Below are positions 1 through 64,000 of a DNA stretch of 64,000 nt, piece after piece (position 1 is the first letter of the stretch; every line of letters begins with the position of its first letter). A program made the position numbers and the translations under genes. Source of the DNA: Flavobacterium weaverense (lineage in GTDB: Bacteria; Bacteroidota; Bacteroidia; Flavobacteriales; Flavobacteriaceae). Below the pieces are notes generated by a model. The model ran no database searches and had not been told where the DNA came from. It saw only the letters and a list, made by a program, of their open reading frames with translations. Where the stretch lies: NCBI RefSeq assembly GCF_003688495.1, contig NZ_REFH01000007.1, forward strand, positions 62,001-126,000, read 5' to 3'.

Positions 1-1082
1 CCAATTTCGTCACAAATGTACTGACCATTTTGGCAAAAGCCAACTAATTCGTCCTGAATAAATTGCAATACGATTCCTTTGTCTTTATTTGGGTACAAAA
101 CATGCACATTTGCTCCCGCATCTAATGTAAAGCAAACAGGTATTTTAGTCTCAGTTCTAAACTTCCAAATAGCGTTTATGATTTCTAATGTATTTGGTTT
201 CATCAATATAAAATACGGCATCGAAGTCATCATCATTGCGTGTAAAGTCAAGGCTTCACTTTCTACAACTTTGATAAATTCTTTTAGATTTCCGTTTTCA
301 AAAATTTCAATCAATTTATCTAAATTTTCATGAGCCTGTGCAAATCGTTGTTCAGCAAATGGATGATTGTGCATTAATTCATGACCAACGGTGCTAGAAA
401 CTTGTTTTTCGCCTTTATCAACTAATAAAATAGTGTCTTGAAAATTTTTAAAATTATCATGAACGGCGTGTGGAAATTCTACTCCAAATAAATCAGAACT
501 TCCAGGAATGTTTTGTTGATTTCCCCAAACTACTATTTCTCCTTTTATACTTCGGCAAGCGCTTCCGGAACCCAAACGAGCAAGCATAGATGCCTTCTGG
601 AAAAAATAATCATCCGTGATTGCTGGATTTAATTCTTTTTCTAAACGCATCAAGTTCATTGCTAAAGCTGCCATCCCTGAAGCTGAAGATGCAATTCCTG
701 AACTATGAGGAAACGTATTTTCAGTATCAATAGTAAAATGGTAGTCTTTAATGAAAGGCAAGTAAATCTCAATTCGCTCTAAGAATTTCTGAATTTTAGG
801 TTTAAATTCTTTTTTAGGTTTACCTTCAAAAAGTAAATCAAACGAAAAATCATTTGATGTCGCATTAAGCGAAATTGAACTTTCTTTTTTGGCGAAAGCC
901 AATTTAGTAACAGTTTTACAATTATTGAGTGTAAAACTTACCGATGGATTTGCAGGAATCTGATTGTCTTTTTTACCCCAATACTTTACTAGAGCGATAT
1001 TGCTAGGAGCACTCCACTGGAAGTTGCCACTTTCAACAGTATTCGTATAGTTTGATGGAATAAAATCCTTTGCTGTAAACAT
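1..1082 (-). CDS. mvaD: Diphosphomevalonate decarboxylase, 3' end outside window
   Basis: This GHMP-fold enzyme makes isopentenyl diphosphate from mevalonate diphosphate with ATP, the last step of the classical mevalonate pathway, in the cytoplasm. About 360 residues are visible and the frame runs off the left edge without a stop, so only the extreme C-terminus should be missing. The N-terminus carries the family signature SAPSNIALVKYWGKK. The ATP-binding segment FPHSSGIASSASGMAALA lies near the middle, followed by SGSACRSIKGEIVVWG. The ATG at 1082-1080 sits about 18 bases after a -7 box, TATCTTTG, on the same strand (1107-1100). The family call is very secure. A dxs gene lies 44 kb away in this window. 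Confidence 0.95.
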   Translation of the reverse strand, partial: MFTAKDFIPSNYTNTVESGNFQWSAPSNIALVKYWGKKDNQIPANPSVSFTLNNCKTVTKLAFAKKESSISLNATSNDFSFDLLFEGKPKKEFKPKIQKFLERIEIYLPFIKDYHFTIDTENTFPHSSGIASSASGMAALAMNLMRLEKELNPAITDDYFFQKASMLARLGSGSACRSIKGEIVVWGNQQNIPGSSDLFGVEFPHAVHDNFKNFQDTILLVDKGEKQVSSTVGHELMHNHPFAEQRFAQAHENLDKLIEIFENGNLKEFIKVVESEALTLHAMMMTSMPYFILMKPNTLEIINAIWKFRTETKIPVCFTLDAGANVHVLYPNKDKGIVLQFIQDELVGFCQNGQYICDEI

Positions 1083-1099
1083 GATTGATAAAATTTGTG

Positions 1100-1107
1100 C
1101 AAAGATA
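1100..1107 (-). promoter_or_regulatory. Bacteroidota -7 box for mvaD
   Basis: TATCTTTG on the minus strand matches TANNTTTG and lies 18 bases before the mvaD start codon. I see no clear -33 TTG at the usual spacing. Confidence 0.55.
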
Positions 1108-1271
1108 CTCTATTTTTGACTTTAGATTTAGAGATTTTTTGAAGCGGTAAATCATGAAATTTTTTGAACTAAATTGTCGCGTTTCTCCTTTTCTAGCATA
1201 TAAATATAATGCAGAGAGTTTTTATTTATTTTGAAAACGCTACCTGGAAGTTTTGGAATCGTCCTTTTTTA

Positions 1272-1308
1272 TTTGTTGCAGATATAGATTTGTTTTTTCG
1301 TAAATTTG
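1272..1308 (+). promoter_or_regulatory. Promoter of the TspO-like gene
   Basis: TTTG at 1272-1275 with TTG at 1276-1278 precedes the -7 box TAAATTTG at 1301-1308, a spacing of about 22-25 bases. Transcription should begin near 1313. This rules out the in-frame TTG at 1306, which lies inside the box, and supports the ATG at 1330. Confidence 0.65.
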
Positions 1309-1329
1309 TGGATCTTAATACATCTCAAA

Positions 1330-1809
1330 ATGAATAATGTTACCAGAATTTTATCTATTGTAGTTGGTTGCCTTGTTATCGGTTATTTTTCAGGAATCGT
1401 GACGAGATCTGCTATTACAGATTGGTATCCAACATTGATAAAACCAAGTTTTAATCCACCAAATTGGATTTTTGCACCAGTTTGGAGTGCTCTTTACATT
1501 ATGATGGGAGTTGCTGCAGGTTTAGTGTGGAATAAAATAGAATTTCAAAAAGAAGCAGTCAAAAAAGCGCTAATCTTTTTTGTAATACAATTAGGTTTAA
1601 ATGCACTGTGGTCGTATTTATTTTTTGGACTGCACAATCCTATGCTAGCTGGTTTAGAAATTATTGTTTTGTGGTTGATGATTTATGAAACGTATGTTCA
1701 ATTTAGCAAAATCAATAAAATTGCAGGCTATTTGTTCTTGCCATACATTGCTTGGGTAAGTTTTGCTGCTGTTTTGAATGCTAGTATTTGGTGGCTGAAT
1801 AAAGGATAG
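1330..1809 (+). CDS. TspO/MBR family protein
   Basis: A 159-residue integral membrane protein of the TspO/peripheral benzodiazepine receptor family, which binds porphyrins and related ligands. The visible family signs are the early GIVTRSAITDWYPTLIKPSFNPPNWIFAPVW region, with its tryptophan and proline pattern, then LNALWSYLFFGLHNPMLAGLEI and a C-terminal tryptophan-rich helix. Five hydrophobic segments can be read, as expected. The start is the ATG at 1330, because an upstream in-frame TTG lies inside the -7 promoter box. It is a single gene, divergent from mvaD and convergent with the next gene. The family is secure; the ligand in this organism is not known. Confidence 0.88.
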   Translation: MNNVTRILSIVVGCLVIGYFSGIVTRSAITDWYPTLIKPSFNPPNWIFAPVWSALYIMMGVAAGLVWNKIEFQKEAVKKALIFFVIQLGLNALWSYLFFGLHNPMLAGLEIIVLWLMIYETYVQFSKINKIAGYLFLPYIAWVSFAAVLNASIWWLNKG

Positions 1810-1859
1810 ATTTTAGCGCGTAATTTACATTGTTTAGCGACTAGAGATTAATGGAAGAT

Positions 1860-2591
1860 TTATAATTTTTTAAATTCTTTATTTTTAGTCATTAAGAAAT
1901 CCATCATTGATAGAACGTTTACTTCTTTTAAAACCGATTTTGATCTAGGATCAGCATCACAAAATTGTAGAAAAAGTTCTATTTCGCTTGGCTTTAATTG
2001 CAACGTTTGTGTAAAAAATTTTTCTTCGCAAATGTTTAAAGCGACTTCTTTAAAATTAACTTCGATTACTTTTTCAGTTGGCCTTTCTTTTACTAAAAGA
2101 TTAAATAAGGTTTTTCCAATTCGAGCAATATCAAGTCCTTTATCAATGGTTAAATCATCGATTCTTGTATTTTTGAGTCGTCTTTCCGCTTTATCAGCAG
2201 CCAGTTCGTCTCTCTTAATTTTTTCGTAATTAGTGTCAAGCTTCCAGTCAATTGCCACTGCTTTTTTAATAATAACTTCGTCTAATTCCTCAGCTCTTTT
2301 AGTCAATTGAACTGAAATTAAACTGTTTAAAAAGTTATTTATAGTCAGTTTTATTTCTTTTAAAAAATAATCTTTTTTGTAAAAAATTAATGTGTCGCCC
2401 AATTTTGAATCTATTGAAAATAGTCCTTGATCATTAGTTGTTGTACTTTTCTGAGTGTTTTTATTAATAACATCGACACTTTGTAATGTAAAATTCTCAG
2501 ATGTTATTTTTCCGCTAATCAACTTCTCTGACTGAGAATAACCAGAATATAGGAATAGAAAAAATAAGGCAACGAGTAATTTTACTTTCAT
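1860..2591 (-). CDS. Secreted protein with carboxypeptidase-regulatory-like domain
   Basis: A 243-residue protein with an N-terminal signal peptide (about residues 1-19, ending near YSQS). It is followed by a beta-sandwich of the CarboxypepD_reg-like type: ISGKITSENFTLQSVDVINKNTQKSTTTNDQGLFSID, about residues 25-95, with hydrophobic strands continuing to about 95. The C-terminal half is charged and helical, and no enzyme motif is visible. Proteins with this layout are common in Flavobacteria and have no established function. No operon partner: the neighbours are the convergent TspO-like gene and a toxin-antitoxin pair read in the same direction about 180 bases away. Confidence 0.75.
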   Translation of the reverse strand: MKVKLLVALFFLFLYSGYSQSEKLISGKITSENFTLQSVDVINKNTQKSTTTNDQGLFSIDSKLGDTLIFYKKDYFLKEIKLTINNFLNSLISVQLTKRAEELDEVIIKKAVAIDWKLDTNYEKIKRDELAADKAERRLKNTRIDDLTIDKGLDIARIGKTLFNLLVKERPTEKVIEVNFKEVALNICEEKFFTQTLQLKPSEIELFLQFCDADPRSKSVLKEVNVLSMMDFLMTKNKEFKKL

Positions 2592-2769
2592 ATAATCGTA
2601 CTTAATTGAAAGTAAATGTATTTAAGTTATCTAAAGTAAAATATAATAAATACTTAAATTGTCGTTAATTGTAATTTTTATTATCTGGTAAAGAATAGGA
2701 AAAAGTTGGATATAGTTTCTTTTGAAAACAGATTTTTATTTTTTTTGAGGATGGGAAATATTTTTCAGT

Positions 2770-3045
2770 TTAATCGTAATGACCCATTGCAGATAAAACA
2801 TAAACGGTCACTATATCTTCTTGAATTTCATAGATTATTCTGTCTTTACTATTAATTCTTCTAGACCAAAAACCTTTTAACTCATATTTTAATTCTTCAG
2901 GATTTCCAGTTCCAGAACGAGGATGTTCTTGTAGCTCTGACAGGATTTTCAGTATTTTTTTTATAGATGATATACTTCCCGCTTTTTTATGTTTTGATAA
3001 ATCTTTTTCGGCAGTTGATTTAATGATTACTCGATACTTTCCCAT
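2770..3045 (-). CDS. Txe/YoeB-type toxin
   Basis: A 91-residue basic protein with the RelE-superfamily fold of Txe/YoeB, endoribonucleases that cut mRNA on the ribosome. Visible family signs are YRVIIKSTAEKDLSKHKKAG at the start, HPRSGTGNPEELKYELKGFWSRRIN in the middle, DRIIYEI, and the C-terminal SAMGHYD, whose histidine and tyrosine correspond to the active-site end of YoeB. It overlaps the upstream antitoxin by 19 bases, the usual arrangement for translational coupling. Calling it active is inference. The family call is strong. Confidence 0.88.
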   Translation of the reverse strand: MGKYRVIIKSTAEKDLSKHKKAGSISSIKKILKILSELQEHPRSGTGNPEELKYELKGFWSRRINSKDRIIYEIQEDIVTVYVLSAMGHYD

Positions 3046-3248
3046 AAATTTTCAGCATTGATCATTTCACGGCCTTTTTCGGCACTTGCCTTTTTAATTT
3101 TAGCGACAAAATCAGGATTGTAATGACTGTTATCCTCTTCTTCGATAAGTATAATTTCTGTAGAATTTTCAAAAAACACACGAGCCATTTCTAGAAATGC
3201 CTTTCCTTTTTTAGTGTTCTCATTTATTTTCAATGTTATCGTTGTCAT
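3027..3248 (-). CDS. Antitoxin partner of Txe/YoeB-type toxin
   Basis: A 73-residue acidic protein placed directly before, and overlapping, the Txe-like toxin. The N-terminal half (MTTITLKINENTKKGKAFLE) looks like a small beta-strand plus helix. The C-terminal half is charged, as expected for a toxin-wrapping tail. I identify it mainly by position and size. It resembles the short antitoxins paired with Txe toxins in Bacteroidota rather than canonical YefM. A -7 box TAAATTTG lies 14 bases before its ATG, so the pair has its own promoter. Confidence 0.8.
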   Translation of the reverse strand: MTTITLKINENTKKGKAFLEMARVFFENSTEIILIEEEDNSHYNPDFVAKIKKASAEKGREMINAENLWESIE

Positions 3249-3261
3249 AATCTGTTTTTTA

Positions 3262-3269
3262 CAAATTTA
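3262..3269 (-). promoter_or_regulatory. -7 box of the Txe toxin-antitoxin operon
   Basis: TAAATTTG on the minus strand, 14 bases before the antitoxin start, matches the TANNTTTG consensus. No good -33 element was found. Confidence 0.5.
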
Positions 3270-3403
3270 CGAAAACTTTCAATCTGTTATTGTTTCGCTT
3301 TGTGATTTTATAATAAGGTGATTTTCTGCTAGTTTTATTATTTATAGTTTTTTATTTTAACTATTAACTAAGATGATTTTTAAACACTATTTTTAATGTA
3401 TGT

Positions 3404-4612
3404 TTAAACCGCATTAGCCACAATAAAGCCACTCGTCCAAGCATTTTGGAAATTAAAACCACCAGTAATCGCATCAATATTCACAATTTCGCCAGCGAAG
3501 TATAGATTTTCATGCAGTTTGCTTTCCATAGTTTTGAAATTGATTTCCTTTAAATCAATTCCGCCTGCAGTTACAAATTCTTCTTTGAAAGTACTTTTAC
3601 CATTTACTTGAAAGTTTCCATTAATTAACTGATTTACTAAATTTGTTAATTGAATTTTAGACAAATCAGCCCATTTCGTTTCAGATTCAATTCCCGAGGC
3701 AAGCACTAAACTTTCCCAAAGTCTATTAGTTAACTCAAAGGGAGATTTTTTAGAAACCGCTTTCTTAGCATGTTCTTGTTTTAAGTCCTTTAATTTCTTC
3801 TCCACTTCTTCTTTTTCGAAATCATTTAGCCAATTAACGAAAATTGTAAATTGATAATTCTTGTCGTGCAAGATTCTTGCTCCCCAAGCGGATAGTTTTA
3901 AGATTGCCGGTCCACTCATTCCCCAATGTGTAATTAGCAAAGGTCCTGACGACGTTAGTTTAGTATCTTTAACTTTTACAGTTGCATAAGTAGCAACTCC
4001 TGGCAATTCTATTATTCTAGAATCTTTGATATTGAAAGTAAATAGAGAAGGAACAGGGCTCACAACTGCGTGTCCATAATTTTGCAACATTTCCCAAATT
4101 TTTGGATTACTTCCCGTCGCTAAGATTAATTTTTCAGTAATGTAATTTTCTGTTTGAGTTTCTATTTTCCAATGCTTTTCTTGTTTGAAAATAGACTGAA
4201 CGCTTTGAGCAGTTAGAACCGCAATGCCTAGTTTTTGAGTGGCTAGAAGAAAACAATCTATAATAGTTTGAGACGAGTTAGAAACGGGAAACATGCGTCC
4301 ATCTGCTTCAATTTTTAATTCTACGCCGTGTTTTTCAAACCATTCAATAGTATCTCCAGAACAAAATTGATAAAAAGGACCTCGCAATTCTTTTTCGCCG
4401 CGGGGATAAAACTTTACCAATTCATTTGGTTCAAAACAAGCATGTGTCACATTGCATCTTCCTCCACCAGAAATCCGAACTTTTTGTAATACTTCATTAC
4501 CACGTTCTAGAATAGCGACTTTTAGTTTTGGATTTTTCTCTACAATATTAATTGCTGAAAAGAAACCTGCTGCACCACCACCTACTATTATTATGTCAAA
4601 ATTTGAATTCAT
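3404..4612 (-). CDS. HI0933/YhiN-family FAD-dependent oxidoreductase
   Basis: A 402-residue flavoprotein of the HI0933/YhiN family, often labelled aminoacetone oxidase family; the physiological substrate is unknown. The dinucleotide-binding motif GGGAAG is at about residues 11-16. RISGGGRCNVTHA, typical of the family, is at about 46-58. The closing block with FAGEIVNIDAITGGFNFQNAWTSG near the C-terminus forms the second FAD contact. Length is normal. The ATG follows an A-rich stretch, as usual here. It stands alone, and the 220 bases beyond its start hold two copies of a short repeat. Confidence 0.88.
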   Translation of the reverse strand: MNSNFDIIIVGGGAAGFFSAINIVEKNPKLKVAILERGNEVLQKVRISGGGRCNVTHACFEPNELVKFYPRGEKELRGPFYQFCSGDTIEWFEKHGVELKIEADGRMFPVSNSSQTIIDCFLLATQKLGIAVLTAQSVQSIFKQEKHWKIETQTENYITEKLILATGSNPKIWEMLQNYGHAVVSPVPSLFTFNIKDSRIIELPGVATYATVKVKDTKLTSSGPLLITHWGMSGPAILKLSAWGARILHDKNYQFTIFVNWLNDFEKEEVEKKLKDLKQEHAKKAVSKKSPFELTNRLWESLVLASGIESETKWADLSKIQLTNLVNQLINGNFQVNGKSTFKEEFVTAGGIDLKEINFKTMESKLHENLYFAGEIVNIDAITGGFNFQNAWTSGFIVANAV

Positions 4613-4613
4613 T

Positions 4614-4712
4614 TTTTTTTAACCATTAAGGGAGTTAAGGTTTTTTATATTTGTAATTTTCACAAAACGCTACTTTTTTTAAACCATTAAGAGAATTAAG
4701 TTTTGTTAAGTT
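4614..4712. repeat. Two copies of an ACCATTAAG repeat
   Basis: A motif reading roughly AACCATTAAGRGARTTAAG preceded by a T-run occurs at about 4621-4640 and again at about 4682-4702. The two copies are direct repeats about 62 bases apart in the intergenic space between the flavoprotein and the GxxExxY gene. They look like members of a dispersed intergenic family. No coding potential was seen here. Confidence 0.5.
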
Positions 4713-4832
4713 TAGTCGTACGGTAGCATTGAAAATTTTTGGTTTTTTAAAATTTTTAAGTTTTGGCTAAATTTGTGTTTGTCAAAATCACACTCATTTT
4801 TTAAACATAAATAGCGCTAATATTTATTAATT

Positions 4833-5240
4833 TTATTCGTCTGCTAGCCTCTGAAAATATTCGTTAACCAAAGGTTTGCATGATTTTGAAATGTTAGTAG
4901 TATTAAAATTAATTAGCAATCCTTGTGGAACACTCATTAGTTTCATATAAGTCAATAATTTGGCTTCGTCAATTGGGTGAAATTTTTCAACTGTTTTTAA
5001 CTCGACAATAATACAATCATTAACTAATAAATCTAGCCGTAGCGGATTCACTAATTGTATATCATAGTACTCAACTTCTACATTTAATTGCTGCTTTACA
5101 TTATATCCATTTCTCTCTAACTCATATTTTAAACACTCTTCATAAATCTTTTCTAACAAACCGGGACCTAGCTTTTTATGAACTTTTATTGCGTAACCTA
5201 TGATTTCGTATGATAATTGAGTTATTTCTTTTTTTGTCAT
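4833..5240 (-). CDS. GxxExxY protein, PD-(D/E)XK-like
   Basis: A 135-residue protein carrying the name-giving motif G-x-x-E-x-x-Y (GLLEKIYEE, about residues 28-36) in the GPGLLEKIYEECL block. A nuclease-like core, RLDLLVNDCIIVELKTVE (about residues 68-85), supplies an aspartate and an E-x-K pair in the arrangement of PD-(D/E)XK enzymes. The family is widespread in Bacteroidota, often in many copies, and its function is not established. It stands alone between repeat-bearing spacers. Family membership is near certain; nuclease activity is inference. Confidence 0.88.
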   Translation of the reverse strand: MTKKEITQLSYEIIGYAIKVHKKLGPGLLEKIYEECLKYELERNGYNVKQQLNVEVEYYDIQLVNPLRLDLLVNDCIIVELKTVEKFHPIDEAKLLTYMKLMSVPQGLLINFNTTNISKSCKPLVNEYFQRLADE

Positions 5241-5532
5241 AATCGAAACTATTTAGATTGCTGCTTTATTATCTTAAATTACTTTATGGTTTAAAATTAA
5301 ATCTTTATCTAGAAAGAAAAGCTTAAAACTACTTAATCCTATTAATTTTTAATTTATCATTGGGAGAGGTAATACTTATCGTCCAACTAGGTTCAATACA
5401 TATTCGCTAATAAAAACACTTCGAGCCATTTATAAAAAGCTACATACATCATTGCTTAATTAACTTAACTAACTTACTGGTTTAAAATTAAATTATCAAT
5501 TAGTGATGCCGAACTGTTATTAAAATTTGTAT

Positions 5533-6210
5533 TCATATTCTATTTGGGAAATCACTAATGATTCCGTTTACGTTATATCCTTTTATTTTTGCAATATCCT
5601 CTACTTCATTCACTGTCCATGGAAAAACTTGAATTCCTTTTTCCTGAATTTTCAAAACATTCTCTTTATTTAACAAATGAAAATGCGGATGAATGGATTT
5701 TGCCTTAATAAATTTAGCGAAAGCGAAAGCCAAGTCTAAATCGGTTTCTGTTAAAACACCAAGCTGAATTTCATCACTCAAAAACCGAACTTGCTGCAAG
5801 GCATTCCAATCAAAACTCGAAATTAAAAAATGGCTGTAATTCCAGTTTTTTTCTGAAACATGTTCTTCAATTAATTCAACTACTTTATCTGCCGTTTCGT
5901 AAGTTTTTAATTCGATGTTCATAAAACAGTTTTGGTTCACCAACTCAAAAACTTCTCTTAAAGTTGAAACCTGATGCTCCTCATTAATTCTTAAAGCTTT
6001 TAGTTCTCGACAAGATAATGCGTTTACTAAGCCAGTTCCATTTGTAGTGCGGTCTACGGTTTCGTCGTGAATTACAATGATCTCACCGTCACTGCTTAGA
6101 TGCACATCTAATTCAATTCCATCTACTTCCATATCTAATGCTTTCTGGAATGAAATTAGCGTATTTTCAGGCTCAGAGCCTTTTGCGCCACGATGTCCTA
6201 TTTTAAGCAT
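5533..6210 (-). CDS. Glycerophosphodiester phosphodiesterase
   Basis: A 225-residue TIM-barrel enzyme of the GDPD family, which hydrolyses glycerophosphodiesters to glycerol 3-phosphate and an alcohol. The catalytic HRGAKGSEPENTLISF is at residues 6-21. The metal-binding ELDVHLSSDGEIIVIHDETVDRTTNGTG follows at about 38-65. The C-terminal QEKGIQVFPWTVNE and GIISDFPNRI are typical barrel-end motifs. No signal peptide, so it is cytoplasmic. The ATG lies 16 bases after a TATCTTTG box, directly behind the terminator of the amylase operon, so it is an independent unit. Confidence 0.92.
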   Translation of the reverse strand: MLKIGHRGAKGSEPENTLISFQKALDMEVDGIELDVHLSSDGEIIVIHDETVDRTTNGTGLVNALSCRELKALRINEEHQVSTLREVFELVNQNCFMNIELKTYETADKVVELIEEHVSEKNWNYSHFLISSFDWNALQQVRFLSDEIQLGVLTETDLDLAFAFAKFIKAKSIHPHFHLLNKENVLKIQEKGIQVFPWTVNEVEDIAKIKGYNVNGIISDFPNRI

Positions 6211-6226
6211 TCGAAATTATTTTTGG

Positions 6227-6234
6227 CAAAGATA
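6227..6234 (-). promoter_or_regulatory. -7 box of the glycerophosphodiesterase gene
   Basis: TATCTTTG on the minus strand, 16 bases before the ATG at 6210. It starts right after the amylase terminator. Confidence 0.55.
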
Positions 6235-6269
6235 GAAATAAAAAAAACGCCTTTATTTCTAAAGACGTT
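6234..6269 (-). terminator. Terminator after the GH13 lipoprotein gene
   Basis: On the minus strand a hairpin of about 10 base pairs (AACGTCTTTA / TAAAGGCGTT, one mismatch, loop of four) is followed by a run of eight or so T. It lies about 35 bases after the stop codon at 6302 and closes the catabolic operon. Confidence 0.75.
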
Positions 6270-6301
6270 CCTGAATTGTACTATTTCAAACTAGTTTAGT
6301 T

Positions 6302-7975
6302 TTACTTACTTCTAAATTCTAGTAAAACAATGTCAAATGGGGTATCGATAGCTATTATACCATCTTGCACCACAACTTCCTTATCAGAGTAGGTGTCATG
6401 CAAAGTAGTTCCATTTTCGAAAATGGTGCCAACAGTAATTTCTTTAACTCCAATAGGTAAATCTAAACCTACGATTACTTTATCTTTAAAATCATCTTTA
6501 GAAAAAATTCTCGAAAAAGTATATGGAAATGAAGCAATCTGCTGGTGTATTCCTGCGCCAATCGCGGGATGATTTTTTCTAAACTGTCCTAATTTTTGCC
6601 AATGGAGCAAAGTTGCTTGAGTTTCAGGATTTGTTTGGATTTGTTCCCAATTCATAAAAGATCGTAAGGTAGCATCTCCTTCAGTTCCGTCAATTATTAA
6701 TGATCTTGCACTTTCGTCACCATAATATACTTGAGATTGTCCTGGAGAAAGCAGCAATTTAGTTGCTGTTTCTTTACTTCTCTCGCGCTTAGCATCAAAT
6801 GGGCTTCCATCATCGTGAGACGATAAATAGTTTAATACGCTGAGACCTTTAAATTCATTGTTTAATTTCTCCGAATATTTAGAAAATATAAATTCATAGT
6901 CCTTTTCTGAGTCGTATTTGAATTCAAAATTGATCATACTATTAAAACCATTTTTGAAATAGTTTACTTTTTTATCTCCAAAATCAAATTCTTGACCACC
7001 ACCAATTCCGTAATTATAAACCTCTGCAACTGTAAAAAAAGAATTGTTATCTAATACTTTAGTAGGATTGTTTTTCTTCCAAGTTGCGAATGCGTAATCG
7101 CATTGGTTTTTAAAATCAGCCCAAACATTTGCTTCAGTATGTTTTACCGTATCAGCTCGATAACCATCAATTCCATACTCTGAAATATAGTCAGTTAACC
7201 ATTTGATGATATAATATTTTGGTGCTCTAGGATAATTTGTTCTAGCAAAAAAAGCATCTAGTTCTTTGATTTCTTGTTCGTAGCGACCTTCTTTTTTCCA
7301 TTTTTCTATTAAGAACGGTGGTAAAGCAACATCTTGATTGTTCTCAGTTTTAATATCTGGAAGGTTTGCTACTAGTGTGCAAGCGGTAGTACTTTCAAAG
7401 GATTTATAATCGCAAGCAGGTCCTGTTCTAACCCACTCATTTGGCCAAACGCTATCTTGAGCAGTAACAGGTCCAGTGTGATTGATCACAGCGTCAAGTA
7501 TAATGCGGATTCCATTTGAATGTGCTTTTTGAACTAATTCTGCTAAATCTTCTTTAGTTCCAAAGTTGGGATCTAAACTTGTCCAGTCCCTTGTCCAGTA
7601 ACCGTGATAACCATAGCTCATGCCCGTTCCTTCATCAACGCCATCATGGATTTGTTCTACTATTGGTGTAAACCAGATTGCGTTGATTCCTAATTTATCA
7701 AAATATCCTTCGTCGATTTTCTTTATAATTCCTTTAATATCCCCACCTTCAAAACCACGAAGTTTGCCCGTTTTTTTAGTTCTGTTAAAGTTGAGGTCAT
7801 TTGAAGTATCTCCATTATAAAAACGATCCGTTAAAAGGAAGTAAACAGTGGCTGCTTCCCAAACAAATGGAGTTTTAATAGATTTTTGGTTTTGATCTGT
7901 CATCTTTTTTGAACTGTTACAACTTGTTGAGATTGTCAATATAACTAATAAAAGAGCAATTGAATATTTATTCAT
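6302..7975 (-). CDS. GH13 alpha-amylase lipoprotein, SusG-like
   Basis: A 557-residue GH13 enzyme that hydrolyses alpha-1,4-glucans. The signal peptide ends in a lipobox with Cys19 (TSTSC), so it is anchored in the outer membrane or periplasm. Catalytic features can be read in order: DAVINHTG (161-168), GIDGYRADTVKH with nucleophile Asp275, FTVAEVY with acid/base Glu318, and LSSHDDG with the third acid Asp388. YGYHGYWTRDW near 121-131 is the usual region I. A beta-sandwich closes the C-terminus. It is the last gene of the minus-strand maltodextrin group, with a terminator on each side, so it may have its own promoter about 100 bases upstream. Confidence 0.92.
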   Translation of the reverse strand: MNKYSIALLLVILTISTSCNSSKKMTDQNQKSIKTPFVWEAATVYFLLTDRFYNGDTSNDLNFNRTKKTGKLRGFEGGDIKGIIKKIDEGYFDKLGINAIWFTPIVEQIHDGVDEGTGMSYGYHGYWTRDWTSLDPNFGTKEDLAELVQKAHSNGIRIILDAVINHTGPVTAQDSVWPNEWVRTGPACDYKSFESTTACTLVANLPDIKTENNQDVALPPFLIEKWKKEGRYEQEIKELDAFFARTNYPRAPKYYIIKWLTDYISEYGIDGYRADTVKHTEANVWADFKNQCDYAFATWKKNNPTKVLDNNSFFTVAEVYNYGIGGGQEFDFGDKKVNYFKNGFNSMINFEFKYDSEKDYEFIFSKYSEKLNNEFKGLSVLNYLSSHDDGSPFDAKRERSKETATKLLLSPGQSQVYYGDESARSLIIDGTEGDATLRSFMNWEQIQTNPETQATLLHWQKLGQFRKNHPAIGAGIHQQIASFPYTFSRIFSKDDFKDKVIVGLDLPIGVKEITVGTIFENGTTLHDTYSDKEVVVQDGIIAIDTPFDIVLLEFRSK

Positions 7976-8043
7976 TTTTATTACTTTTAATTAAGAGCGA
8001 TTTGGTACCGCAGTTTACATGAAAATTTAAAAGAGTAATGAGA

Positions 8044-8080
8044 AATACAACTAATGATCTTTACAATCATTAGTTGTATT
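8044..8080 (-). terminator. Hairpin after the GH97 gene
   Basis: Perfect 15-bp inverted repeat AATACAACTAATGAT / ATCATTAGTTGTATT with a 7-base loop, just beyond the GH97 stop codon. On the minus strand it is followed by a moderately T-rich tail, so it could end or attenuate transcription before the amylase gene. Confidence 0.6.
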
Positions 8081-8087
8081 ATTTCCT

Positions 8088-10235
<2,148 letters not shown>

Positions 10236-12533
10236 TTAATCATTTTCAATTTTTGTAGCTACAATTGGCTTTCCGTTCACTACGATTTCCAAGTCACTAT
10301 CTCCATTTATAGAAAAGCTTGTTCCACTTTGTGTGACGGCTACTTTTAAAATTTGATTTCTGAAATTAATTTTGAACGAGTAGGCTTGCCATTCTTTCGG
10401 GATTTTTGGAGAAAAATGAAGTTTATTATCTTTTACTCTCATTCCTCCAAAACCTTCCACTATACTCATCCAAGTTCCAGCCATAGAAGTAATGTGACAT
10501 CCTTCCTCTACTTCTTTATTGTAGTCGTCAAGATCTAATCTTGAAGTTCGTAAATAAAAAGTATATGCCATATCCATTTTGTCTAGCAAAGAAGCTTGTA
10601 TGGCATGAACACAAGGTGAAAGTGAACTTTCATGAACAGTAAAAGATTCATAAAACTCAAAATTATTTTTCAACTCTTCTTTTGTAAAATGATCTTCAAA
10701 GAAATAGAAACATTGCAATACATCAGCTTGTTTAATATATGGAGAACGTAAAATTCGATCCCATGACCATTTTTGATTGATTGGTCTTTGACTTTTATCC
10801 AAGTCAGCTACCTGAACTAATTCTTTGTCTAGAAAACCGTCTTGCTGTAAATATACATTATACTCTTCTGAAAACGGAAAGTACATATTGTCTGAAACTT
10901 TTTTCCAAGATTGTAATTCTGAATCCGTTATTTTTACTTTTTCGGTAATTCTTTTATGGTCTAAAGGGTATTCAATAGATACTTTTTTGATTTGGTCGTA
11001 AGTATATTCAAGACACCATTTTGCTATATAGTTAGTGTAAAAATTATTGTTAACGTTGTTTTCGTATTCGTTAGGTCCTGTTACTCCCAGAATTACATAC
11101 TGATTTTTATCGGTCGAAAAATTCGCTCTCTGATGCCAAAAACGAGCAATTGATATTAGCACTTCTAATCCTTTTTCAGGAATGTAACTGTAATCACCAG
11201 TGTATCGGTAGAAATTATAAATAGCAAATGCAATTGCGCCATTTCTATGAATTTCTTCAAATGTTATTTCCCATTCATTGTGACATTCTTCGCCATTCAT
11301 TGTAACCATCGGATATAAAGCTGCACCATTAGAAAAACCTAATTTGGTAGCATTTTCAATTGCTTTCTCCAACTGATTGTAGCGATACGTCAGTAAGTTT
11401 CGAGCAACTTCTTGGTCTTTGGTAGCCATGTAAAATGGTATGCAGTACGCTTCGGTGTCCCAATAAGTGGAACCTCCATATTTTTCACCAGTAAAACCTT
11501 TTGGACCAATATTTAAGCGAGAATCTTTTCCTAAATAGGTTTGGTTCAACTGAAAAATATTAAAACGAATTCCTTGCTGCGCTTTGATATCACCTTCGAT
11601 TGTAATATCTGACATTTCCCAAATTTTTACCCAAGAGTCAATTTGGTCTTGTAACATTTTATTGTATCCTATCGCTAAAGTGGACTGAATCACTTTTTCG
11701 GCAGCACTTTGTGTGTTTTCATGATTTAATGAAACAGTGTAGCCTCCTATTTTCTGTATTGATGATTTTTGGCCTTGAGCCACAATCACATCGTAACTAA
11801 ACTGTATTTTGGTATTATTAGCGTCAATATTAGAAGGAGAAATAGCAGTTTTTTCACCATTTGATAAAATGGTATTTTGCATAAAAGTGGTTACTTTAAA
11901 ATGCGTTTTAAAAGTTTGAGCAGTTACAAAAGCTTGATTTACTGATTTTTTAACCTCTAAAGGTTCCCAGAATTTTTCTTCCCAGTTTGCGTCTTCATTA
12001 GTGACACCTGCATCGATGTACGGTTTAAAAACTATTTTTGAATCCTTATTAAGTGGAGTAATCTCATAATTTATCAAACCAACCTCATCTAAAGTAAGGG
12101 AAAGAAACCGACAAACTTTTACTGAAATTTCGGTACCATTTCTTAGAGTAGCTTCAAAAGACCGAGTGTATAAACCATCTCTCATGTTCAAAACACGTTT
12201 GAAATTCTTAATAGAAGAACACGTATTTAAATCTAATTTTTCTCCGTTTATTTCGACATCTATTCCAATCCAATTTGGTGCATTCAACACCTTTGCGAAA
12301 TATTCAGGATAGCCATTTTTCCACCATCCTACTTTAGTTTTATCTGGATAGTAAATTCCGGCAATGTAACTTCCTTGAAACGATTCTCCGGTATACGTTT
12401 CTTCAAAATTAGCGCGTTGTCCCATGGCACCGTTGCCAATGCTAAACAAGCTTTCAGATGATTTGACGCGTTCTTTGTCAAATCCTTCTTCGATGATGCA
12501 CCAATTATCTGGTTTTATATAATTCTGATTCAT
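10236..12533 (-). CDS. GH65 glycoside phosphorylase, likely maltose phosphorylase
   Basis: A 765-residue cytoplasmic enzyme of family GH65, which splits alpha-glucobioses with phosphate to glucose and beta-glucose 1-phosphate. The catalytic block NGEECHNEWEITFEEIHRNG is at about residues 413-432 and holds the general-acid glutamate. GFTGEKYGGSTYWDTE (about 346-361) belongs to the substrate site. There is no signal peptide. Maltose is the likely substrate because the gene lies next to beta-phosphoglucomutase, a transporter and the sus genes. Trehalose or kojibiose phosphorylase cannot be excluded by eye. It lies about 100 bases after pgmB on the same strand. Confidence 0.92.
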   Translation of the reverse strand: MNQNYIKPDNWCIIEEGFDKERVKSSESLFSIGNGAMGQRANFEETYTGESFQGSYIAGIYYPDKTKVGWWKNGYPEYFAKVLNAPNWIGIDVEINGEKLDLNTCSSIKNFKRVLNMRDGLYTRSFEATLRNGTEISVKVCRFLSLTLDEVGLINYEITPLNKDSKIVFKPYIDAGVTNEDANWEEKFWEPLEVKKSVNQAFVTAQTFKTHFKVTTFMQNTILSNGEKTAISPSNIDANNTKIQFSYDVIVAQGQKSSIQKIGGYTVSLNHENTQSAAEKVIQSTLAIGYNKMLQDQIDSWVKIWEMSDITIEGDIKAQQGIRFNIFQLNQTYLGKDSRLNIGPKGFTGEKYGGSTYWDTEAYCIPFYMATKDQEVARNLLTYRYNQLEKAIENATKLGFSNGAALYPMVTMNGEECHNEWEITFEEIHRNGAIAFAIYNFYRYTGDYSYIPEKGLEVLISIARFWHQRANFSTDKNQYVILGVTGPNEYENNVNNNFYTNYIAKWCLEYTYDQIKKVSIEYPLDHKRITEKVKITDSELQSWKKVSDNMYFPFSEEYNVYLQQDGFLDKELVQVADLDKSQRPINQKWSWDRILRSPYIKQADVLQCFYFFEDHFTKEELKNNFEFYESFTVHESSLSPCVHAIQASLLDKMDMAYTFYLRTSRLDLDDYNKEVEEGCHITSMAGTWMSIVEGFGGMRVKDNKLHFSPKIPKEWQAYSFKINFRNQILKVAVTQSGTSFSINGDSDLEIVVNGKPIVATKIEND

Positions 12534-12639
12534 TTGTTTTATCGTTTAAAATTGCTTGCTTTTACAAAATATTAAAAGTTATGTAAAGTGAGGCGCTAAT
12601 TATAGTTCTTAATTAGTCTTGCGTTTAAAAGTTTCGGGG

Positions 12640-13287
12640 CTATAATCCTTTTAAAAAGTGTTCGCTGATAGCTGTAAAATTGTCAAAAACATATTTTGCT
12701 TCGTGCAAAATATTTTTATCTCCAATACCGATGCTTATCATATTTGCAATGTTTGCCGCTTGAATTCCTGCAACTGAGTCTTCAAATACAATAGCATTTT
12801 CTGATTTTACGTTTAGAAGTTTAGCAGCGATTAAAAAAACTTCGGGATCTGGCTTCGCATTAGTCACGTCATTTCCGTCAACAATTGCATCAAAATAAGA
12901 TAGAATTCCTGTTTTTTCAAGAATAGGTCTAGCATTTTTACTTGCTGATCCTAACGCTATAGGTTGTTTATTACTCTTTAAAAATTGTAAGACATCAAAA
13001 ACACCAGGAAGAATTTCTCTATGATCCATATCAACTAATTGAGATAGGTAATCTTCGTTTTTTTGAGTCAACCATTTATCTTTATCTTCTTGCGAGGCTG
13101 CTTTATTTCCTAATTCTAAAATAATATCGAGAGAGCGAATGCGACTAACTCCTTTTAAAAGCTCGTTGTTTTCCTCTGTAAATTCTATTCCTAATTGATT
13201 TGCAATTTTTTTCCAAGCTAAAAAATGATATTTAGCGGTATCAACAATTACTCCGTCTAAATCGAATATGAATGCTTTGTTATCCAT
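12640..13287 (-). CDS. pgmB: Beta-phosphoglucomutase
   Basis: A 215-residue haloacid-dehalogenase-fold enzyme that turns beta-glucose 1-phosphate into glucose 6-phosphate. It shows FDLDGVIVDTAKYHFLAW with nucleophile Asp9 and acid/base Asp11. This DGVIVDTA-x-H form is characteristic of beta-phosphoglucomutase. GVSRIRSLDIIL follows, then LGSASKNARPILE (motif II) and DAIVDGNDVTNAKPDPEVF and FEDSVAGIQAA (motifs III and IV). Its start overlaps the end of the transporter gene by 8 bases. Its substrate is the product of the adjacent GH65 phosphorylase, which supports both assignments. Confidence 0.94.
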   Translation of the reverse strand: MDNKAFIFDLDGVIVDTAKYHFLAWKKIANQLGIEFTEENNELLKGVSRIRSLDIILELGNKAASQEDKDKWLTQKNEDYLSQLVDMDHREILPGVFDVLQFLKSNKQPIALGSASKNARPILEKTGILSYFDAIVDGNDVTNAKPDPEVFLIAAKLLNVKSENAIVFEDSVAGIQAANIANMISIGIGDKNILHEAKYVFDNFTAISEHFLKGL

Positions 13288-14809
13288 TTACTGTGATTTT
13301 AGAGTTTTCAGAAATAGTTAGTGCAAGTACGCCTGCGATAATCATTGAAACGCCGCCAATTAAAAGCGCATAAATAGGTTCGCTATTAAAAAAAGTAGCG
13401 ATTAGAAAACCTAATATTGAAGCAGCAACTAATTGTGGAATTACGATAAAGAAGTTAAAAACTCCCATGTAATAACCCATTTTATTGGAAGGGAGTGATC
13501 CTGATAACATCGCATAAGGAATAGATAAAATACTAGCCCAAGCAATTCCAACACCTATCATTGGTAGCCATTCCATTGTAAAAGTGGTCGGTTCTTTAAT
13601 AAAGTAAATCGAAATTAGCCCAAGTCCACCGCAAACTAAAGCGACGAAGTGCGTAAATTTTGCGCTAGTGTATTTAGCTAGAACGGGTAGTAGAAAAGAT
13701 GCAATTGCCGCAATCAAATTGTAATTAGCAAACATTTCACCTACTTGATTTGCTCCCGTATTATAAGCAAGTGATGTAGTGTCAGTGGTGCGATAAATAT
13801 GCTGTGTAACCGCTAGAGTGGTATAAATCCACATCGAAAATAATGCAAACCAAGAGAAAAATTGTACCCACGCTAATTGCTTCATGATTTTTGGCATAAA
13901 CTGAAAATCATTCATTATCGTTACAAATCCATTGCTCGTGCGATTTCCCTTTTGCAATATTCCAGAGATTAGCATTGCTATTCCACCAACACCTAATAGT
14001 CCTATTGATAAAACATAGAGATCTTTTTTTAGATCGTAGTGATAGATGGCAAATGAAAATATTAAACTGATAACGATAAAAAGCATTCCTTTAGAAAGAT
14101 GAGATTTTGCATTATTTGTAAACCAATCTGTAGAATGTTCTTCTTTTACATACGCATTTTCATTGTGCTTTTCAAAAGCAGCTAATTCTTCTGGAGAATA
14201 CTCTTTTGAGCGGAGTACAGTCCATAACACGGTTAAAAAAAACACTATTCCACCTAAATAGAATGAGCATTTCACCGAGTCTGGAATAATACCTAAAGGC
14301 GCCGTGTTCTGCACACCGTAATAGGTAAAAATCAAAGGTAATTTTGAAGCAAAGTAAGCACCAATACCAATAAAGAAGCTTTGCATGGCAAAACCTGCGG
14401 TGCGCTGCTTTTCAGGTAAATTATCTCCAACAAATGCTCTGAAAGGTTCCATTGAAACATTAATGGAAGCATCCATAATCCAAAGCATTCCAGCGGCAAA
14501 CCACAATACCGGTGAATTTGGCATTATGAATAACGCAGCTGAAGCTAAAATAGCTCCAATTAAAAAGTAGGGTTTTCTACGACCCAATTTGTTCCACGTT
14601 CTATCTGAAAAATAACCAATGATTGGTTGAATAATCAAACCAGTTAACGGTGCTGCGACCCACAAAATAGGTATGTCGTCAATATTAGCGCCGAGAGTTT
14701 GAAAAATTCTGCTGACATTTGAGTTTTGCAATGCAAAACCCATTTGTATTCCTAGAAAACCGAAACTCATGTTCCAAATTTGCCAGAAACTTAACGTACG
14801 CTTTTCCAT
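13280..14809 (-). CDS. MFS sugar transporter, probably for maltose
   Basis: A 509-residue inner-membrane transporter with 12 readable hydrophobic segments, of the glycoside-pentoside-hexuronide/SLC45-like branch of the MFS. The signature SDRTWNKLGRRKPYFLIGA between segments 2 and 3 is typical of sucrose/maltose symporters. A central cytoplasmic loop of about 60 residues (near 200-240) is charged. It heads the catabolic group: its end overlaps pgmB by 8 bases. Its leader holds two overlapping inverted repeats described separately. Maltose as substrate is inferred from the operon. Confidence 0.88.
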   Translation of the reverse strand: MEKRTLSFWQIWNMSFGFLGIQMGFALQNSNVSRIFQTLGANIDDIPILWVAAPLTGLIIQPIIGYFSDRTWNKLGRRKPYFLIGAILASAALFIMPNSPVLWFAAGMLWIMDASINVSMEPFRAFVGDNLPEKQRTAGFAMQSFFIGIGAYFASKLPLIFTYYGVQNTAPLGIIPDSVKCSFYLGGIVFFLTVLWTVLRSKEYSPEELAAFEKHNENAYVKEEHSTDWFTNNAKSHLSKGMLFIVISLIFSFAIYHYDLKKDLYVLSIGLLGVGGIAMLISGILQKGNRTSNGFVTIMNDFQFMPKIMKQLAWVQFFSWFALFSMWIYTTLAVTQHIYRTTDTTSLAYNTGANQVGEMFANYNLIAAIASFLLPVLAKYTSAKFTHFVALVCGGLGLISIYFIKEPTTFTMEWLPMIGVGIAWASILSIPYAMLSGSLPSNKMGYYMGVFNFFIVIPQLVAASILGFLIATFFNSEPIYALLIGGVSMIIAGVLALTISENSKITVNG

Positions 14810-14850
14810 TATCGTAATTTAAAATTAATACGATAAGCGCTATGCTTATC
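14809..14850 (-). promoter_or_regulatory. Overlapping inverted repeats in the transporter leader
   Basis: Two inverted repeats share one arm. GATAAGC / GCTTATC pairs 14832-14838 with 14844-14850. TTATCGTA / TACGATAA pairs 14809-14816 with 14829-14836 and reaches the A of the transporter start codon. Only one can form at a time in RNA. Either could instead be a protein-binding site. Confidence 0.45.
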
Positions 14851-14952
14851 AAAACTTGCCTTATTTTTCGAAGTAAAAGTCAATGTTTTGAATCGTAAAT
14901 ATAAAAAGATATTTTAATTTCCGATTTTTTAGATATGAATTACACCAGACTT

Positions 14953-14978
14953 TTTTCACTACAAGGTTGTAGTGAAAA
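14953..14978. repeat. Perfect 12-bp inverted repeat with 2-base centre
   Basis: TTTTCACTACAA, then GG, then TTGTAGTGAAAA. It lies between the end of the LacI-type gene and the transporter start, about 145-170 bases before the latter. The two-base centre and the lack of a T-run make it a better candidate for an operator than for a terminator. Confidence 0.5.
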
Positions 14979-15069
14979 TTAAAGTAGGAAAATAATTATA
15001 TAAAAATCATTTATCGAATGGATTAATAGTAATCTCTTTGTGTTTTAAAACTATTAGTTTGTAGTTTAT

Positions 15070-16092
15070 CTATACAGTAGACTCTCTTTCAATTAAATGA
15101 GTTTCAATTACTTCTGTTGTATAGTTTTCGTTTTCTTGATCCTCTTCCTGTTCTAATCTATCAATTAACATTCGGGCAGCTTTGTTTCCCATTTTTATAC
15201 CACTTTGACTGACCGTTGTTATAGTGGGAGTGGAGTACTTAGAAATTATACCATCGGTGAATGCAATTACAGCTAAGTCTTTTGGTACGTTCAGTCCTAT
15301 TTTGTTGGCGGTTTTAATAATAGTCACAGCAAATAGTTCGTTAACAGCAAATACAGCGTCTATGGCTTTGTCTTCCAGCAGTTGAGCTATTGTAATTTCG
15401 CAGGTATCGATATCTTCAATCTTAATAATTAATTTCTCGTCAAAAGCGATGTCGTTGTCAAGTAATGCTTTTATGTAACCGTCTGTGCGAAGTTTGCCAA
15501 CACTTACATAATCAACGGTAGTTACTAATGCGATTTTTTTACGTCCTTTATCAATCAAGCTTTGTACTGCCTCATAAGCTGCGGCTTTGTCATCAATGAT
15601 TACTTTGTCACATAGAATTTCATTAGTCACTCTATCAAACAGCACCACTGGCATTCCTTGATTAATAACTTCAGTAATATGGTGAAAATCGCCTTTGAAC
15701 TGCGTTTCCTTAGATAGTGACATGATAAAACCATCGATACTTCCATTTGCAAGCATCTCCATGTTTAAAACTTCCTTGTCAAAAGAATCGTCAGAAAGAC
15801 AAATGATGACACTATAACCATTTTCATTAGCTACTTGCTCAATTCCGTTGATTACAGTAGAAAAGAAATGATGTACTATCTCTGGAATTATAATACCAAT
15901 AGTTTTTGTTTTCCTGTTTTTAAGGCTTAATGCGATGTTGTTGGGCTTGTAATTATAGAATTTGGCAAAAGCCTGAACCTTCTGCCTTGTCTCTTCACCT
16001 ATTTCTGGACTATTACGAAGTGACTTAGAAACCGTTGAAATGGAAACGTCTAATTCTTTTGCGATTTGTTTAAGAGTAACTTTCCTTTTCAT
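15070..16092 (-). CDS. LacI-family regulator of the maltodextrin locus
   Basis: A 340-residue transcription factor. The N-terminal LacI helix-turn-helix is VTLKQIAKELDVSISTVSKSLRN (about residues 4-26), with a hinge near KFYNYKPNNIALSLKNRKT. A periplasmic-binding-protein-like effector domain runs from about 60 to 330 and includes TIGIIIPEIVHHFFSTVINGIE and DLAVIAFTDGIISKYSTPTITTVSQ. It stands between the minus-strand catabolic group and the divergent susC operon, so it probably controls both. The effector is likely maltose or a related sugar (inference). Confidence 0.92.
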   Translation of the reverse strand: MKRKVTLKQIAKELDVSISTVSKSLRNSPEIGEETRQKVQAFAKFYNYKPNNIALSLKNRKTKTIGIIIPEIVHHFFSTVINGIEQVANENGYSVIICLSDDSFDKEVLNMEMLANGSIDGFIMSLSKETQFKGDFHHITEVINQGMPVVLFDRVTNEILCDKVIIDDKAAAYEAVQSLIDKGRKKIALVTTVDYVSVGKLRTDGYIKALLDNDIAFDEKLIIKIEDIDTCEITIAQLLEDKAIDAVFAVNELFAVTIIKTANKIGLNVPKDLAVIAFTDGIISKYSTPTITTVSQSGIKMGNKAARMLIDRLEQEEDQENENYTTEVIETHLIERESTV

Positions 16093-16103
16093 GGTGCTTG
16101 GCG

Positions 16104-16141
16104 TAAAAATTTATTTCGTAATAAAGATAAAAATTTATTTC
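16104..16141. repeat. 14-bp direct repeat before the LacI-type gene
   Basis: TAAAAATTTATTTC occurs at 16104-16117 and 16128-16141, 24 bases apart (little over two helical turns), within 50 bases of the regulator start codon. It may be a promoter or binding element for the divergent region. Confidence 0.4.
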
Positions 16142-16197
16142 ATAATTGGTAATTATATTGGTTAAAACCGAAATATTATAGAAAGTTTTCAACACTA

Positions 16198-16211
16198 TTA
16201 CGTTTTCGTAA
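16198..16211. promoter_or_regulatory. Candidate LacI-family operator before susC
   Basis: TTACG-TTTT-CGTAA, a 5-4-5 inverted repeat of the size LacI-family proteins bind. It lies in the regulator-susC intergenic region, about 115 bases before susC. A second weaker repeat, GGTT-AA-AACC, is at 16160-16169. Confidence 0.4.
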
Positions 16212-16324
16212 CTTCTAATAAAATGGAGCGTGTCGAATGATACAAAATTTACATAAATTTAACATTCGAAGTAAAAGTTAAGCTGTAAATGTTAAATTAA
16301 ATTTAAATAACTTAAACAAAAAGT

Positions 16325-19261
16325 ATGAAAACAATTTATAAAAAGTTGTTAATTTTACTCCTACTGCTCCCTTTTAGCGCTATCGCTCAGTCTGTTGTAA
16401 GCGGAAGAGTTTTAGACAAAGTATCAGGACAGCCTATTCCTGAAGTAAACGTAAATGTGCAAGGCAGCACTACAGGTGTCTCTACTGATTTTGATGGAAA
16501 ATATCAGCTTGGGAATATAAAAAATGGAGATAAAATTGTTTTCTCGTACATTGGTTATACTAATGTTGTGGAAACGTATAATGGTCAAGGTGCAGTAAAC
16601 GTAAGTCTTTCAGAAGATGCAAATCAATTGAAAGAGGTTGTCATCCAAGTGGGTTACGGTACTGTTAAGAAAAAAGACGCTACAGGAGCGGTAACAGTAT
16701 TGACCACAAAAGATTTTAATAAAGGCGCAAACGTAACTGCTGAAAACTTATTAAATGGTAGAGTTGCTGGTGTAACTGTAAATACAAGCGGTGCTCCAGG
16801 TTCTGGATCTCAAATTAGAATTCGTGGAGGTTCGTCTTTGTTTGCTAGTAACGATCCGTTAATTGTAATTGATGGTTTACCTATCGAGAATACTACGGGA
16901 ACTGGTTCTACCTCAGTTTTAGCATCGTTAAATCCAAGTGTTATTGAGTCGATGACTGTTTTAAAAGATGCTTCCGCAACTGCCATTTACGGTTCGCGCG
17001 CCTCTAACGGTGTGATTATTATAACTACAAAAAAAGGGGGTAAAACGCTTGCTGTGGATTATAACTTTCAATACGGAAGTGGTAAAATTGTAAAAACAGT
17101 AAATGTATTTGATGCAACAGGTTTTAGATCTATAATTGCTGATAAACGACCAGATGACGTTTCAAAATTAGGTACAGCAAACACAGATTGGCAAAAAGAA
17201 ATTTACAGAAAAACAGATTATGTAGATAATAACATTTCGATAAGAGGTAGTTTGTTCAATGCAATTCCTTCTCGTTTGACTGTTGGTAATACATATCAAG
17301 AAGGTTTACGATTAACAAATGCATTCAATAGAACAACGGTAGGTTTAGCAATGAATCCTTCGTTTTTAAAAGATCATTTGAAAGTAAAATTAAATGCAAA
17401 TTACTCGAATGAGAGAAATAGATTTGCTGATGGAGTGGAAGGTAATGCACTTAGATTTGATCCTACTCAACCAGTTTATCAAGCTGGTTCAATTTATGGT
17501 GGTTTTTTCGAATACTACAATCAAGGAACTAAAAAACTAACACCACAGACTCCAAGAAATCCAGTAGCTCAGCTGTTGCAAACATTTGACAATGGTAAGA
17601 ACAATCGCTTTTTTGGAAATTTCGAACTAGACTATAAATTTCATTTCTTCCCTGAATTGAGAGCAGTTGTTAATGCTGGATTTGATCAAGCAGACGGTGA
17701 ACGTTCAAAAGTAGCTTCTAATTTTGCAGCTAGCTCTGGAAGTAACAATGATATTCCTTTTGGTACCAATGAGTTTTCTAGAAGTTTAAGAAAAAATAAA
17801 TTGCTAGATGCTTATTTAGCCTACAATAAAACATTTGATCAATTAGTAGTAGATGCAACTGTTGGTTATTCGTATCAAAAATGGGATTCTTATAATTTTA
17901 ATACAGGTAATACAAACGATCCAAATTTACCAACAGGTTTGACTGGATTTCCTCAGACAAATATTGATATTGACAGAGTAAATATTGGGTTTTTTGGAAG
18001 AACAAATTTGACTTTTAACGACAAGTATATATTGACTATGTCTTTAAGAAGAGATGGATCTTCAAAATTCAACAAACAAAATAGATATGCAAATTTCCCT
18101 GCAGCAGCTTTTGCTTGGAAAATTAAAGAAGATTTCTTTGCTGATAATGCAACAATTTCAGATTTAAAACTAAGACTTGGTTACGGTATTACTGGACAAC
18201 AAGATGTAGGTAATAATAATGATTACTTACAGCAGTACAATCTAGGTAGCGGAAGTTCTCAATACTTTTTTGGAACAGTTGCTTTACCTATTGCAGTTTC
18301 GGCGAGACAAAGTTCAAACTTGAAATGGGAAGAAACAACGACTTATAATGCTGGTTTAGATTTTGGATTGTATGACAATAGAATTAGTGGAAGTTTAGAA
18401 GTTTTTTACAAAGATTCAAAAGATTTATTAGCTGATGTAGCTACTGCTGATGGAAGTAATTTCTCTAATAGATCATGGCAAAACATAGGTAGTTTTACAA
18501 CAAAAGGAATAGAGTTTTCATTGAGCACTGATGTTGTTAGAAATGATAATTTAAATTGGAATTTAAACTTTAACGTAACTGCTTTTGATCGTAAGATAAC
18601 CGAATTGAATTCTGATTTTATTAGAGTTGGAGATAATCTAGCGGGAACTGGAACACAAGGTCAAGTTCACAAAGTAGGTTTTGCACCAAATTCTTTTCTA
18701 CTATACAAACAATTATATGATGTAAGCGGAAAACCAATCGAGAATGGATATGCTGATTTAAATGATGATCGTGTGATTAACTCTAGCGATAAGTATGTAT
18801 ATAGAAATCCAGATCCTAAAGCAACATTTGGATTAGCTTCGACATTAAATCATAAAAATCTTGACTTCTCTTTCAATTTAAGAGCAAGTGTTGGTAATCG
18901 TGTGTTTAATGCAGTAGATGCAAGTAGAGCACAGTATAATTTCTTGACTACAGGAGGAACTGTTGGAAACATTCCAACATCAGTTTTAGAAACTAACTTT
19001 AACGCTACCTCTAATGTTGTACTATCTGATATGTTTGTTGAAAATGCTTCTTTCTTAAGAATGGACAATATTACATTAGGATATACTTTTCCTAAATGGT
19101 TAGAAGGAAAAGCTTCACTTCGATTATTTGCAGGAATGCAAAATGTATTTGTGATTTCAGATTACTCTGGTTTAGATCCAGAAATTGCAAACAATGGAGT
19201 TGATAACACCATTTATCCTAGACAGCGTTCTATTTTAGGTGGGGTAAATGTTAAATTTTAA
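16325..19261 (+). CDS. susC: SusC-type TonB-linked outer membrane transporter
   Basis: A 978-residue SusC/RagA-family protein that imports oligosaccharides through the outer membrane, working with SusD and driven by TonB. The signal peptide ends near IAQS (residue 22). A CarboxypepD_reg-like domain follows (VSGRVLDKVSGQPIPEVNVNVQGS, about 25-100). The plug domain has GYGTVKKKDATGAV, RIRGGSSLFASNDPLIVIDGLP and LKDASATAIYGSRASNGVIIITTKKG, all SusC hallmarks. The remainder is a 22-strand barrel. susD begins 10 bases after the stop. Starch or maltodextrin specificity follows from the neighbours. Confidence 0.96.
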   Translation: MKTIYKKLLILLLLLPFSAIAQSVVSGRVLDKVSGQPIPEVNVNVQGSTTGVSTDFDGKYQLGNIKNGDKIVFSYIGYTNVVETYNGQGAVNVSLSEDANQLKEVVIQVGYGTVKKKDATGAVTVLTTKDFNKGANVTAENLLNGRVAGVTVNTSGAPGSGSQIRIRGGSSLFASNDPLIVIDGLPIENTTGTGSTSVLASLNPSVIESMTVLKDASATAIYGSRASNGVIIITTKKGGKTLAVDYNFQYGSGKIVKTVNVFDATGFRSIIADKRPDDVSKLGTANTDWQKEIYRKTDYVDNNISIRGSLFNAIPSRLTVGNTYQEGLRLTNAFNRTTVGLAMNPSFLKDHLKVKLNANYSNERNRFADGVEGNALRFDPTQPVYQAGSIYGGFFEYYNQGTKKLTPQTPRNPVAQLLQTFDNGKNNRFFGNFELDYKFHFFPELRAVVNAGFDQADGERSKVASNFAASSGSNNDIPFGTNEFSRSLRKNKLLDAYLAYNKTFDQLVVDATVGYSYQKWDSYNFNTGNTNDPNLPTGLTGFPQTNIDIDRVNIGFFGRTNLTFNDKYILTMSLRRDGSSKFNKQNRYANFPAAAFAWKIKEDFFADNATISDLKLRLGYGITGQQDVGNNNDYLQQYNLGSGSSQYFFGTVALPIAVSARQSSNLKWEETTTYNAGLDFGLYDNRISGSLEVFYKDSKDLLADVATADGSNFSNRSWQNIGSFTTKGIEFSLSTDVVRNDNLNWNLNFNVTAFDRKITELNSDFIRVGDNLAGTGTQGQVHKVGFAPNSFLLYKQLYDVSGKPIENGYADLNDDRVINSSDKYVYRNPDPKATFGLASTLNHKNLDFSFNLRASVGNRVFNAVDASRAQYNFLTTGGTVGNIPTSVLETNFNATSNVVLSDMFVENASFLRMDNITLGYTFPKWLEGKASLRLFAGMQNVFVISDYSGLDPEIANNGVDNTIYPRQRSILGGVNVKF

Positions 19262-19271
19262 TACTTATAAA

Positions 19272-20879
19272 ATGAAAAAGATAAATCTTATTTACATATT
19301 TATTGCTGCCACGGTTTTTCAGTCGTGTACAAACGATTTAGATGTAGTTGCAGAAGATCCTAGAGTGTTGACTCCAAACGAATTGTTTTCTACACCTTTA
19401 GGGTACAAACAAGCATTAGCTGGCGTTTATGGTAATCTTAGCTTAACAGGAACTGGTGACGCTGGATCTTCATTCTTACAAGGAATTGATGCGGGTACAA
19501 GTCAGTTTGGAAGATGTATGTGGTATCTGCAGACATTAACTACTGATGAAGCAGTGTGGACGTATGAAAATGATGAAGGAGTGGCGGAATTACAAAGAAA
19601 CACTTGGACTTCATCTAACCCTATTTTGCTTGGAATGTTCAGTAGAACTATGGCGGAAGTCGCTATTGCGAATGATTTTTTAAGACAGTCAACTCCAGAA
19701 TTATTAAGTTCAAGAGCAATTAGTGCTGCAGATGCTACTGAAATTGCTTTTTATAGAAATGAAGTGCGTGTTTTAAGAGCGTTTGCTTATTACAACATGA
19801 TGGATCTTTTTGGGAAAGCACCGTTTATCAAGGAAACTGATCCATTAAACTTTAAAGGACCAGAATATGACAGACAGCAATTGTTTACGTTCATAGAAAC
19901 AGAATTAAACGAAGTTATTCCGAATTTGAAAGCAGCAAGGACAAATGAGTACGGCCGTTTAGATAAAGCAATGGCTCAAATGATTTTAGCTAAAATGTAC
20001 TTAAATGCTCAAGTATATATTGGAACTCCTAAATATGCGGAGTGTATGGTAAAATGTTCAGAGGTTATTGCTGGTGGTTACACGTTGAAAACTAATTATT
20101 TAGATAATTTCAAAGCAGATAATAACAATTCTTCTGAGTTAATTTTTACATTACAATCTGATGGTGTTAAAACTCAAAACTACGGCGCAACAACAGTGAT
20201 CATAAATGGTCAAGTAGGTGGAGTAGAATCAAATGGAGCTGATTTTGGAGTAGGAGGCTTTGGTGGAGCATTAAGACTTAGAAAACAAATAGTTGAAAAG
20301 TTTGATGGATCTCAATTTGACACTGATGCTAGAAAAACATATTTAGCGGGTGCAAGACCTATTGATATTACAGAATTATCAAATGGTAGCCAAGGATATA
20401 TTTTAGCTAAATTTTCAAATAAAAGCACAACGGGAGTTGCGGGAGTGAACTCTACATTTGTTGATACTGATTTTCCATTATTTCGTTTGGCAGATGCTTA
20501 CCTGATGTATGCTGAGGCACAAATGAGAAAAGATGGAGCTACTAACGGTAGTACTTTAGCTTTGGCTTCAGCCCAATCTTTAACGTATATCAATGCATTG
20601 CGCTCGAGAGCTAATAACGGTTCTGCTGTTGCAAATGTGCCTAAGGTTCAAGTGACATTAGATTTCATGATTGACGAAAGAGCGAGAGAATTGCACTGGG
20701 AAGGTCACAGAAGACAAGATCTAATTCGTTTTAATAAATATGGCGGAGGAAATTACAACTGGGCTTGGAAAGGTAATATTGCTAATGGAACATCTTTTGG
20801 ATCTACTTTAAATGTTTTTCCACTTCCAACATCTGCGATATCTTCTAACCCTAATTTAACTCAAAACACTGGATATTAA
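19272..20879 (+). CDS. susD: SusD/RagB-family surface lipoprotein
   Basis: A 535-residue starch-binding lipoprotein that forms the lid of the SusC channel. The start at 19272 gives a clean signal peptide ending in FQSC, with lipid-attachment Cys19. An in-frame ATG 24 bases earlier overlaps susC and would add a charged tail. Family features are the N-terminal TPNELFSTPLGYKQALAGVYGNL helices, the TPR-like region with RNEVRVLRAFAYYNMMDLFGKAPF, and the C-terminal DERARELHWEGHRRQDLIRFNKY block. The neighbours susC and susE-like fix its role in maltodextrin uptake. Confidence 0.95.
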   Translation: MKKINLIYIFIAATVFQSCTNDLDVVAEDPRVLTPNELFSTPLGYKQALAGVYGNLSLTGTGDAGSSFLQGIDAGTSQFGRCMWYLQTLTTDEAVWTYENDEGVAELQRNTWTSSNPILLGMFSRTMAEVAIANDFLRQSTPELLSSRAISAADATEIAFYRNEVRVLRAFAYYNMMDLFGKAPFIKETDPLNFKGPEYDRQQLFTFIETELNEVIPNLKAARTNEYGRLDKAMAQMILAKMYLNAQVYIGTPKYAECMVKCSEVIAGGYTLKTNYLDNFKADNNNSSELIFTLQSDGVKTQNYGATTVIINGQVGGVESNGADFGVGGFGGALRLRKQIVEKFDGSQFDTDARKTYLAGARPIDITELSNGSQGYILAKFSNKSTTGVAGVNSTFVDTDFPLFRLADAYLMYAEAQMRKDGATNGSTLALASAQSLTYINALRSRANNGSAVANVPKVQVTLDFMIDERARELHWEGHRRQDLIRFNKYGGGNYNWAWKGNIANGTSFGSTLNVFPLPTSAISSNPNLTQNTGY

Positions 20880-20907
20880 ATAATTGTTTAATTAAATAAT
20901 TTTAAAA

Positions 20908-21729
20908 ATGAAAAATATTAATAAAATATTAATTGCTTTTTTAAGCATAGTTGCGTTTTCTTGTACAGATGATATTCAAGATACAAACAGAGAGGCAGTA
21001 ACGGCTGCAACAGCACCGGTATTATTAACTCCAAAAGGAGATTTTAATATTGTACTTTCAAAAGCTACAGAAAAAGACATTGCTACAACAATGATTTGGG
21101 ATGACGCTGCATACACTGGAAGTGCAACGGTTGTAAATTATAGTATCGAGGTTGCTAAGCCAGGAACAAATTTTGCAACTCCTACTTTAGTTACTACAAC
21201 TACTAGCCGTTTTAAAAGTATTACGGTGGCTGAATTAAACGCTGCTTTAATTAATGGTGGATTTATCGAAAAGCAAGAGAACTTAGTTGACATTCGTGTG
21301 AAATCATCCGTTGGCGCTACAGGAAGCGTTGGACAATTTTCTAATTCTTTTACAATCAAAGTTACTCCTTACCGCACACCGCTTGCGAGTTCATTATGGC
21401 TTGTTGGTGCAGCTACTCCAGGAGGATGGTCTTGGAATAACGATGCTGAAACTGAATTACCTTTGATTGTTGGAAAAACTAATGTGTACCAAGTATCATT
21501 AATTCTTAATGGTGGCGAAGCTTTTAGAATATTCTTAGGAAATAACTTTACTAGCGATGGAAACTGGGATGCAAGTCGTAACTATCCATTTTATGCAAAT
21601 GCTGGTTACACAATCACACCTGAATTAGTGAATTCTAATGATGGAGACAGTAATTTTAAATACACTGGACCAACAGGAATGAGAGTTTTAAAAATCGATG
21701 GTGCTGCAAAGACGATTACCTTAAATTAA
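20908..21729 (+). CDS. SusE/SusF-like outer membrane lipoprotein
   Basis: A 273-residue lipoprotein with signal peptide and lipobox (AFSC, Cys19). An N-terminal SusE-type domain (PVLLTPKGDFNIVLSKATEKDIATTMIWDDAAYTG) is followed by a C-terminal starch-binding-like module with SSLWLVGAATPGGWSWNNDAETELP and GGEAFRIFLGNNFTSDGNWD. The tryptophans there are good candidates for glucan contacts. SusE and SusF bind starch at the cell surface without cutting it. The protein is shorter than many homologues and seems to have one C-terminal binding module. It is the third gene of the sus operon, 28 bases after susD. Confidence 0.9.
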   Translation: MKNINKILIAFLSIVAFSCTDDIQDTNREAVTAATAPVLLTPKGDFNIVLSKATEKDIATTMIWDDAAYTGSATVVNYSIEVAKPGTNFATPTLVTTTTSRFKSITVAELNAALINGGFIEKQENLVDIRVKSSVGATGSVGQFSNSFTIKVTPYRTPLASSLWLVGAATPGGWSWNNDAETELPLIVGKTNVYQVSLILNGGEAFRIFLGNNFTSDGNWDASRNYPFYANAGYTITPELVNSNDGDSNFKYTGPTGMRVLKIDGAAKTITLN

Positions 21730-21746
21730 TTCTTTCTAAAATATTG

Positions 21747-21776
21747 AAAAGGCTACTGTAATAAGTAGCCTTTTTT
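21747..21776 (+). terminator. Terminator after the susCDE genes
   Basis: Stem GGCTACT / AGTAGCC (21751-21757 with 21764-21770, 6-base loop), flanked by A4 and followed by six T. It may allow partial read-through into the amylase gene 28 bases further on. Confidence 0.85.
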
Positions 21777-21803
21777 ATTTCTGAAATTAAATAAAATCTA
21801 ATC

Positions 21804-24680
21804 ATGAAAAAAAAACTACTCTTACTATTATTTTTCTACTCAATATTACTTACTGCTCAGCAACAAAATATTCCTAGTTCAGTCAATCCAAATCCTTTTG
21901 AGGAAAGTACTTCTATTACGATTACCGTAAATGGTGCCGATGTTAATGAAGCAGCGTGGGGAATTATAGACAACTCATTGTATCTATGGACATGGTCTTT
22001 TGATACTAATGATATGAATATACTAGATTGCCCAACAAATGGTAATTGGACTTTTTCAAACGAGGCAAATAAATTTGTTTACAATTCGATTTCAGACACT
22101 TATACTAAAACTTTTACTCCTTCAACTTTTTACAATAGAAGCGGAATTGGTAGAATAGGATTTCTGATTAAGGCAAAAGACGGTACTAACGACAAAAAAT
22201 CGCAAGATAATTTAGTTGAGGTTGGAACGTTCCAAGTTACTTTAAGCTCACCTTTGGAAAAAAGTATTGTGCTAATTAATTCTGGCGCTAGCATTACTAT
22301 CGCTGCGACTAATACTGGTGGAAACGCAAATTATAATTTGAAATCAAATGGCAGCACAATTAACTCAAATGCTGCAACTGCAATTTATATTTTTACTCCA
22401 ACAAACATCACTTCTAATCAAAATTATGAATTGGAAATTACACAAGCAGCAACGACTACAATTAAGAAATTCTCTGTAATTGTTAATTCGGTGCCAGAGT
22501 CAGCTGCCTTACCTGCCGGTTTAGTGGATGGAATTAATTATAATGCTAGTGACGCTGCTAAAGCTACTTTAGTACTAGAAGCTCCACTAAAAGATTTTGT
22601 TTATGTAGCAGGAAGTTTTAATTCATGGTTGCCAGGTGCTAATTATGCTATGAAAAAGGATCCAATTTCAGGGAAGTTCTGGTTGGAGTTAAGTGGGCTT
22701 ACCTCTGGGTTAAATTACACTTATCAATATTGGGTTGTTGACGCATCGCCTTTTGCTAATTCACCGTCTGTAGTAAAAACAGCTGATCCATATTCTACAT
22801 TGGTTTTATCACCATTTGATGACTCAGGGATTTCTGCGACTTCTTATCCTAATCTTCCTTTATATCCCGTTGGACAAGAAAGAGAAGTGACCGTATTACA
22901 AACTGGACAAGTTCCTTATGCGTGGAGTTCTGCTACTACTAATTTTGTCAAGCCAGAAAAAGAAAACTTAGTAGTTTATGAACTTTTAGTCAGGGATTTT
23001 GATGCTGCCAGAAGTTATCAAAGCATTATTGATCGCATCGATTATTTCAAAAATCTAAAAATAAATGCGATTGAATTAATGCCAGTAATGGAATTTGAAA
23101 ATAATGACAGTTGGGGTTACAATACTTCCTTTCATTTGGCTTTAGACAAGTTCTACGGTACTTCAAGTAAGTTTAAAGAACTTGTTGATGTTTGCCATCA
23201 AAACGGAATTGCAGTAATTCTTGATGTAGCGTTGAATCATGCTTTTGGACGAAATCCCATGGTGAGAATGTGGATGAACGATGCTGATGGTGATGGATGG
23301 GGAGCACCATCTGTTGAAAACCCCTATTTTAATACGACTGCTAAACACAGTTATAGTGTAGGAGAAGATTTTAATCATCAATCACCTCTTACTCAAAATT
23401 ATGTAAAAAGAGTCATTCAACATTGGATTCAAGAGTATAAAATCGATGGTTTCCGCTGGGATTTGACTAAAGGATTTACTCAAAATTGTGAGGCAAGTGA
23501 TGAAAATTGTACCAATGGTTATCAACAAGATCGGGTGGATGTCTTGAAGCAATATGCTGACTATTCTTGGAGTTTGGACCCTAATCATTACGTTATTTTT
23601 GAACATTTAGGCAATAATGACGAAGAAAAGCAATGGGCAAATTATAAAATCGAAGAAACACCAAGTAAAGGAATAATGATGTGGGGAAAAATGACCGATT
23701 CGTACAACGAGTTGTCTATGGGTTATCCTGCAAATATATCAGGAATGACAAGTGCAAGCCGCGGATTTACAGCTAAAAGACTGATAGGTTATGCAGAAAG
23801 CCATGATGAAGAGCGATTGGTTTATAAAAATATCCAATTTGGTAATAGTAACAACACCGCACATGATGTAAAAAATCTAGAGGTTTCGTTGTCTCGAATG
23901 TCAGCTATTGGAGCCGTTTCTTTATTGGTTCCAGGACCAAAAATGATTTGGCAATTTGGAGAACTTGGTTGGGATTCTTCTATTTTTTCTTGTTCAGATG
24001 GAAGTGTAAATACTACTACTGATGCAGCAGCCGGAGATTGTAAATTAGCAACTAAACCGCAGCCGCAATGGACGAGTAATTGGCTCGGAAATAATAGTAG
24101 AAATAAAATTTATACGGATTGGTCAAAGATGATCACTATGAAAACAACGGAACCCGTTTTTTTAGGAGCAGAGACAATGACAAGTGGATCTTCTTTATTG
24201 CAAACAATAAAAATATCAAATCCGGCATTAAGCAATTCACAGCTTAAGGATGTTTTAGTGTTCGCTAATTTTAGTGTCAATACTGCATCAGTGCCAACAG
24301 GTTTTCCATATTCAGGCACTTGGTATAATTTGATGGATAATTCACCAATACTAATTACTGATGTTTCAAATCCAATGACTATCGAAGCGGGTGGATTTAG
24401 AATCTATGGAAATAAGGTAGCCGCTCTAGCCATTGCTAATTATGAAGATATAAGTAATATTCAGCTGTATCCAAATCCAGCTTCCGATTATTTTAAGCTA
24501 GACATAGCAACTTCTAAAGTCGAAATTTATTCGATAAGCGGAAAGTTAGTAAGCAGTTTCGATAAAAATCAAGAAGTAGGATTTCAATTTTCAGTAAATA
24601 ATTTAGAAAATGGACTCTACCTTATAAAGGTTAACGGTCAAAATAAAGAGCAAAAGGTTTTTAAACTTTTTAAAAATTAA
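21804..24680 (+). CDS. Secreted multidomain GH13 amylase with T9SS sorting domain
   Basis: A 958-residue enzyme exported by the type IX system. After a signal peptide (1-19) comes an N-terminal beta-domain (about 22-150), a linker domain, then a CBM48-like segment DFVYVAGSFNSWLPGANYAM (about 264-283). The GH13 barrel spans about 388-800: LDVALNHAFG (473-482), GFRWDLTKGF with nucleophile Asp553, YVIFEHLG with Glu600, and AESHDEE with Asp668. The last 75 residues, NIQLYPNPASDYFKLD onward, are a type A T9SS C-terminal domain. It degrades starch outside the cell or on the surface, feeding the Sus importer next door. The order of modules resembles branching or debranching GH13 proteins, so pullulanase-like action is possible. 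Confidence 0.92.
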   Translation: MKKKLLLLLFFYSILLTAQQQNIPSSVNPNPFEESTSITITVNGADVNEAAWGIIDNSLYLWTWSFDTNDMNILDCPTNGNWTFSNEANKFVYNSISDTYTKTFTPSTFYNRSGIGRIGFLIKAKDGTNDKKSQDNLVEVGTFQVTLSSPLEKSIVLINSGASITIAATNTGGNANYNLKSNGSTINSNAATAIYIFTPTNITSNQNYELEITQAATTTIKKFSVIVNSVPESAALPAGLVDGINYNASDAAKATLVLEAPLKDFVYVAGSFNSWLPGANYAMKKDPISGKFWLELSGLTSGLNYTYQYWVVDASPFANSPSVVKTADPYSTLVLSPFDDSGISATSYPNLPLYPVGQEREVTVLQTGQVPYAWSSATTNFVKPEKENLVVYELLVRDFDAARSYQSIIDRIDYFKNLKINAIELMPVMEFENNDSWGYNTSFHLALDKFYGTSSKFKELVDVCHQNGIAVILDVALNHAFGRNPMVRMWMNDADGDGWGAPSVENPYFNTTAKHSYSVGEDFNHQSPLTQNYVKRVIQHWIQEYKIDGFRWDLTKGFTQNCEASDENCTNGYQQDRVDVLKQYADYSWSLDPNHYVIFEHLGNNDEEKQWANYKIEETPSKGIMMWGKMTDSYNELSMGYPANISGMTSASRGFTAKRLIGYAESHDEERLVYKNIQFGNSNNTAHDVKNLEVSLSRMSAIGAVSLLVPGPKMIWQFGELGWDSSIFSCSDGSVNTTTDAAAGDCKLATKPQPQWTSNWLGNNSRNKIYTDWSKMITMKTTEPVFLGAETMTSGSSLLQTIKISNPALSNSQLKDVLVFANFSVNTASVPTGFPYSGTWYNLMDNSPILITDVSNPMTIEAGGFRIYGNKVAALAIANYEDISNIQLYPNPASDYFKLDIATSKVEIYSISGKLVSSFDKNQEVGFQFSVNNLENGLYLIKVNGQNKEQKVFKLFKN

Positions 24681-24701
24681 GATTGATGTGATCGATTAAA
24701 A

Positions 24702-24728
24702 AGCTGTCTGTAAAGGATGGCTTTTTTT
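24702..24728 (+). terminator. Terminator after the secreted amylase gene
   Basis: Eight-base-pair stem with G-U pairs (AGCTGTCT with GGATGGCT, loop GTAAA) followed by seven T, 20 bases after the stop codon. Confidence 0.65.
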
Positions 24729-24775
24729 ATATCACACTAATAGAGAATAGCAACATGATTTATAGACTATAGAAT

Positions 24776-24820
24776 AAAAAAAATAGCGATTACACAAAAA
24801 TCGATTTTGTGTAATCGCTA
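24776..24820 (-). terminator. Terminator of the TerB-like gene
   Basis: Perfect 16-bp stem TAGCGATTACACAAAA / TTTTGTGTAATCGCTA (24784-24799 with 24805-24820, 5-base loop). On the minus strand it is followed by eight T. It lies about 55 bases beyond the TerB-like stop codon. Confidence 0.85.
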
Positions 24821-24873
24821 TAATTGAAAGTTTTAATAAGCAACGTTTTATAGCGCTACTATTTAAAATATTT

Positions 24874-25305
24874 TTATTTATTCATGTTTTGCATTTCGAA
24901 TAAAAAAGTCTCTAAATCAACTTCTTTATCAGCTAATTTCAATGATTTGTTTACGATGTAGTCAACATTATCAATGTTAAAGCCTAATGCAACACAAATT
25001 TTTCTAAGTAGAAATTCTTGTTTGTCTCCTAAGTGATGGTCAACATGAACCATACGCACTAAATCATATAAACGCTCTAATCTTTGCTCGTGTGAATAAG
25101 GTGCATTGATTGGATAATTTAAAGGATTTTCTAAAATCTCTACATATTCTGCAGAAGAAATTTCTAATTTTATTGCTAGTTTGTCTAAAAATGCTTTTTC
25201 TTCTGGAGAAACTTTTCCATCAGTAAGTGCCACACGAACAATAGCTGAAAAATGACCTTTATTTCTTATTTTAAATCCGCTATCAAATAAATCTGAAAAT
25301 GACAT
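24874..25305 (-). CDS. TerB-family protein
   Basis: A 143-residue, all-helical protein of the TerB/DjlA-like superfamily. Two repeats of the acidic pattern are visible: AIVRVALTDGKVSPEEKAFLDKLA (about 22-45) and MVHVDHHLGDKQEFLLRKICVALG (about 89-112). Each has aspartate and glutamate positions of the kind that bind metal in TerB. It has no signal peptide. The molecular role is unknown. It is a single-gene unit with its own TATCTTTG box and terminator, so tellurite resistance should not be assumed from the family name. Confidence 0.8.
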   Translation of the reverse strand: MSFSDLFDSGFKIRNKGHFSAIVRVALTDGKVSPEEKAFLDKLAIKLEISSAEYVEILENPLNYPINAPYSHEQRLERLYDLVRMVHVDHHLGDKQEFLLRKICVALGFNIDNVDYIVNKSLKLADKEVDLETFLFEMQNMNK

Positions 25306-25325
25306 AGTTTTTGTTTTTTAACTGA

Positions 25326-25333
25326 CAAAGATA
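25326..25333 (-). promoter_or_regulatory. -7 box of the TerB-like gene
   Basis: TATCTTTG on the minus strand, 21 bases before the ATG at 25305. Confidence 0.5.
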
Positions 25334-25483
25334 AATCTATTTTTAAATTTATTGATTTTAAATTTTTAAATTTTTTACTAGCAATATCTTCCCATTTGAA
25401 TCGTACTAATTTAGATAATCAAATCATTCTTTTTCAAAATTAATCGTAAGTTTACATCCCTTTATCAACTTAATAAAATACTA

Positions 25484-26077
25484 ATGTCAGAATTTTGGAT
25501 TTACTTTCAAATAGGTTTAAAACATGTGTTAGATATAAATGCCTATGATCACGTTTTATTTCTAATTGCGCTTGCTGTACCATTTTCTTTTAACGATTGG
25601 AAACGAGTGATTTTGCTAGTTACGCTGTTCACAATTGGTCATACAATGGCTTTGATGCTTTCGGTTTTTGGGATTGTGACTATTAAAGTTGATGTTGTAG
25701 AATTTCTAATTCCAATAACGATTTTGTTAACGGCGTTATTTAATCTTTTTACTGCAGGGAAATCCAGTAAAAAAGAAAATATAAATCTAGTTTTTTTTAT
25801 TACACTTTTCTTTGGGATCATTCACGGCTTAGGATTTTCAAATTATTTTAAGTCAATTTTAGGAGGGACTGCAAGTTCGAAAGTATTACCTTTAAGTGAA
25901 TTTGCATTAGGCATCGAAGCAGCTCAGATTGTAGTTGTTTTTGTTGTATTAGTACTATCTTATATTGTACAAACCATCTTTAGATTTTCTAAGAGAGACT
26001 GGACGTTAGTCATGTCAGCTTTTGTTATCGGGATTGTGGTGCCAATGATTATAGAAAGTGAAATTTGGAATAAATAA
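25484..26077 (+). CDS. HupE/UreJ-family membrane protein
   Basis: A 197-residue membrane protein with about six hydrophobic segments, of the HupE/UreJ type linked elsewhere to metal (nickel or cobalt) handling. The N-terminal GLKHVLDINAYDHVLFLIALAVPF, with histidines and an aspartate in the first helix, and FFGIIHGLGFSNYFKSILGG later are typical of the family. No nickel enzyme lies nearby, so the substrate is open. The deaminase gene starts 3 bases after its stop, so the two are co-transcribed. Confidence 0.8.
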   Translation: MSEFWIYFQIGLKHVLDINAYDHVLFLIALAVPFSFNDWKRVILLVTLFTIGHTMALMLSVFGIVTIKVDVVEFLIPITILLTALFNLFTAGKSSKKENINLVFFITLFFGIIHGLGFSNYFKSILGGTASSKVLPLSEFALGIEAAQIVVVFVVLVLSYIVQTIFRFSKRDWTLVMSAFVIGIVVPMIIESEIWNK

Positions 26078-26079
26078 AA

Positions 26080-26511
26080 ATGAGCAAAAAAAAATTAAAT
26101 AAATACGATAAAGCATATCTTCGAATTGCTAAAGAATGGAGTCTGTTATCGTATTGTAAGCGCAAGCAAGTAGGTGCGATTATTGTTCGTGATCGAATGA
26201 TAATATCAGATGGTTATAATGGAACTCCCTCTGGTTTCGAAAACTGTTGTGAGGATGAAGAAGGTTTAACGCGTTGGGATGTCTTGCATGCAGAAGCTAA
26301 TGCAATATTAAAAGTGGCAAAATCAACACAGTCATGTGAAGGAGCTACTTTATATATCACACTTTCGCCTTGCAAAGAATGTAGTAAACTGATTCATCAA
26401 TCTGGTATAAAAAGAGTGGTGTATCATAATGGATATCGAGATGATTCAGGAATTCAATTCTTGATCAAAGCGGGAGTAGAAGTAGAGCATATTCCTGTAT
26501 TAGAGGAATAA
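26080..26511 (+). CDS. Deoxycytidylate deaminase family protein
   Basis: A 143-residue zinc-dependent deaminase, probably converting dCMP to dUMP for thymidylate synthesis. The zinc site is HAEANAI (about residues 68-74, histidine and catalytic glutamate) and LSPCKECSKL (two cysteines). The N-terminal KYDKAYLRIAKEWSLLSYCKRKQVGAIIVRD and GYNGTPSGFENCCED are typical of the dCMP/ComEB branch and argue against cytidine deaminase or TadA. It follows the HupE-like gene by 3 bases and precedes the S41 protease by 70. Confidence 0.9.
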   Translation: MSKKKLNKYDKAYLRIAKEWSLLSYCKRKQVGAIIVRDRMIISDGYNGTPSGFENCCEDEEGLTRWDVLHAEANAILKVAKSTQSCEGATLYITLSPCKECSKLIHQSGIKRVVYHNGYRDDSGIQFLIKAGVEVEHIPVLEE

Positions 26512-26580
26512 AAGCAATCGTGAGTTTTGAATTTTTAAACAAACTTTTATTCGTACAGTATGAAAAAATTAAATCTTTAA

Positions 26581-28077
26581 ATGAAATTGAACAATAAATA
26601 CTTCCCTATTCTTTTATTTTCAGCACTCGCTTTGGGGGTTGTGTTAGGTGGTATGTTGAATTTCCCAAACACGTCAGAATACTTAGTAAAAAACAATTCT
26701 AAGAGTAAACTCAATAAGCTTATCGATTTTATTGACAAGGAATACGTTGATAATGTCAACACAGATTCTATTGTAAATTTAACTGTTGATAATATTCTTG
26801 CAAAGCTAGATCCACATTCTGTTTACATGCCTGCTAGTGAACAACTTCAAATTGCAGAAAGCATGAAGGGGAATTTTGTTGGGATTGGAGTTAATTTTTA
26901 CATGTATAAAGATTCTGTTGCGGTTATAAAACCAGTTGCTAACGGCCCTTCGGCGAAAGCAGGAATCGAGTCTGGTGACCGAATCTTATATGCAGATAAA
27001 ACTAAATTATTCGGACGAAAATTACCCAGCGACAGCTTATTTTCTAAGTTGAAAGGAACAATTGGTTCAGATATCGAACTTACTATTTATAGAAAATCTG
27101 AGGATAAAAAATTAAAAATTAAAATTAGAAGAGATGTCATTCCTATAAAGAGTGTCGATGTTGCATTGCTTTTAGACCAAAACACGGGTTATATAAAAAT
27201 TAATCGATTTGCCGAAACTACCTATAAGGAGTTTATGGAAGGTTTAATAAAATTGAAAAAAGAGGGTGCAAAATCACTTGTGATTGATGTTCGTGATAAT
27301 GGCGGTGGCTACATGGAGGAAGCAATTGCTATTGCTGATGAATTATTACCAAACAAGCAATTAATCGTTTTTACTAAAAATAAAAACGGCAATGTAGATA
27401 AAACATTTGCTACTGAAAAAGGTAGTTTTGAAAAAGGCAATGTGTTTGTTTTACTGAATGAGAACAGCGCTTCGGCTAGTGAAATTTTAGCGGGAGCAAT
27501 TCAAGATAATGATCGGGGAACTATTGTCGGTCGTCGCTCTTTTGGAAAAGGATTAGTACAACGCGAAATGGATTTTGCAGATGGTTCAGCCGTGCGATTG
27601 ACTATTGCGAGATATTACACGCCAACTGGCCGTTCGATTCAAAAACCGTACACTAAAGGGAATGAAGCTTATTTTAAAGAAACAGATTCTCGTTTTACTA
27701 ACGGCGAACTCTATGAAAAAGACAGTATTAAAGTTGAAGATAATATAAAATTCAAAACTAAAAAAGGTAAAGTTGTCTATGGCGGAGGCGGTATTGTACC
27801 GGACGTATTTGTTCCACTTGAATTAGAGCATGGAAATGAAGGGACCGCTTACTTGCTACAATCAGGAATTGTGGGAAATTTTGCTTTCGAACAATTGGAT
27901 AAAAATAGAAGGGTGTTTAAAGGATTGACTTTCGAACAGTTTCAAGAAAAAATGACTGCGACGGATGTATATTTCAATGCTTTCCAGAAATTCATTTTCG
28001 GCAATGGACTGGACTTGAATTTTGGAAAAAGCAAAGCAGTTGTAAAGCGTTTCCTTACCGCAGAGTTTGCGAGATAA
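26581..28077 (+). CDS. S41 C-terminal processing protease, prematurely terminated
   Basis: A 498-residue serine protease of the CtpA/Tsp type, anchored by an N-terminal hydrophobic segment (about 9-26) and acting in the periplasm. A PDZ domain spans about 90-180. The catalytic serine is in NENSASASEILAGA, and the lysine is in GRRSFGKGLVQ, about 25 residues later. The reading frame ends at a TAA at 28075-28077 directly after FLTAEFAR. The next 23 codons in the same frame read LYGESYYYDIILKEDAMIKAVLK and then TAA at 28147-28149. This looks like the missing end of the protein. The active site is complete, so the shortened enzyme may still work. Confidence 0.9.
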   Translation: MKLNNKYFPILLFSALALGVVLGGMLNFPNTSEYLVKNNSKSKLNKLIDFIDKEYVDNVNTDSIVNLTVDNILAKLDPHSVYMPASEQLQIAESMKGNFVGIGVNFYMYKDSVAVIKPVANGPSAKAGIESGDRILYADKTKLFGRKLPSDSLFSKLKGTIGSDIELTIYRKSEDKKLKIKIRRDVIPIKSVDVALLLDQNTGYIKINRFAETTYKEFMEGLIKLKKEGAKSLVIDVRDNGGGYMEEAIAIADELLPNKQLIVFTKNKNGNVDKTFATEKGSFEKGNVFVLLNENSASASEILAGAIQDNDRGTIVGRRSFGKGLVQREMDFADGSAVRLTIARYYTPTGRSIQKPYTKGNEAYFKETDSRFTNGELYEKDSIKVEDNIKFKTKKGKVVYGGGGIVPDVFVPLELEHGNEGTAYLLQSGIVGNFAFEQLDKNRRVFKGLTFEQFQEKMTATDVYFNAFQKFIFGNGLDLNFGKSKAVVKRFLTAEFAR

Positions 28078-28149
28078 CTTTATGGAGAATCATACTATTA
28101 CGACATCATATTAAAGGAGGACGCGATGATAAAAGCAGTTTTGAAGTAA
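28078..28149 (+). pseudogene. In-frame remnant of the S41 protease C-terminus
   Basis: Twenty-three codons continue the S41 frame after its TAA and end with a second TAA. The text, with YYYDIILKEDAMIKAVLK, resembles the usual C-terminal tail of Bacteroidota S41 proteases as I recall them. CAA to TAA is the simplest change, since glutamine commonly follows FAR in this family. Restoring the frame would give a 522-residue protein. Confidence 0.7.
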
Positions 28150-28378
28150 ATTCAAGTTAACTACTCCATGAAAAGTAAGTATCTAGGAATGACGGTCAGT
28201 GAACGTCTTTAACTAAGAGAATTAATCACTTATCTTGATTTTTATTTAAAAATAAGAAGACGTTGAAGAAATTATAACTATCTCACTAAAAGTCGAATTA
28301 TAGGAAAGTTCAATTTCGGAACGTGTGAATAGTTTAATTCTTTTGATTCGAAGGTAAGTTTGTTTATATTAATAGAAA
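28150..28378. other. Spacer with no gene seen
   Basis: Convergent spacer between the S41 protease and the flavoprotein gene. I see no open frame of useful length, no convincing terminator hairpin and no repeat. Confidence 0.5.
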
Positions 28379-28984
28379 CTATCGAATACTATCATGAGCA
28401 TGAGTTTGTACACCGTTGTTCCACAAAGTAAGAATGTCAGTTGCAACAGCTGCTCCACTTCCGGCTGCAATTGCTAATTGACTTCTCCAGCCCGCTAAAG
28501 TTCCCATCACATAAATGCCTTCTGCGATTTTATGGTCGTTGTTTCTTAACTGAATTCTGTTTTTCTCAGGAAGTGATTTTTGATGTGGTTCGATATACTG
28601 CATTAAACCTTCGATTGCAAAAGTGTTAGCAGCGCCAATACCTATTACAACTATTTTAGTTTTGTAAGCGGACTTATTTGTTGTGACAGTAAATTCTGGA
28701 AATTCTCCTTCGATTTTAAGTACTTTTTCTTGAGGAATTTGAGAAATGTGCGGATAGCTTGTAGAAAGTTGAGATACGCTTTCTCCTAGTAATTCAGAAC
28801 CTAATTTACCAGCCGGAATTCCGTATGCATTATTGAATATTGCTTCTTGTAATGAAGATATTTTTTGATGGGTGAATATGCCAATTATCTTGTCAGATAC
28901 AAAGGGTTTCTTTTTTGCGGATCCCAAAACTAAAGCGCATGACATTCCTGAAACACCACCACCAATGATTAATACATCAAACAT
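28379..28984 (-). CDS. Short FAD-dependent, thioredoxin-reductase-like protein
   Basis: A 201-residue protein with the FAD-binding motif MFDVLIIGGGVSGMSCALVLGS at its start. The closing block GIYVMGTLAGWRSQLAIAAGSGAAVATDI is of the kind that contacts FAD in thioredoxin reductases. The NADPH-binding domain and CxxC pair found in standard thioredoxin reductases (about 310 residues) are absent, so it is a half-size, FAD-only relative. Its electron donor and acceptor are unknown. It follows the small membrane protein gene by 5 bases and must be co-transcribed with it. Confidence 0.75.
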   Translation of the reverse strand: MFDVLIIGGGVSGMSCALVLGSAKKKPFVSDKIIGIFTHQKISSLQEAIFNNAYGIPAGKLGSELLGESVSQLSTSYPHISQIPQEKVLKIEGEFPEFTVTTNKSAYKTKIVVIGIGAANTFAIEGLMQYIEPHQKSLPEKNRIQLRNNDHKIAEGIYVMGTLAGWRSQLAIAAGSGAAVATDILTLWNNGVQTHAHDSIR

Positions 28985-28989
28985 AACGA

Positions 28990-29190
28990 TTACTTTCCGT
29001 TAGTTTTCTCTTCGATTCTTTTAGAAACTTTAAAAATCAGTAAAATCATTACTGCGCAAAAAGAAGCTGCTATTCCAATAAAAGCAACAACGCTATCTCC
29101 TTGAAATGGATTTCTAAAGTCAAGTAAAGTAACATTAAATATGATTAAAGCGATTGCTAAAAGCACCAATATGTTAATAAAAATTTTCAT
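28990..29190 (-). CDS. Small membrane protein, two transmembrane segments
   Basis: A 66-residue protein with two hydrophobic helices (about 2-20 and 34-53) and a basic C-terminus (KVSKRIEEKTNGK). I do not recognise a family. It is the first gene of a two-gene unit with the short FAD protein, only 5 bases apart, so it may anchor or assist that flavoprotein (inference). Confidence 0.7.
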   Translation of the reverse strand: MKIFINILVLLAIALIIFNVTLLDFRNPFQGDSVVAFIGIAASFCAVMILLIFKVSKRIEEKTNGK

Positions 29191-29307
29191 AATATGTTAT
29201 TATTTTAAAAGTAACAGATAACTGATTTTATACTCAAATCAGAACTCTAAGAAAGTCTAAATTGTTTTATTGTATAACATTAGGGAGTAAATTTAGGTAA
29301 ATTTATT

Positions 29308-29886
29308 TTAGACAAACAAACCTTTAACATTCGCAGCGAATAATTTAACAGCTATGGCAAGCAATACAACTCCAAAAGTCTTTCTGATGACTCCAAGTCC
29401 GTTTTTTCCTAGCATTCTTTCAATTTTCGAAGAGGATTTAAGGACCACATATACCAATATAATGTTTAGAATAATAGCGATAACAATATTTGCGGTGTGG
29501 AATTGAGAACGCAATGACAGTAATGTTGTCATTGTTCCTGCACCTGCAATAAGCGGAAATGCGATAGGTACAATCGAGGCGGAACTAGCTTCTTCATCTC
29601 TGTAAATTCGGATTCCTAAAATCATTTCCAATGCTAAAAAGAATAAAACAAAAGAACCTGCAACAGCAAATGAATTGACATCAATTCCTATCACTTTTAA
29701 AAGCTCTTCCCCTACAAAAAGGAAAGTAATCATAATTACTGCAGAAACTATAGATGCTTTTTCAGATTCTATAATCCCGAATTTAGCTCTTAATCCAATG
29801 ATAATTGGAATAGATCCAATGATATCAATTACGGCAAAAAGCACCATTCCTACAGTAATAATTTCTTTGATGTCTAATCCTAACAT
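29308..29886 (-). CDS. MarC-family integral membrane protein
   Basis: A 192-residue membrane protein with six hydrophobic segments, matching the MarC family in length and pattern. DIIGSIPIIIGLRAKFG near the start and PIAFPLIAGAGTMTTLLSL in the fourth segment are typical. The family has no proven transport substrate. A TACTTTTG box (29910-29903) lies about 17 bases before the start. Confidence 0.88.
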   Translation of the reverse strand: MLGLDIKEIITVGMVLFAVIDIIGSIPIIIGLRAKFGIIESEKASIVSAVIMITFLFVGEELLKVIGIDVNSFAVAGSFVLFFLALEMILGIRIYRDEEASSASIVPIAFPLIAGAGTMTTLLSLRSQFHTANIVIAIILNIILVYVVLKSSSKIERMLGKNGLGVIRKTFGVVLLAIAVKLFAANVKGLFV

Positions 29887-30437
29887 AGCTTTTAATTTTT
29901 TGCAAAAGTATTGAATTAAGTTTGGTTGTGGGCTATGTTAGTTTTTAATTTCTGTTGAAATTTCCTATTACGTTTTAAGTATCATCTGTACTTGAGTTGA
30001 CGTCTAACTATATGATGTTCAAGGAGTAGATTTAATTGTTAGTTTTAAAGTAGGTAAAAAGATGGTGTGCGTTTTAGCAATAGTGTTTTTGTTTCTACTT
30101 GCTATAAATGTATAAGCATAGATCTAAAATGAATTGTCTAGAAAAATTTAGGAAAAAGTGCTTTAAAAACGATTTCTTTCTTACGCTGTTAAAAGATTCA
30201 TTTTTAGATTTATTTCGAATTAAAAAAGAATACGGATAAAAGTGTTTGAAAATATTTAGAGTTAATGTGCAAATTTTGAAAAAGAAGTATAAAATGAACG
30301 ATTAAAAAATAGAAGTTGGATTAATGACTGCGCAATAATTAAAATTGATAAAAAGTATAAATTCATTTATTAAATCCCATGATCAATTCATGTAGTTTGG
30401 TTATCAATGGATTCTGTTTTTGTTTTGGAATTTATGA
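29887..30437. other. 550-base spacer without a recognisable gene
   Basis: Divergent spacer between MarC and the DUF3109 gene. Apart from the MarC promoter box at 29903-29910 I see only very short frames, the longest being 36 codons at 30129-30239 with no recognisable motif. The region is AT-rich with no clear hairpin or repeat. It could hold decayed coding sequence or an unannotated small RNA, but nothing visible supports either. Confidence 0.5.
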
Positions 30438-30467
30438 TTTGCTGAGGTGCTTCATTGGATAACTTTG
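30438..30467 (+). promoter_or_regulatory. Promoter of the DUF3109 gene
   Basis: TTTG at 30438-30441, 18-base spacer, TAACTTTG at 30460-30467. Transcription would begin near 30472, about 10 bases before the ATG at 30482. A second box TACCTTTG at 30470-30477 would make the mRNA leaderless. Confidence 0.65.
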
Positions 30468-30481
30468 AATACCTTTGCAAA

Positions 30482-31054
30482 ATGTTTCAACTAGGAAAAA
30501 CCATCGTATCAGAAGACTTGCTCGAAAAAGATTTTGTATGCAATTTGACCGCTTGTAAAGGCGCTTGCTGTGTAGACGGCGACGCTGGAGCGCCATTAAG
30601 TCTTGAGGAAACTCTAATCCTCGAATCTATTTATCCAAAAGTAAAACCATTCTTGCGCAAAGAGGGAATTGCTGCTATTGAAGCGCAAGGGACTTGGGTA
30701 ACAGGTGTAGATGGCGAACTTGAAACACCATTAATTGACGATAAGGATTGTGCTTATGTTATGTTTGATGGTAAAACTGCTTTGTGCGGTATCGAACAAG
30801 CCTACAATCAGGGAATCATTGACTGGAAAAAACCAGTTTCCTGTCATTTATATCCCGTACGTGTAAAAGATTTCACTGAGTTTGCTGCCGTTAATTATGA
30901 CAAATGGGATATTTGTGATCCTGCTTGCTCATTAGGTCAAGAACTCGAAGTTCCAGTGTACAAGTTTGTAAAAGAAGCACTAATTCGTAAATTCGGTGAA
31001 GACTGGTATATGGAATTAGAACAAGTTGCCCAAGACTTGAAAAACCAAAAATAA
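30482..31054 (+). CDS. DUF3109 family cysteine-rich protein
   Basis: A 190-residue protein of the DUF3109 family, related to YkgJ-type metal-binding proteins. Cysteines cluster in CNLTACKGACCVDGDAG near the start, then in DKDCAYV, ALCGIEQA, CHLYPVR and WDICDPAC, enough to bind zinc or an iron-sulphur cluster. The function is unknown. I chose the ATG at 30482 because the TTG-initiated extension at 30455 overlaps the promoter boxes. Confidence 0.85.
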   Translation: MFQLGKTIVSEDLLEKDFVCNLTACKGACCVDGDAGAPLSLEETLILESIYPKVKPFLRKEGIAAIEAQGTWVTGVDGELETPLIDDKDCAYVMFDGKTALCGIEQAYNQGIIDWKKPVSCHLYPVRVKDFTEFAAVNYDKWDICDPACSLGQELEVPVYKFVKEALIRKFGEDWYMELEQVAQDLKNQK

Positions 31055-31310
31055 AAATAAACTTTACTGTGTTATTTTAAATCTCAAAATTCTATATTTT
31101 GCGGTGCTTCACACTTGCGCCTCTATTTTAAGTATTTGATAGTCAGTATTTTAGAAAACATAAGAAAAATATTTGTAATTCTGTCCTTTGTTCAAAACTA
31201 GGGCTGATTGTGGATAAGTTTGGCTTTTAATTATGGCAATATTTCACAACCTTTGTAAAGCTGAAAAAGTATTAATTTTCATTAAACGGATAAAAAAATA
31301 AACACTCACA

Positions 31311-32288
31311 ATGACACATCTAGAGCCAATCTTACAAGAGAATAAAAATCGTTTCGTAATTTTCCCTATCAAACATCATGATATTTGGGAGTTTTATAAA
31401 TCAATGGAAGCTAGTTTTTGGACTGCTGAGGAAATTGATTTATCTCAGGATTTAAATGACTGGAATAATAAATTGAATGATGACGAAAGGTATTTTATAA
31501 AACATATTCTTGCGTTTTTTGCTGCTTCGGATGGAATTGTGAATGAGAATTTAGCGGAAAACTTCGTGAATGAAGTGCAATATGCCGAAGCTAAATTTTT
31601 CTATGGTTTCCAAATCATGATGGAGAACATCCATAGTGAAACCTATTCTCTATTAATTGACACGTACGTGAAAGATGAAGCAGAGAAAGATGATTTATTT
31701 AATGCTTTAGAGGTTTTTCCAGCGATTAGAAAAAAAGCAGACTGGGCTTTAAAATGGATCGAGTCGGATTCTTTTGCTGAGCGTTTAATTGCTTTTGCAG
31801 CGGTTGAAGGAATTTTCTTTTCAGGAGCATTTTGTTCTATTTTCTGGTTGAAAAAACGTGGATTAATGCCAGGATTAACTTTCTCTAACGAGTTAATTTC
31901 TCGTGATGAAGGTGTTCACTGTGACTTTGCAGTGCATTTACACAACCACCACTTAGTAAATAAAGTTCCAAAAGAAAGAATTAGAAGTATCATTGTTGAC
32001 GCTTTGAATATTGAAAGAGAATTTATTACCGAATCACTTCCTGCGAGTTTGATAGGAATGAATGCGGTATTGATGACTCAATATTTAGAGTTTGTTGCGG
32101 ATAGATTATTAGTGGAACTAGGTTGTGAAAGAGAATACAATACTTCAAACCCATTTGATTTTATGGACATGATTTCACTTCAAGGAAAAACAAACTTCTT
32201 TGAAAAGAAAGTTGCTGAATATCAAAAATCGGGTGTGATGAACACTGATGTTGATGCTCAAAAAATATCTTTTGACGCTGACTTTTAG
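31311..32288 (+). CDS. nrdB: Ribonucleotide reductase, class I small subunit
   Basis: A 325-residue protein that carries the metal centre and radical for deoxynucleotide synthesis. It is mostly helical, with metal ligands in [19 protein letters not shown] (glutamate and histidine, with the radical tyrosine close by), [11 protein letters not shown] and [15 protein letters not shown]. The N-terminal [30 protein letters not shown] holds the first aspartate region. It is followed by nrdA, but 325 bases containing repeats separate the two, so co-transcription is likely but not certain. Confidence 0.95.
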
Positions 32289-32613
32289 TCGATAGCCACA
32301 AAGACGCTAAGCCGCAAAGAAAAATATTGTGTTTTTCTAAAGTTTTTAAAGTTAAAATTTTCATTTCCAAAGGTTACATCTTGATTTTAGACTGAATTTC
32401 TCCCTGCTACTGAAGCTTTAGCCCAGATAGTAGTGGAAATCCTTTATCTTTTTTTTGAAAAAAAAAGATAAAGATTGCAGCGGATAGCTGGAAACAGCTC
32501 CAAAAAAAAATGAGGAAAAGATGTGCTGTTACAATGCTTCTTTCCTCGCAACAATTTACAAACAAACAAAAATAGCAAAGGGATTTGTTGTTTTAAAAAA
32601 ACCAAAAAAAATT
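32289..32613. other. nrdB-nrdA spacer with repeat fragments
   Basis: No gene. A GCCACAAAGACGCTAAGCCG-type fragment (about 32295-32320) and one copy of a REP-like element (32419-32501) fill the spacer. An in-frame start at 32521 would put 31 unrelated residues, partly repeat-derived, before the NrdA ATP cone, so I reject it. Confidence 0.6.
32419..32501 (+). repeat. REP-like intergenic element, copy A
   Basis: Begins TAGCCCAGATAGTAGTGG, has a long central hairpin (CTTTATC plus T8, single base, A9 plus GATAAAG) and ends GCGGATAGCTGGAAACAGCT. It aligns well with the reverse complement of 53994-54076 and loosely with 51904-51970. Confidence 0.7.
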
Positions 32614-35028
32614 ATGTACGTAGTAAAAAGAGACGGTCGCAAAGAGCCTGTAATGTTTGACAAAATCACAGATAGAATTAAAAAGCTATGCTATGGTTTG
32701 AATGATTTGGTAGATGCTGTAAAGGTAGCCATGCGAGTGATTGAAGGACTTTATGACGGAGTTTCTACGTCGGAATTAGATAATTTAGCAGCTGAAACTG
32801 CGGCTTCGATGACGATTGCGCATCCTGATTATGCACAATTAGCTGCAAGAATCGCGATTTCAAATTTGCATTCGAATACAAAAAAGGCTTTCTCGGAAAC
32901 AATGAACGATATGTTTCATTATGTAAATCCAAGAAATGGTCAAGACGCTCCTTTATTATCAGAGGAAGTGCATAAAGTGATTATGGACAATGCGGAATTT
33001 TTAGATTCGCATATTATATACAATAGAGATTTCAACTACGATTATTTTGGTTTTAAAACACTAGAGCGTTCGTATTTGCTTAAAATAAACGGTAAAATTG
33101 TAGAGCGTCCGCAACATATGTTAATGCGTGTATCGGTTGGAATTCACTTAAATGATTTGGATTCAGTGATTGAAACCTACGACTTAATGTCTAAAAAATT
33201 CTTCACGCACGCTACACCAACATTGTTCAACGCAGGAACTCCAAAACCGCAAATGTCTTCTTGCTTTCTATTAGCGATGCAAGATGATAGCATTGACGGA
33301 ATTTACGATACATTGAAACAAACCGCTAAAATCTCGCAATCAGCGGGTGGAGTTGGTTTGTCAATTCATAACGTTCGTGCAACTGGATCTTACATTCGTG
33401 GAACTAATGGAACTTCAAACGGGATTGTTCCTATGTTGAGAGTTTTTAATGACACGGCAAGATATGTAGATCAAGGTGGTGGAAAACGTAAAGGTAGTTT
33501 TGCGATTTACATCGAAACTTGGCATGCTGATATTTTCGAATTCCTAGATTTGAAAAAGAATACTGGAAAAGAAGAAATGCGTGCTAGAGATTTATTCTTC
33601 GCGATGTGGACTTCTGATTTGTTCATGAAGCGTGTGCAAGATGATAGTTACTGGACGTTGATGTGTCCTAACGAATGTCCTGGTTTATATGATGTACATG
33701 GTGAGGAATTTGAAGCAATGTACATCGATTATGAAAAAGCGGGGAAAGGTAGAAAAACCATCAAAGCACATGAATTGTGGGAGAAAATTCTAGAATCGCA
33801 AATCGAAACTGGGACGCCATACATGTTGTATAAAGATGCAGTCAATAGAAAATCAAACCAGAAAAATCTAGGTACCATTCGTTCATCGAATTTGTGTACA
33901 GAGATTATGGAGTTTACTTCTAAAGATGAAATCGCGGTTTGTAACCTAGCGTCTCTTTCGTTACCAATGTTTGTAGATGGTAAGAAATTCGACCACGACA
34001 TGTTGTACACGGTGACGAAACGCGTAACAAGAAACTTAAATAAAGTTATTGATAGAAATTATTATCCTGTAATTGAAGGAGAAAATTCTAATAAACGCCA
34101 CAGACCTATTGGTCTTGGAGTACAAGGATTAGCAGATGCATTTATTATGTTGCGTTTGCCTTTTACATCTGACGAAGCTAAAAAGCTGAATCAAGAAATT
34201 TTTGAAACGCTTTATTTTGCTGCTGTAACTGCTTCTATGGAAATGGCAAAAGAAGAAGGTCCGTATTCAACTTTCGCAGGATCGCCAATGTCTCAAGGGG
34301 AATTCCAGTACAATATGTGGGGAATGAAAGATGAGGATTTATCAGGTCGTTGGGATTGGGCTTCTTTGAGAAAAGAAGTAATGGAACACGGTGTGCGTAA
34401 CTCGTTATTAGTGGCGCCTATGCCTACAGCTTCAACTTCTCAAATTTTGGGTAACAACGAAGCATTTGAACCGTATACTTCTAATGTGTATACACGAAGA
34501 GTACTTTCAGGTGAGTTTATTGTGGTAAATAAGCATTTATTGCATGATTTAGTAGAGCGTGGCTTGTGGAACGAAACTTTGAAACAAGAATTAATGCGTA
34601 ATAACGGATCGGTTCAAGATTTGAATATTCCGCAAGATCTGAAAGAATTGTACAAAACAGTTTGGGAAATGTCAATGAAAGATATTATTGATATGTCACG
34701 TCAACGTGGGTATTTTGTAGATCAATCACAATCATTGAACTTGTTTATGCAAAACGCAAATTACTCTAAATTGACTTCGATGCATTTCTATGCATGGCAA
34801 TCTGGATTGAAAACAGGAATGTATTATTTGAGAACAAAAGCTGCGGTTGATGCGATTAAATTTACATTAAACAACGATAAAAAAGCAGAACCTATCCAAG
34901 AAGAACCAAAACCTATTCAAGTTGCAGTTCCTGCTGCTCAAGTAGAAATGAGCTCAGAAGAATACAGAACGATGATCGAAATGGCCAGAAATTCTGATCC
35001 TGATGATTGCGAAATGTGTGGATCTTAA
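32614..35028 (+). CDS. nrdA: Ribonucleotide reductase, class I large subunit
   Basis: An 804-residue catalytic subunit that reduces ribonucleoside diphosphates. It starts with an ATP-cone regulatory domain ([22 protein letters not shown]). Active-site cysteines lie in [11 protein letters not shown] and [10 protein letters not shown], with the conserved LCTEI just before. The radical-transfer and dimer region contains [19 protein letters not shown]. The C-terminus ends in DCEMCGS, the cysteine pair that is re-reduced by thioredoxin. The start at 32614 follows an A-rich stretch and gives the ATP cone at residue 1. A terminator follows the stop. Confidence 0.95.
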
Positions 35029-35072
35029 TTTCACACCTTTCAAGAACGACGATTTTATATTTTTAGAAAACT

Positions 35073-35110
35073 GCCGTTCTCCTTATTGTGAGGAGAATGG
35101 CTTTTTTTTT
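35073..35110 (+). terminator. Terminator after nrdA
   Basis: Eleven-base-pair stem GCCGTTCTCCT / AGGAGAATGGC with one G-U pair, 7-base loop, followed by nine T. Confidence 0.85.
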
Positions 35111-35188
35111 GAGAATTTTTCAAAAATTTTAAATCTGGCATGTTCACTTACTTATTAATATTTATAAATTATTTAAAATATAAAAAAA

Positions 35189-36211
35189 ATGAAAATTTTT
35201 ATATCTCATGCTTCTGCTAATAAAGAATATGGCGATTTATTTGTTGAATTGTTAAGAGGAATAGGATTGAATGAGCATGAGATTGTTTATACAAGCAACG
35301 TTGCATACGGCATTCCAATTGGTCAAAATATTTTTAGTTGGCTAAAATCGCAAATAATTAAAAAGCCATTTGTTTTATATTTACTCTCAAAGGAATATTA
35401 TTCAAGTGTTGCTTGTTTAAATGAAATGGGAGCTGCATGGATTGTTGAAAATGAACATGCTGTTATTTTTAAGTCGAATTTTGATGTTAATAGCAAAGAA
35501 TTTCAAAATGGTGCTCTAGATCCTAGAAAAATCGGATTTCGTATTAATGATGAAGATAGATTACTTTCATTTATTCATCAGTTAGGTTCTAATTTTACAA
35601 TTTCAAAAAACTCGGTAATTATTAACCAAAGATTAAAATACTTCTTAAGTCAAATAAAGTTATTGGAAATAGAGGACAAATCAAATAATGAATCATTCGG
35701 TGTTTTAGAAACTCCAAATGGAGTTAAAACAAAACAAAATATTGAAAATGAAAATGATTCAATATTTAAACCACAAATTATAGAAAAGAAAATAGACGAA
35801 GTAAGAAGTGGTATTTATCCAAAATTTGTTGATGAAATTATAGCTGGGAAATTAAAGGATGAAGAATTAATACTTTTAAGCTATATTATAGAGACTAGCA
35901 AGGTTAAATTAATGACTGGATGGCAAGAAGAAAATGAGCTTCGTAGCATAAAAGAATGGGAAAGAACTAATAAAATAAATAAAACACTATACAATAATTA
36001 TGGTGCGGTAATTAGAAGATTTGATTTGCGTGGTTACACAGAAGTTTCTGCAGTGACTAGTGGCGGAAATCCTAAAGAAGTAAAATTAAAAGATGATATT
36101 GAATCCAATATTTTAGATCTTCCGAAAGTAATTTTGGATCTTTTAGATGATGTTTTAAACAAATATAAAGTTAGCGAAGCACAGAAAGAAAATGATGTTT
36201 TGCCATTTTAA
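35189..36211 (+). CDS. TIR-domain protein with unknown C-terminal domain
   Basis: A 340-residue soluble protein. Residues 1-130 form a TIR domain: KIFISHASANKEYGDLFVELLRG (strand A and first helix), then YTSNVAYGIPIGQNIFSWLK, FVLYLLSKEYYSSVACLNEMGAAW with a serine, Cys76 and Glu79 in the position of the catalytic glutamate of NAD-cleaving TIRs. A charged linker (about 165-200) leads to a C-terminal domain (about 200-335) rich in helices, containing ELILLSYIIE, GWQEENELRSI and EVSAVTSGGNPKEVKL, which I do not recognise. Bacterial TIRs often act in phage defence by depleting NAD or making a signal. No partner effector gene is adjacent. The TIR call is firm; the defence role is inference. Confidence 0.85.
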   Translation: MKIFISHASANKEYGDLFVELLRGIGLNEHEIVYTSNVAYGIPIGQNIFSWLKSQIIKKPFVLYLLSKEYYSSVACLNEMGAAWIVENEHAVIFKSNFDVNSKEFQNGALDPRKIGFRINDEDRLLSFIHQLGSNFTISKNSVIINQRLKYFLSQIKLLEIEDKSNNESFGVLETPNGVKTKQNIENENDSIFKPQIIEKKIDEVRSGIYPKFVDEIIAGKLKDEELILLSYIIETSKVKLMTGWQEENELRSIKEWERTNKINKTLYNNYGAVIRRFDLRGYTEVSAVTSGGNPKEVKLKDDIESNILDLPKVILDLLDDVLNKYKVSEAQKENDVLPF

Positions 36212-36265
36212 ATATAGATTGCATTGAAAGGACATCTCTAGTGCTCATAAAATAAACAAGCTAAA

Positions 36266-36301
36266 GCCAAAAGAAAGTCCCTAAAAAGACTTTCTTTTGG
36301 C
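36266..36301. terminator. Long perfect hairpin after the TIR gene
   Basis: Fourteen-base-pair perfect stem GCCAAAAGAAAGTC / GACTTTCTTTTGGC (36266-36279 with 36288-36301) with an 8-base loop, about 55 bases after the stop. No T-run follows, so it may be a 3' mRNA stabiliser rather than a strong intrinsic terminator. Confidence 0.5.
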
Positions 36302-36372
36302 ACTATAACTTTTTCAGCAATAACGAAAGAATTTATTTAAATTTACTCTACATCTTTTTTAAAACTTCTCAA

Positions 36373-37119
36373 ATGAAAATAAACAAACTACTTCTAATAG
36401 CTTTAGTAATTTCTAATCTTTGCATGGCACAGCAATATGATGGAGTTAAAATAGAAAAAAGCAAAGTAGATAAGAATAATGTTATTTATCAAATTGGTAA
36501 AACATTTATGTATTCTTATTCTATTCAAAAGAATGAAAATAGATATTTTCTCGTCAATAATACAGAAGACAGTTTAACTACGAACGAGTTGGACAAAAAT
36601 AAAATTGATGCTATTAAAATTTCCGTTATAAAACCAAAGATGTTTCAAAGGACAAATAAAAATCAAACTGAAATCCGCTATAATTTTGAACCCAATCCTC
36701 AATCTTGGAGTTCAACTGGCGTAGTTGAAAATAAAGAAAATGTTTGGATTCATCCTCCCAGAATGGGATTTTTAAATGCATTAGAAACCTGTCCCTTCCC
36801 TTATATTAAATTAAATAAACCTGTTGGATATACTTGGACTGACAAGATGAGCATTGGCGATCATTGGTCAAACAAACAATGGGGAGAATGGAAAGGTAGA
36901 CTTCTTCTAGATTATACTTATGAAATTGTAGGGAAAGAAGCAATCAAAGCTAGTCTTGGAAGTTTAGATTGTTATAAAATTGAGTCTACTGCAAAATCTA
37001 ATATTGGAGAAAGTAAATTGGTGTCTTACTATAACAATAAATATGGTTTTGTAAAACTAGAATATACTTTAATGACAGGAACCCAGATTGAAATTAATTT
37101 AGTTGAAGTTAGTGAGTAA
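36373..37119 (+). CDS. Secreted protein of unknown function
   Basis: A 248-residue protein with a signal peptide cleaved after about residue 20 (NLCMAQ). The mature part is mainly beta-strand by eye, with two cysteines (ETCPFPY and GSLDCYKIES) and a tryptophan-rich middle (WTDKMSIGDHWSNKQWGEWKG). I do not recognise a family. DCYKIESTAKS and YYNNKYGFVKLEYTL resemble the end of DUF3108-like outer-surface proteins, but this is a weak impression. It sits alone between the TIR gene and a ParDE pair. Confidence 0.7.
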   Translation: MKINKLLLIALVISNLCMAQQYDGVKIEKSKVDKNNVIYQIGKTFMYSYSIQKNENRYFLVNNTEDSLTTNELDKNKIDAIKISVIKPKMFQRTNKNQTEIRYNFEPNPQSWSSTGVVENKENVWIHPPRMGFLNALETCPFPYIKLNKPVGYTWTDKMSIGDHWSNKQWGEWKGRLLLDYTYEIVGKEAIKASLGSLDCYKIESTAKSNIGESKLVSYYNNKYGFVKLEYTLMTGTQIEINLVEVSE

Positions 37120-37194
37120 TCGTAATTGCTAAAAAGCTTTACTGTTACTTTTATGTAGACTTTTTTATGTAAAATAAAATAGGAAAAGAAATAC

Positions 37195-37494
37195 TTATTC
37201 CGTTAATCTACTTCCAATCTCCATTCTTTCGTGTAAGATTCTAATGACTTCAATTTCGTTCATTTTATCTTTTTTAAAGAAAATTAAATGCGATTTTACT
37301 TTAGAACATTTATACGATTTTCGAATTTTACCAAAGTCGCGAGCCATATCAAAATTATTAACGATGTATTCAATCTCGTCAAAAATTAAGTTATAATATC
37401 TGTCTGCTTGTGCAACAGACCAATTTTCGGCTGTGTAAATCCAGATGTTATTAATGTCTTCTACTGCCTTTTCACTAATTACATATTCTGACAT
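37195..37494 (-). CDS. ParE-family toxin
   Basis: A 99-residue RelE/ParE-fold protein. YVISEKAVEDINNIWIYTAENWSVAQADRYYNLIFDEIEYI is the typical ParE N-terminal helical hairpin, and HLIFFKKDKMNEIEVIRILHERMEI the closing strands. ParE toxins inhibit DNA gyrase. It overlaps the ParD-like gene by one base (TAATG), the standard coupling. Confidence 0.92.
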   Translation of the reverse strand: MSEYVISEKAVEDINNIWIYTAENWSVAQADRYYNLIFDEIEYIVNNFDMARDFGKIRKSYKCSKVKSHLIFFKKDKMNEIEVIRILHERMEIGSRLTE

Positions 37495-37739
37495 TATTTT
37501 TGAAAATTAGCTTTAAGCATTTCAAGATTTTTGTCACGATCAAAATTCCTAATTTTAGTACTCTTTTCTCCAACTTTTAGTTCGTGGATCAGCGATTTTG
37601 TTTTGTTTTCTTCCTGCTCGAAAACTCTTAATGCAGTTCTAACCACTTCACTAACTGAACTATATTTCCCTGTAGAAATTTGTTCATTAATAAAATTTTC
37701 AAAATAGTCTCCTAATAATATTGAAGTATTTCGTGCCAT
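37494..37739 (-). CDS. ParD-type antitoxin
   Basis: An 81-residue ribbon-helix-helix protein: MARNTSILLGDYFENFINEQISTGKYSSVSEVVRTALRVFEQEE is classic ParD, and the charged C-terminus wraps the toxin. The frame is open for 37 codons upstream, but the promoter box at 37758-37751 and the start of homology at MARNTS fix the ATG at 37739. A palindrome over the promoter is a good autoregulatory operator. Confidence 0.92.
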   Translation of the reverse strand: MARNTSILLGDYFENFINEQISTGKYSSVSEVVRTALRVFEQEENKTKSLIHELKVGEKSTKIRNFDRDKNLEMLKANFQK

Positions 37740-37750
37740 AATTTTTTTAT

Positions 37751-37782
37751 CAAAGATACCAATAATTGGTATTAAATTCAAA
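37751..37782 (-). promoter_or_regulatory. parDE promoter
   Basis: TTTG at 37782-37779, 20-base spacer, TATCTTTG at 37758-37751 on the minus strand, ending 11 bases before the ATG. A full match to the Bacteroidota consensus. Confidence 0.8.
37756..37772. promoter_or_regulatory. Candidate ParD operator
   Basis: Palindrome ATACCAAT-A-ATTGGTAT overlapping the first bases of the parDE -7 box and the spacer, where a bound repressor would block RNA polymerase. Confidence 0.6.
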
Positions 37783-37851
37783 TTCCTTCTTTTTTTAAAA
37801 GAGTTAATTGATGGAAAATATTTTCTAGAATCTATTAATAATATAGTCACA

Positions 37852-37875
37852 CTCTCTCTCTCTCTCTCTCTCTCT
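37852..37875. repeat. (CT)12 dinucleotide tract
   Basis: Twelve perfect CT units, 24 bases, between the end of the CBM9-like gene and the parDE promoter, about 70 bases beyond the -33 element. Such tracts can change length by replication slippage. Confidence 0.95.
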
Positions 37876-37886
37876 TTTTAATCCCA

Positions 37887-38585
37887 TCACTTCACAAATT
37901 GTAATTCTGCGAATTCGGCTGGTTGATGAAAACCATGTTTTTTGCTTTGGTACTGTTTTAACGATTGATATTCTTTGTTTTGTCCGTAGTCAATTCGAAA
38001 TAAATTTCCTTTCCAAGTAGTTCCAATTTTTGGAGTTTTAAAATCACCATTTGTAATTTCGTTTAAACTCGAGAAAGGAATAGCAATTTCAACGGAATAG
38101 CCAGAATCAGTTATTTTAGAAGCTGTTTGCAATCCTTTTATACTAATTGATAAATTAGATTTTCGTTTTGCGCAATCACTTCTAATACATTGAATAAGGA
38201 CATCGTAATTACTGCTGAAAGCATTTACTCCAATTTCAATATAACTTTTAACTTCCGCAATTGGACTAATAAAAATCTCCACTAAATCATCAGTTTCAAA
38301 CAGATGAGAATCTTGCTTCCTCGCTTTGCCTATAATTTCAGAATCCATACACTTGTAAGCGATATATAAAAAGTTTTTATCCCAAGAAAGAGAGGCAACG
38401 GTTGATTGCTTTGCTTTATCTCCAGAGTTATGAATCACAAATTCCTTCGAGAAAGGGCTGTGCCAGTCGGATAAATTACCATCAATAATTATAGGCTGCT
38501 TTGTCTTATGAATTAGAAGAGCTTGTGATTTAATTTGCTGCACTGTGCAAACTAATAGGAAGAAAACAATACTATTAAATTTCAT
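37887..38585 (-). CDS. Secreted CBM9-like carbohydrate-binding protein
   Basis: A 232-residue protein with a signal peptide (ending near IKSQ) and one domain of the carbohydrate-binding module family 9-like type. The visible pattern is PIIIDGNLSDWHSPFSKEF, then ASLSWDKNFLYIAYKCMDSEI, DDLVEIFISP and GYSVEIAIPFSSL, ending with the FRIDYGQ and AEFAELQFVK strands. There is no catalytic part. Such proteins bind sugars or act as subunits of larger secreted systems. The stop codon lies 11 bases before the (CT)12 tract. Confidence 0.82.
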   Translation of the reverse strand: MKFNSIVFFLLVCTVQQIKSQALLIHKTKQPIIIDGNLSDWHSPFSKEFVIHNSGDKAKQSTVASLSWDKNFLYIAYKCMDSEIIGKARKQDSHLFETDDLVEIFISPIAEVKSYIEIGVNAFSSNYDVLIQCIRSDCAKRKSNLSISIKGLQTASKITDSGYSVEIAIPFSSLNEITNGDFKTPKIGTTWKGNLFRIDYGQNKEYQSLKQYQSKKHGFHQPAEFAELQFVK

Positions 38586-38816
38586 TTTTATTGAAGTAGG
38601 TTAATCTGATGAGAGCTTTTAAAATAGGGAGCTTCTGCGCTATTATCGGCAGTTCAAATATATCTGTTTTCTGTAGAAGTAATTTATTTAAGTTTAAAAG
38701 AGTTGTTATACTTAATCCATTTTATTTTTTGGATAGCAAGTATTACAGTCCTACTCATATTTGAATTTCATAAATCTCTATTAAAATAGTGTAAACATAA
38801 AGCGCTCAACCTGAGA

Positions 38817-38824
38817 TATATTTG
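38817..38824 (+). promoter_or_regulatory. -7 box before the small orphan gene
   Basis: TATATTTG, 20 bases before the ATG at 38845, supports expression of this gene. Confidence 0.5.
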
Positions 38825-38844
38825 TAACATCAAAGGATGTAATT

Positions 38845-39192
38845 ATGAAAGCAATTCAATATACTACAAAAGTAAGCACGAATATTTTACGTTTATTTTA
38901 TTCAACGTGTACCAATGATTTAGTTATTAATTCTAAACAAGCAAGTGTGATCGAGGATTTCCTTTTAGCATTTTGCATAGAATTTAATCGTTTGTTTATT
39001 GCGGATAGTCTTGTGATGAATCTTTTGCAAAAGCATTGTATTGCAAAAGCTAAGATGTGTATTGATAACATTAAACAGGTTTGTAAAGATAATTTTCTAG
39101 AAGATAGAAATGCTGTACTTGAATTTTTCAGTACAAATGAAAATTATAGTATTTTAAATAAAATGCGATTATTTGAAAAAACGAGTACTTAA
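38845..39192 (+). CDS. Small protein of unknown function
   Basis: A 115-residue, mainly helical, soluble protein with five cysteines and no signal peptide or membrane segment. I do not recognise it. A -7 box at a proper distance and a normal A-rich start context suggest it is expressed. It lies at the edge of the accessory patch that holds the TIR gene and ParDE. Confidence 0.6.
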   Translation: MKAIQYTTKVSTNILRLFYSTCTNDLVINSKQASVIEDFLLAFCIEFNRLFIADSLVMNLLQKHCIAKAKMCIDNIKQVCKDNFLEDRNAVLEFFSTNENYSILNKMRLFEKTST

Positions 39193-39309
39193 AACCTCGT
39201 TTTTTGAAAGCGTCTTTTTACAATCCATAAAAATAAAATTGTTTAAGTTTTAAGCATATTTACATTAAGAATACCAACTCCTTTTCTTACTAATCCCATA
39301 TTTAATCAC

Positions 39310-39317
39310 TATATTTG
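39310..39317 (+). promoter_or_regulatory. -7 box of the RDD-family gene
   Basis: TATATTTG, 48 bases before the ATG at 39366. Confidence 0.5.
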
Positions 39318-39365
39318 AGAAAGTCGCATCATATAATAGAGGCTTTTCTAAACTAAAAAACAAAA

Positions 39366-39839
39366 ATGGAAACTAAAGAATTTATGATTACCGACGATTT
39401 ATTAGCTTCTAAAGGACAACGGTTCCTAAACATGATTATCGATTTATTTATTGTTTATGTTTTGACAATGGGTATTGGCGCAGCCATAAATATTCTAGGA
39501 GAAGTTACCGGAAATTTCAAATTATCAGAGTGGATTATCTCTTTAACGCTAGTTGAAAATATACTTTTTGGAGTGGTAGTTTTGTTCTTTTACTATTTAA
39601 TTATGGAAACGTATTTGTCTAGAACATTTGGAAAATATTTTACTAAAACAATTGTAGTCAAGCATAATGGTACGAAACCAAAGGTAAAAAGTACTGTAAT
39701 TCGAACTTTAGTTCGTTTAATTCCCATCGAGGCATTCACTTTTCTTAATGATGATGCAAGAGGATGGCACGATACTTTATCAGTAACCTATGTTGTAAAT
39801 AAACATGAGTTTATGACAAAAATCAAATCAATCATTTAA
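39366..39839 (+). CDS. RDD-family membrane protein
   Basis: A 157-residue protein with an RDD domain: ASKGQRFLNMIIDLFIVYVL carries the arginine-aspartate pair, and RTFGKYFTKTIVVK and RTLVRLIPIEAF the later arginine motifs. Three hydrophobic segments are readable. RDD proteins are proposed ion exchangers or transporters, with little direct evidence. Single gene closed by a strong hairpin terminator. Confidence 0.85.
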   Translation: METKEFMITDDLLASKGQRFLNMIIDLFIVYVLTMGIGAAINILGEVTGNFKLSEWIISLTLVENILFGVVVLFFYYLIMETYLSRTFGKYFTKTIVVKHNGTKPKVKSTVIRTLVRLIPIEAFTFLNDDARGWHDTLSVTYVVNKHEFMTKIKSII

Positions 39840-39864
39840 GATTTTTTTGGAAGTCAGGAAATAC

Positions 39865-39897
39865 AAAGCCGTAGTAAAAAAATACTACGGCTTTTTT
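39865..39897. terminator. Bidirectional terminator between RDD gene and metE
   Basis: Twelve-base-pair stem AAAGCCGTAGTA / TACTACGGCTTT with A6 loop and flanking A and T runs. It serves the convergent RDD gene and metE. Confidence 0.85.
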
Positions 39898-39907
39898 GTA
39901 TTTAATT

Positions 39908-42232
39908 TTAAGCAAAAGCATCAGTTTCTACAGCTATTCTCATCTGTTTTGCGGCAGCAACCATTTCAATAAGCGCTTTTTTAGTTTCATCCCAATGTCT
40001 GGTTTTTAAACCACAATCAGGATTCACCCACAGTTGATCTATCGGAATTACTGCTGATGCTTTTTCTAGTAATTTAACCATCTCTTCTTTTGCGGGAACG
40101 CGTGGAGAATGTATATCATAAACACCAGGTCCAATTTCGTTAGGATATTTAAAATTGGCGAAAGCATCCAATAATTCCATTTGAGAGCGCGAACATTCAA
40201 TCGTAATTACATCGGCATCCATATCGGCGATATTCTGGATGATATCATTAAATTCGCTGTAGCACATGTGCGTATGGATTTGAGTGTCATCTTGAACTCC
40301 GCTTGCTGAAATTCTAAACGCTTTAATCGCCCAGTCTAAATAGTTTGACCATTCTTCTTTGCGCAATGGTAATCCTTCTCTAATGGCTGGCTCGTCGATT
40401 TGAATAATTTTTATTCCTGCTTTCTCTAAATCCATTACTTCATCTCTTATTGCTAATGCGATTTGAGTGCAGGTTTCTGATCGAGCTTGATCGTTTCTAA
40501 CAAAAGACCATTGTAAAATTGTTACTGGACCAGTGAGCATTCCTTTTACCCATTTTGGCGTCAGAGATTGTGCAAATTGCGCCCATTTAACTGTCATAGG
40601 ATTTGGTCGAGAAACATCTCCATAAATAATTGGTGGTTTTACACAGCGGCTGCCATAACTTTGTACCCAGCCATTTTTTGTAAACGTAAATCCTTCTAAT
40701 TGCTCTCCAAAATATTCTACCATATCATTGCGCTCAAATTCTCCATGTACTAAAACATCTATACCTGATTCTTCTTGGAAACGAATGGTTTCTTCTGTTT
40801 CTTTTTTTAGTAAATCATCATACTGTTGCTGAGTTAATTCTCCTTTTTTAAACTTTGCTCTCCAGCTACGAACCTCAATAGTTTGGGGAAAAGAACCTAT
40901 AGTTGTTGTGGGAAACAAAGGTAATTTCAAAACCTCAATTTGTTTTTCTCTTCGAATTGAAAAAGGATTTTGCCTGTTATCATCGTTTGTTGTGATACTA
41001 GCTACACGGTTTTTAACAGTGTCATTGTGGATTAATTTTGATGATTTTCGGTTTTCGTTAGCTATGATGTTCTCTTGAAAGTGTAATGAATTGGTTGTAT
41101 TGATTTCATTGTAAGCGAGTTGTTTTAATACGACTACTTCATTTATTTTTTGTTTGGCAAAAGCGAACCACTGCTTAATTTCGGGTGTTAATGTAGCGTC
41201 ATTACTTTCTAAGTCTAAATCGCATGGACTATGAATAAGTGAACAAGAAGGAGCAATTAATATTCGGTTTGCTCCAAATGCATCTGTCGCTTTTTTTATT
41301 AATGCTAATGAATTTTTGAAATCATTTTTCCAGATATTTCTTCCGTCAATTACTCCAAGGGACAGATTTACATGACTTAGTAATTTCCCAGATTCTATAA
41401 TGTCATCTAACTGTAATTTGCAACGCACTAAATCTAAATGGATCGTATCTACAGGAAGTGCTAAAACGGTTGCTAGGTTTTCTCCAAAACAATCAAAATA
41501 ATTAGCTAGTATTAATTTTATTTTAGGAAAACGCTTATTTATAGCGTTATAAACATAGGTAATTGCATTTCTTTCCTGATCTGTCAAATTTAAAGCTAGG
41601 AAAGGCTCGTCAAATTGAATGTATTCGACATTCTCATTTTGTAGTTTTTCTAGAATGTCAAAGTATACAAGAAGCAAGCGGCCAATAAGATCTATTCTAT
41701 GAAATCCCTCTTCTTTTTCTTTTCCTAGAAGTAAATAAGAAACAGGACCTATGAGCACGGGTTTAGTTTTGATGCCTAAATCATTAGCTTCCTTAAATTC
41801 ATCTATTATTTTTTCAGAAAACAATTTGAATTCTTGGTTTTTAGTAAACTCCGGAACGATGTAGTGATAATTCGTATCAAACCACTTGGTCATTTCCATG
41901 GCAACAACATCTTGACCGTTTTTTTGAGCACCTCTAGCCATTGCAAAATACAAATCAGTGCTTGAGTTTGTTTTGGAAATTTCTTCATATCTGCTAGGAA
42001 TTGCTCCTACAGTTAATGATAAATCTAATACTTGGTCATAAAAGGAAAAATCATTTGAAGGTATTAAATCGATTCCGGCGTTTTGTTGCAATTGCCAGTT
42101 TTGTTTTCGAATATTTTTCCCTGTAGCTGTAAGTTCTTCTATAGAAATTTTTCCTGCCCAGTAGGATTCACATGCTTTTTTTAACTCTCTGTTGTTGCCA
42201 ATACGTGGATAACCAAGGTTGTTTGTTTTCAT
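39908..42232 (-). CDS. metE: Cobalamin-independent methionine synthase
   Basis: A 774-residue cytoplasmic enzyme that transfers a methyl group from methyl-tetrahydropteroyl-polyglutamate to homocysteine. Both halves of the double barrel are present. N-terminal: NLGYPRIGNNRELKKACESYW. C-terminal: TTIGSFPQTIEVRSWRAKFKKGE and VLVHGEFERNDMVEYFGEQLEGF. Zinc ligands lie in HTHMCYSEF (histidine, cysteine) and NPDCGLKTR (cysteine). It has its own TATCTTTG box and a divergent Lrp-type regulator, which probably controls it. Confidence 0.96.
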   Translation of the reverse strand: MKTNNLGYPRIGNNRELKKACESYWAGKISIEELTATGKNIRKQNWQLQQNAGIDLIPSNDFSFYDQVLDLSLTVGAIPSRYEEISKTNSSTDLYFAMARGAQKNGQDVVAMEMTKWFDTNYHYIVPEFTKNQEFKLFSEKIIDEFKEANDLGIKTKPVLIGPVSYLLLGKEKEEGFHRIDLIGRLLLVYFDILEKLQNENVEYIQFDEPFLALNLTDQERNAITYVYNAINKRFPKIKLILANYFDCFGENLATVLALPVDTIHLDLVRCKLQLDDIIESGKLLSHVNLSLGVIDGRNIWKNDFKNSLALIKKATDAFGANRILIAPSCSLIHSPCDLDLESNDATLTPEIKQWFAFAKQKINEVVVLKQLAYNEINTTNSLHFQENIIANENRKSSKLIHNDTVKNRVASITTNDDNRQNPFSIRREKQIEVLKLPLFPTTTIGSFPQTIEVRSWRAKFKKGELTQQQYDDLLKKETEETIRFQEESGIDVLVHGEFERNDMVEYFGEQLEGFTFTKNGWVQSYGSRCVKPPIIYGDVSRPNPMTVKWAQFAQSLTPKWVKGMLTGPVTILQWSFVRNDQARSETCTQIALAIRDEVMDLEKAGIKIIQIDEPAIREGLPLRKEEWSNYLDWAIKAFRISASGVQDDTQIHTHMCYSEFNDIIQNIADMDADVITIECSRSQMELLDAFANFKYPNEIGPGVYDIHSPRVPAKEEMVKLLEKASAVIPIDQLWVNPDCGLKTRHWDETKKALIEMVAAAKQMRIAVETDAFA

Positions 42233-42240
42233 TTTTATTT

Positions 42241-42253
42241 AGTATTTTTTACT
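42241..42253. promoter_or_regulatory. AGTA-N5-TACT site 1
   Basis: AGTA TTTTT TACT, in the leader just before the metE start codon. Confidence 0.5.
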
Positions 42254-42256
42254 ATA

Positions 42257-42264
42257 CAAAGATA
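42257..42264 (-). promoter_or_regulatory. -7 box of metE
   Basis: TATCTTTG on the minus strand, 24 bases before the metE ATG, between AGTA-N5-TACT sites 1 and 2. Confidence 0.55.
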
Positions 42265-42271
42265 TGCTAGT

Positions 42272-42284
42272 AGTATTTAATACT
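42272..42284. promoter_or_regulatory. AGTA-N5-TACT site 2
   Basis: AGTATT-T-AATACT, the most symmetric of the three sites, just upstream of the metE -7 box. With its flanks it agrees with 12 of 15 positions of the Escherichia coli Lrp consensus. Confidence 0.55.
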
Positions 42285-42374
42285 TAAATTAGCCGTTATT
42301 TTAAGTAAAGATAATTGTCAGAGTAATAATTAATAGTTTTTTGTTCTGAATATTTTTTTTAAACGTATTTTAAC

Positions 42375-42387
42375 AGTAAAAAGTACT
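42375..42387. promoter_or_regulatory. AGTA-N5-TACT site 3
   Basis: AGTA AAAAG TACT, ending directly before the ATG of the Lrp-type gene, so binding there would be autoregulatory. Confidence 0.5.
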
Positions 42388-42849
42388 ATGGAAAATTTAG
42401 ATAAAATTGATTTGCAAATTTTGAAACAACTACAGGATAACTCAAATATTAATATAAAAGAACTCGCGGCTAAGTTGTTTTTGACAGCAACGCCAGTTTA
42501 CGAGCGTATTAAAAGGCTAGAACGTGAAGGCTATATTATGAAATACGTAGCGCTCTTAGATAAAGAAAAAATGAATAGAGGAATGATTGTGTTTTGCAAT
42601 GTGAGATTAAAGGAACATGCTAGGAATGTAGGTGCTAATTTTGTTAAAGATATTGTAGCGCTTCCAGAAATTATTGAATGCTATAATATTGCGGGAGATT
42701 ACGATTTTATGTTGAAAATATTAGTGGCTAATATGAACAGTTATCAAGATTTTGTCATGAATAAGTTATCAACTATAGAGAATATTGGCAATACTGAAAG
42801 TATTTTTGTAATGGGGGAAATTAAGCATAGTACCGCATTGACCTTTTAA
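42388..42849 (+). CDS. Lrp/AsnC-family transcriptional regulator
   Basis: A 153-residue regulator. The N-terminal winged helix is LDKIDLQILKQLQDNSNINIKELAAKLFLTATPVYERIKRLEREGYI (about residues 4-50). The C-terminal RAM domain, binding amino acids, runs from about 65 with LPEIIECYNIAGDYDFMLKILVAN. It is divergent from metE with a 155-base shared region holding three AGTA-N5-TACT repeats, so metE is its likely target and methionine or a related amino acid its likely effector (inference). Confidence 0.92.
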   Translation: MENLDKIDLQILKQLQDNSNINIKELAAKLFLTATPVYERIKRLEREGYIMKYVALLDKEKMNRGMIVFCNVRLKEHARNVGANFVKDIVALPEIIECYNIAGDYDFMLKILVANMNSYQDFVMNKLSTIENIGNTESIFVMGEIKHSTALTF

Positions 42850-42953
42850 TTTAATAAATGGAGTAGGGAGTAATTAAGATTTTTTCTTATTTTGAATGGC
42901 TTCTTTTCTTTATATTCGCTTCATAAAAATTCAGAATAATACAATTTATAAAA

Positions 42954-44297
42954 ATGAACTGGGAACAACTTTTATCATTAAGAAGGCAAGGCGACAAAGG
43001 CAAAAGATTGCGTGTAGAACAAGATGATACGCGTTTGGGTTTTGAAGTAGATTATGACCGAATCGTTTTTTCGGCACCATTTAGAAGTTTGCAGGACAAA
43101 ACACAGGTGATTCCACTCTCTAAAACTGACTTTGTTCATACGCGTTTGACGCACAGTTTAGAAGTTTCAGTTGTGGGACGTTCATTAGGTAGATTAGTTG
43201 GTAAAAAAATTATTGAAAAATATCCGCATCTTAAAGAAGTACATGGTTTTCACATGAATGATTTTGGTGCTATTGTAGCTGCGGCTTCACTGGCACATGA
43301 TATTGGAAATCCACCTTTTGGACATTCAGGTGAGAAAGCGATTGGTGAATATTTCTCAATTGGGAACGGACAAAAATACAAAGGCCAAGTTTCTGATAAA
43401 GAGTGGCAAGATTTAATAGATTTTGAAGGAAATGCGAATGGCTTTTCTGTTTTAACAGCGAGTCGTCCTGGAATTGAAGGTGGTCTCCGAATTTCATATG
43501 CAACCTTAGGTGCTTTCATGAAATACCCAAAAGAAAGTTTGCCTAAAAAACCAACCAGAAATATAGCTGATAAAAAATATGGTTTTTTTCAAACAGACAA
43601 AAAGTTTTTTGAAGAAGTAGCCGCTGATATGGGTATGATTCCAAATAAATCTGAAGGTGATATTGGTTTTGAGAGACATCCTTTAGCTTATTTAGTTGAA
43701 GCTGCCGATGATATTTGCTACACAATAATTGACTTTGAAGATGGTATAAACTTAGGATTAGTGTCTGAAGATTTTGCTTTAGAATACTTGATAAAATTAG
43801 TAAAAGACAGCATCGACACATCAAAATATAAAACGCTAACTACTAAGGAAGATAGAATTAGTTATCTGCGTGCTTTGGCAATTGGAAGCTTAATCAATGA
43901 TGCTGTTAGTGTTTTTGTAGCTAATGAAGAAGCAATCCTAAATGGCAAATTCCCTCATTCTTTGACAGATAAGAGTAAGTACAAAGTTCAAATGGACGAT
44001 ATAATTAGCATCAGCGTTAATAATATTTATCAAAGTAGGGAAGTTATTGAAAAAGAGATTGTAGGTTATCAAATTATTCAGACACTTTTAGATAAATTTA
44101 TCACGGCTTACAATAATAAATATGATGGAAACGAATCTAATTATGACTCTTTGATACTTAAATTGTTACCAGAGAAACATCATTTAGAGAAAGAGACTTT
44201 GTACGAGCGATTGCTGCATATTTGTCATTTTATTTCTATGCTTACAGATGGAAACGCTTTATTATTTTATAAAACAATTACTGCAGTTAAGAATTAA
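42954..44297 (+). CDS. dgt: Deoxyguanosinetriphosphate triphosphohydrolase-like protein
   Basis: A 447-residue HD-domain phosphohydrolase that splits dNTPs to deoxynucleosides and triphosphate. The sequence has DYDRIVFSAPFRSLQDKTQV and THSLEVSVVGRSLG, then the HD pair LAHDIGNPPFGHSGE and later EAADDICYTIIDFEDG. These metal-binding positions are complete. The protein is short for an Escherichia coli type Dgt but normal for the dGTPase-like branch. It stands alone and ends in a strong hairpin. Confidence 0.92.
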   Translation: MNWEQLLSLRRQGDKGKRLRVEQDDTRLGFEVDYDRIVFSAPFRSLQDKTQVIPLSKTDFVHTRLTHSLEVSVVGRSLGRLVGKKIIEKYPHLKEVHGFHMNDFGAIVAAASLAHDIGNPPFGHSGEKAIGEYFSIGNGQKYKGQVSDKEWQDLIDFEGNANGFSVLTASRPGIEGGLRISYATLGAFMKYPKESLPKKPTRNIADKKYGFFQTDKKFFEEVAADMGMIPNKSEGDIGFERHPLAYLVEAADDICYTIIDFEDGINLGLVSEDFALEYLIKLVKDSIDTSKYKTLTTKEDRISYLRALAIGSLINDAVSVFVANEEAILNGKFPHSLTDKSKYKVQMDDIISISVNNIYQSREVIEKEIVGYQIIQTLLDKFITAYNNKYDGNESNYDSLILKLLPEKHHLEKETLYERLLHICHFISMLTDGNALLFYKTITAVKN

Positions 44298-44317
44298 GAC
44301 AATTTATATAAGACAAA

Positions 44318-44358
44318 AAAAAAGGCCTGAAAAAATACTTTTCAGGCCTTTTTTTATT
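44318..44358. terminator. Bidirectional terminator between dgt and the DUF3078 gene
   Basis: Stem AAAGGCCTGAAAA / TTTTCAGGCCTTT with 5-base loop, flanked by A and T runs. The last bases touch the stop codon of the minus-strand gene. Confidence 0.85.
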
Positions 44359-45394
44359 AGAAAACGTATTCTAATCCAACTCCGATTGCTTGTCTTACTT
44401 GCGTCTTCGGGCCTTCAGTCACTTGGACTCCTGCGATTTCTCTTTTTGACTTAATATCATCATCATAAATAATGTGAGCGCCAATATTTGCTTTCACATA
44501 TTGATTGACAATCAATTCTAATTGTAAGTCACAATTTACATCAATGTTACCAAAACGATTGATATAATCTGAATACAAGCTAATGCGATTTTCTAAATTG
44601 ATGTTTTTAAGAATCTCCTTTTTAAATTTATTTGTAATAAGGAAACCCAATTCCATTTTAGATTTTTTACCTTCTTCAATGATGTTTTTGTCGGCATCAT
44701 AAATTGCTTTTGGAACACCAAAAGCACCTTGATTTGCTAATGTTTGATCTAAAACTAGAGTTGTTTTAAATGTAAAAGGAGAAACATAAAAGGTTCTATT
44801 TTTTTCTTTATTGATGTTTTCAGCACCCATTCCTAGAAAGATGTATGCTGGCGCAAATGTTTTAGAAATAGCCTTGCTTGTATTTGGATAAGCGTAACCA
44901 TTTGTAAATTGTGTGTTGAAATTAAATTTCACAGAGTGGTACCAGTTTGATTTTGGATTATGTCTGTAGCCAAAAGACGAGTTGATTTGTAATGCATCAT
45001 CTGTTTTCTTAATCGATTGTCCGTCTTGCTTATTAACGCCGTATCTAAATATCAATTCATTTGACCAGTTAGAATTAAGACTACTATAATTTCTTAGAAA
45101 TTTTCCTTTTAACAATCCTGAAATCGAACTTGTTCCTCCCGCATTCCAGTTTACAAATGCAACTTCAGAAATATCAAAACCTAAAGTATTTTTTTGACTC
45201 CAATGCGAAAAAGGAAGATAATGTGTTTTTGTTCTTATTTTAAAGGCTGGAACCCGCGGCTGCGCTACAACGAATTTTTTAGTTGCAGGTACTAACGAGT
45301 CATATAAGTAGGTAACTGTTTTTGTTTCTTGAGCAAAAGAATTAAAGCTGATTGTAAAAGCAAGAAGAAAGAATGTGTAGGTTAATGATTTCAT
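44357..45394 (-). CDS. DUF3078 family outer membrane protein
   Basis: A 345-residue protein with a signal peptide (MKSLTYTFFLLAFTISFNSFAQ) and alternating beta-strands typical of an outer membrane barrel, ending in GVGLEYVF with a terminal aromatic residue. WSQKNTLGFDISEVAFVNWNAGGTSSISGL is the DUF3078 hallmark. The function is unknown. I chose the ATG at 45394. The frame is open for 26 more codons, but they overlap the end of dxs and would bury the signal peptide. It follows dxs by 37 bases and may be co-transcribed. Confidence 0.85.
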   Translation of the reverse strand: MKSLTYTFFLLAFTISFNSFAQETKTVTYLYDSLVPATKKFVVAQPRVPAFKIRTKTHYLPFSHWSQKNTLGFDISEVAFVNWNAGGTSSISGLLKGKFLRNYSSLNSNWSNELIFRYGVNKQDGQSIKKTDDALQINSSFGYRHNPKSNWYHSVKFNFNTQFTNGYAYPNTSKAISKTFAPAYIFLGMGAENINKEKNRTFYVSPFTFKTTLVLDQTLANQGAFGVPKAIYDADKNIIEEGKKSKMELGFLITNKFKKEILKNINLENRISLYSDYINRFGNIDVNCDLQLELIVNQYVKANIGAHIIYDDDIKSKREIAGVQVTEGPKTQVRQAIGVGLEYVF

Positions 45395-45431
45395 TTTAGC
45401 GTAGTTATATTTAAAGGGCAAAATAATTATT

Positions 45432-47213
45432 TTAATAGGTTGAAAAAAGTATTTCAAGACTTTTAACGTCAATTTTACAGTATTGTTGTAATTCAGTTAC
45501 TGTTCCATGCTCGATAAATTCATCTGGAATTCCTAAAACTGTAATTTTTGAGGTATAATTGTGAGCGGCGGCAAATTCAGTTATAGCACTTCCAAATCCA
45601 CCTTTTACAACTCCATCTTCAATTGTAATAATATTTTTAAAGGTTTTAAAAATAGAATGTAATTGATTTTCGTCTAATGGTTTCACAAAAGGAAAATCGT
45701 AATGCGCAATATTATCTGGATTTGTTATTTTGGCTACAGCCAAAGAAATATTGTTGGAAATCGTACCGTTAGATAAAACAGCAACATTTGAACCGGTTTT
45801 TATTTCGATACTTTTTCCGATTTCTGTTTTTTTGTATTTACTAAAATGCTCTGTCTGCCAATTGGCAATTACTCCTCTTCCACGTGGATAACGGATAGCG
45901 ATAGGATGTTGCAATCCTAATTGAGCGGTATATAGTATGTTTTGTAGTTCGATTTCATTTCTTGGCGCATAGACAATCAGATTAGGGATACAACGTAAAT
46001 AAGCGATGTCAAAAACGCCGTGATGTGTCGCACCATCTTCTCCAACTAATCCAGCTCTATCAAGACAAAAAATAACGGGTAAATTTTGTAGAGCCACATC
46101 GTGAATTACTTGGTCGTATGCTCTTTGTAAAAAAGTAGAATAGATTGTGCAATATACAATCATTCCTTGAGTGGCCATTCCTGCTGCTAGCGTTACGGCG
46201 TGTTGTTCAGCAATTCCAACATCAAAGGCACGCGCTGGGAATTCATTCATCATGAAATTCAACGAACTTCCAGAAGGCATCGCAGGAGTGATTCCTATTA
46301 TTTTTTCGTTTTTTCGAGCTAAGTCCAAAACGGTTAAGCCAAAAACATCTTGGTATTTTGGAGGAAGGTTTTCCTCTATTTTTTTATGAATTTCGCCAGT
46401 ACTTGCATCAAATTTTCCAGGTGCATGATATTTCACTTGATCTTCTTCTGCTTGTTTTAATCCTTTTCCTTTTGTAGTTATGATGTGAAGGAATTTTGGA
46501 CCTTTTATTTTTTGTAAACGCTTTAATTCTTTAATGACTGCAAAAATATCATGACCATCAATAGGACCTGAATAATCAAAATTCAAAGACTTTATCATAT
46601 TGTTCTGCCTTGGATTTTTTCCTTCTTTAACAGCAGTAAGGTACTTTTTAAGCGCTCCTACGCTTGGATCAATTCCTATGGCGTTGTCATTTAAAATCAC
46701 TAATAAATTAGCATCAGTAACTCCCGCGTGGTTTAATCCTTCAAAAGCCATTCCTGACGCTATCGAAGCATCACCAATCACTGCAATATGTTGTTTCTCA
46801 AAGTCTCCTTTCAAATTAGAAGCAATTGCCATTCCTAATGCTGCTGAAATCGAAGTAGAGGAGTGACCTACGCCAAAAGTGTCGTAATGACTTTCACTTC
46901 TTTTTGGAAAACCAGAAATACCTCCCAATTGTCTGTTAGTGTGAAAATTGTCTCTTCGGCCAGTTAGGATTTTATGTCCGTATGCTTGATGTCCTACGTC
47001 CCAAACTAATAAATCATTTGGCGTGTCAAAAACATAATGTAGCGCAATGGTAAGTTCGATTACACCTAAACTAGCGCCTAAATGTCCTTCTTTTACTGAA
47101 ATTATATCAATTATAAAATCACGCAATTCCTTGGCTACCAATGGAAGTTGGTCTTCACTCAGCAAGCGTAAATCTTCCGGACTGTTTATATTTTGAAGTA
47201 ATTTGCTTTTCAT
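45432..47213 (-). CDS. dxs: 1-deoxy-D-xylulose-5-phosphate synthase
   Basis: A 593-residue thiamine-diphosphate enzyme joining pyruvate and glyceraldehyde 3-phosphate. It shows VWDVGHQAYGHKILTGR, the cofactor region VIGDASIASGMAFEGLNHAG, GPIDGHD, and the transketolase-like EQHAVTLAAGMATQG and DRAGLVGEDGATHHG. The canonical GDG of the cofactor motif reads GDA here. The start at 47213 is set by the promoter box TAAATTTG at 47236-47229; an ATG at 47231 lies inside the box. With mvaD also present, its product probably serves thiamine and pyridoxal phosphate synthesis rather than isoprenoids (inference). Confidence 0.93.
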   Translation of the reverse strand: MKSKLLQNINSPEDLRLLSEDQLPLVAKELRDFIIDIISVKEGHLGASLGVIELTIALHYVFDTPNDLLVWDVGHQAYGHKILTGRRDNFHTNRQLGGISGFPKRSESHYDTFGVGHSSTSISAALGMAIASNLKGDFEKQHIAVIGDASIASGMAFEGLNHAGVTDANLLVILNDNAIGIDPSVGALKKYLTAVKEGKNPRQNNMIKSLNFDYSGPIDGHDIFAVIKELKRLQKIKGPKFLHIITTKGKGLKQAEEDQVKYHAPGKFDASTGEIHKKIEENLPPKYQDVFGLTVLDLARKNEKIIGITPAMPSGSSLNFMMNEFPARAFDVGIAEQHAVTLAAGMATQGMIVYCTIYSTFLQRAYDQVIHDVALQNLPVIFCLDRAGLVGEDGATHHGVFDIAYLRCIPNLIVYAPRNEIELQNILYTAQLGLQHPIAIRYPRGRGVIANWQTEHFSKYKKTEIGKSIEIKTGSNVAVLSNGTISNNISLAVAKITNPDNIAHYDFPFVKPLDENQLHSIFKTFKNIITIEDGVVKGGFGSAITEFAAAHNYTSKITVLGIPDEFIEHGTVTELQQYCKIDVKSLEILFSTY

Positions 47214-47228
47214 TTCTTTTGTAAAAAG

Positions 47229-47236
47229 CAAATTTA
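47229..47236 (-). promoter_or_regulatory. -7 box of dxs
   Basis: TAAATTTG on the minus strand, 15 bases before the ATG at 47213. It decides the start codon. Confidence 0.6.
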
Positions 47237-47272
47237 GGGTTTTAATGTTGAAATGTTGTTTTCTAACGTCGC

Positions 47273-47647
47273 TTAATACTTCACAACTGTAGAATCAATT
47301 GTGGTATAATGCTTAGTTCTAAAAACAGATTTTTCTAAAATCTCCGTTTTTATGTAAAGTGTAATAGATAACATATTGCTTGTTAGTTTTCCATTTTGAG
47401 TTCCCGAAGTCCATTTTTTAGATTTTTCTAATAGTTGAATCAGTTGTTTACCCATTTCATTATCGGTGTCTTTTAGTAGTTGTGCATCAGTTAAAATTCC
47501 GTTTCTATTAATTACAAACGAAGCTTGAATGGTGTCATTTACATTGCCGACTTTTTCTGGAAACTTAAAATTTGTTTTGATATAATTTTTAAAACTTTCC
47601 ATTCCGACTTCAAATTCTGGATTAGTATAGATCGCTATTCCACCCAT
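47273..47647 (-). CDS. TonB-C-like fragment, probably downstream part of a split gene
   Basis: A 124-residue frame resembling the C-terminal domain of TonB-type energy transducers: NPEFEVGMESFKNYIKTNFKFPEK, QASFVINRNGILTDAQLLKDTD and WTSGTQNGKLTSNMLSITLYI. It has no signal peptide or membrane segment, so on its own it would be left in the cytoplasm. It is in the same reading frame as the upstream gene, separated by one TAA and two sense codons. This suggests one ancestral protein cut by a nonsense mutation. Confidence 0.6.
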   Translation of the reverse strand: MGGIAIYTNPEFEVGMESFKNYIKTNFKFPEKVGNVNDTIQASFVINRNGILTDAQLLKDTDNEMGKQLIQLLEKSKKWTSGTQNGKLTSNMLSITLYIKTEILEKSVFRTKHYTTIDSTVVKY

Positions 47648-47653
47648 GTAGAT

Positions 47654-48229
47654 TTATTCTTCAATTTTAGTTTCGACCCGCATTGGTTTACCAACAATAA
47701 TAGGCTCAATAATGCTGTCCTTTTTAGTGATTTTTATCGATTTTATTTTTTTAGTTTGCTTCGGAGTGCTTGAAACATTTGGAAATTTATTTACTGTGTC
47801 TAAATTTTTAGAAGGCAATTTCATTCCTAGAATTGTAGAGTTAAGTTTTGTGCTGTCTTTTACTAACTCAACTTTTTCAATTTTTTGTTTGACACCATTT
47901 TCTTGTTTGCAACTAAACAGTGTAGTACCCATGCAAACAAACAATGCTAAAAGAAACATTTTATGAAAATTCAATTGTGAAAATAATACTTGAGTAGGAA
48001 TCTGGATCGTTATTGTATCTAGTTGTTTCAATTGAAATCGACCACAAATGTTTTCATCAGTATTTGTAATAAAGAATTCTTGAACCGCTTGCGGAAGCAT
48101 TTTAGTGAAGTCAACAACACTTTTAGAGCAGCTGTTGCAAAATCTACCACTTTGTTCATGAGTCATAAGATTCCAGTCTTCATGACAAGGTTCTGGAACC
48201 GAAATTTGATATTTTTTAGTCATACTCAT
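47654..48229 (-). CDS. Cysteine-cluster membrane protein, probably upstream part of a split gene
   Basis: A 191-residue protein with an N-terminal cysteine cluster (PCHEDW at Cys15, RFCNSCSKSVVDF at Cys31 and Cys34, ENICGRF at Cys62), suited to metal binding. One transmembrane segment (about 88-107) and a charged periplasmic stretch follow. Proteins with this N-terminus in Flavobacteria usually continue into a TonB-like or carboxypeptidase-regulatory domain. The TAA at 47656-47654 stops it just before such a domain, which follows in the same frame. Confidence 0.65.
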   Translation of the reverse strand: MSMTKKYQISVPEPCHEDWNLMTHEQSGRFCNSCSKSVVDFTKMLPQAVQEFFITNTDENICGRFQLKQLDTITIQIPTQVLFSQLNFHKMFLLALFVCMGTTLFSCKQENGVKQKIEKVELVKDSTKLNSTILGMKLPSKNLDTVNKFPNVSSTPKQTKKIKSIKITKKDSIIEPIIVGKPMRVETKIEE

Positions 48230-48272
48230 TTGAAATAGAATATAAACGTAACAAAATTTCCTTTCAAAAATG

Positions 48273-48280
48273 TATTTTTG
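48273..48280 (+). promoter_or_regulatory. -7 box of tadA
   Basis: TATTTTTG, 37 bases before the tadA ATG. Confidence 0.45.
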
Positions 48281-48317
48281 TGAGGAAATTATAAATTCCC
48301 ATCTGTAAATAAATAGT

Positions 48318-48761
48318 ATGATAAATCCTTTTACCGACGAGTATTTTATGAAAAAGGCCTTGCAAGAAGCCGAAGCAGCTTTTGATAAAGGCGAAATTCC
48401 TGTTGGTGCTATTATTGTAATTGATAATAAAATAATTGCTAGAAGTCATAACTTAACGGAGCTATTAAATGATGTAACAGCTCATGCCGAAATGCAATCT
48501 ATTACTGCTGCCGCTAATTTTCTAGGAGGGAAATATTTAATAGGATGTACGCTTTATGTTACGCTTGAACCTTGTCAAATGTGTGCTGGCGCTTTGTACT
48601 GGAGTCAGATTTCAAAAATCGTTTATGGTGCAACAGATGATAATCGTGGTTACGTAAAAATGGGAACACAATTACATCCTAAAACTAAAGTTGTAAATGG
48701 TATCCTAGCTGATGAAGCTGCTGATTTAATGAAGCGATTTTTTGCAGAAAAAAGAAAGTAA
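48318..48761 (+). CDS. tadA: tRNA-specific adenosine deaminase
   Basis: A 147-residue zinc deaminase that converts the wobble adenosine of tRNA to inosine. The site is THAEMQSITAA (histidine and catalytic glutamate) and LEPCQMCAGALYWSQISKIVYGA (two cysteines). FDKGEIPVGAIIV at the start and DEAADLMKRFFAEKR at the end fit the TadA type and exclude the dCMP branch found at 26 kb. Confidence 0.94.
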   Translation: MINPFTDEYFMKKALQEAEAAFDKGEIPVGAIIVIDNKIIARSHNLTELLNDVTAHAEMQSITAAANFLGGKYLIGCTLYVTLEPCQMCAGALYWSQISKIVYGATDDNRGYVKMGTQLHPKTKVVNGILADEAADLMKRFFAEKRK

Positions 48762-48858
48762 ATTTTATTAATGTAGAAACTCCTAAATTCAATTACCTGA
48801 AAAATAATTGTCATCTCTAAATATTTGACTTAATCGAATTGCAAAGACCAAACCTATA

Positions 48859-48896
48859 AAACAAAGCCCTCTCTACTAACAGTAAGGGCTTTGTTT
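48859..48896. terminator. Bidirectional terminator between tadA and the barrel gene
   Basis: Twelve-base-pair stem AAACAAAGCCCT / AGGGCTTTGTTT with 14-base loop between convergent genes. Confidence 0.75.
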
Positions 48897-48913
48897 CAAA
48901 TTGTTTTAAATTC

Positions 48914-51682
48914 TTAATCGATCGACATTCTTCTATTTCCTCTATTATTTTTACCGCCTGGAGGATTTTTCATTCCGGAGAAGTCTTGAATTTTATAAGT
49001 CAACGAGAAAATAGCATAGCGTTTTAAGATTGTATTTTCGTCATCCCGAATTGTAGTTGCCGTAATAGTTCGGGTTGCACTCTGGTTTTGATTTAGTAAA
49101 TCGTAGACTTTCACCTTAGCAATAATATTATTTTCGAAAAAACTATAGGATAAACTCGTATTCCATAAGTAGAAATCCTTTTTGAAATCAGATGAAAGTT
49201 TTGAATTATAGGTGTATCCAAAATCATTTCCCCATGTCCAGTTTTTTGGCCAATAACTAGTGGTTTGTAAGTTCAGTCTGTGAACGACATTAGAACTTGA
49301 TTTAGTTAAATAATTGTCATACTTCGTCTCGTTATAAGAGAAACTATATGATGGAGCGACTGTGAAAAACGCTCCGTAATCGTAATTTAAATAGATATTT
49401 GGTCTTATTCCAGCTGAAGTAGCGTCAAATAAAACACCGTCAGTGAAACCTTTTGATGTGGAGAGATTTGTATTTAGTGACAAACCGTAACGCAGTAAAT
49501 TTGATTCTTGTTTTACTGATTTATTCCAGCTTCCGCCTCCAGTAATGGAATACGTTCCAGAAATGTTTTCATAAGTTGTTGTTGCTTTCCGACTATCGTC
49601 ATAAATCGAGGAAGCGATAATTTCGCTAGAATAAAAATCGCTATTCACATAGAAAGTATAACCGGAACGGGTACGGAAATCAAAGTTTCTATAATTGATA
49701 TTAGCGCTATGTTTTTCGTTTGGTCTTAAATTTGGGTTTCCAATAATTGTATTTAAAGGATTTGCTAAATTTGTAACAGGCAATAGCTGATTAGAAGAGG
49801 GTAAAGAAACGGAATAATTGTATCTAGTTGTAAGCGATTTAGAACGGTCAATACGATAGCGAATTTGAGCTCGTAAATTTGGTAAATTATATTTTTTATT
49901 TAAATCAGTTGCTTGATTTAGATAATCAGAGTGATTGTCATACTGCACAATTGCAGTTGAGGAATTTATATCAACAACAAATTTATTTTTCTCAAAACGA
50001 ATTCCTGCCGTTGGTGCAAAACTGCTTTGAGTGGAGGAAGTATAATTCGATTGTAAAATGTTTAAATTCGAATATAATTGATCGGTTGGGTTAAAATTAA
50101 ATGTTTTATTATCATTTATTGAATTTTTGTAATTGTACTCAGCGCCTATTTTGAAACGTATAGAATCAGTGATTGGTTCTGTATATTCAATTTCAGCAGA
50201 ATATGAGTCGCTCGTATTTTCACTGTTATTTTTTTGATTTCGGCTATCAGTTGTTTGTGTTGAAAAATAGTTTGTTTCTGATTTTGTAATTCCATTTGAA
50301 CTTGACTTAGTGTTGTTGTTATTTATCACTACACTTAAATTCCGAGCTCTTTTTTCGAAAGATTTGTTGAAATTAATGGAGTTTCCAAAACTATTATTCT
50401 CATTTTGTTTGTTTGATTTCGAATTCGAAGCATTTTTTAAAGTGCCATTTTCTTCACGAGAACTACTTTCCGATTCAGAGAAATTATTCGATTTTGTATT
50501 TGAAAATTTTGGAGCAGCAAAAATTCTAATACTTGGAATTGCTTTATACTCTAGTTCAACGCCGGCTTTGTTACTTGTAGTTTCTCTACTGGTTTTGGAT
50601 TGCGATTCAGTAGTGAAATTTCCTGTTGGCAAGAAATTAATGGTTTTTGATTTGTAAAGATTATCTGTTTCTGTATTTGAAAAATTATAATTTCCAGATG
50701 CTTGTAATCCTTTTAGCCATTCGTCAGAATAATTAAGGCCGAGCAAATTTGATTTGGTTATTCCCTTCGAATTATTATTTGTGCTTCCACCGCGAATGTT
50801 TCGTCCACCTCCCATATTGTCAAAAACCTCATCCATAGAAAAACCGGGGGCATTGATGTTATTTGAAGATCCTAAAAGACTTATCTTTCTATTGTTATTA
50901 AACAAATTGACGATAAAACTAGATTCATAGCGATCATCGGTGCCGTAACCACCCAAGATTTTACCAAAATATCCTTTGTTTTTGTCTTTATCGATGGTAA
51001 AGTTGATGCTGGAATTATCAGAAGTTGACTCTGACTTCGAATATTCCTCTTTTTTAGTTTTGTAATCTGAAACTTGAACTTTATTAATTATATCAGCAGG
51101 GAGGTTTTTTAAGGCCATCGCGCCATCTCTATCAAAGAAGGGTTTTCCGTTCACTAAAACTTGGTTTACTTCTTTGCCATTCACAGTGATTTTTCCGTCG
51201 CTGTCGACTTCAAAACCAGGCAATTGTTTTAGTAGTGTCTCTACATTTGAATCAGGGCGAACTTTAAACAGAGAAGCTTTGAACTCGATAGTATCATTTT
51301 TAACTCTTATAGGTGGTTCTTCAGTAATAATTGTCACGCCAGAAAGCATATTTGCTGATTCAATAAGCGAAATAATTTTAAAATCTTTATTACTATTGAT
51401 TTCCTGAACTACCTCTTTATGAGTTTCAAAACCCATATAAGTCACTTTTAAAAAAACGGGTTTTTCTTGCTTTTTTGCGGCAAATATAAAATCTCCGTTT
51501 TTATCAGTTAGTGTGTATTCTAGCATGACAGAATCTATTGCCGTTGTCAAATAAACAGTAGCTGACTCTAAAGGGAAATTGTCATTAGCGCCTATTACTT
51601 TACCTTTTATGGTGAATTTTTCCTGAGCGTTTGAGCATAAAGAGCAAATTAAAAAGAAAAAAATAAAATGGTATTTTGACAT
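48914..51682 (-). CDS. TonB-receptor-like outer membrane beta-barrel protein
   Basis: A 922-residue protein. The signal peptide is MSKYHFIFFFLICSLCSNAQ. A CarboxypepD_reg-like domain follows (KFTIKGKVIGANDNFPLESATVYLTT), then a plug-like region (IRVKNDTIEFKASLFKVRPDSNVETLLKQLPGFEVDSDGKITVNGKEVNQVLVNGKPFFD). The rest is a long barrel rich in N, S and T. This is the outer membrane beta-barrel family common in Bacteroidota, a SusC/FecA relative often without a SusD partner; the substrate is unknown. The ATG at 51682 is preferred over one 33 bases earlier, which would place charged residues before the signal peptide. Confidence 0.88.
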   Translation of the reverse strand: MSKYHFIFFFLICSLCSNAQEKFTIKGKVIGANDNFPLESATVYLTTAIDSVMLEYTLTDKNGDFIFAAKKQEKPVFLKVTYMGFETHKEVVQEINSNKDFKIISLIESANMLSGVTIITEEPPIRVKNDTIEFKASLFKVRPDSNVETLLKQLPGFEVDSDGKITVNGKEVNQVLVNGKPFFDRDGAMALKNLPADIINKVQVSDYKTKKEEYSKSESTSDNSSINFTIDKDKNKGYFGKILGGYGTDDRYESSFIVNLFNNNRKISLLGSSNNINAPGFSMDEVFDNMGGGRNIRGGSTNNNSKGITKSNLLGLNYSDEWLKGLQASGNYNFSNTETDNLYKSKTINFLPTGNFTTESQSKTSRETTSNKAGVELEYKAIPSIRIFAAPKFSNTKSNNFSESESSSREENGTLKNASNSKSNKQNENNSFGNSINFNKSFEKRARNLSVVINNNNTKSSSNGITKSETNYFSTQTTDSRNQKNNSENTSDSYSAEIEYTEPITDSIRFKIGAEYNYKNSINDNKTFNFNPTDQLYSNLNILQSNYTSSTQSSFAPTAGIRFEKNKFVVDINSSTAIVQYDNHSDYLNQATDLNKKYNLPNLRAQIRYRIDRSKSLTTRYNYSVSLPSSNQLLPVTNLANPLNTIIGNPNLRPNEKHSANINYRNFDFRTRSGYTFYVNSDFYSSEIIASSIYDDSRKATTTYENISGTYSITGGGSWNKSVKQESNLLRYGLSLNTNLSTSKGFTDGVLFDATSAGIRPNIYLNYDYGAFFTVAPSYSFSYNETKYDNYLTKSSSNVVHRLNLQTTSYWPKNWTWGNDFGYTYNSKLSSDFKKDFYLWNTSLSYSFFENNIIAKVKVYDLLNQNQSATRTITATTIRDDENTILKRYAIFSLTYKIQDFSGMKNPPGGKNNRGNRRMSID

Positions 51683-52047
51683 GCTGAATGGAGTTGATTC
51701 CTTGTTAGATGTCAAATGCTTAGAAAGGTTTAACCATGCGTATAATGATTTGTTGCGCTTTTATTTTATTTAGGGTAGTTTTTTCACGAAGAAAGCGTAT
51801 TCTTTAGTTGCTCAGGAAGGACGAGTCAATTACACAATGACAAATAAAAGGGTGTAATTTAAAGATAAGTTGCATATTTATTGGCTGATTCTTTATGAAG
51901 CATGAGGGATAGCAGCGGCATCCTTTTGTGAAGCTTTAGCGGAACAAAAGATACAGCGAATAGCCCGACCCGCAGTTTTTACGTAGGGTCATGCCCAAAA
52001 AAACGCAATAGTAATGAATCTTAAACTTTGTTGTAAGACATTTACAA
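51683..52047. other. Spacer with a REP-like element
   Basis: No gene seen in this 365-base spacer. It holds the REP-like copy B (51904-51970) followed by a GGGTC / GACCC-rich inverted sequence, and otherwise AT-rich DNA. Confidence 0.6.
51904..51970 (+). repeat. REP-like intergenic element, copy B (divergent)
   Basis: GAGGGATAGCAGCGGCATCC, CTTTTG-type stem, then CAAAAGATACAGCGAATAGC. It keeps the paired TAGCAGCGGNATCC and GATNCAGCGNATAGC ends of copies A and C with a different loop. Confidence 0.55.
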
Positions 52048-52380
52048 TCAATGTCCTGTAGTTTTTGAAAAAACATTGATTACGGTTACGCCAATTAAAA
52101 TTAACGATAATCCGATAATTGCGGGTAAGTCTGGAATTTGTTTAAAAAAAACAGCACCAATTATAGTAATTAAAACAATTCCAACACCAGACCAGATTGC
52201 GTAAGCAATTCCAATTGGAATGGTTCTTATAGCAAAACTCAAAAAGTAAAATGCACCACAATAACCAACAATTGTAATGATACTTGGAATCAACTTAGTG
52301 AATTCTTCCGATTTTTTTAATGCTGAGGTTGCAATAATCTCAAAGATAATAGCAATACCTAAAAATAAAAAGTTTTTCAT
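52048..52380 (-). CDS. Small multidrug resistance (SMR) family transporter
   Basis: A 110-residue protein with four transmembrane helices, matching SMR length. Glu14 in the first helix (GIAIIFEIIATSALKKSE) corresponds to the proton- and substrate-binding glutamate of EmrE. AYAIWSGVGIVLITIIGA in helix 3 is the signature region with its tryptophan. It may export cationic drugs or guanidinium-type compounds; the family alone does not tell which. Confidence 0.92.
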   Translation of the reverse strand: MKNFLFLGIAIIFEIIATSALKKSEEFTKLIPSIITIVGYCGAFYFLSFAIRTIPIGIAYAIWSGVGIVLITIIGAVFFKQIPDLPAIIGLSLILIGVTVINVFSKTTGH

Positions 52381-52432
52381 AAAATCAGCTTTTATATGTT
52401 GTTACGATTTGTTTCTGTAGTTGTAAAAATAT

Positions 52433-52480
52433 AAACCCTCACAATCAAACTGAATTTAAGTCAGTTTACTGTGAGGGTTT
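52433..52480 (-). terminator. Terminator of ahcY
   Basis: Outer stem AAACCCTCACA / TGTGAGGGTTT and inner stem AAACTGA / TCAGTTT form a long hairpin 45 bases after the ahcY stop codon, with a T-rich tail on the minus strand. Confidence 0.8.
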
Positions 52481-52524
52481 AAATCTAAAATGAGATTCCT
52501 ACTTTGTCGGAATGACAAATCGGA

Positions 52525-53841
52525 CTAGTATCTGTAATATTCTGGTTTGTAAGGACCTGATACTTCTACACCAATGTAAGCTGCTTGATCATCACGCAAT
52601 GTTTCTAATTCAACGCCTAATTTAGCCAAGTGTAAGAAAGCTACTTTTTCATCTAAATGTTTAGGTAACATATACACGTCATTGTTGTATGCTGCGCTGT
52701 TTTTCCATAATTCGATTTGAGCTAAAGTTTGGTTTGTAAAAGAGTTACTCATTACAAAACTTGGGTGACCTGTAGCACAACCTAAGTTTACTAAACGTCC
52801 TTCAGCAAGGATAAGAATATCTTTTCCAGCGATAGTATATTTGTCAACTTGTGGTTTGATTTCAACTTTAGACGCACCGTGGTTTGTATTCAACCAAGCC
52901 ATATCAATTTCGTTGTCAAAGTGCCCAATGTTACAAACGATAGTTTTATCTTTCATTTGCTCAAAGTGAGATCCTAAAACGATATCTTTATTTCCAGTTG
53001 TAGTGATTACAATATCAGCATTCCCAACAACAGTATTTAATTGTTTTACTTCAAAACCGTCCATTGCAGCTTGTAAAGCACAAATTGGGTCAATTTCAGT
53101 GACTGTTACAATAGATCCTGCACCTCTAAAAGAAGCAGCAGTTCCTTTTCCTACGTCACCGTATCCACAAACAACAACTCTTTTTCCAGCAAGCATAATG
53201 TCTGTCGCTCTTCTTACAGCATCAACAGCACTTTCTTTACAACCGTATTTGTTGTCAAATTTCGATTTAGTAACCGAGTCATTAACATTGATTGCAGGCA
53301 TTGGTAAAGTTCCCGCTTTTACTCTTTCGTAAAGTCTGTGAACTCCAGTTGTAGTTTCTTCAGACAATCCTTTGATTCCAGCAACTAATTCTGGGTAACG
53401 ATCGATAACCATGTTTGTTAAATCTCCACCGTCATCAAGAATCATATTCAATGGTTTTCTATCTTCACCAAAGAATAATGTTTGCTCAATACACCAGTCA
53501 AAATCCTCTTCGTTCAAACCTTTCCAAGCGTAAACTTGAATTCCAGCAGCAGCAATAGCAGCAGCAGCTTGATCTTGAGTAGAGAAAATGTTACAAGAAG
53601 ACCAAGTAACCTCAGCTCCAAGAGCGATTAATGTTTCGATTAAAACTGCAGTTTGGATCGTCATGTGCAAACATCCTGCAATACGAGAACCTGCAAGAGG
53701 TTGTTCGTCTTTATATTCAGCACGAAGTGCCATTAAACCTGGCATTTCAGCTTCAGCTAGTTCAATTTCTTTTCTTCCCCAAGCCGCTAGAGAAATGTCT
53801 TTTACTTTGAAAGCCACAAAAGGCATAGTTGTAGTACTCAT
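52525..53841 (-). CDS. ahcY: S-adenosylhomocysteine hydrolase
   Basis: A 438-residue NAD-dependent enzyme that splits S-adenosylhomocysteine to adenosine and homocysteine. Substrate-site segments include [28 protein letters not shown] and [17 protein letters not shown]. The NAD-binding loop is [21 protein letters not shown]. The family C-terminus [10 protein letters not shown] with its NAD-contacting lysine and tyrosine is complete. Homocysteine produced here feeds MetE (39.9-42.2 kb). A TAATTTTG box precedes the start. Confidence 0.97.
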
Positions 53842-53873
53842 TTATAGTATATTTGTATTGTAAATTTTTTGCA

Positions 53874-53881
53874 AAATTACG
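53874..53881 (-). promoter_or_regulatory. -7 box of ahcY
   Basis: TAATTTTG on the minus strand, 32 bases before the ATG at 53841. Confidence 0.45.
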
Positions 53882-53993
53882 TAATAAAGTTATGATTTTA
53901 AAAGGATTCCTAAATATTTATGAATTGTTTAATTTTGTAATCTTTTAAAAATCAGTAAAATAATTTTTTTAAACTGAATTATTTTTAGTTTAA

Positions 53994-54076
53994 GGAGCTA
54001 TTTCCCGCTATCCGCTACAATCTTTTTTTCATCGCAAGGGCGACTTAAAAAAGGATTTCCACTATTATCGGGGCTA
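53994..54076 (-). repeat. REP-like intergenic element, copy C
   Basis: On the minus strand it begins TAGCCCCGATAATAGTGG and ends GCGGATAGCGGGAAATAGCT, closely matching copy A at 32419-32501. It ends 18 bases before the phosphopantetheinyl transferase start, so that gene's promoter must lie in or near the element. Confidence 0.7.
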
Positions 54077-54093
54077 GAGATCACGATACTAAC

Positions 54094-54726
54094 ATGCCAT
54101 TATTCAAGACCATACAATTTAATGCCACCACACAAATTCTAGTTTGGAAGATTACGGAATCTTTTGAAGACCTATTTGATGCCGTTGTTTTATACGAAAA
54201 AAATAGCATCCGACTTGCCGGAATGAAGTCACAATTACACCAACGCGCTTTTTTGAGCGTACGTAAATTATTCTACTTGGCAGGCTATACGGATTTTGAT
54301 TTGTATTATGATGACTTTGGAAAACCGCATCTAAAAGATGGTAAGCATATTTCCATTACCCACTCCCATGATTTTTCTGCAATTATTCTCAGTGACGAGA
54401 CCGTAGGAATCGACATTGAACTGCAACGAGAGAAAATCATCAAAATCGCAGATAAGTTTTGCGATTCTGAATTTCAATATTTAACGAATAACGAAGAGTA
54501 TATCCGAAAGCTCACAGTAATTTGGGGCGCAAAGGAGGCTATTTTCAAAATTAGGAATGAAAAAGGAATTAGTTTTAAAAATCATATTAGAGTCAATGCT
54601 TTTGACTTAGAAACTCAAGAGACTACTTCAGAATTACATTATGATAGCTTAGTTAAAAGTTTCAAAATCTATTTTGAGGAAATTGAAGGTTTTACATTGG
54701 TATATGCTTTTCAAGAAAGTGTTTAA
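54094..54726 (+). CDS. 4'-phosphopantetheinyl transferase superfamily protein
   Basis: A 210-residue enzyme that loads phosphopantetheine from coenzyme A on carrier proteins. The metal- and CoA-binding motifs are VGIDIELQRE (about residues 107-116) and WGAKEAIFKIRNEKGISF (about 148-165), preceded by the ISITHSHDFSAII block. The two-domain length fits the Sfp-like branch rather than AcpS. No carrier-protein cluster is nearby, so it probably serves fatty acid synthesis or a distant cluster. Confidence 0.9.
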   Translation: MPLFKTIQFNATTQILVWKITESFEDLFDAVVLYEKNSIRLAGMKSQLHQRAFLSVRKLFYLAGYTDFDLYYDDFGKPHLKDGKHISITHSHDFSAIILSDETVGIDIELQREKIIKIADKFCDSEFQYLTNNEEYIRKLTVIWGAKEAIFKIRNEKGISFKNHIRVNAFDLETQETTSELHYDSLVKSFKIYFEEIEGFTLVYAFQESV

Positions 54727-55380
54727 AATAGTTACGTTGCTTTTTTTGCCGCAAAAACTCAAAGACGCAAATTTTTTTTCTACCAACTCAATCACATCTA
54801 ATTGTCACGCTGGAATTGTCACGTCTTTAAAAACTTTTTAATAGACGCTTCCAGCGTGACAAAGTTATACTAAAGTGTAATAATTTATTTATGTAATGAA
54901 ATAATAAAAAGCTTAGTGGCTTTGATACTTCGTGGAGTTTTCTTTAAGTTTTAGATATTTTAAAGAGTATAATTATTTCTCCATTTTTTTTTACCAACTC
55001 AATCACAGCTAATTGTCACGCTGGAAGCGTCTCACCTTGAAGAGTTATTGTAATAGTCGCTTCGAGCGTGACAAAGTAACACTAAAGTGTAATAATTCAT
55101 TTATGTAAAGAAATAAGCAAAAGCTTAGTGTCTTTGATATTTCTTGGCTTTTTTTGCTGCAAAGGCACAAAGGCACAAATTTTTTTCCACCAACATAATC
55201 ACAGCTAGCTGTCACGCTGGAAGCGTCTCATCATCAAGAGTTTTTCTAATAGACGCTTCCAGCGTGACAAAGCAATACTAAAGCGTGATAATTTATCTAT
55301 TAAAAGAAATAAGCAAAAGCTTATTACCTTTGAGACTTCGTGGCAATATTTCTTCTCAAATAATCGATAGCTGAAAGCAA
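54727..55380. other. Gene-free region filled by a three-copy repeat
   Basis: No open frame worth calling. The space is taken by three related units described separately, with GCCGCAAAAACTCAAAGACG- and GGCACAAAGGCACAAA-type fragments between them. Confidence 0.7.
54782..55345. repeat. Three direct copies of a hairpin-bearing repeat
   Basis: Units begin at about 54782, 54992 and 55188 (spacing 210 and 196). Each runs from YACCAACNYAATCACANCTA, through an inverted repeat, ACTAAAGYGTRATAATT and AAGCTTA, to TTTGANAYTTC. In the third unit the inverted repeat is perfect: GTCACGCTGGAAGCGTCT (55211-55228) with AGACGCTTCCAGCGTGAC (55251-55268). The other two have decayed arms. Not a CRISPR: units are long, few and diverged. 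Confidence 0.85.
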
Positions 55381-55770
55381 TTAAACTTTCCCACGGCTTT
55401 CAAAAATATTCATAAATAGAAAAGTACTCATTTTTTGAGCTCTTCGTTTTAAAATTTCTGCATTTTCACCTTCAAAAAGTTCGTCGATTGTGGCAAACCA
55501 GTGATTCAACCAAATTCCAAAAATATTTGAAGTTATTTGTTGATCAAATTGCTTGTCTACTGCATTGTGAGCTATAATTGGATTTCCGTGATAATTTTTT
55601 GTGCCAAAAACATTCATGTCCCAGAAGTCAGTTAACTTTTCTAAATGCTCTTCCCAGTCGGTTATCGTTTCATTAAAGAAAAAACCGATTTCCTGATCTG
55701 CCCTAATTTTAGCGTAAAAGGTCCTAACTAAAAGTTGTAGATCGGAACGGTTTTCAATTTGCTTTTTCAT
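55381..55770 (-). CDS. Group III truncated haemoglobin
   Basis: A 129-residue globin of the short 2-on-2 type. LQLLVRTFYAKIRADQEIGFFFNETI is the first helical part. NVFGTKNYHGNPIIAHNAVDKQF holds the family's group III region, and IWLNHWFATIDELFEGENAE the distal-to-proximal region with the haem-ligand histidine. Such globins bind oxygen, nitric oxide or sulphide. It overlaps the preceding membrane protein gene by one base (TAATG). Both appear to be controlled by the nearby Crp/Fnr regulator. Confidence 0.88.
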   Translation of the reverse strand: MKKQIENRSDLQLLVRTFYAKIRADQEIGFFFNETITDWEEHLEKLTDFWDMNVFGTKNYHGNPIIAHNAVDKQFDQQITSNIFGIWLNHWFATIDELFEGENAEILKRRAQKMSTFLFMNIFESRGKV

Positions 55771-56057
55771 TAGATGATAATCTTGTTTATAAATAGTAGG
55801 GAAATGCTTAAAATTACGCTTAAAATAGTAAGGTTAAAAATTACCTTATGTTTCATTTGAGCTAAAATGGAAGTGTTAACTAGCATGCAAATTAAAACAA
55901 TTATTCCTAATTGAAACATTTGTATTAAACTTGTTCCGTTGCGAAGGATATTCATTGCAGCAGCTGATCCTAAACAGCTTTGTCCAATAACGATTAATGT
56001 AGCAAATCCAATAAAATTGTTGTTGAAGTCAGTAAGGGTTTTGTTATATAGTGTCAT
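55770..56057 (-). CDS. Small three-helix membrane protein
   Basis: A 95-residue protein with three transmembrane segments (about 15-35, 47-66 and 72-93) and few charged residues. I do not recognise a named family. It is translationally coupled to the truncated haemoglobin, and its promoter has a -7 box (56088-56081) with a TATGA-N6-TCATA palindrome centred about 42 bases before the expected start of transcription. A role in nitric oxide or oxygen stress is inferred from this context. Confidence 0.75.
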   Translation of the reverse strand: MTLYNKTLTDFNNNFIGFATLIVIGQSCLGSAAAMNILRNGTSLIQMFQLGIIVLICMLVNTSILAQMKHKVIFNLTILSVILSISLLFINKIII

Positions 56058-56080
56058 GATAGTTGAGATTTTTGTTATTA

Positions 56081-56088
56081 CAAATTTA
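56081..56088 (-). promoter_or_regulatory. -7 box of the membrane protein-haemoglobin operon
   Basis: TAAATTTG on the minus strand, 24 bases before the ATG at 56057, with no good -33 element at 17-23 bases. This fits an activator-dependent promoter. Confidence 0.6.
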
Positions 56089-56110
56089 CAGCCTCTTCAA
56101 TTCAACTTTT

Positions 56111-56126
56111 TATGACCTATATCATA
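56111..56126. promoter_or_regulatory. Candidate Crp/Fnr-family binding site
   Basis: TATGA-CCTATA-TCATA, a 5-6-5 inverted repeat with the geometry of CRP sites (TGTGA-N6-TCACA). Its centre is about 42 bases upstream of the predicted transcription start of the haemoglobin operon. Confidence 0.6.
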
Positions 56127-56219
56127 ATGACCCCAAAGGGATAATTATGTTTTTAATTTTTTGAGAATTTGTTATCTGATGTTTTTAGTGCTGTCAGATA
56201 TCCCAAAGATTTTCTACGC

Positions 56220-56816
56220 TTAACGATATACTTTTCTATTGACAATTTTTACTTCTGATTTTTTTTCCAATGTTTTGATAGTTCTAATTACTGTCTCGAC
56301 ACGAAGTCCCGTCAAGTCTCCCATTTGTTGCCGAGTCAAATCAATATGAAAACCTTCTTGCTCCTTTTTAAAATTAAAATAGGTGATTGAATAATCAAAT
56401 AATTGTAACAAGCGATGCTCTGAGTCTTCTGTTGATATTTCAGCGGCCATAACCGATTTGTAATGCAGACGTTGCGCTAAATTTTTAATCATTATTATTG
56501 AAACACTTGGGTTTTCAGCGATTAGTTTCAAAAAGTTTGGTTTTGAAACACAAATTAGCTCGGAGTCTTCAACAGCTTCGGCATTAGCGGGATACGTTCT
56601 TTCTAAAAACAATGGAGGTTCGCCAAAACACTGATGTACTGTAAAAAATCCTTGAATGAATTCTCGACCTTCGTCATTGAAGTTATTCATTTTGACTGAT
56701 CCTGAAATGATTTGGTAATAATGCGTAGCAAAACTATCCTTTTCAAAAATTATTTCTGATTTTTTATAAAACCTTCGCACTGCATCATATTTTTCGATAA
56801 TTTCTATTGGGATCAT
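56220..56816 (-). CDS. Crp/Fnr-family transcriptional regulator
   Basis: A 198-residue regulator with a cyclic-nucleotide-binding-like beta-roll (about 20-120: KSEIIFEKDSFATHYYQIISGSVKMNNFNDEGREFIQGFF, CFGEPPLFLERTYPANAEAVEDSELI). The C-terminal winged helix has LTRQQMGDLTGLRVETVIRTIKTLEKK. It lacks the N-terminal cysteines of Fnr. It probably acts on the adjacent membrane protein-haemoglobin genes through the palindrome at 56111-56126. Its own -7 box is TATCTTTG at 56857-56850. Confidence 0.9.
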   Translation of the reverse strand: MIPIEIIEKYDAVRRFYKKSEIIFEKDSFATHYYQIISGSVKMNNFNDEGREFIQGFFTVHQCFGEPPLFLERTYPANAEAVEDSELICVSKPNFLKLIAENPSVSIIMIKNLAQRLHYKSVMAAEISTEDSEHRLLQLFDYSITYFNFKKEQEGFHIDLTRQQMGDLTGLRVETVIRTIKTLEKKSEVKIVNRKVYR

Positions 56817-56849
56817 GCGCTTTTTACTATTAGATTAGATATCTACAAA

Positions 56850-56857
56850 CAAAGATA
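56850..56857 (-). promoter_or_regulatory. -7 box of the Crp/Fnr-type gene
   Basis: TATCTTTG on the minus strand, 34 bases before the ATG at 56816. Confidence 0.5.
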
Positions 56858-56911
56858 AGTTTTCTTAAAGTAATGCTAACTTTCACAAAAAAGGATACTT
56901 TTACGCCAATT

Positions 56912-57649
56912 ATGAAAAATAGAAAGGAGAATATATACAACCAGATACTAAATGCTAAGCTAAACAGGCAAAAGTTACTGGCAATTCTACTGGATCCAGA
57001 CAAGATTATTTGGTCAGAAATAGATAATCTGATTGCTAAAATAAATCAATCACCTGCTTCACATGTTTTCATTGGCGGAAGCCTCGTTCAAAATAATATT
57101 TTAGACAAATTAATATTGAAAATAAAAGAGAGCTGCATTTTGCCCGTTGTTCTTTTTCCAGGTAATCCGTCCCAAATTTCTAATCAAGCTGATGGAATAC
57201 TATTTTTATCCTTGCTATCCGGGAGAAATTCTGATTATCTAATAGAACATCAAGTGCAGGCAGCGCCAATTTTAAAAGAAACCGATTTAGAAATTATTTC
57301 TACGGGTTATATATTGATAGAAAGTGGAAGCGAAACTGCGGTGCAACGTGTTAGCAAAACCAAACCATTAGATAGGAAAAATGATTCTTTAGCTTTGGCA
57401 ACAGCTCAAGCAGGTGAGATGCTTGGTAAAAAATTAATTTATCTAGAAGCTGGAAGTGGAGCTAAACAAGCGGTTCCTTTAACAATGATTGACTTAGTTT
57501 CTAGAAATATAGAAATTCCTTTAATTGTAGGTGGCGGAATTGTAAGTTTACAAGGGATTCAAGATGCGTATGAAGCGGGAGCTGATCTAGTCGTAATTGG
57601 AACTGCTTTTGAAAATAATATAGAATTTTTTAATTTGGATAAAATATAA
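56912..57649 (+). CDS. GGGP/heptaprenylglyceryl phosphate synthase family protein
   Basis: A 245-residue TIM-barrel enzyme of the PcrB/GGGPS family, which joins a polyprenyl diphosphate to glycerol 1-phosphate. Phosphate- and magnesium-binding segments are ILLDPDK (about residues 26-32), SHVFIGGSL, LFPGNPSQIS, GYILIESGSETAV, KLIYLEAGSGAKQAVP and IVGGGIVSLQGIQDAYEAGADLVVIGTAFE. The ATG at 56912 begins a clean domain start; 13 more codons are open upstream but lie closer to the divergent promoter. First gene of a run with pnuC and the kinase fusion. Confidence 0.92.
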   Translation: MKNRKENIYNQILNAKLNRQKLLAILLDPDKIIWSEIDNLIAKINQSPASHVFIGGSLVQNNILDKLILKIKESCILPVVLFPGNPSQISNQADGILFLSLLSGRNSDYLIEHQVQAAPILKETDLEIISTGYILIESGSETAVQRVSKTKPLDRKNDSLALATAQAGEMLGKKLIYLEAGSGAKQAVPLTMIDLVSRNIEIPLIVGGGIVSLQGIQDAYEAGADLVVIGTAFENNIEFFNLDKI

Positions 57650-57655
57650 ACTTTT

Positions 57656-58279
57656 ATGTTTGATTATTTTTTTGCTCAATATAGTACGTATCCACTTCAT
57701 GAAGTTTACTTAGAGCTTATTGCAGTGTTTTTTGGATTATGTAGTGTTTGGTATGCTAAAAAAGATAATATTTTAGTTTTTCCTACAGGATTAATAAGCA
57801 CTTCGATTTACGCCTATTTATTATGGCAGTGGAGTTTATTAGGCGATTCAATGATTAATGTGTATTATTTTATAATGAGTATTTACGGTTGGTATCATTG
57901 GACTCGTAAAAAAGATAACGTTGAAGAGTTTCCTATATCGATTATGACGTTAAAAGAGAAAAAGATGGCCGTAATTATTTTTATAGCTACTCTTGTTTTT
58001 GTTATACTAGTCTATTTGTATTTTAATAAGTTTACAAGTTGGTATTCCTATTTAGATACGTTACTGACGGGAATTTTCTTTGTAGGAATGTGGCTTATGG
58101 CCAAGAGAAAAATAGAAAACTGGATATTTTGGATTGTTGGAGACATACTTTCTATCCCACTGTATTTAGCAAAGGGATATACTTTTACTAGTTTTCAATA
58201 TATAGTATTTACAATTATTGCCATTTATGGCTATTTAGAATGGAGAAAAATCTTAAACAAAAAAAATCTGCCGTTATAA
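57656..58279 (+). CDS. pnuC: PnuC-family vitamin transporter
   Basis: A 207-residue inner-membrane protein with about seven hydrophobic segments. Family motifs are AVFFGLCSVWYAKKDNILVFPTGLISTSIYAYLLW, INVYYFIMSIYGWYHWTRK and WIFWIVGDILSIPLYLAKGYTFTSFQYIVF. PnuC proteins carry nicotinamide riboside, and Bacteroidota relatives (PnuT) carry thiamine. It starts 6 bases after the PcrB-like gene, and the NadR-type kinase overlaps its end by 40 bases. The kinase suggests nicotinamide riboside; the TPP-riboswitch receptor 1 kb beyond the fusion suggests thiamine. Confidence 0.9.
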   Translation: MFDYFFAQYSTYPLHEVYLELIAVFFGLCSVWYAKKDNILVFPTGLISTSIYAYLLWQWSLLGDSMINVYYFIMSIYGWYHWTRKKDNVEEFPISIMTLKEKKMAVIIFIATLVFVILVYLYFNKFTSWYSYLDTLLTGIFFVGMWLMAKRKIENWIFWIVGDILSIPLYLAKGYTFTSFQYIVFTIIAIYGYLEWRKILNKKNLPL

Positions 58280-60351
58280 AAATTGCATTGTTTGGTCCTG
58301 AAAGTACAGGCAAAACAACCTTAGCAAAACAACTCGCGGCGCATTATGAGACGGCTTGGGTTCCTGAATTTGCGAGGGATTATCTTCAGCAAAAATGGAA
58401 TGGAGGGAATCAAACTTGTGACATAATTGATATTTTACCTATTGCTTACGGCCAGGTGAAGTTAGAAAATGAGAGACTGGCTGTTGCCAATAAATATCTT
58501 TTTTGTGACACTAATATTTTGGTAACAAAGGTTTATTCTGAAGTGTATTATAACTTTTGCGAACCTATACTTGACGCTGCTGCGAAAGAGCATGAATATG
58601 ATTTGTTTTTTCTTACTGATATTGATGTGCCTTGGGAAAAAGATGACATAAGAGACAAAGCCGAAGGTCGTGAAAGTGTTTTTAAGATATTTAAAAAGTC
58701 ACTAGTTGACAATAAAAAACCTTTTATTAAACTAACTGGTAATAAAGAATTACGGCTAAAAATGGCAATTGCTATTTTAGAAGATTTATCTATCGCTAAA
58801 AGTTTAGGCTTTTCATCTACTGATTTTGTCCAAATCTATAATCATGGTATTGCAATAGCAAACATTCAAAAGCAACTGGAATTTCTAAAAACTGGAATTT
58901 CTAAAACGGTTTTAATCAGTCCAGCTTCTATCGATAATGGAATTTTGAAGCTTTCTGATGCTGATTTAAAAGACAAAGCTGATCTGTTCACTAGTAAGAA
59001 GCAATCTTTAACTTTATTAAAGTTTGTGCCTGCATCTGGCGCTGCAACTAGAATGTTCAAGTTCTTAATCACCTTTATTGAGGAATATAAGTTAGAAACA
59101 GAATCGATCAACGCATATATCAATAGGAAGAAAGACAGTGATTTGTCCCTTTTTATTATTGCTATGAACAAGTTTCCTTTTTTTGAGTTAATTGATCAAA
59201 AGCTAAGAACAGAGTTAGTGGATTTTGATTCTTTAGAAAATGATTGTAAGAATTATTATTTTATTAAAGAATTACTTTCCTCTACGGAATTTAATTATGC
59301 TAATAAGCCAAAAGCAATACTACCTTTTCATAAATATAAAAATACAATAGCAACTCCTGTTCAAGAACATTTGTATGAGTGCGCTTACTACGGAACTTCT
59401 AATGATAAGTCGCAGTTGCATTTCACAATTTCTGAAGAACATCAAAGTCAATTTGAGGAGATTGTCGGCTTGGTGAAAAATGACGTTCAAGAAAAGTTCA
59501 ACACTAATATAAATGTGAGCTATTCTTACCAAAATAAGAGTACTGATTCCATAGCAGTTGATTTAAATAATGAAGTACTTAGAGATAGAAATGGTACCTT
59601 GGTATTTAGACCTGGAGGTCACGGTTCGTTAATACAAAACTTAAATGATTTATATGCTGATATTATTTTTGTTAAAAATATTGATAACGTAATTCATAAT
59701 CATAGTGATAGAATTGCGCTTTACAAAAACGCATTAGCAGGAATACTTCTAGAATTGCAGCAGCAGATATTCACTTATTTACATTTAATAGAAAGTAAAG
59801 AATTAACAGAAAAAGAGATAGAGGAGATTTGTTCGTTTATGAGCTTGCAGTTGAATATTAAAGTTGCTCTAAGTAGTTTACCGTTGAGTGAAAAACTTCA
59901 ATATTTAAAAACCATGTTAAATAAACCAATTCGTGTATGTGGAATGGTGCAAAATGAAGGTGAGCCAGGAGGCGGACCATTCTGGGTTTTAGATAAAAAC
60001 GGAATAGTATCCTTGCAGATTGTTGAAAGTTCGCAAGTAGATTTAAATAATGAAGATCAAAAATATATTTTAAATACATCTACTCATTTTAATCCAGTGG
60101 ACTTAGTATGTGGAGTCAAGAATTATCAAAACGAAAAGTTTAATTTGGTTCAATTTGTTGATACTAATGCGGGCTTTATTGTCGAAAAAAATACTTTTGG
60201 CAAAAATATAAAATCCTATGAGTTACCTGGCTTGTGGAATGGAGCGATGGCAAACTGGATTAGTATTTTTGTTGAGGTGCCCTTAGTGACTTTTAATCCT
60301 GTTAAAACAGTCAATGATTTGTTGAAACCAGGACATCAGATTTCTAAATAA
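58240..60351 (+). CDS. NadR-type kinase fused to DUF4301
   Basis: A 703-residue fusion. Residues 14-185 are a P-loop kinase of the NadR type: IALFGPESTGKTTLAKQLA (Walker A at 19-26), YETAWVPEFARDYLQ, YLFCDTNILVTKVYSE and DIDVPWEKDDIRD. It would phosphorylate nicotinamide riboside or a similar nucleoside-like vitamin. Residues about 192-703 are DUF4301: QIYNHGIAIANIQKQLEFLKTG, KFVPASGAATRMFK (261-274), KPKAILPFHKY (356-366), RPGGHGSLIQNLNDL (457-471), VKNIDNV (478-484). KPKAILPFHKY and RPGGHGSL recall nucleotidyltransferases. I recall these as separate genes elsewhere. It overlaps pnuC by 40 bases. Confidence 0.88.
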   Translation: MEKNLKQKKSAVIKIALFGPESTGKTTLAKQLAAHYETAWVPEFARDYLQQKWNGGNQTCDIIDILPIAYGQVKLENERLAVANKYLFCDTNILVTKVYSEVYYNFCEPILDAAAKEHEYDLFFLTDIDVPWEKDDIRDKAEGRESVFKIFKKSLVDNKKPFIKLTGNKELRLKMAIAILEDLSIAKSLGFSSTDFVQIYNHGIAIANIQKQLEFLKTGISKTVLISPASIDNGILKLSDADLKDKADLFTSKKQSLTLLKFVPASGAATRMFKFLITFIEEYKLETESINAYINRKKDSDLSLFIIAMNKFPFFELIDQKLRTELVDFDSLENDCKNYYFIKELLSSTEFNYANKPKAILPFHKYKNTIATPVQEHLYECAYYGTSNDKSQLHFTISEEHQSQFEEIVGLVKNDVQEKFNTNINVSYSYQNKSTDSIAVDLNNEVLRDRNGTLVFRPGGHGSLIQNLNDLYADIIFVKNIDNVIHNHSDRIALYKNALAGILLELQQQIFTYLHLIESKELTEKEIEEICSFMSLQLNIKVALSSLPLSEKLQYLKTMLNKPIRVCGMVQNEGEPGGGPFWVLDKNGIVSLQIVESSQVDLNNEDQKYILNTSTHFNPVDLVCGVKNYQNEKFNLVQFVDTNAGFIVEKNTFGKNIKSYELPGLWNGAMANWISIFVEVPLVTFNPVKTVNDLLKPGHQISK

Positions 60352-60365
60352 AAAATTTACATGCA

Positions 60366-60767
60366 ATGGAAATAGATAAAATTTTATCTGAAGTTACTTA
60401 TAAAGCGGTTCGAAGCAGCGGAGCGGGAGGGCAGAACGTAAACAAAGTTTCTTCAAAAGTGGTACTGAGTTTTGATTTAAAAAATTCTCAAGCACTTTCT
60501 GATGAAGAGAAGTTGCTTTTAGAAACTAATTTGTCGTCGAGGTTAACTAACGATTTAGTCTTAATTTTAAATTGTGACGAAGATAGAAGCCAACTGAAAA
60601 ATAAAGAAATTGTAACAAAGCGCTTTTTGGCTATTGTGAAAAATGGCTTGATAATTCCCAAGGAACGAAAACCAACAAAAATTCCTAAATCGGTAATTAG
60701 AAAGCGAATAAAGTATAAAAAAACTATTTCTGAAATTAAGAAGACAAGAAGAAAGCCTGACTATTGA
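60366..60767 (+). CDS. arfB: ArfB-type peptidyl-tRNA hydrolase
   Basis: A 133-residue ribosome-rescue factor. RSSGAGGQNVNKVSSKV holds the GGQ that hydrolyses peptidyl-tRNA on stalled ribosomes. The C-terminal tail is strongly basic (ERKPTKIPKSVIRKRIKYKKTISEIKKTRRKPDY), as needed to enter the empty mRNA channel. There is no codon-recognition domain, so it is not a standard release factor. It starts 14 bases after the kinase fusion and may share its transcript. Confidence 0.93.
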   Translation: MEIDKILSEVTYKAVRSSGAGGQNVNKVSSKVVLSFDLKNSQALSDEEKLLLETNLSSRLTNDLVLILNCDEDRSQLKNKEIVTKRFLAIVKNGLIIPKERKPTKIPKSVIRKRIKYKKTISEIKKTRRKPDY

Positions 60768-60784
60768 TTTTTTTAGAATTTGTA

Positions 60785-60817
60785 TTTGGATTCTTGGAAT
60801 TTATAGGTTTATCTTTG
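60785..60817 (+). promoter_or_regulatory. Promoter of the TPP-riboswitch transcript
   Basis: TTTG at 60785-60788, 21-base spacer, TATCTTTG at 60810-60817, only a few bases before the riboswitch aptamer. A full consensus match. Confidence 0.8.
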
Positions 60818-60821
60818 CGCC

Positions 60822-60915
60822 GTCTCAAAGGGGTGCTTAGATTCTGAAAATTCAGAATGACAGGCTGAGATCATACCCAACGAACCTGAGCAAGTAATGT
60901 TGCTAAGGGAAAAAA
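60822..60915 (+). promoter_or_regulatory. TPP riboswitch (THI element)
   Basis: The conserved parts are in order: AGGGGTGC, an extended P3 hairpin (ATTCTGA / TCAGAAT), GGCTGAGATCATACCC, GAACCTGAGCAAGTAATG and TTGCTAAGGGAA. It lies about 100 bases before a TonB-dependent receptor gene and should repress it when thiamine diphosphate is plentiful. Confidence 0.95.
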
Positions 60916-60995
60916 CGATATAATGTTAGCGTGCACACTATATTTATATCGTAGTAAACAATCAATAATTTAAAAAAAGAATAATTCCCCCTTTT

Positions 60996-61017
60996 ATTCG
61001 TAATCTTTTTTACGGAT
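60996..61017 (+). promoter_or_regulatory. Hairpin over the receptor start codon
   Basis: ATTCGTAA / TTACGGAT can form an 8-bp stem with one G-U pair and 6-base loop. Its right arm includes the A and U of the start codon at 61016. It is a candidate translational output of the riboswitch. Confidence 0.4.
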
Positions 61018-63226
61018 GAAAACTATTTACAATTTTTCTAGCCGAAAAGGCACAAAGGCACAAAATGTAACTTTTTTAGTGTCTATCTTCTTTTCTTTAT
61101 CTTCTATCGGATCTTTTGCGCAAGTAAAAGACACTACTAAAGTCAATCAATTAGATGAAGTTCTAGTTTCGGCTGTTCGTGCCAATTCTAAAACACCAGT
61201 TAGTTTTAGTAATCTAAGCAAGAAAGACATCAAATCTCGCAATCTTGGTCAAGACATTCCTATTTTAATGAATTATTTACCATCAGTTGTAACCACTACT
61301 GATGCGGGAAATGGAGTAGGCTACACAGGAATTCGCGTGCGTGGAAGTGATGCCACTCGTGTGAATGTAACTATTAATGGAATTCCTTATAATGATTCTG
61401 AAAGTCATGGAACCTTTTGGGTTAATATGCCTGATTTTGCTTCTTCGGTAGAAAGTCTGCAGTTGCAGCGTGGAGTAGGAACTTCAACAAACGGTGCAGG
61501 TGCTTTTGGTGCTAGTTTGAATATGCTGACTGATACTTACGCTAAAGAAAGCACTGGTGAAATATCTAATTCTTTTGGTAGTTTCAACACTAGAAAACAC
61601 ACTGTGAAATTTAGTACGGGTTTGATGAATGACCATTTTGAAATCGCTGGTCGTCTTTCCGCACTAAAATCAGACGGGTATATTGACAGAGCTTCTTCTG
61701 ATATGAAATCCTATTTCTTGCAGGGAACTTATCTTGGGGAAACGACTTTAATCAAAGCTTTAGCTTTTGGTGGAAATCAAAAAACGTATCAATCTTGGAA
61801 CGGTTTAGAAGATTTGGATAAATTAAAAAATGACCGAACATTTAATCCTGCTGGTAAGTATAAGGATGAATTTGGACAACTTCGATTTTATGAAAACGAA
61901 ACTGATAATTACCAACAAGATCATTACCAATTGCATTGGAACGAAAAAGCTAGTGAAAATTGGAGTACTAATTTAGCTTTTCATTACACTAAAGGGGAAG
62001 GGTTTTATGAAAATTATAAAGAGAATCAGAAATTTGCGGGTTACGGATTAACTCCAATTGTTATTAATGGAACAACTATAAATAGGACAGATTTGATTCG
62101 TCAGAAATGGTTGGTAAATGATTTTTATGGAGCTACTTTTTCGGCAAATTATAAAGAGGAAAAGCTTAATATTATTTTTGGTGGAGGTTATAATAAATAT
62201 GAAGGAAATCACTTTGGAAGAATTATTTGGGCGCGCTATGCTTCAAAATCAGAATTAGACGATCATTATTATGATGATTCTGCTACTAAAACTGATGAAA
62301 ATATTTTTGCAAAAGCAAACTATCAAATCACTGAAAAGTTAAATTTATACGGAGATTTGCAAGTTAGAAATGTTCATTATAAAGCCAATAATGCCGAAGC
62401 TGGTTTAGTCAATGACAACTTCAATTTCTTTAATCCTAAAGCGGGTTTAAATTATGAACTCAACCCTAAAAACGCCTTGTATTTTTCATATGCAAGAGCG
62501 AATCGCGAACCAAATAGAAACGATTATGAAAACGGAAGTCCGAGGCCAGAAAAACTAAATGATTTTGAATTAGGAATGCGTCATGTGGATTCAAAATTAA
62601 AATTGAATGCTAATGTGTATTACATGGCTTACAAGGATCAATTGACCGTTACTGGAGCTTTAGACGATGTAGGAGCACCAATTCGTGAAAACAGTGGCGA
62701 TAGTTACCGTTTAGGAATTGAACTTGATGCGACAATTTCGATTTTAAACAATTTATTTATTAGACCAAACGTAACCATTAGTTCGAATAAAAATAAAGAT
62801 TTTTTCTTTAAAAGAGATGGTGTCTTAACATCATTAGGCGATACTAATATTGCTTTTTCACCTGATTTTATTGCAGGAAATATTGTGAGCTTTGTGCCAA
62901 CAAAAAATCTTCAAATATCATTTTTATCGAAATATGTTGGTGAGCAATACATGGCAAATATTGATGCCGAAGGCTCTAAGCTTAAATCCTATTTTACAAA
63001 TGATTTGAATGTTTCGTATGAGTTTACTCCAAAAGCGGTTTTCAAATCAATTTATCTTTCAGCTTTAGTGAACAACATCTTTGACTATAAATACATTTCT
63101 AATGGTTTCTTCTATACTTTCGATGATGATGAATCTAATCCTCCAGCTATTGCTACATTTGAAGGAGCAGGTTATTATCCTCAAGCAGGAATTAACTTTT
63201 TAGTAGGATTAACTTTGAAATTTTAA
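61016..63226 (+). CDS. TonB-dependent receptor, probably for thiamine
   Basis: A 736-residue outer membrane receptor. A long-N-region signal peptide ends near SFAQ (residue 36). The TonB-box region and plug follow (LDEVLVSAVRANSKTPVSFSNLSKKDI, GIRVRGSDATRVNVTINGIPYNDSESHGTFWVNMPDFASSVESLQLQRGVGTSTNGAGAFGASLNM), then a 22-strand barrel ending in NFLVGLTLKF. The TPP riboswitch directly upstream makes thiamine, or a thiamine phosphate or precursor, the likely substrate. Codons 10-17 contain a copy of the CACAAAGGCACAAA repeat. The gene ends in a strong terminator. Confidence 0.92.
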   Translation: MKTIYNFSSRKGTKAQNVTFLVSIFFSLSSIGSFAQVKDTTKVNQLDEVLVSAVRANSKTPVSFSNLSKKDIKSRNLGQDIPILMNYLPSVVTTTDAGNGVGYTGIRVRGSDATRVNVTINGIPYNDSESHGTFWVNMPDFASSVESLQLQRGVGTSTNGAGAFGASLNMLTDTYAKESTGEISNSFGSFNTRKHTVKFSTGLMNDHFEIAGRLSALKSDGYIDRASSDMKSYFLQGTYLGETTLIKALAFGGNQKTYQSWNGLEDLDKLKNDRTFNPAGKYKDEFGQLRFYENETDNYQQDHYQLHWNEKASENWSTNLAFHYTKGEGFYENYKENQKFAGYGLTPIVINGTTINRTDLIRQKWLVNDFYGATFSANYKEEKLNIIFGGGYNKYEGNHFGRIIWARYASKSELDDHYYDDSATKTDENIFAKANYQITEKLNLYGDLQVRNVHYKANNAEAGLVNDNFNFFNPKAGLNYELNPKNALYFSYARANREPNRNDYENGSPRPEKLNDFELGMRHVDSKLKLNANVYYMAYKDQLTVTGALDDVGAPIRENSGDSYRLGIELDATISILNNLFIRPNVTISSNKNKDFFFKRDGVLTSLGDTNIAFSPDFIAGNIVSFVPTKNLQISFLSKYVGEQYMANIDAEGSKLKSYFTNDLNVSYEFTPKAVFKSIYLSALVNNIFDYKYISNGFFYTFDDDESNPPAIATFEGAGYYPQAGINFLVGLTLKF

Positions 63227-63242
63227 TTGAAAATTTTTATTA

Positions 63243-63282
63243 AAAAAAAGGCTGAAAGAATTATTCTTTCAGCCTTTTTTTT
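63243..63282. terminator. Bidirectional terminator after the thiamine receptor
   Basis: Eleven-base-pair stem GGCTGAAAGAA / TTCTTTCAGCC with a TTA loop and long flanking A and T runs, between convergent genes. Confidence 0.9.
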
Positions 63283-63694
63283 AATTATAAACTCGTAAAA
63301 CTGTACCGTTAACTTCTACTCGATATTGTTTCAACGGATATTGTAATTTTCCTTGTCCGGTAAATAAACTGTATTCTTCACTATCGCATGCACAGACAGC
63401 ATTTATTCCTTTAATAGTCATTGTGGAGCAAGATGCTAAAGTTTGATTGGGACATGCGGCATCAAATGCATTGTAACCGCTTCCAGTATTAAAAACGATG
63501 ACGCCACGAACTCCTTTCCCAGTTATTAAAACAGCATTGCTAATAAATTTTAAATTGGAGTATTCTGGTAAATTTAAGTTGAGGTCTATAAGCACAGAGT
63601 AATTAGGTAAGTAAGGATTAGTATTCTTAAAACCAGAATCGCTGCACGAAAAAAGTAGAGGGAAAATTAAGAAAAAGAAGGAATATTTTTTCAT
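63281..63694 (-). CDS. Rieske-fold lipoprotein lacking histidine ligands
   Basis: A 137-residue lipoprotein (lipobox LLFSC, Cys17). The rest follows the Rieske pattern: AACPN (Cys81, position 83 Asn), Cys89, AVCACD (Cys101, Cys103, position 104 Asp), EEYSLFTGQGKLQYPLKQYRVEVNG. In true Rieske proteins C-x-H and C-x-x-H bind the 2Fe-2S cluster. Here both histidines are replaced, while all four cysteines, including the usual disulphide pair, remain. It probably cannot hold a normal Rieske cluster. Location: periplasm or outer membrane. The TAAATTTG box is at 63731-63724. Confidence 0.72.
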   Translation of the reverse strand: MKKYSFFFLIFPLLFSCSDSGFKNTNPYLPNYSVLIDLNLNLPEYSNLKFISNAVLITGKGVRGVIVFNTGSGYNAFDAACPNQTLASCSTMTIKGINAVCACDSEEYSLFTGQGKLQYPLKQYRVEVNGTVLRVYN

Positions 63695-63723
63695 TTTAAA
63701 ATAGTGTCAAAGTATTAGCGAAA

Positions 63724-63731
63724 CAAATTTA
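63724..63731 (-). promoter_or_regulatory. -7 box of the Rieske-fold lipoprotein gene
   Basis: TAAATTTG on the minus strand, 30 bases before the ATG at 63694. Confidence 0.5.
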
Positions 63732-63793
63732 ATTTATTTAACTTTGAATTATATATGATTAACATATATTTATAGACGAAAAAAAAATAATAG

Positions 63794-63801
63794 TATCTTT
63801 G
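63794..63801 (+). promoter_or_regulatory. -7 box of greA
   Basis: TATCTTTG, 56 bases before the greA start, followed by the leader hairpin. Confidence 0.6.
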
Positions 63802-63808
63802 TGGAAAC

Positions 63809-63833
63809 AAATCCCGTCCCGATGGGATTTTTT
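63809..63833 (+). terminator. Terminator-like hairpin in the greA leader
   Basis: Stem AAATCCC / GGGATTT (63809-63815 with 63824-63830, 8-base loop) with six T from 63828. It lies between the greA -7 box and its start codon, so it would terminate greA transcripts early unless bypassed. Confidence 0.65.
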
Positions 63834-63856
63834 CTATTTATATAAATAAGGAAGTT

Positions 63857-64000
63857 ATGAGTACAGTATCGTATTACAGCGCAGATGGGTTAAAGAAATT
63901 AAGGGAAGAGTTGGATTATTTGAAGAGTGTAATGCGTCCAAAAGCCTCTGCAGATATTGCTGAAGCAAGAGATAAAGGTGATCTTTCTGAAAATGCTGAG
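63857..64000 (+). CDS. greA: Transcription elongation factor GreA, 3' end outside window
   Basis: The first 48 residues are visible: [24 protein letters not shown] begins the coiled-coil arm, and [22 protein letters not shown] holds the acidic tip (aspartate and glutamate in D-L-S-E-N-A-E) that stimulates RNA cleavage in backtracked RNA polymerase. The start follows GGAAGTT. The gene runs off the right edge. Confidence 0.95.

Follow-up and report, generated by a model that had tools for sequence, protein, structure and literature searches.

A fused kinase-DUF4301 gene in Flavobacterium weaverense and a predicted UDP-sugar-pyrophosphorylase-like fold for the DUF4301 domain

Related systems and layout of the locus

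Joining of a kinase and a sugar nucleotidyltransferase in one chain is exemplified by the bifunctional fucokinase/GDP-fucose pyrophosphorylase, whose two activities act serially on one sugar. The kinase fold of that enzyme differs from the one described here, and a common pathway for the two halves is not supported in the present case. A closer relative of the kinase half is NadR, the C-terminal domain of which it matches; it adjoins PnuC. The fusion differs from NadR in lacking the NMN adenylyltransferase and in carrying a partner of another fold on the opposite side of the kinase. This partner, DUF4301 (Pfam PF14134), forms the C-terminal 508 residues and corresponds to a full-length family member. 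In the literature searched, no described function was found for DUF4301, which appeared there in one paper as a table row. The closest enzymes are the eukaryotic-type UDP-glucose, UDP-GlcNAc and UDP-sugar pyrophosphorylases (UGP, UAP1/AGX and USP; PF01704), with which DUF4301 shares a predicted GT-A core and the order of motifs.

The locus was examined within a window (i.e. the whole 64,000-nucleotide stretch of F. weaverense DNA that was analysed), in which the following features were located:

56873..57649, + strand: PcrB-family gene, syntenic neighbour (PF01884, E 1.4e-34)
57656..58279, + strand: pnuC, nicotinamide riboside transporter family (PF04973, E 2.5e-55; TIGR01528, 111.5 bits, cut-off 42.45)
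58240..60351, + strand: kinase-DUF4301 fusion gene, single frame of 703 codons (703 aa), ATG start, stop at 60351
58279..58749, + strand: NadR-type ribosylnicotinamide kinase domain, aa 14-170 (AAA_28, E 1.6e-40)
58795..58824, + strand: junction, aa 186-195, where the C-terminal helix of the kinase runs nearly straight into DUF4301
58816..60339, + strand: DUF4301 domain, aa 193-700, predicted to be UDP-sugar-pyrophosphorylase-like (PF14134, E 7.3e-200)
60366..60767, + strand: RF-1-domain (ArfB-like) gene, syntenic neighbour (PF00472, E 2.1e-14)

A first-pass annotation had proposed an uninterrupted 703-codon frame linking a NadR-type kinase, with a Walker A motif (GPESTGKT) at residues 19-26, to a complete DUF4301 region (about 192-703). 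All of these features were recovered: no stop codon or frameshift lies between the domains, the Walker A motif was read directly in the translation, and the Pfam match covers the whole DUF4301 profile (i.e. positions 2-507 of 507) with a score of 665.5 bits against a curated cut-off of 27. A model of the full 703-aa chain (pLDDT 85.6, pTM 0.80) placed helices 169-188 and 193-202 on either side of the junction. Of 80 named related loci, 26 likewise encode a single-frame kinase-DUF4301 protein. Such proteins were also found in 8 of the 10 genomes of this genus that carry DUF4301 within a phylum sample (the window's own genome counted) and in six further genera (6/6 long-frame rows outside the genus among the matches listed), indicating that the fusion is not a sequencing accident.

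The kinase half and its genomic setting

The NadR-type assignment of the kinase half was supported by the AAA_28 match, by TIGR01526 (positions 162-320 of 325, E 7.1e-29, under the curated cut-off) and by PDB matches to 9x6f (E 1.4e-21) and 1lw7 (E 1.1e-14). No match to the NMN adenylyltransferase family PF01467 was obtained for the fusion protein at E values up to 1. Three kinase motifs were distinguished:

58294..58317, + strand: Walker A GPESTGKT, aa 19-26
58501..58515, + strand: probable Walker B FCDTN, aa 88-92
58630..58656, + strand: probable lid segment PWEKDDIRD, aa 131-139, aligned with WVDDGLR of 1lw7

In an alignment of 27 fused proteins (A3), residues G19, P20, E21, S22, G24, K25 and T26 were invariant, as were D90 and T91 of the putative Walker B. 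Its family, an unbroken Walker A motif and the adjacent PnuC gene suggest that this half is a nicotinamide riboside kinase.

The upstream pnuC gene overlaps the start of the fusion gene by its last 40 nt. The W..W pair falls at residues 79-82 of the window's PnuC, and GW..W, which we take to be the mark of riboside-specific PnuC proteins, occurs in 75 of 76 PnuC relatives. A thiamine transporter (i.e. PnuT) was considered and rejected, as no riboswitch in the window passed the Rfam threshold; the scan returned three Flavo-1 RNAs only. The genome encodes NadC, NAD synthase and NAPRTase family members and a separate gene read as NadD. No NadA match was found in this genome, so that salvage may matter.

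PnuC adjoins DUF4301 in 76 of the 80 loci, with a fused kinase in 26 of the loci and an unfused one in 38. Linkage of kinase and DUF4301 is conserved within the family. Homologues of the RF-1 type gene (63 loci), a TonB receptor (60) and PcrB (56) were also present nearby.

Predicted fold and active site of DUF4301

The first-pass annotation had also noted that two DUF4301 segments, KPKAILPFHKY (residues 356-366 of the fusion protein) and RPGGHGSLIQNLNDL (residues 457-471), recall sugar-nucleotide or NTP transferases. This likeness was upheld by the predicted structure. An AlphaFold model of the domain (pLDDT 90.2, pTM 0.89) was searched with Foldseek, for which the first 38 of the best 50 matches were UAP, UGP or USP; the top match had an E value of 4.0e-9 and a prob of 1.00. 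VIA-align superposed the model on UDP-sugar pyrophosphorylases with a Z of 20.3 over 334 residues (rmsd 3.6), and by both methods the predicted model contains a GT-A type catalytic core. The TMq of 0.48 for the best Foldseek row is moderate and sequence identities to these enzymes are 9-18%. GlmU rows in VIA-align reached a Z of 16.4 and less, below most UGP/UAP rows.

Relationships at the sequence level were faint. Pfam UDPGP matched 7 of 17 diverse DUF4301 members (alignment A1; best E 9.1e-5), while each other non-self Pfam family listed matched one of the 17. The window's own domain gave no match to UDPGP (PF01704) at E values up to 10, and one relative, at 18.5 bits, did not reach the cut-off of 22. 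Profile-profile comparison of A1 with UGP scored 45.6 (P 6.2e-5), as compared to at most 24.5 for 60 column shuffles and 21.4 for the reversed profile. A narrower profile (A2) scored 31.2 against shuffles of up to 28.4, a bare margin; this match is weak, yet it alone aligned N-x-D-N. A PDB sequence search with the A1 profile retrieved no chain at E values up to 10, and the assignment therefore rests on the predicted fold, the weak UDPGP matches and the following motifs:

59029..59055, + strand: PASGAATRM, aa 264-272, probable nucleotide-binding loop after the first core strand (predicted, domain residues 70-74)
59308..59313, + strand: PK, aa 357-358, counterpart of UGP Lys135, aligned with the UGP PK by hhalign
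59530..59532, + strand: Gln431, proposed uracil-binding Gln (UGP Gln198), placed by motif and predicted strand
59608..59625, + strand: RPGGHG, aa 457-462, counterpart of UGP PPGHGD (Gly227, His228) by hhalign and hmmsearch
59674..59688, + strand: KNIDN, aa 479-483, corresponding to N-x-D-N in UGP (Asn256, Mg-binding Asp258)
60013..60036, + strand: LQIVESSQ, aa 592-599, corresponding to LLExAQ in UGP (sugar-binding Glu307) by hmmsearch with a UGP profile
60085..60093, + strand: HFN, aa 616-618, corresponding to FNTNN in UGP, which includes Asn329, by hmmsearch
60292..60324, + strand: FNPVKTVNDLL, aa 685-695, corresponding to the lysine motif of UGP (Lys403), F-x-P-V-K-x-x-x-D-L-L

Invariance was judged on 17 diverse and 66 family sequences. 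Invariant residues (domain numbers) comprised P75, A76, S77, G78, A79, A80, R82 and M83 of the loop; P168 and K169; Q242; R268, G271, H272 and G273; K290, N291, D293 and N294, whose UGP counterpart N.DN was aligned with A2 and unaligned with A1; E407 and Q410; F428 and N429; and F496, P498, V499, K500, D504 and L505 of the lysine motif, which was aligned by both hhalign and hmmsearch. The PK, PGHG, N-x-D-N, the Glu of the LLExAQ strand and the lysine motif are common to DUF4301 and UGP/UAP/USP.

The nucleotide loop departs from these enzymes, and hhalign aligned neither it with the UGP loop nor the uracil Gln. Its SGAATRM is closer to the GlmU-type AAGxGTRM; aligned ranges of GlmU chains begin at model residues 65-69 on chain residues 4-6. 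The UGP nucleotide loop begins with GGxG (PMC8222925), in place of which DUF4301 reads PASGAATRM. Also unlike UGP, 84 residues separate the loop from the PK in DUF4301, and helices around domain residues 300-370 find no match in the profile alignment; large helical insertions are present in the domain. Nothing follows the lysine motif in the DUF4301 chain, and the aligned UGP ranges stop before the C-terminal part of those chains.

Thirteen substrate residues are listed for the Aspergillus UDP-glucose pyrophosphorylase (AnUGP; PMC10470519). Ten of these 13 have an identical counterpart, assigned by motif, that is invariant in both the 17 and the 66 DUF4301 sequences. AnUGP Lys135, His228, Lys403, Asp258 and Gln198 correspond to domain K169, H272, K500, D293 and Q242, and Gly227, Asn256, Glu307 and Asn329 to G271, N291, E407 and N429. 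Leu121, Gly123 and Asn331 from the same list are without a match, a Val occupying the Asn331 position. The fold and active-site layout are shown at the level of prediction and conservation, and DUF4301 would be expected, from the modelled fold and conserved residues, to be a UTP-dependent sugar-phosphate nucleotidyltransferase.

Distribution, fusion and readings of function

Of 199 genomes sampled from the genus, 179 carried DUF4301, as did 167 of 199 sampled from the family. Ten DUF4301 genomes sampled from other classes all lacked a match to PnuC and to AAA_28 (E 1e-6), whilst all six genomes from four other families of the class carried the PnuC-kinase pair on a contig other than that of DUF4301. 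Three sampled Flavobacteriaceae genomes possess the pair without DUF4301. Within five frames on each side of DUF4301, no PnuC or kinase homologue was found in 16/16 genomes of other families, and most members outside the genus are single-domain by frame length among the matches listed. Outside the family, the genes around DUF4301 did not point consistently to any substrate. Genes resembling 5-oxoprolinase (two genomes) and cation efflux genes (two others), named by reading their sequences, were seen there. A scan of viral contigs yielded no confirmed relative. Three fecal 'phage' contigs carry DUF4301; for two of these (L137 and L163) a phage origin was rejected and they were taken for bacterial DNA, as their other genes (e.g. 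relA, purT, ispE) were read as being of bacterial-chromosome type.

In 26 of 38 loci with unfused kinase and DUF4301 genes, the two share 1 nt or more, and in 18 of these they overlap by 4 nt, counted from the first possible start codon, such that one small indel can fuse the two genes. A tree suggests about four independent origins of the fusion, and long frames account for up to 107 of 150 genus members among the matches listed. In seven genomes of the genus, the kinase half, compared without any DUF4301 residues, is a relic that lacks a P-loop; single-sequence searches with the kinase profile placed four relics inside and three outside the HMMER inclusion threshold. The kinase is gone in 12 of the 80 loci. 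DUF4301 was kept in all of these cases, and two genomes with a decayed or lost kinase have no clear orthologue elsewhere. The kinase half seems to have been discarded several times in related bacteria.

The favoured reading, with a probability of roughly 0.68, is that one chain holds two enzymes, a nicotinamide riboside kinase and a divergent relative of UDP-sugar pyrophosphorylases, fused for co-expression or tethering. Nicotinamide riboside would be imported by the adjacent PnuC and trapped by the kinase half. DUF4301 would most likely bind UTP together with a sugar-1-phosphate or a comparable phosphate, with Asp482 holding Mg2+ and the phosphates surrounded by Lys358, His461 and Lys689, and release a nucleotide sugar and pyrophosphate. 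Fusions would have arisen several times from the tightly packed, often overlapping row of pnuC, kinase and DUF4301 genes. Because DUF4301 is found without the kinase and persists after its loss, co-expression or tethering is preferred to a two-step reaction common to both halves.

A serious though less probable competitor is a fusion of convenience, in which two unrelated housekeeping enzymes with overlapping genes were joined with no selective meaning. The frequent gene overlaps, the loss of the kinase from several lineages and the other syntenic neighbours (i.e. RF-1 type, TonB receptor and PcrB), which have no obvious common function, are consistent with this; several origins, as the tree suggests, and the large share of long frames within the genus, however, exceed one accident, and repeated fusion points to a possible functional tie between the halves. 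A reading of DUF4301 as a pyrophosphorylase-like fold that has lost catalysis and serves in binding or regulation is unlikely: the family has no described activity, an atypical nucleotide loop and helical insertions, but the catalytic and metal-binding counterparts are invariant in both sequence sets.

Slightly less probable still is the two-step vitamin enzyme of the first-pass annotation, in which the kinase makes a riboside phosphate (e.g. NMN) to which DUF4301 adds a nucleotidyl group. Conserved gene order, recurrent fusion, the predicted nucleotidyltransferase fold and the missing NadA match would suit such an enzyme. Against it, DUF4301 occurs in genomes without PnuC or AAA_28, the PnuC-kinase pair occurs unlinked to DUF4301 or without it, and DUF4301 stayed where the kinase decayed or was lost. 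Nucleotidyl transfer to a vitamin riboside phosphate was likewise not borne out, as NAD synthesis genes including the putative NadD are present and the predicted fold and active site resemble those of UTP:sugar-1-phosphate enzymes and not of NMN adenylyltransferases. Least probable is that DUF4301 is an active uridylyltransferase acting on a substrate derived from imported nicotinamide riboside (e.g. ribose-1-phosphate, obtained via a phosphorylase, giving UDP-ribose, or NMN giving a nicotinamide-uridine dinucleotide). If true, the kinase would control the branch point between NMN and a novel nucleotide, which would account for the repeated fusion and for species that retain PnuC and DUF4301 but not the kinase.

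The predicted fold and nearly complete active site make DUF4301 a testable enzyme. Domain evolution, too, is displayed here in compact form, from separate overlapping genes through repeated fusion to decay and loss of the kinase half, with the partner still in frame.

The fusion gene and its neighbours

The single uninterrupted frame reported by the first-pass annotation, joining a NadR-type kinase to DUF4301 (Pfam PF14134), proved real on translation (703 codons without a stop) and both domains were recovered with Pfam. The features of the gene, its neighbourhood and the RNA motifs of the window are as follows.

58240-60351, forward strand: kinase-DUF4301 fusion gene
Residues 14-170 of the fusion protein: AAA_28 domain (Pfam), the family matched by the kinase half
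Residues 193-700 of the fusion protein: DUF4301 domain (Pfam, profile positions 2-507 of 507)
Directly 5' of the fusion gene, with a 40-nt overlap: PnuC gene (TIGR01528, above its cut-off)
Farther upstream than the PnuC gene: PcrB-family gene
Downstream: RF-1-domain gene
Downstream: TonB-receptor-like gene (by reading)
32416-32498, forward strand: Flavo-1 RNA motif, above the Rfam gathering score
51895-51974, forward strand: Flavo-1 RNA motif, above the Rfam gathering score
53997-54079, reverse strand: Flavo-1 RNA motif, above the Rfam gathering score

The last two RNAs lie ~2 kb apart on opposite strands, enclosing genes for a small membrane protein and, by reading, S-adenosylhomocysteine hydrolase.

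The kinase half matched TIGR01526 (NadR) at positions 162-320 (i.e. the ribosylnicotinamide kinase part) with a score below the curated cut-off, and no match to the adenylyltransferase part of this profile was found. Matches in the PDB included 9x6f (E 1.4e-21) and 1lw7 (E 1.1e-14). The window's own genome (99.87% complete) matched NadC-type, NAD synthase and NAPRTase families, contained one gene identified as NadD by reading and gave no match to NadA. Quinolinate may reach this organism by another route, or NAD precursors may be imported.

Predicted fold and candidate active site of DUF4301

A model of DUF4301 was predicted from alignment A2 (the window domain and 65 family relatives) with a pLDDT of 90.2 and a pTM of 0.89. 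The best 38 Foldseek matches listed from the PDB were all chains of UDP-GlcNAc (UAP), UDP-glucose (UGP) or UDP-sugar (USP) pyrophosphorylases, the top match having E 4.0e-9, probability 1.00 and TMq 0.48. VIA-align superposed the model on Arabidopsis UGP (2icx) with Z 20.3 and an rmsd of 3.6 over 334 aligned residues; values for human UGP, Leishmania UGP and human AGX2 were close to these, and GlmU gave Z 16.4 over 236 residues. These matches agree with the earlier proposal of a nucleotidyltransferase kind of fold.

Sequence comparisons were made with A1, an alignment of 17 diverse DUF4301 sequences. Pfam UDPGP (PF01704) matched seven of the 17 (best E 9.1e-5), the window's own domain not being among them in the Pfam scan; the other non-self families listed matched one member each. 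Profile-profile comparison of A1 with six UGP sequences scored 45.6 (P 6.2e-5, probability 64.8%); none of 60 column shuffles exceeded 24.5, and reversal gave 21.4. The narrower A2 scored 31.2 (probability 6.7%; shuffles at most 28.4), and the A1 profile matched no sequence in the PDB. Structure prediction and profile-profile comparison, both suggested by the first-pass annotation, point to UGP-type enzymes; the sequences, a line of evidence independent of the model, by themselves weakly suggest a UDPGP-like domain.

PMC10470519 gives 13 substrate residues for the UGP of Aspergillus nidulans (AnUGP), and counterparts of these were sought in DUF4301; the motifs around them were recognisable in actual UGP sequences.

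Substrate residues of AnUGP and their DUF4301 counterparts (domain numbering; add 189 for the window protein). Invariant: identical in all sequences of A1 (17) and A2 (66). 'Motif' denotes placement by motif and predicted strands.
Leu121: P75, different; motif
Gly123: S77, small-for-small swap; motif
Gly124: G78, identical, invariant; motif
Lys135: K169, identical, invariant
Gln198: Q242, identical, invariant; motif
Gly227: G271, identical, invariant
His228: H272, identical, invariant
Asn256: N291, identical, invariant
Asp258: D293, identical, invariant
Glu307: E407, identical, invariant
Asn329: N429, identical, invariant
Asn331: V431, different
Lys403: K500, identical, invariant

Ten of the 13 pairs were identical, two of them (Gly124 and Gln198) by motif only. 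With both profiles hhalign aligned PK, PGGHG and FNPVKxxxDLL of DUF4301 with UGP, and N-x-D-N was paired from A2 only; the positions of the nucleotide loop (Gly124, Gly123, Leu121) and Gln198 were not pinned by hhalign. LQIVESxQ and HFN were aligned by hmmsearch, as again were PGGHG and the lysine motif. As judged from these alignments, the residue layout of DUF4301 is that of UTP:sugar-1-phosphate pyrophosphorylases, and we infer that the domain would be catalytic, with a choice of UTP and a sugar substrate. The first-pass annotation had in this a useful functional clue.

In the literature searched, largely non-subscription papers, the name DUF4301 occurred in one paper, which lists it for Prevotella ruminicola in a table of the rumen metaproteome (PMC7035244); PF14134 and two variant spellings occurred in none. 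Relative to that literature the UGP-like fold assignment is new. In another family of the phylum, an open frame of 1114 aa (locus L131, 1-2175) carries a UDPGP-like part (PF01704, E 1.2e-10) preceded by a kinase-like stretch recognised by reading, and is perhaps another kinase-pyrophosphorylase fusion.

Linkage, fusion and loss of the kinase

The analysis covered 80 loci, drawn from a set of confirmed relatives in genome contigs that numbered at least 584; by title these 80 were Flavobacteriaceae genera or uncultured Bacteroidetes bins, with one bin labelled Klebsiella. PnuC adjoined DUF4301 in 76/80, and one of the four PnuC-less contigs starts 60 nt upstream. The kinase was fused in 26 loci, separate in 38 and absent in 12, confirming the expected conservation of kinase-DUF4301 linkage. 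When the first possible start codon was used, 26 of the 38 separate pairs overlapped by one base or more, and in 18 of the 26 the overlap was four bases. Linkage alone proves little, because other neighbours are also syntenic (RF-1 type 63/80, TonB 60/80, PcrB 56/80, contig ends disregarded). The contig titled as a Klebsiella pneumoniae MAG (L049) holds a complete Flavobacterium-type PcrB-PnuC-kinase-DUF4301-RF1-TonB locus, so its bin or label is probably wrong.

DUF4301 was found in 32/198 genomes of a phylum sample. Eight of the ten positive Flavobacterium genomes were fused and two had no kinase at the locus; PnuC, kinase and DUF4301 were separate neighbours in 6/6 from other Flavobacteriaceae genera, and 0/16 from other families had PnuC or the kinase within five frames either side of DUF4301.

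Within a genus sample, 179/199 genomes contained DUF4301. Frames of at least 690 codons were present in 108 of 150 transcribed rows, of 640-689 codons in seven and shorter in 35; length is only a proxy for fusion, as at least one of the 108 (genome G385) is a kinase relic. Relic-like stretches of 107-125 residues preceded DUF4301 in seven genus genomes (six of the seven middle-band rows and G385). With DUF4301 residues excluded, these matched 50 kinases with a score of 60.9 (P 1.2e-9; 60 shuffles at most 19.9), and 4/7 fell within the HMMER inclusion threshold when searched singly. The P-loop was present in 0/7 relics versus 50/50 kinases. At these Flavobacterium loci (L170-L176) the P-loop-less stretch is still in frame before DUF4301, this half being apparently dead.

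The kinase is gone, with PnuC and DUF4301 kept, at L046, L048, L054, L057, L059, L060, L064, L073, L083, L091, L102 and L106. In 11 of these 12 the ME start of the DUF4301 frame overlaps the pnuC 3' end, as does the kinase start in fused genes; these bases are also under constraint from pnuC, for whose sake the overlapping start could persist. A tree of 101 DUF4301 domains, built by a quick method and with some rows perhaps from one species, united the 47 Flavobacterium rows in a clade with support of 99, comprising 22 fused, 18 without a kinase, seven relics and zero separate pairs. The relics were monophyletic, with support of 98. Fused forms occurred at four places (the genus clade; Croceivirga with L165; L166-L168; L169), and kinase-less rows needed five changes, two of which were forced by well supported branches. 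The ancestor of Flavobacterium presumably carried the fused form.

DUF4301 apart from PnuC and the kinase

AAA_28 and PnuC families were sought in 22 genomes (INDEPENDENCE). Among DUF4301 genomes of other classes, 0/10 had a PnuC or AAA_28 match (E 1e-6; AAA_28 kinases only). In 6/6 genomes from four further families within the window's class, PnuC and the kinase were neighbours on a contig different from that of DUF4301, and the pair was also present in three Flavobacteriaceae genomes that gave no match to DUF4301. The two Flavobacterium members without a kinase at the locus each had two AAA_28 genes elsewhere; phmmer with the window kinase found one of these four, by a weak, partial-length match (E 3e-5), and these two members therefore have no clear kinase orthologue.

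The first-pass annotation had proposed consecutive steps on a vitamin riboside. This reading is disfavoured by the occurrence of DUF4301 without a PnuC or AAA_28 match in the ten sampled genomes of other classes and by repeated loss of the kinase with retention of DUF4301. Recurrent loss of the kinase indicates that DUF4301 has work of its own, and recurrent fusion that joint production of the two halves is tolerated or useful. The simplest account would be that one gene row co-expresses two enzymes, each with its own substrate.
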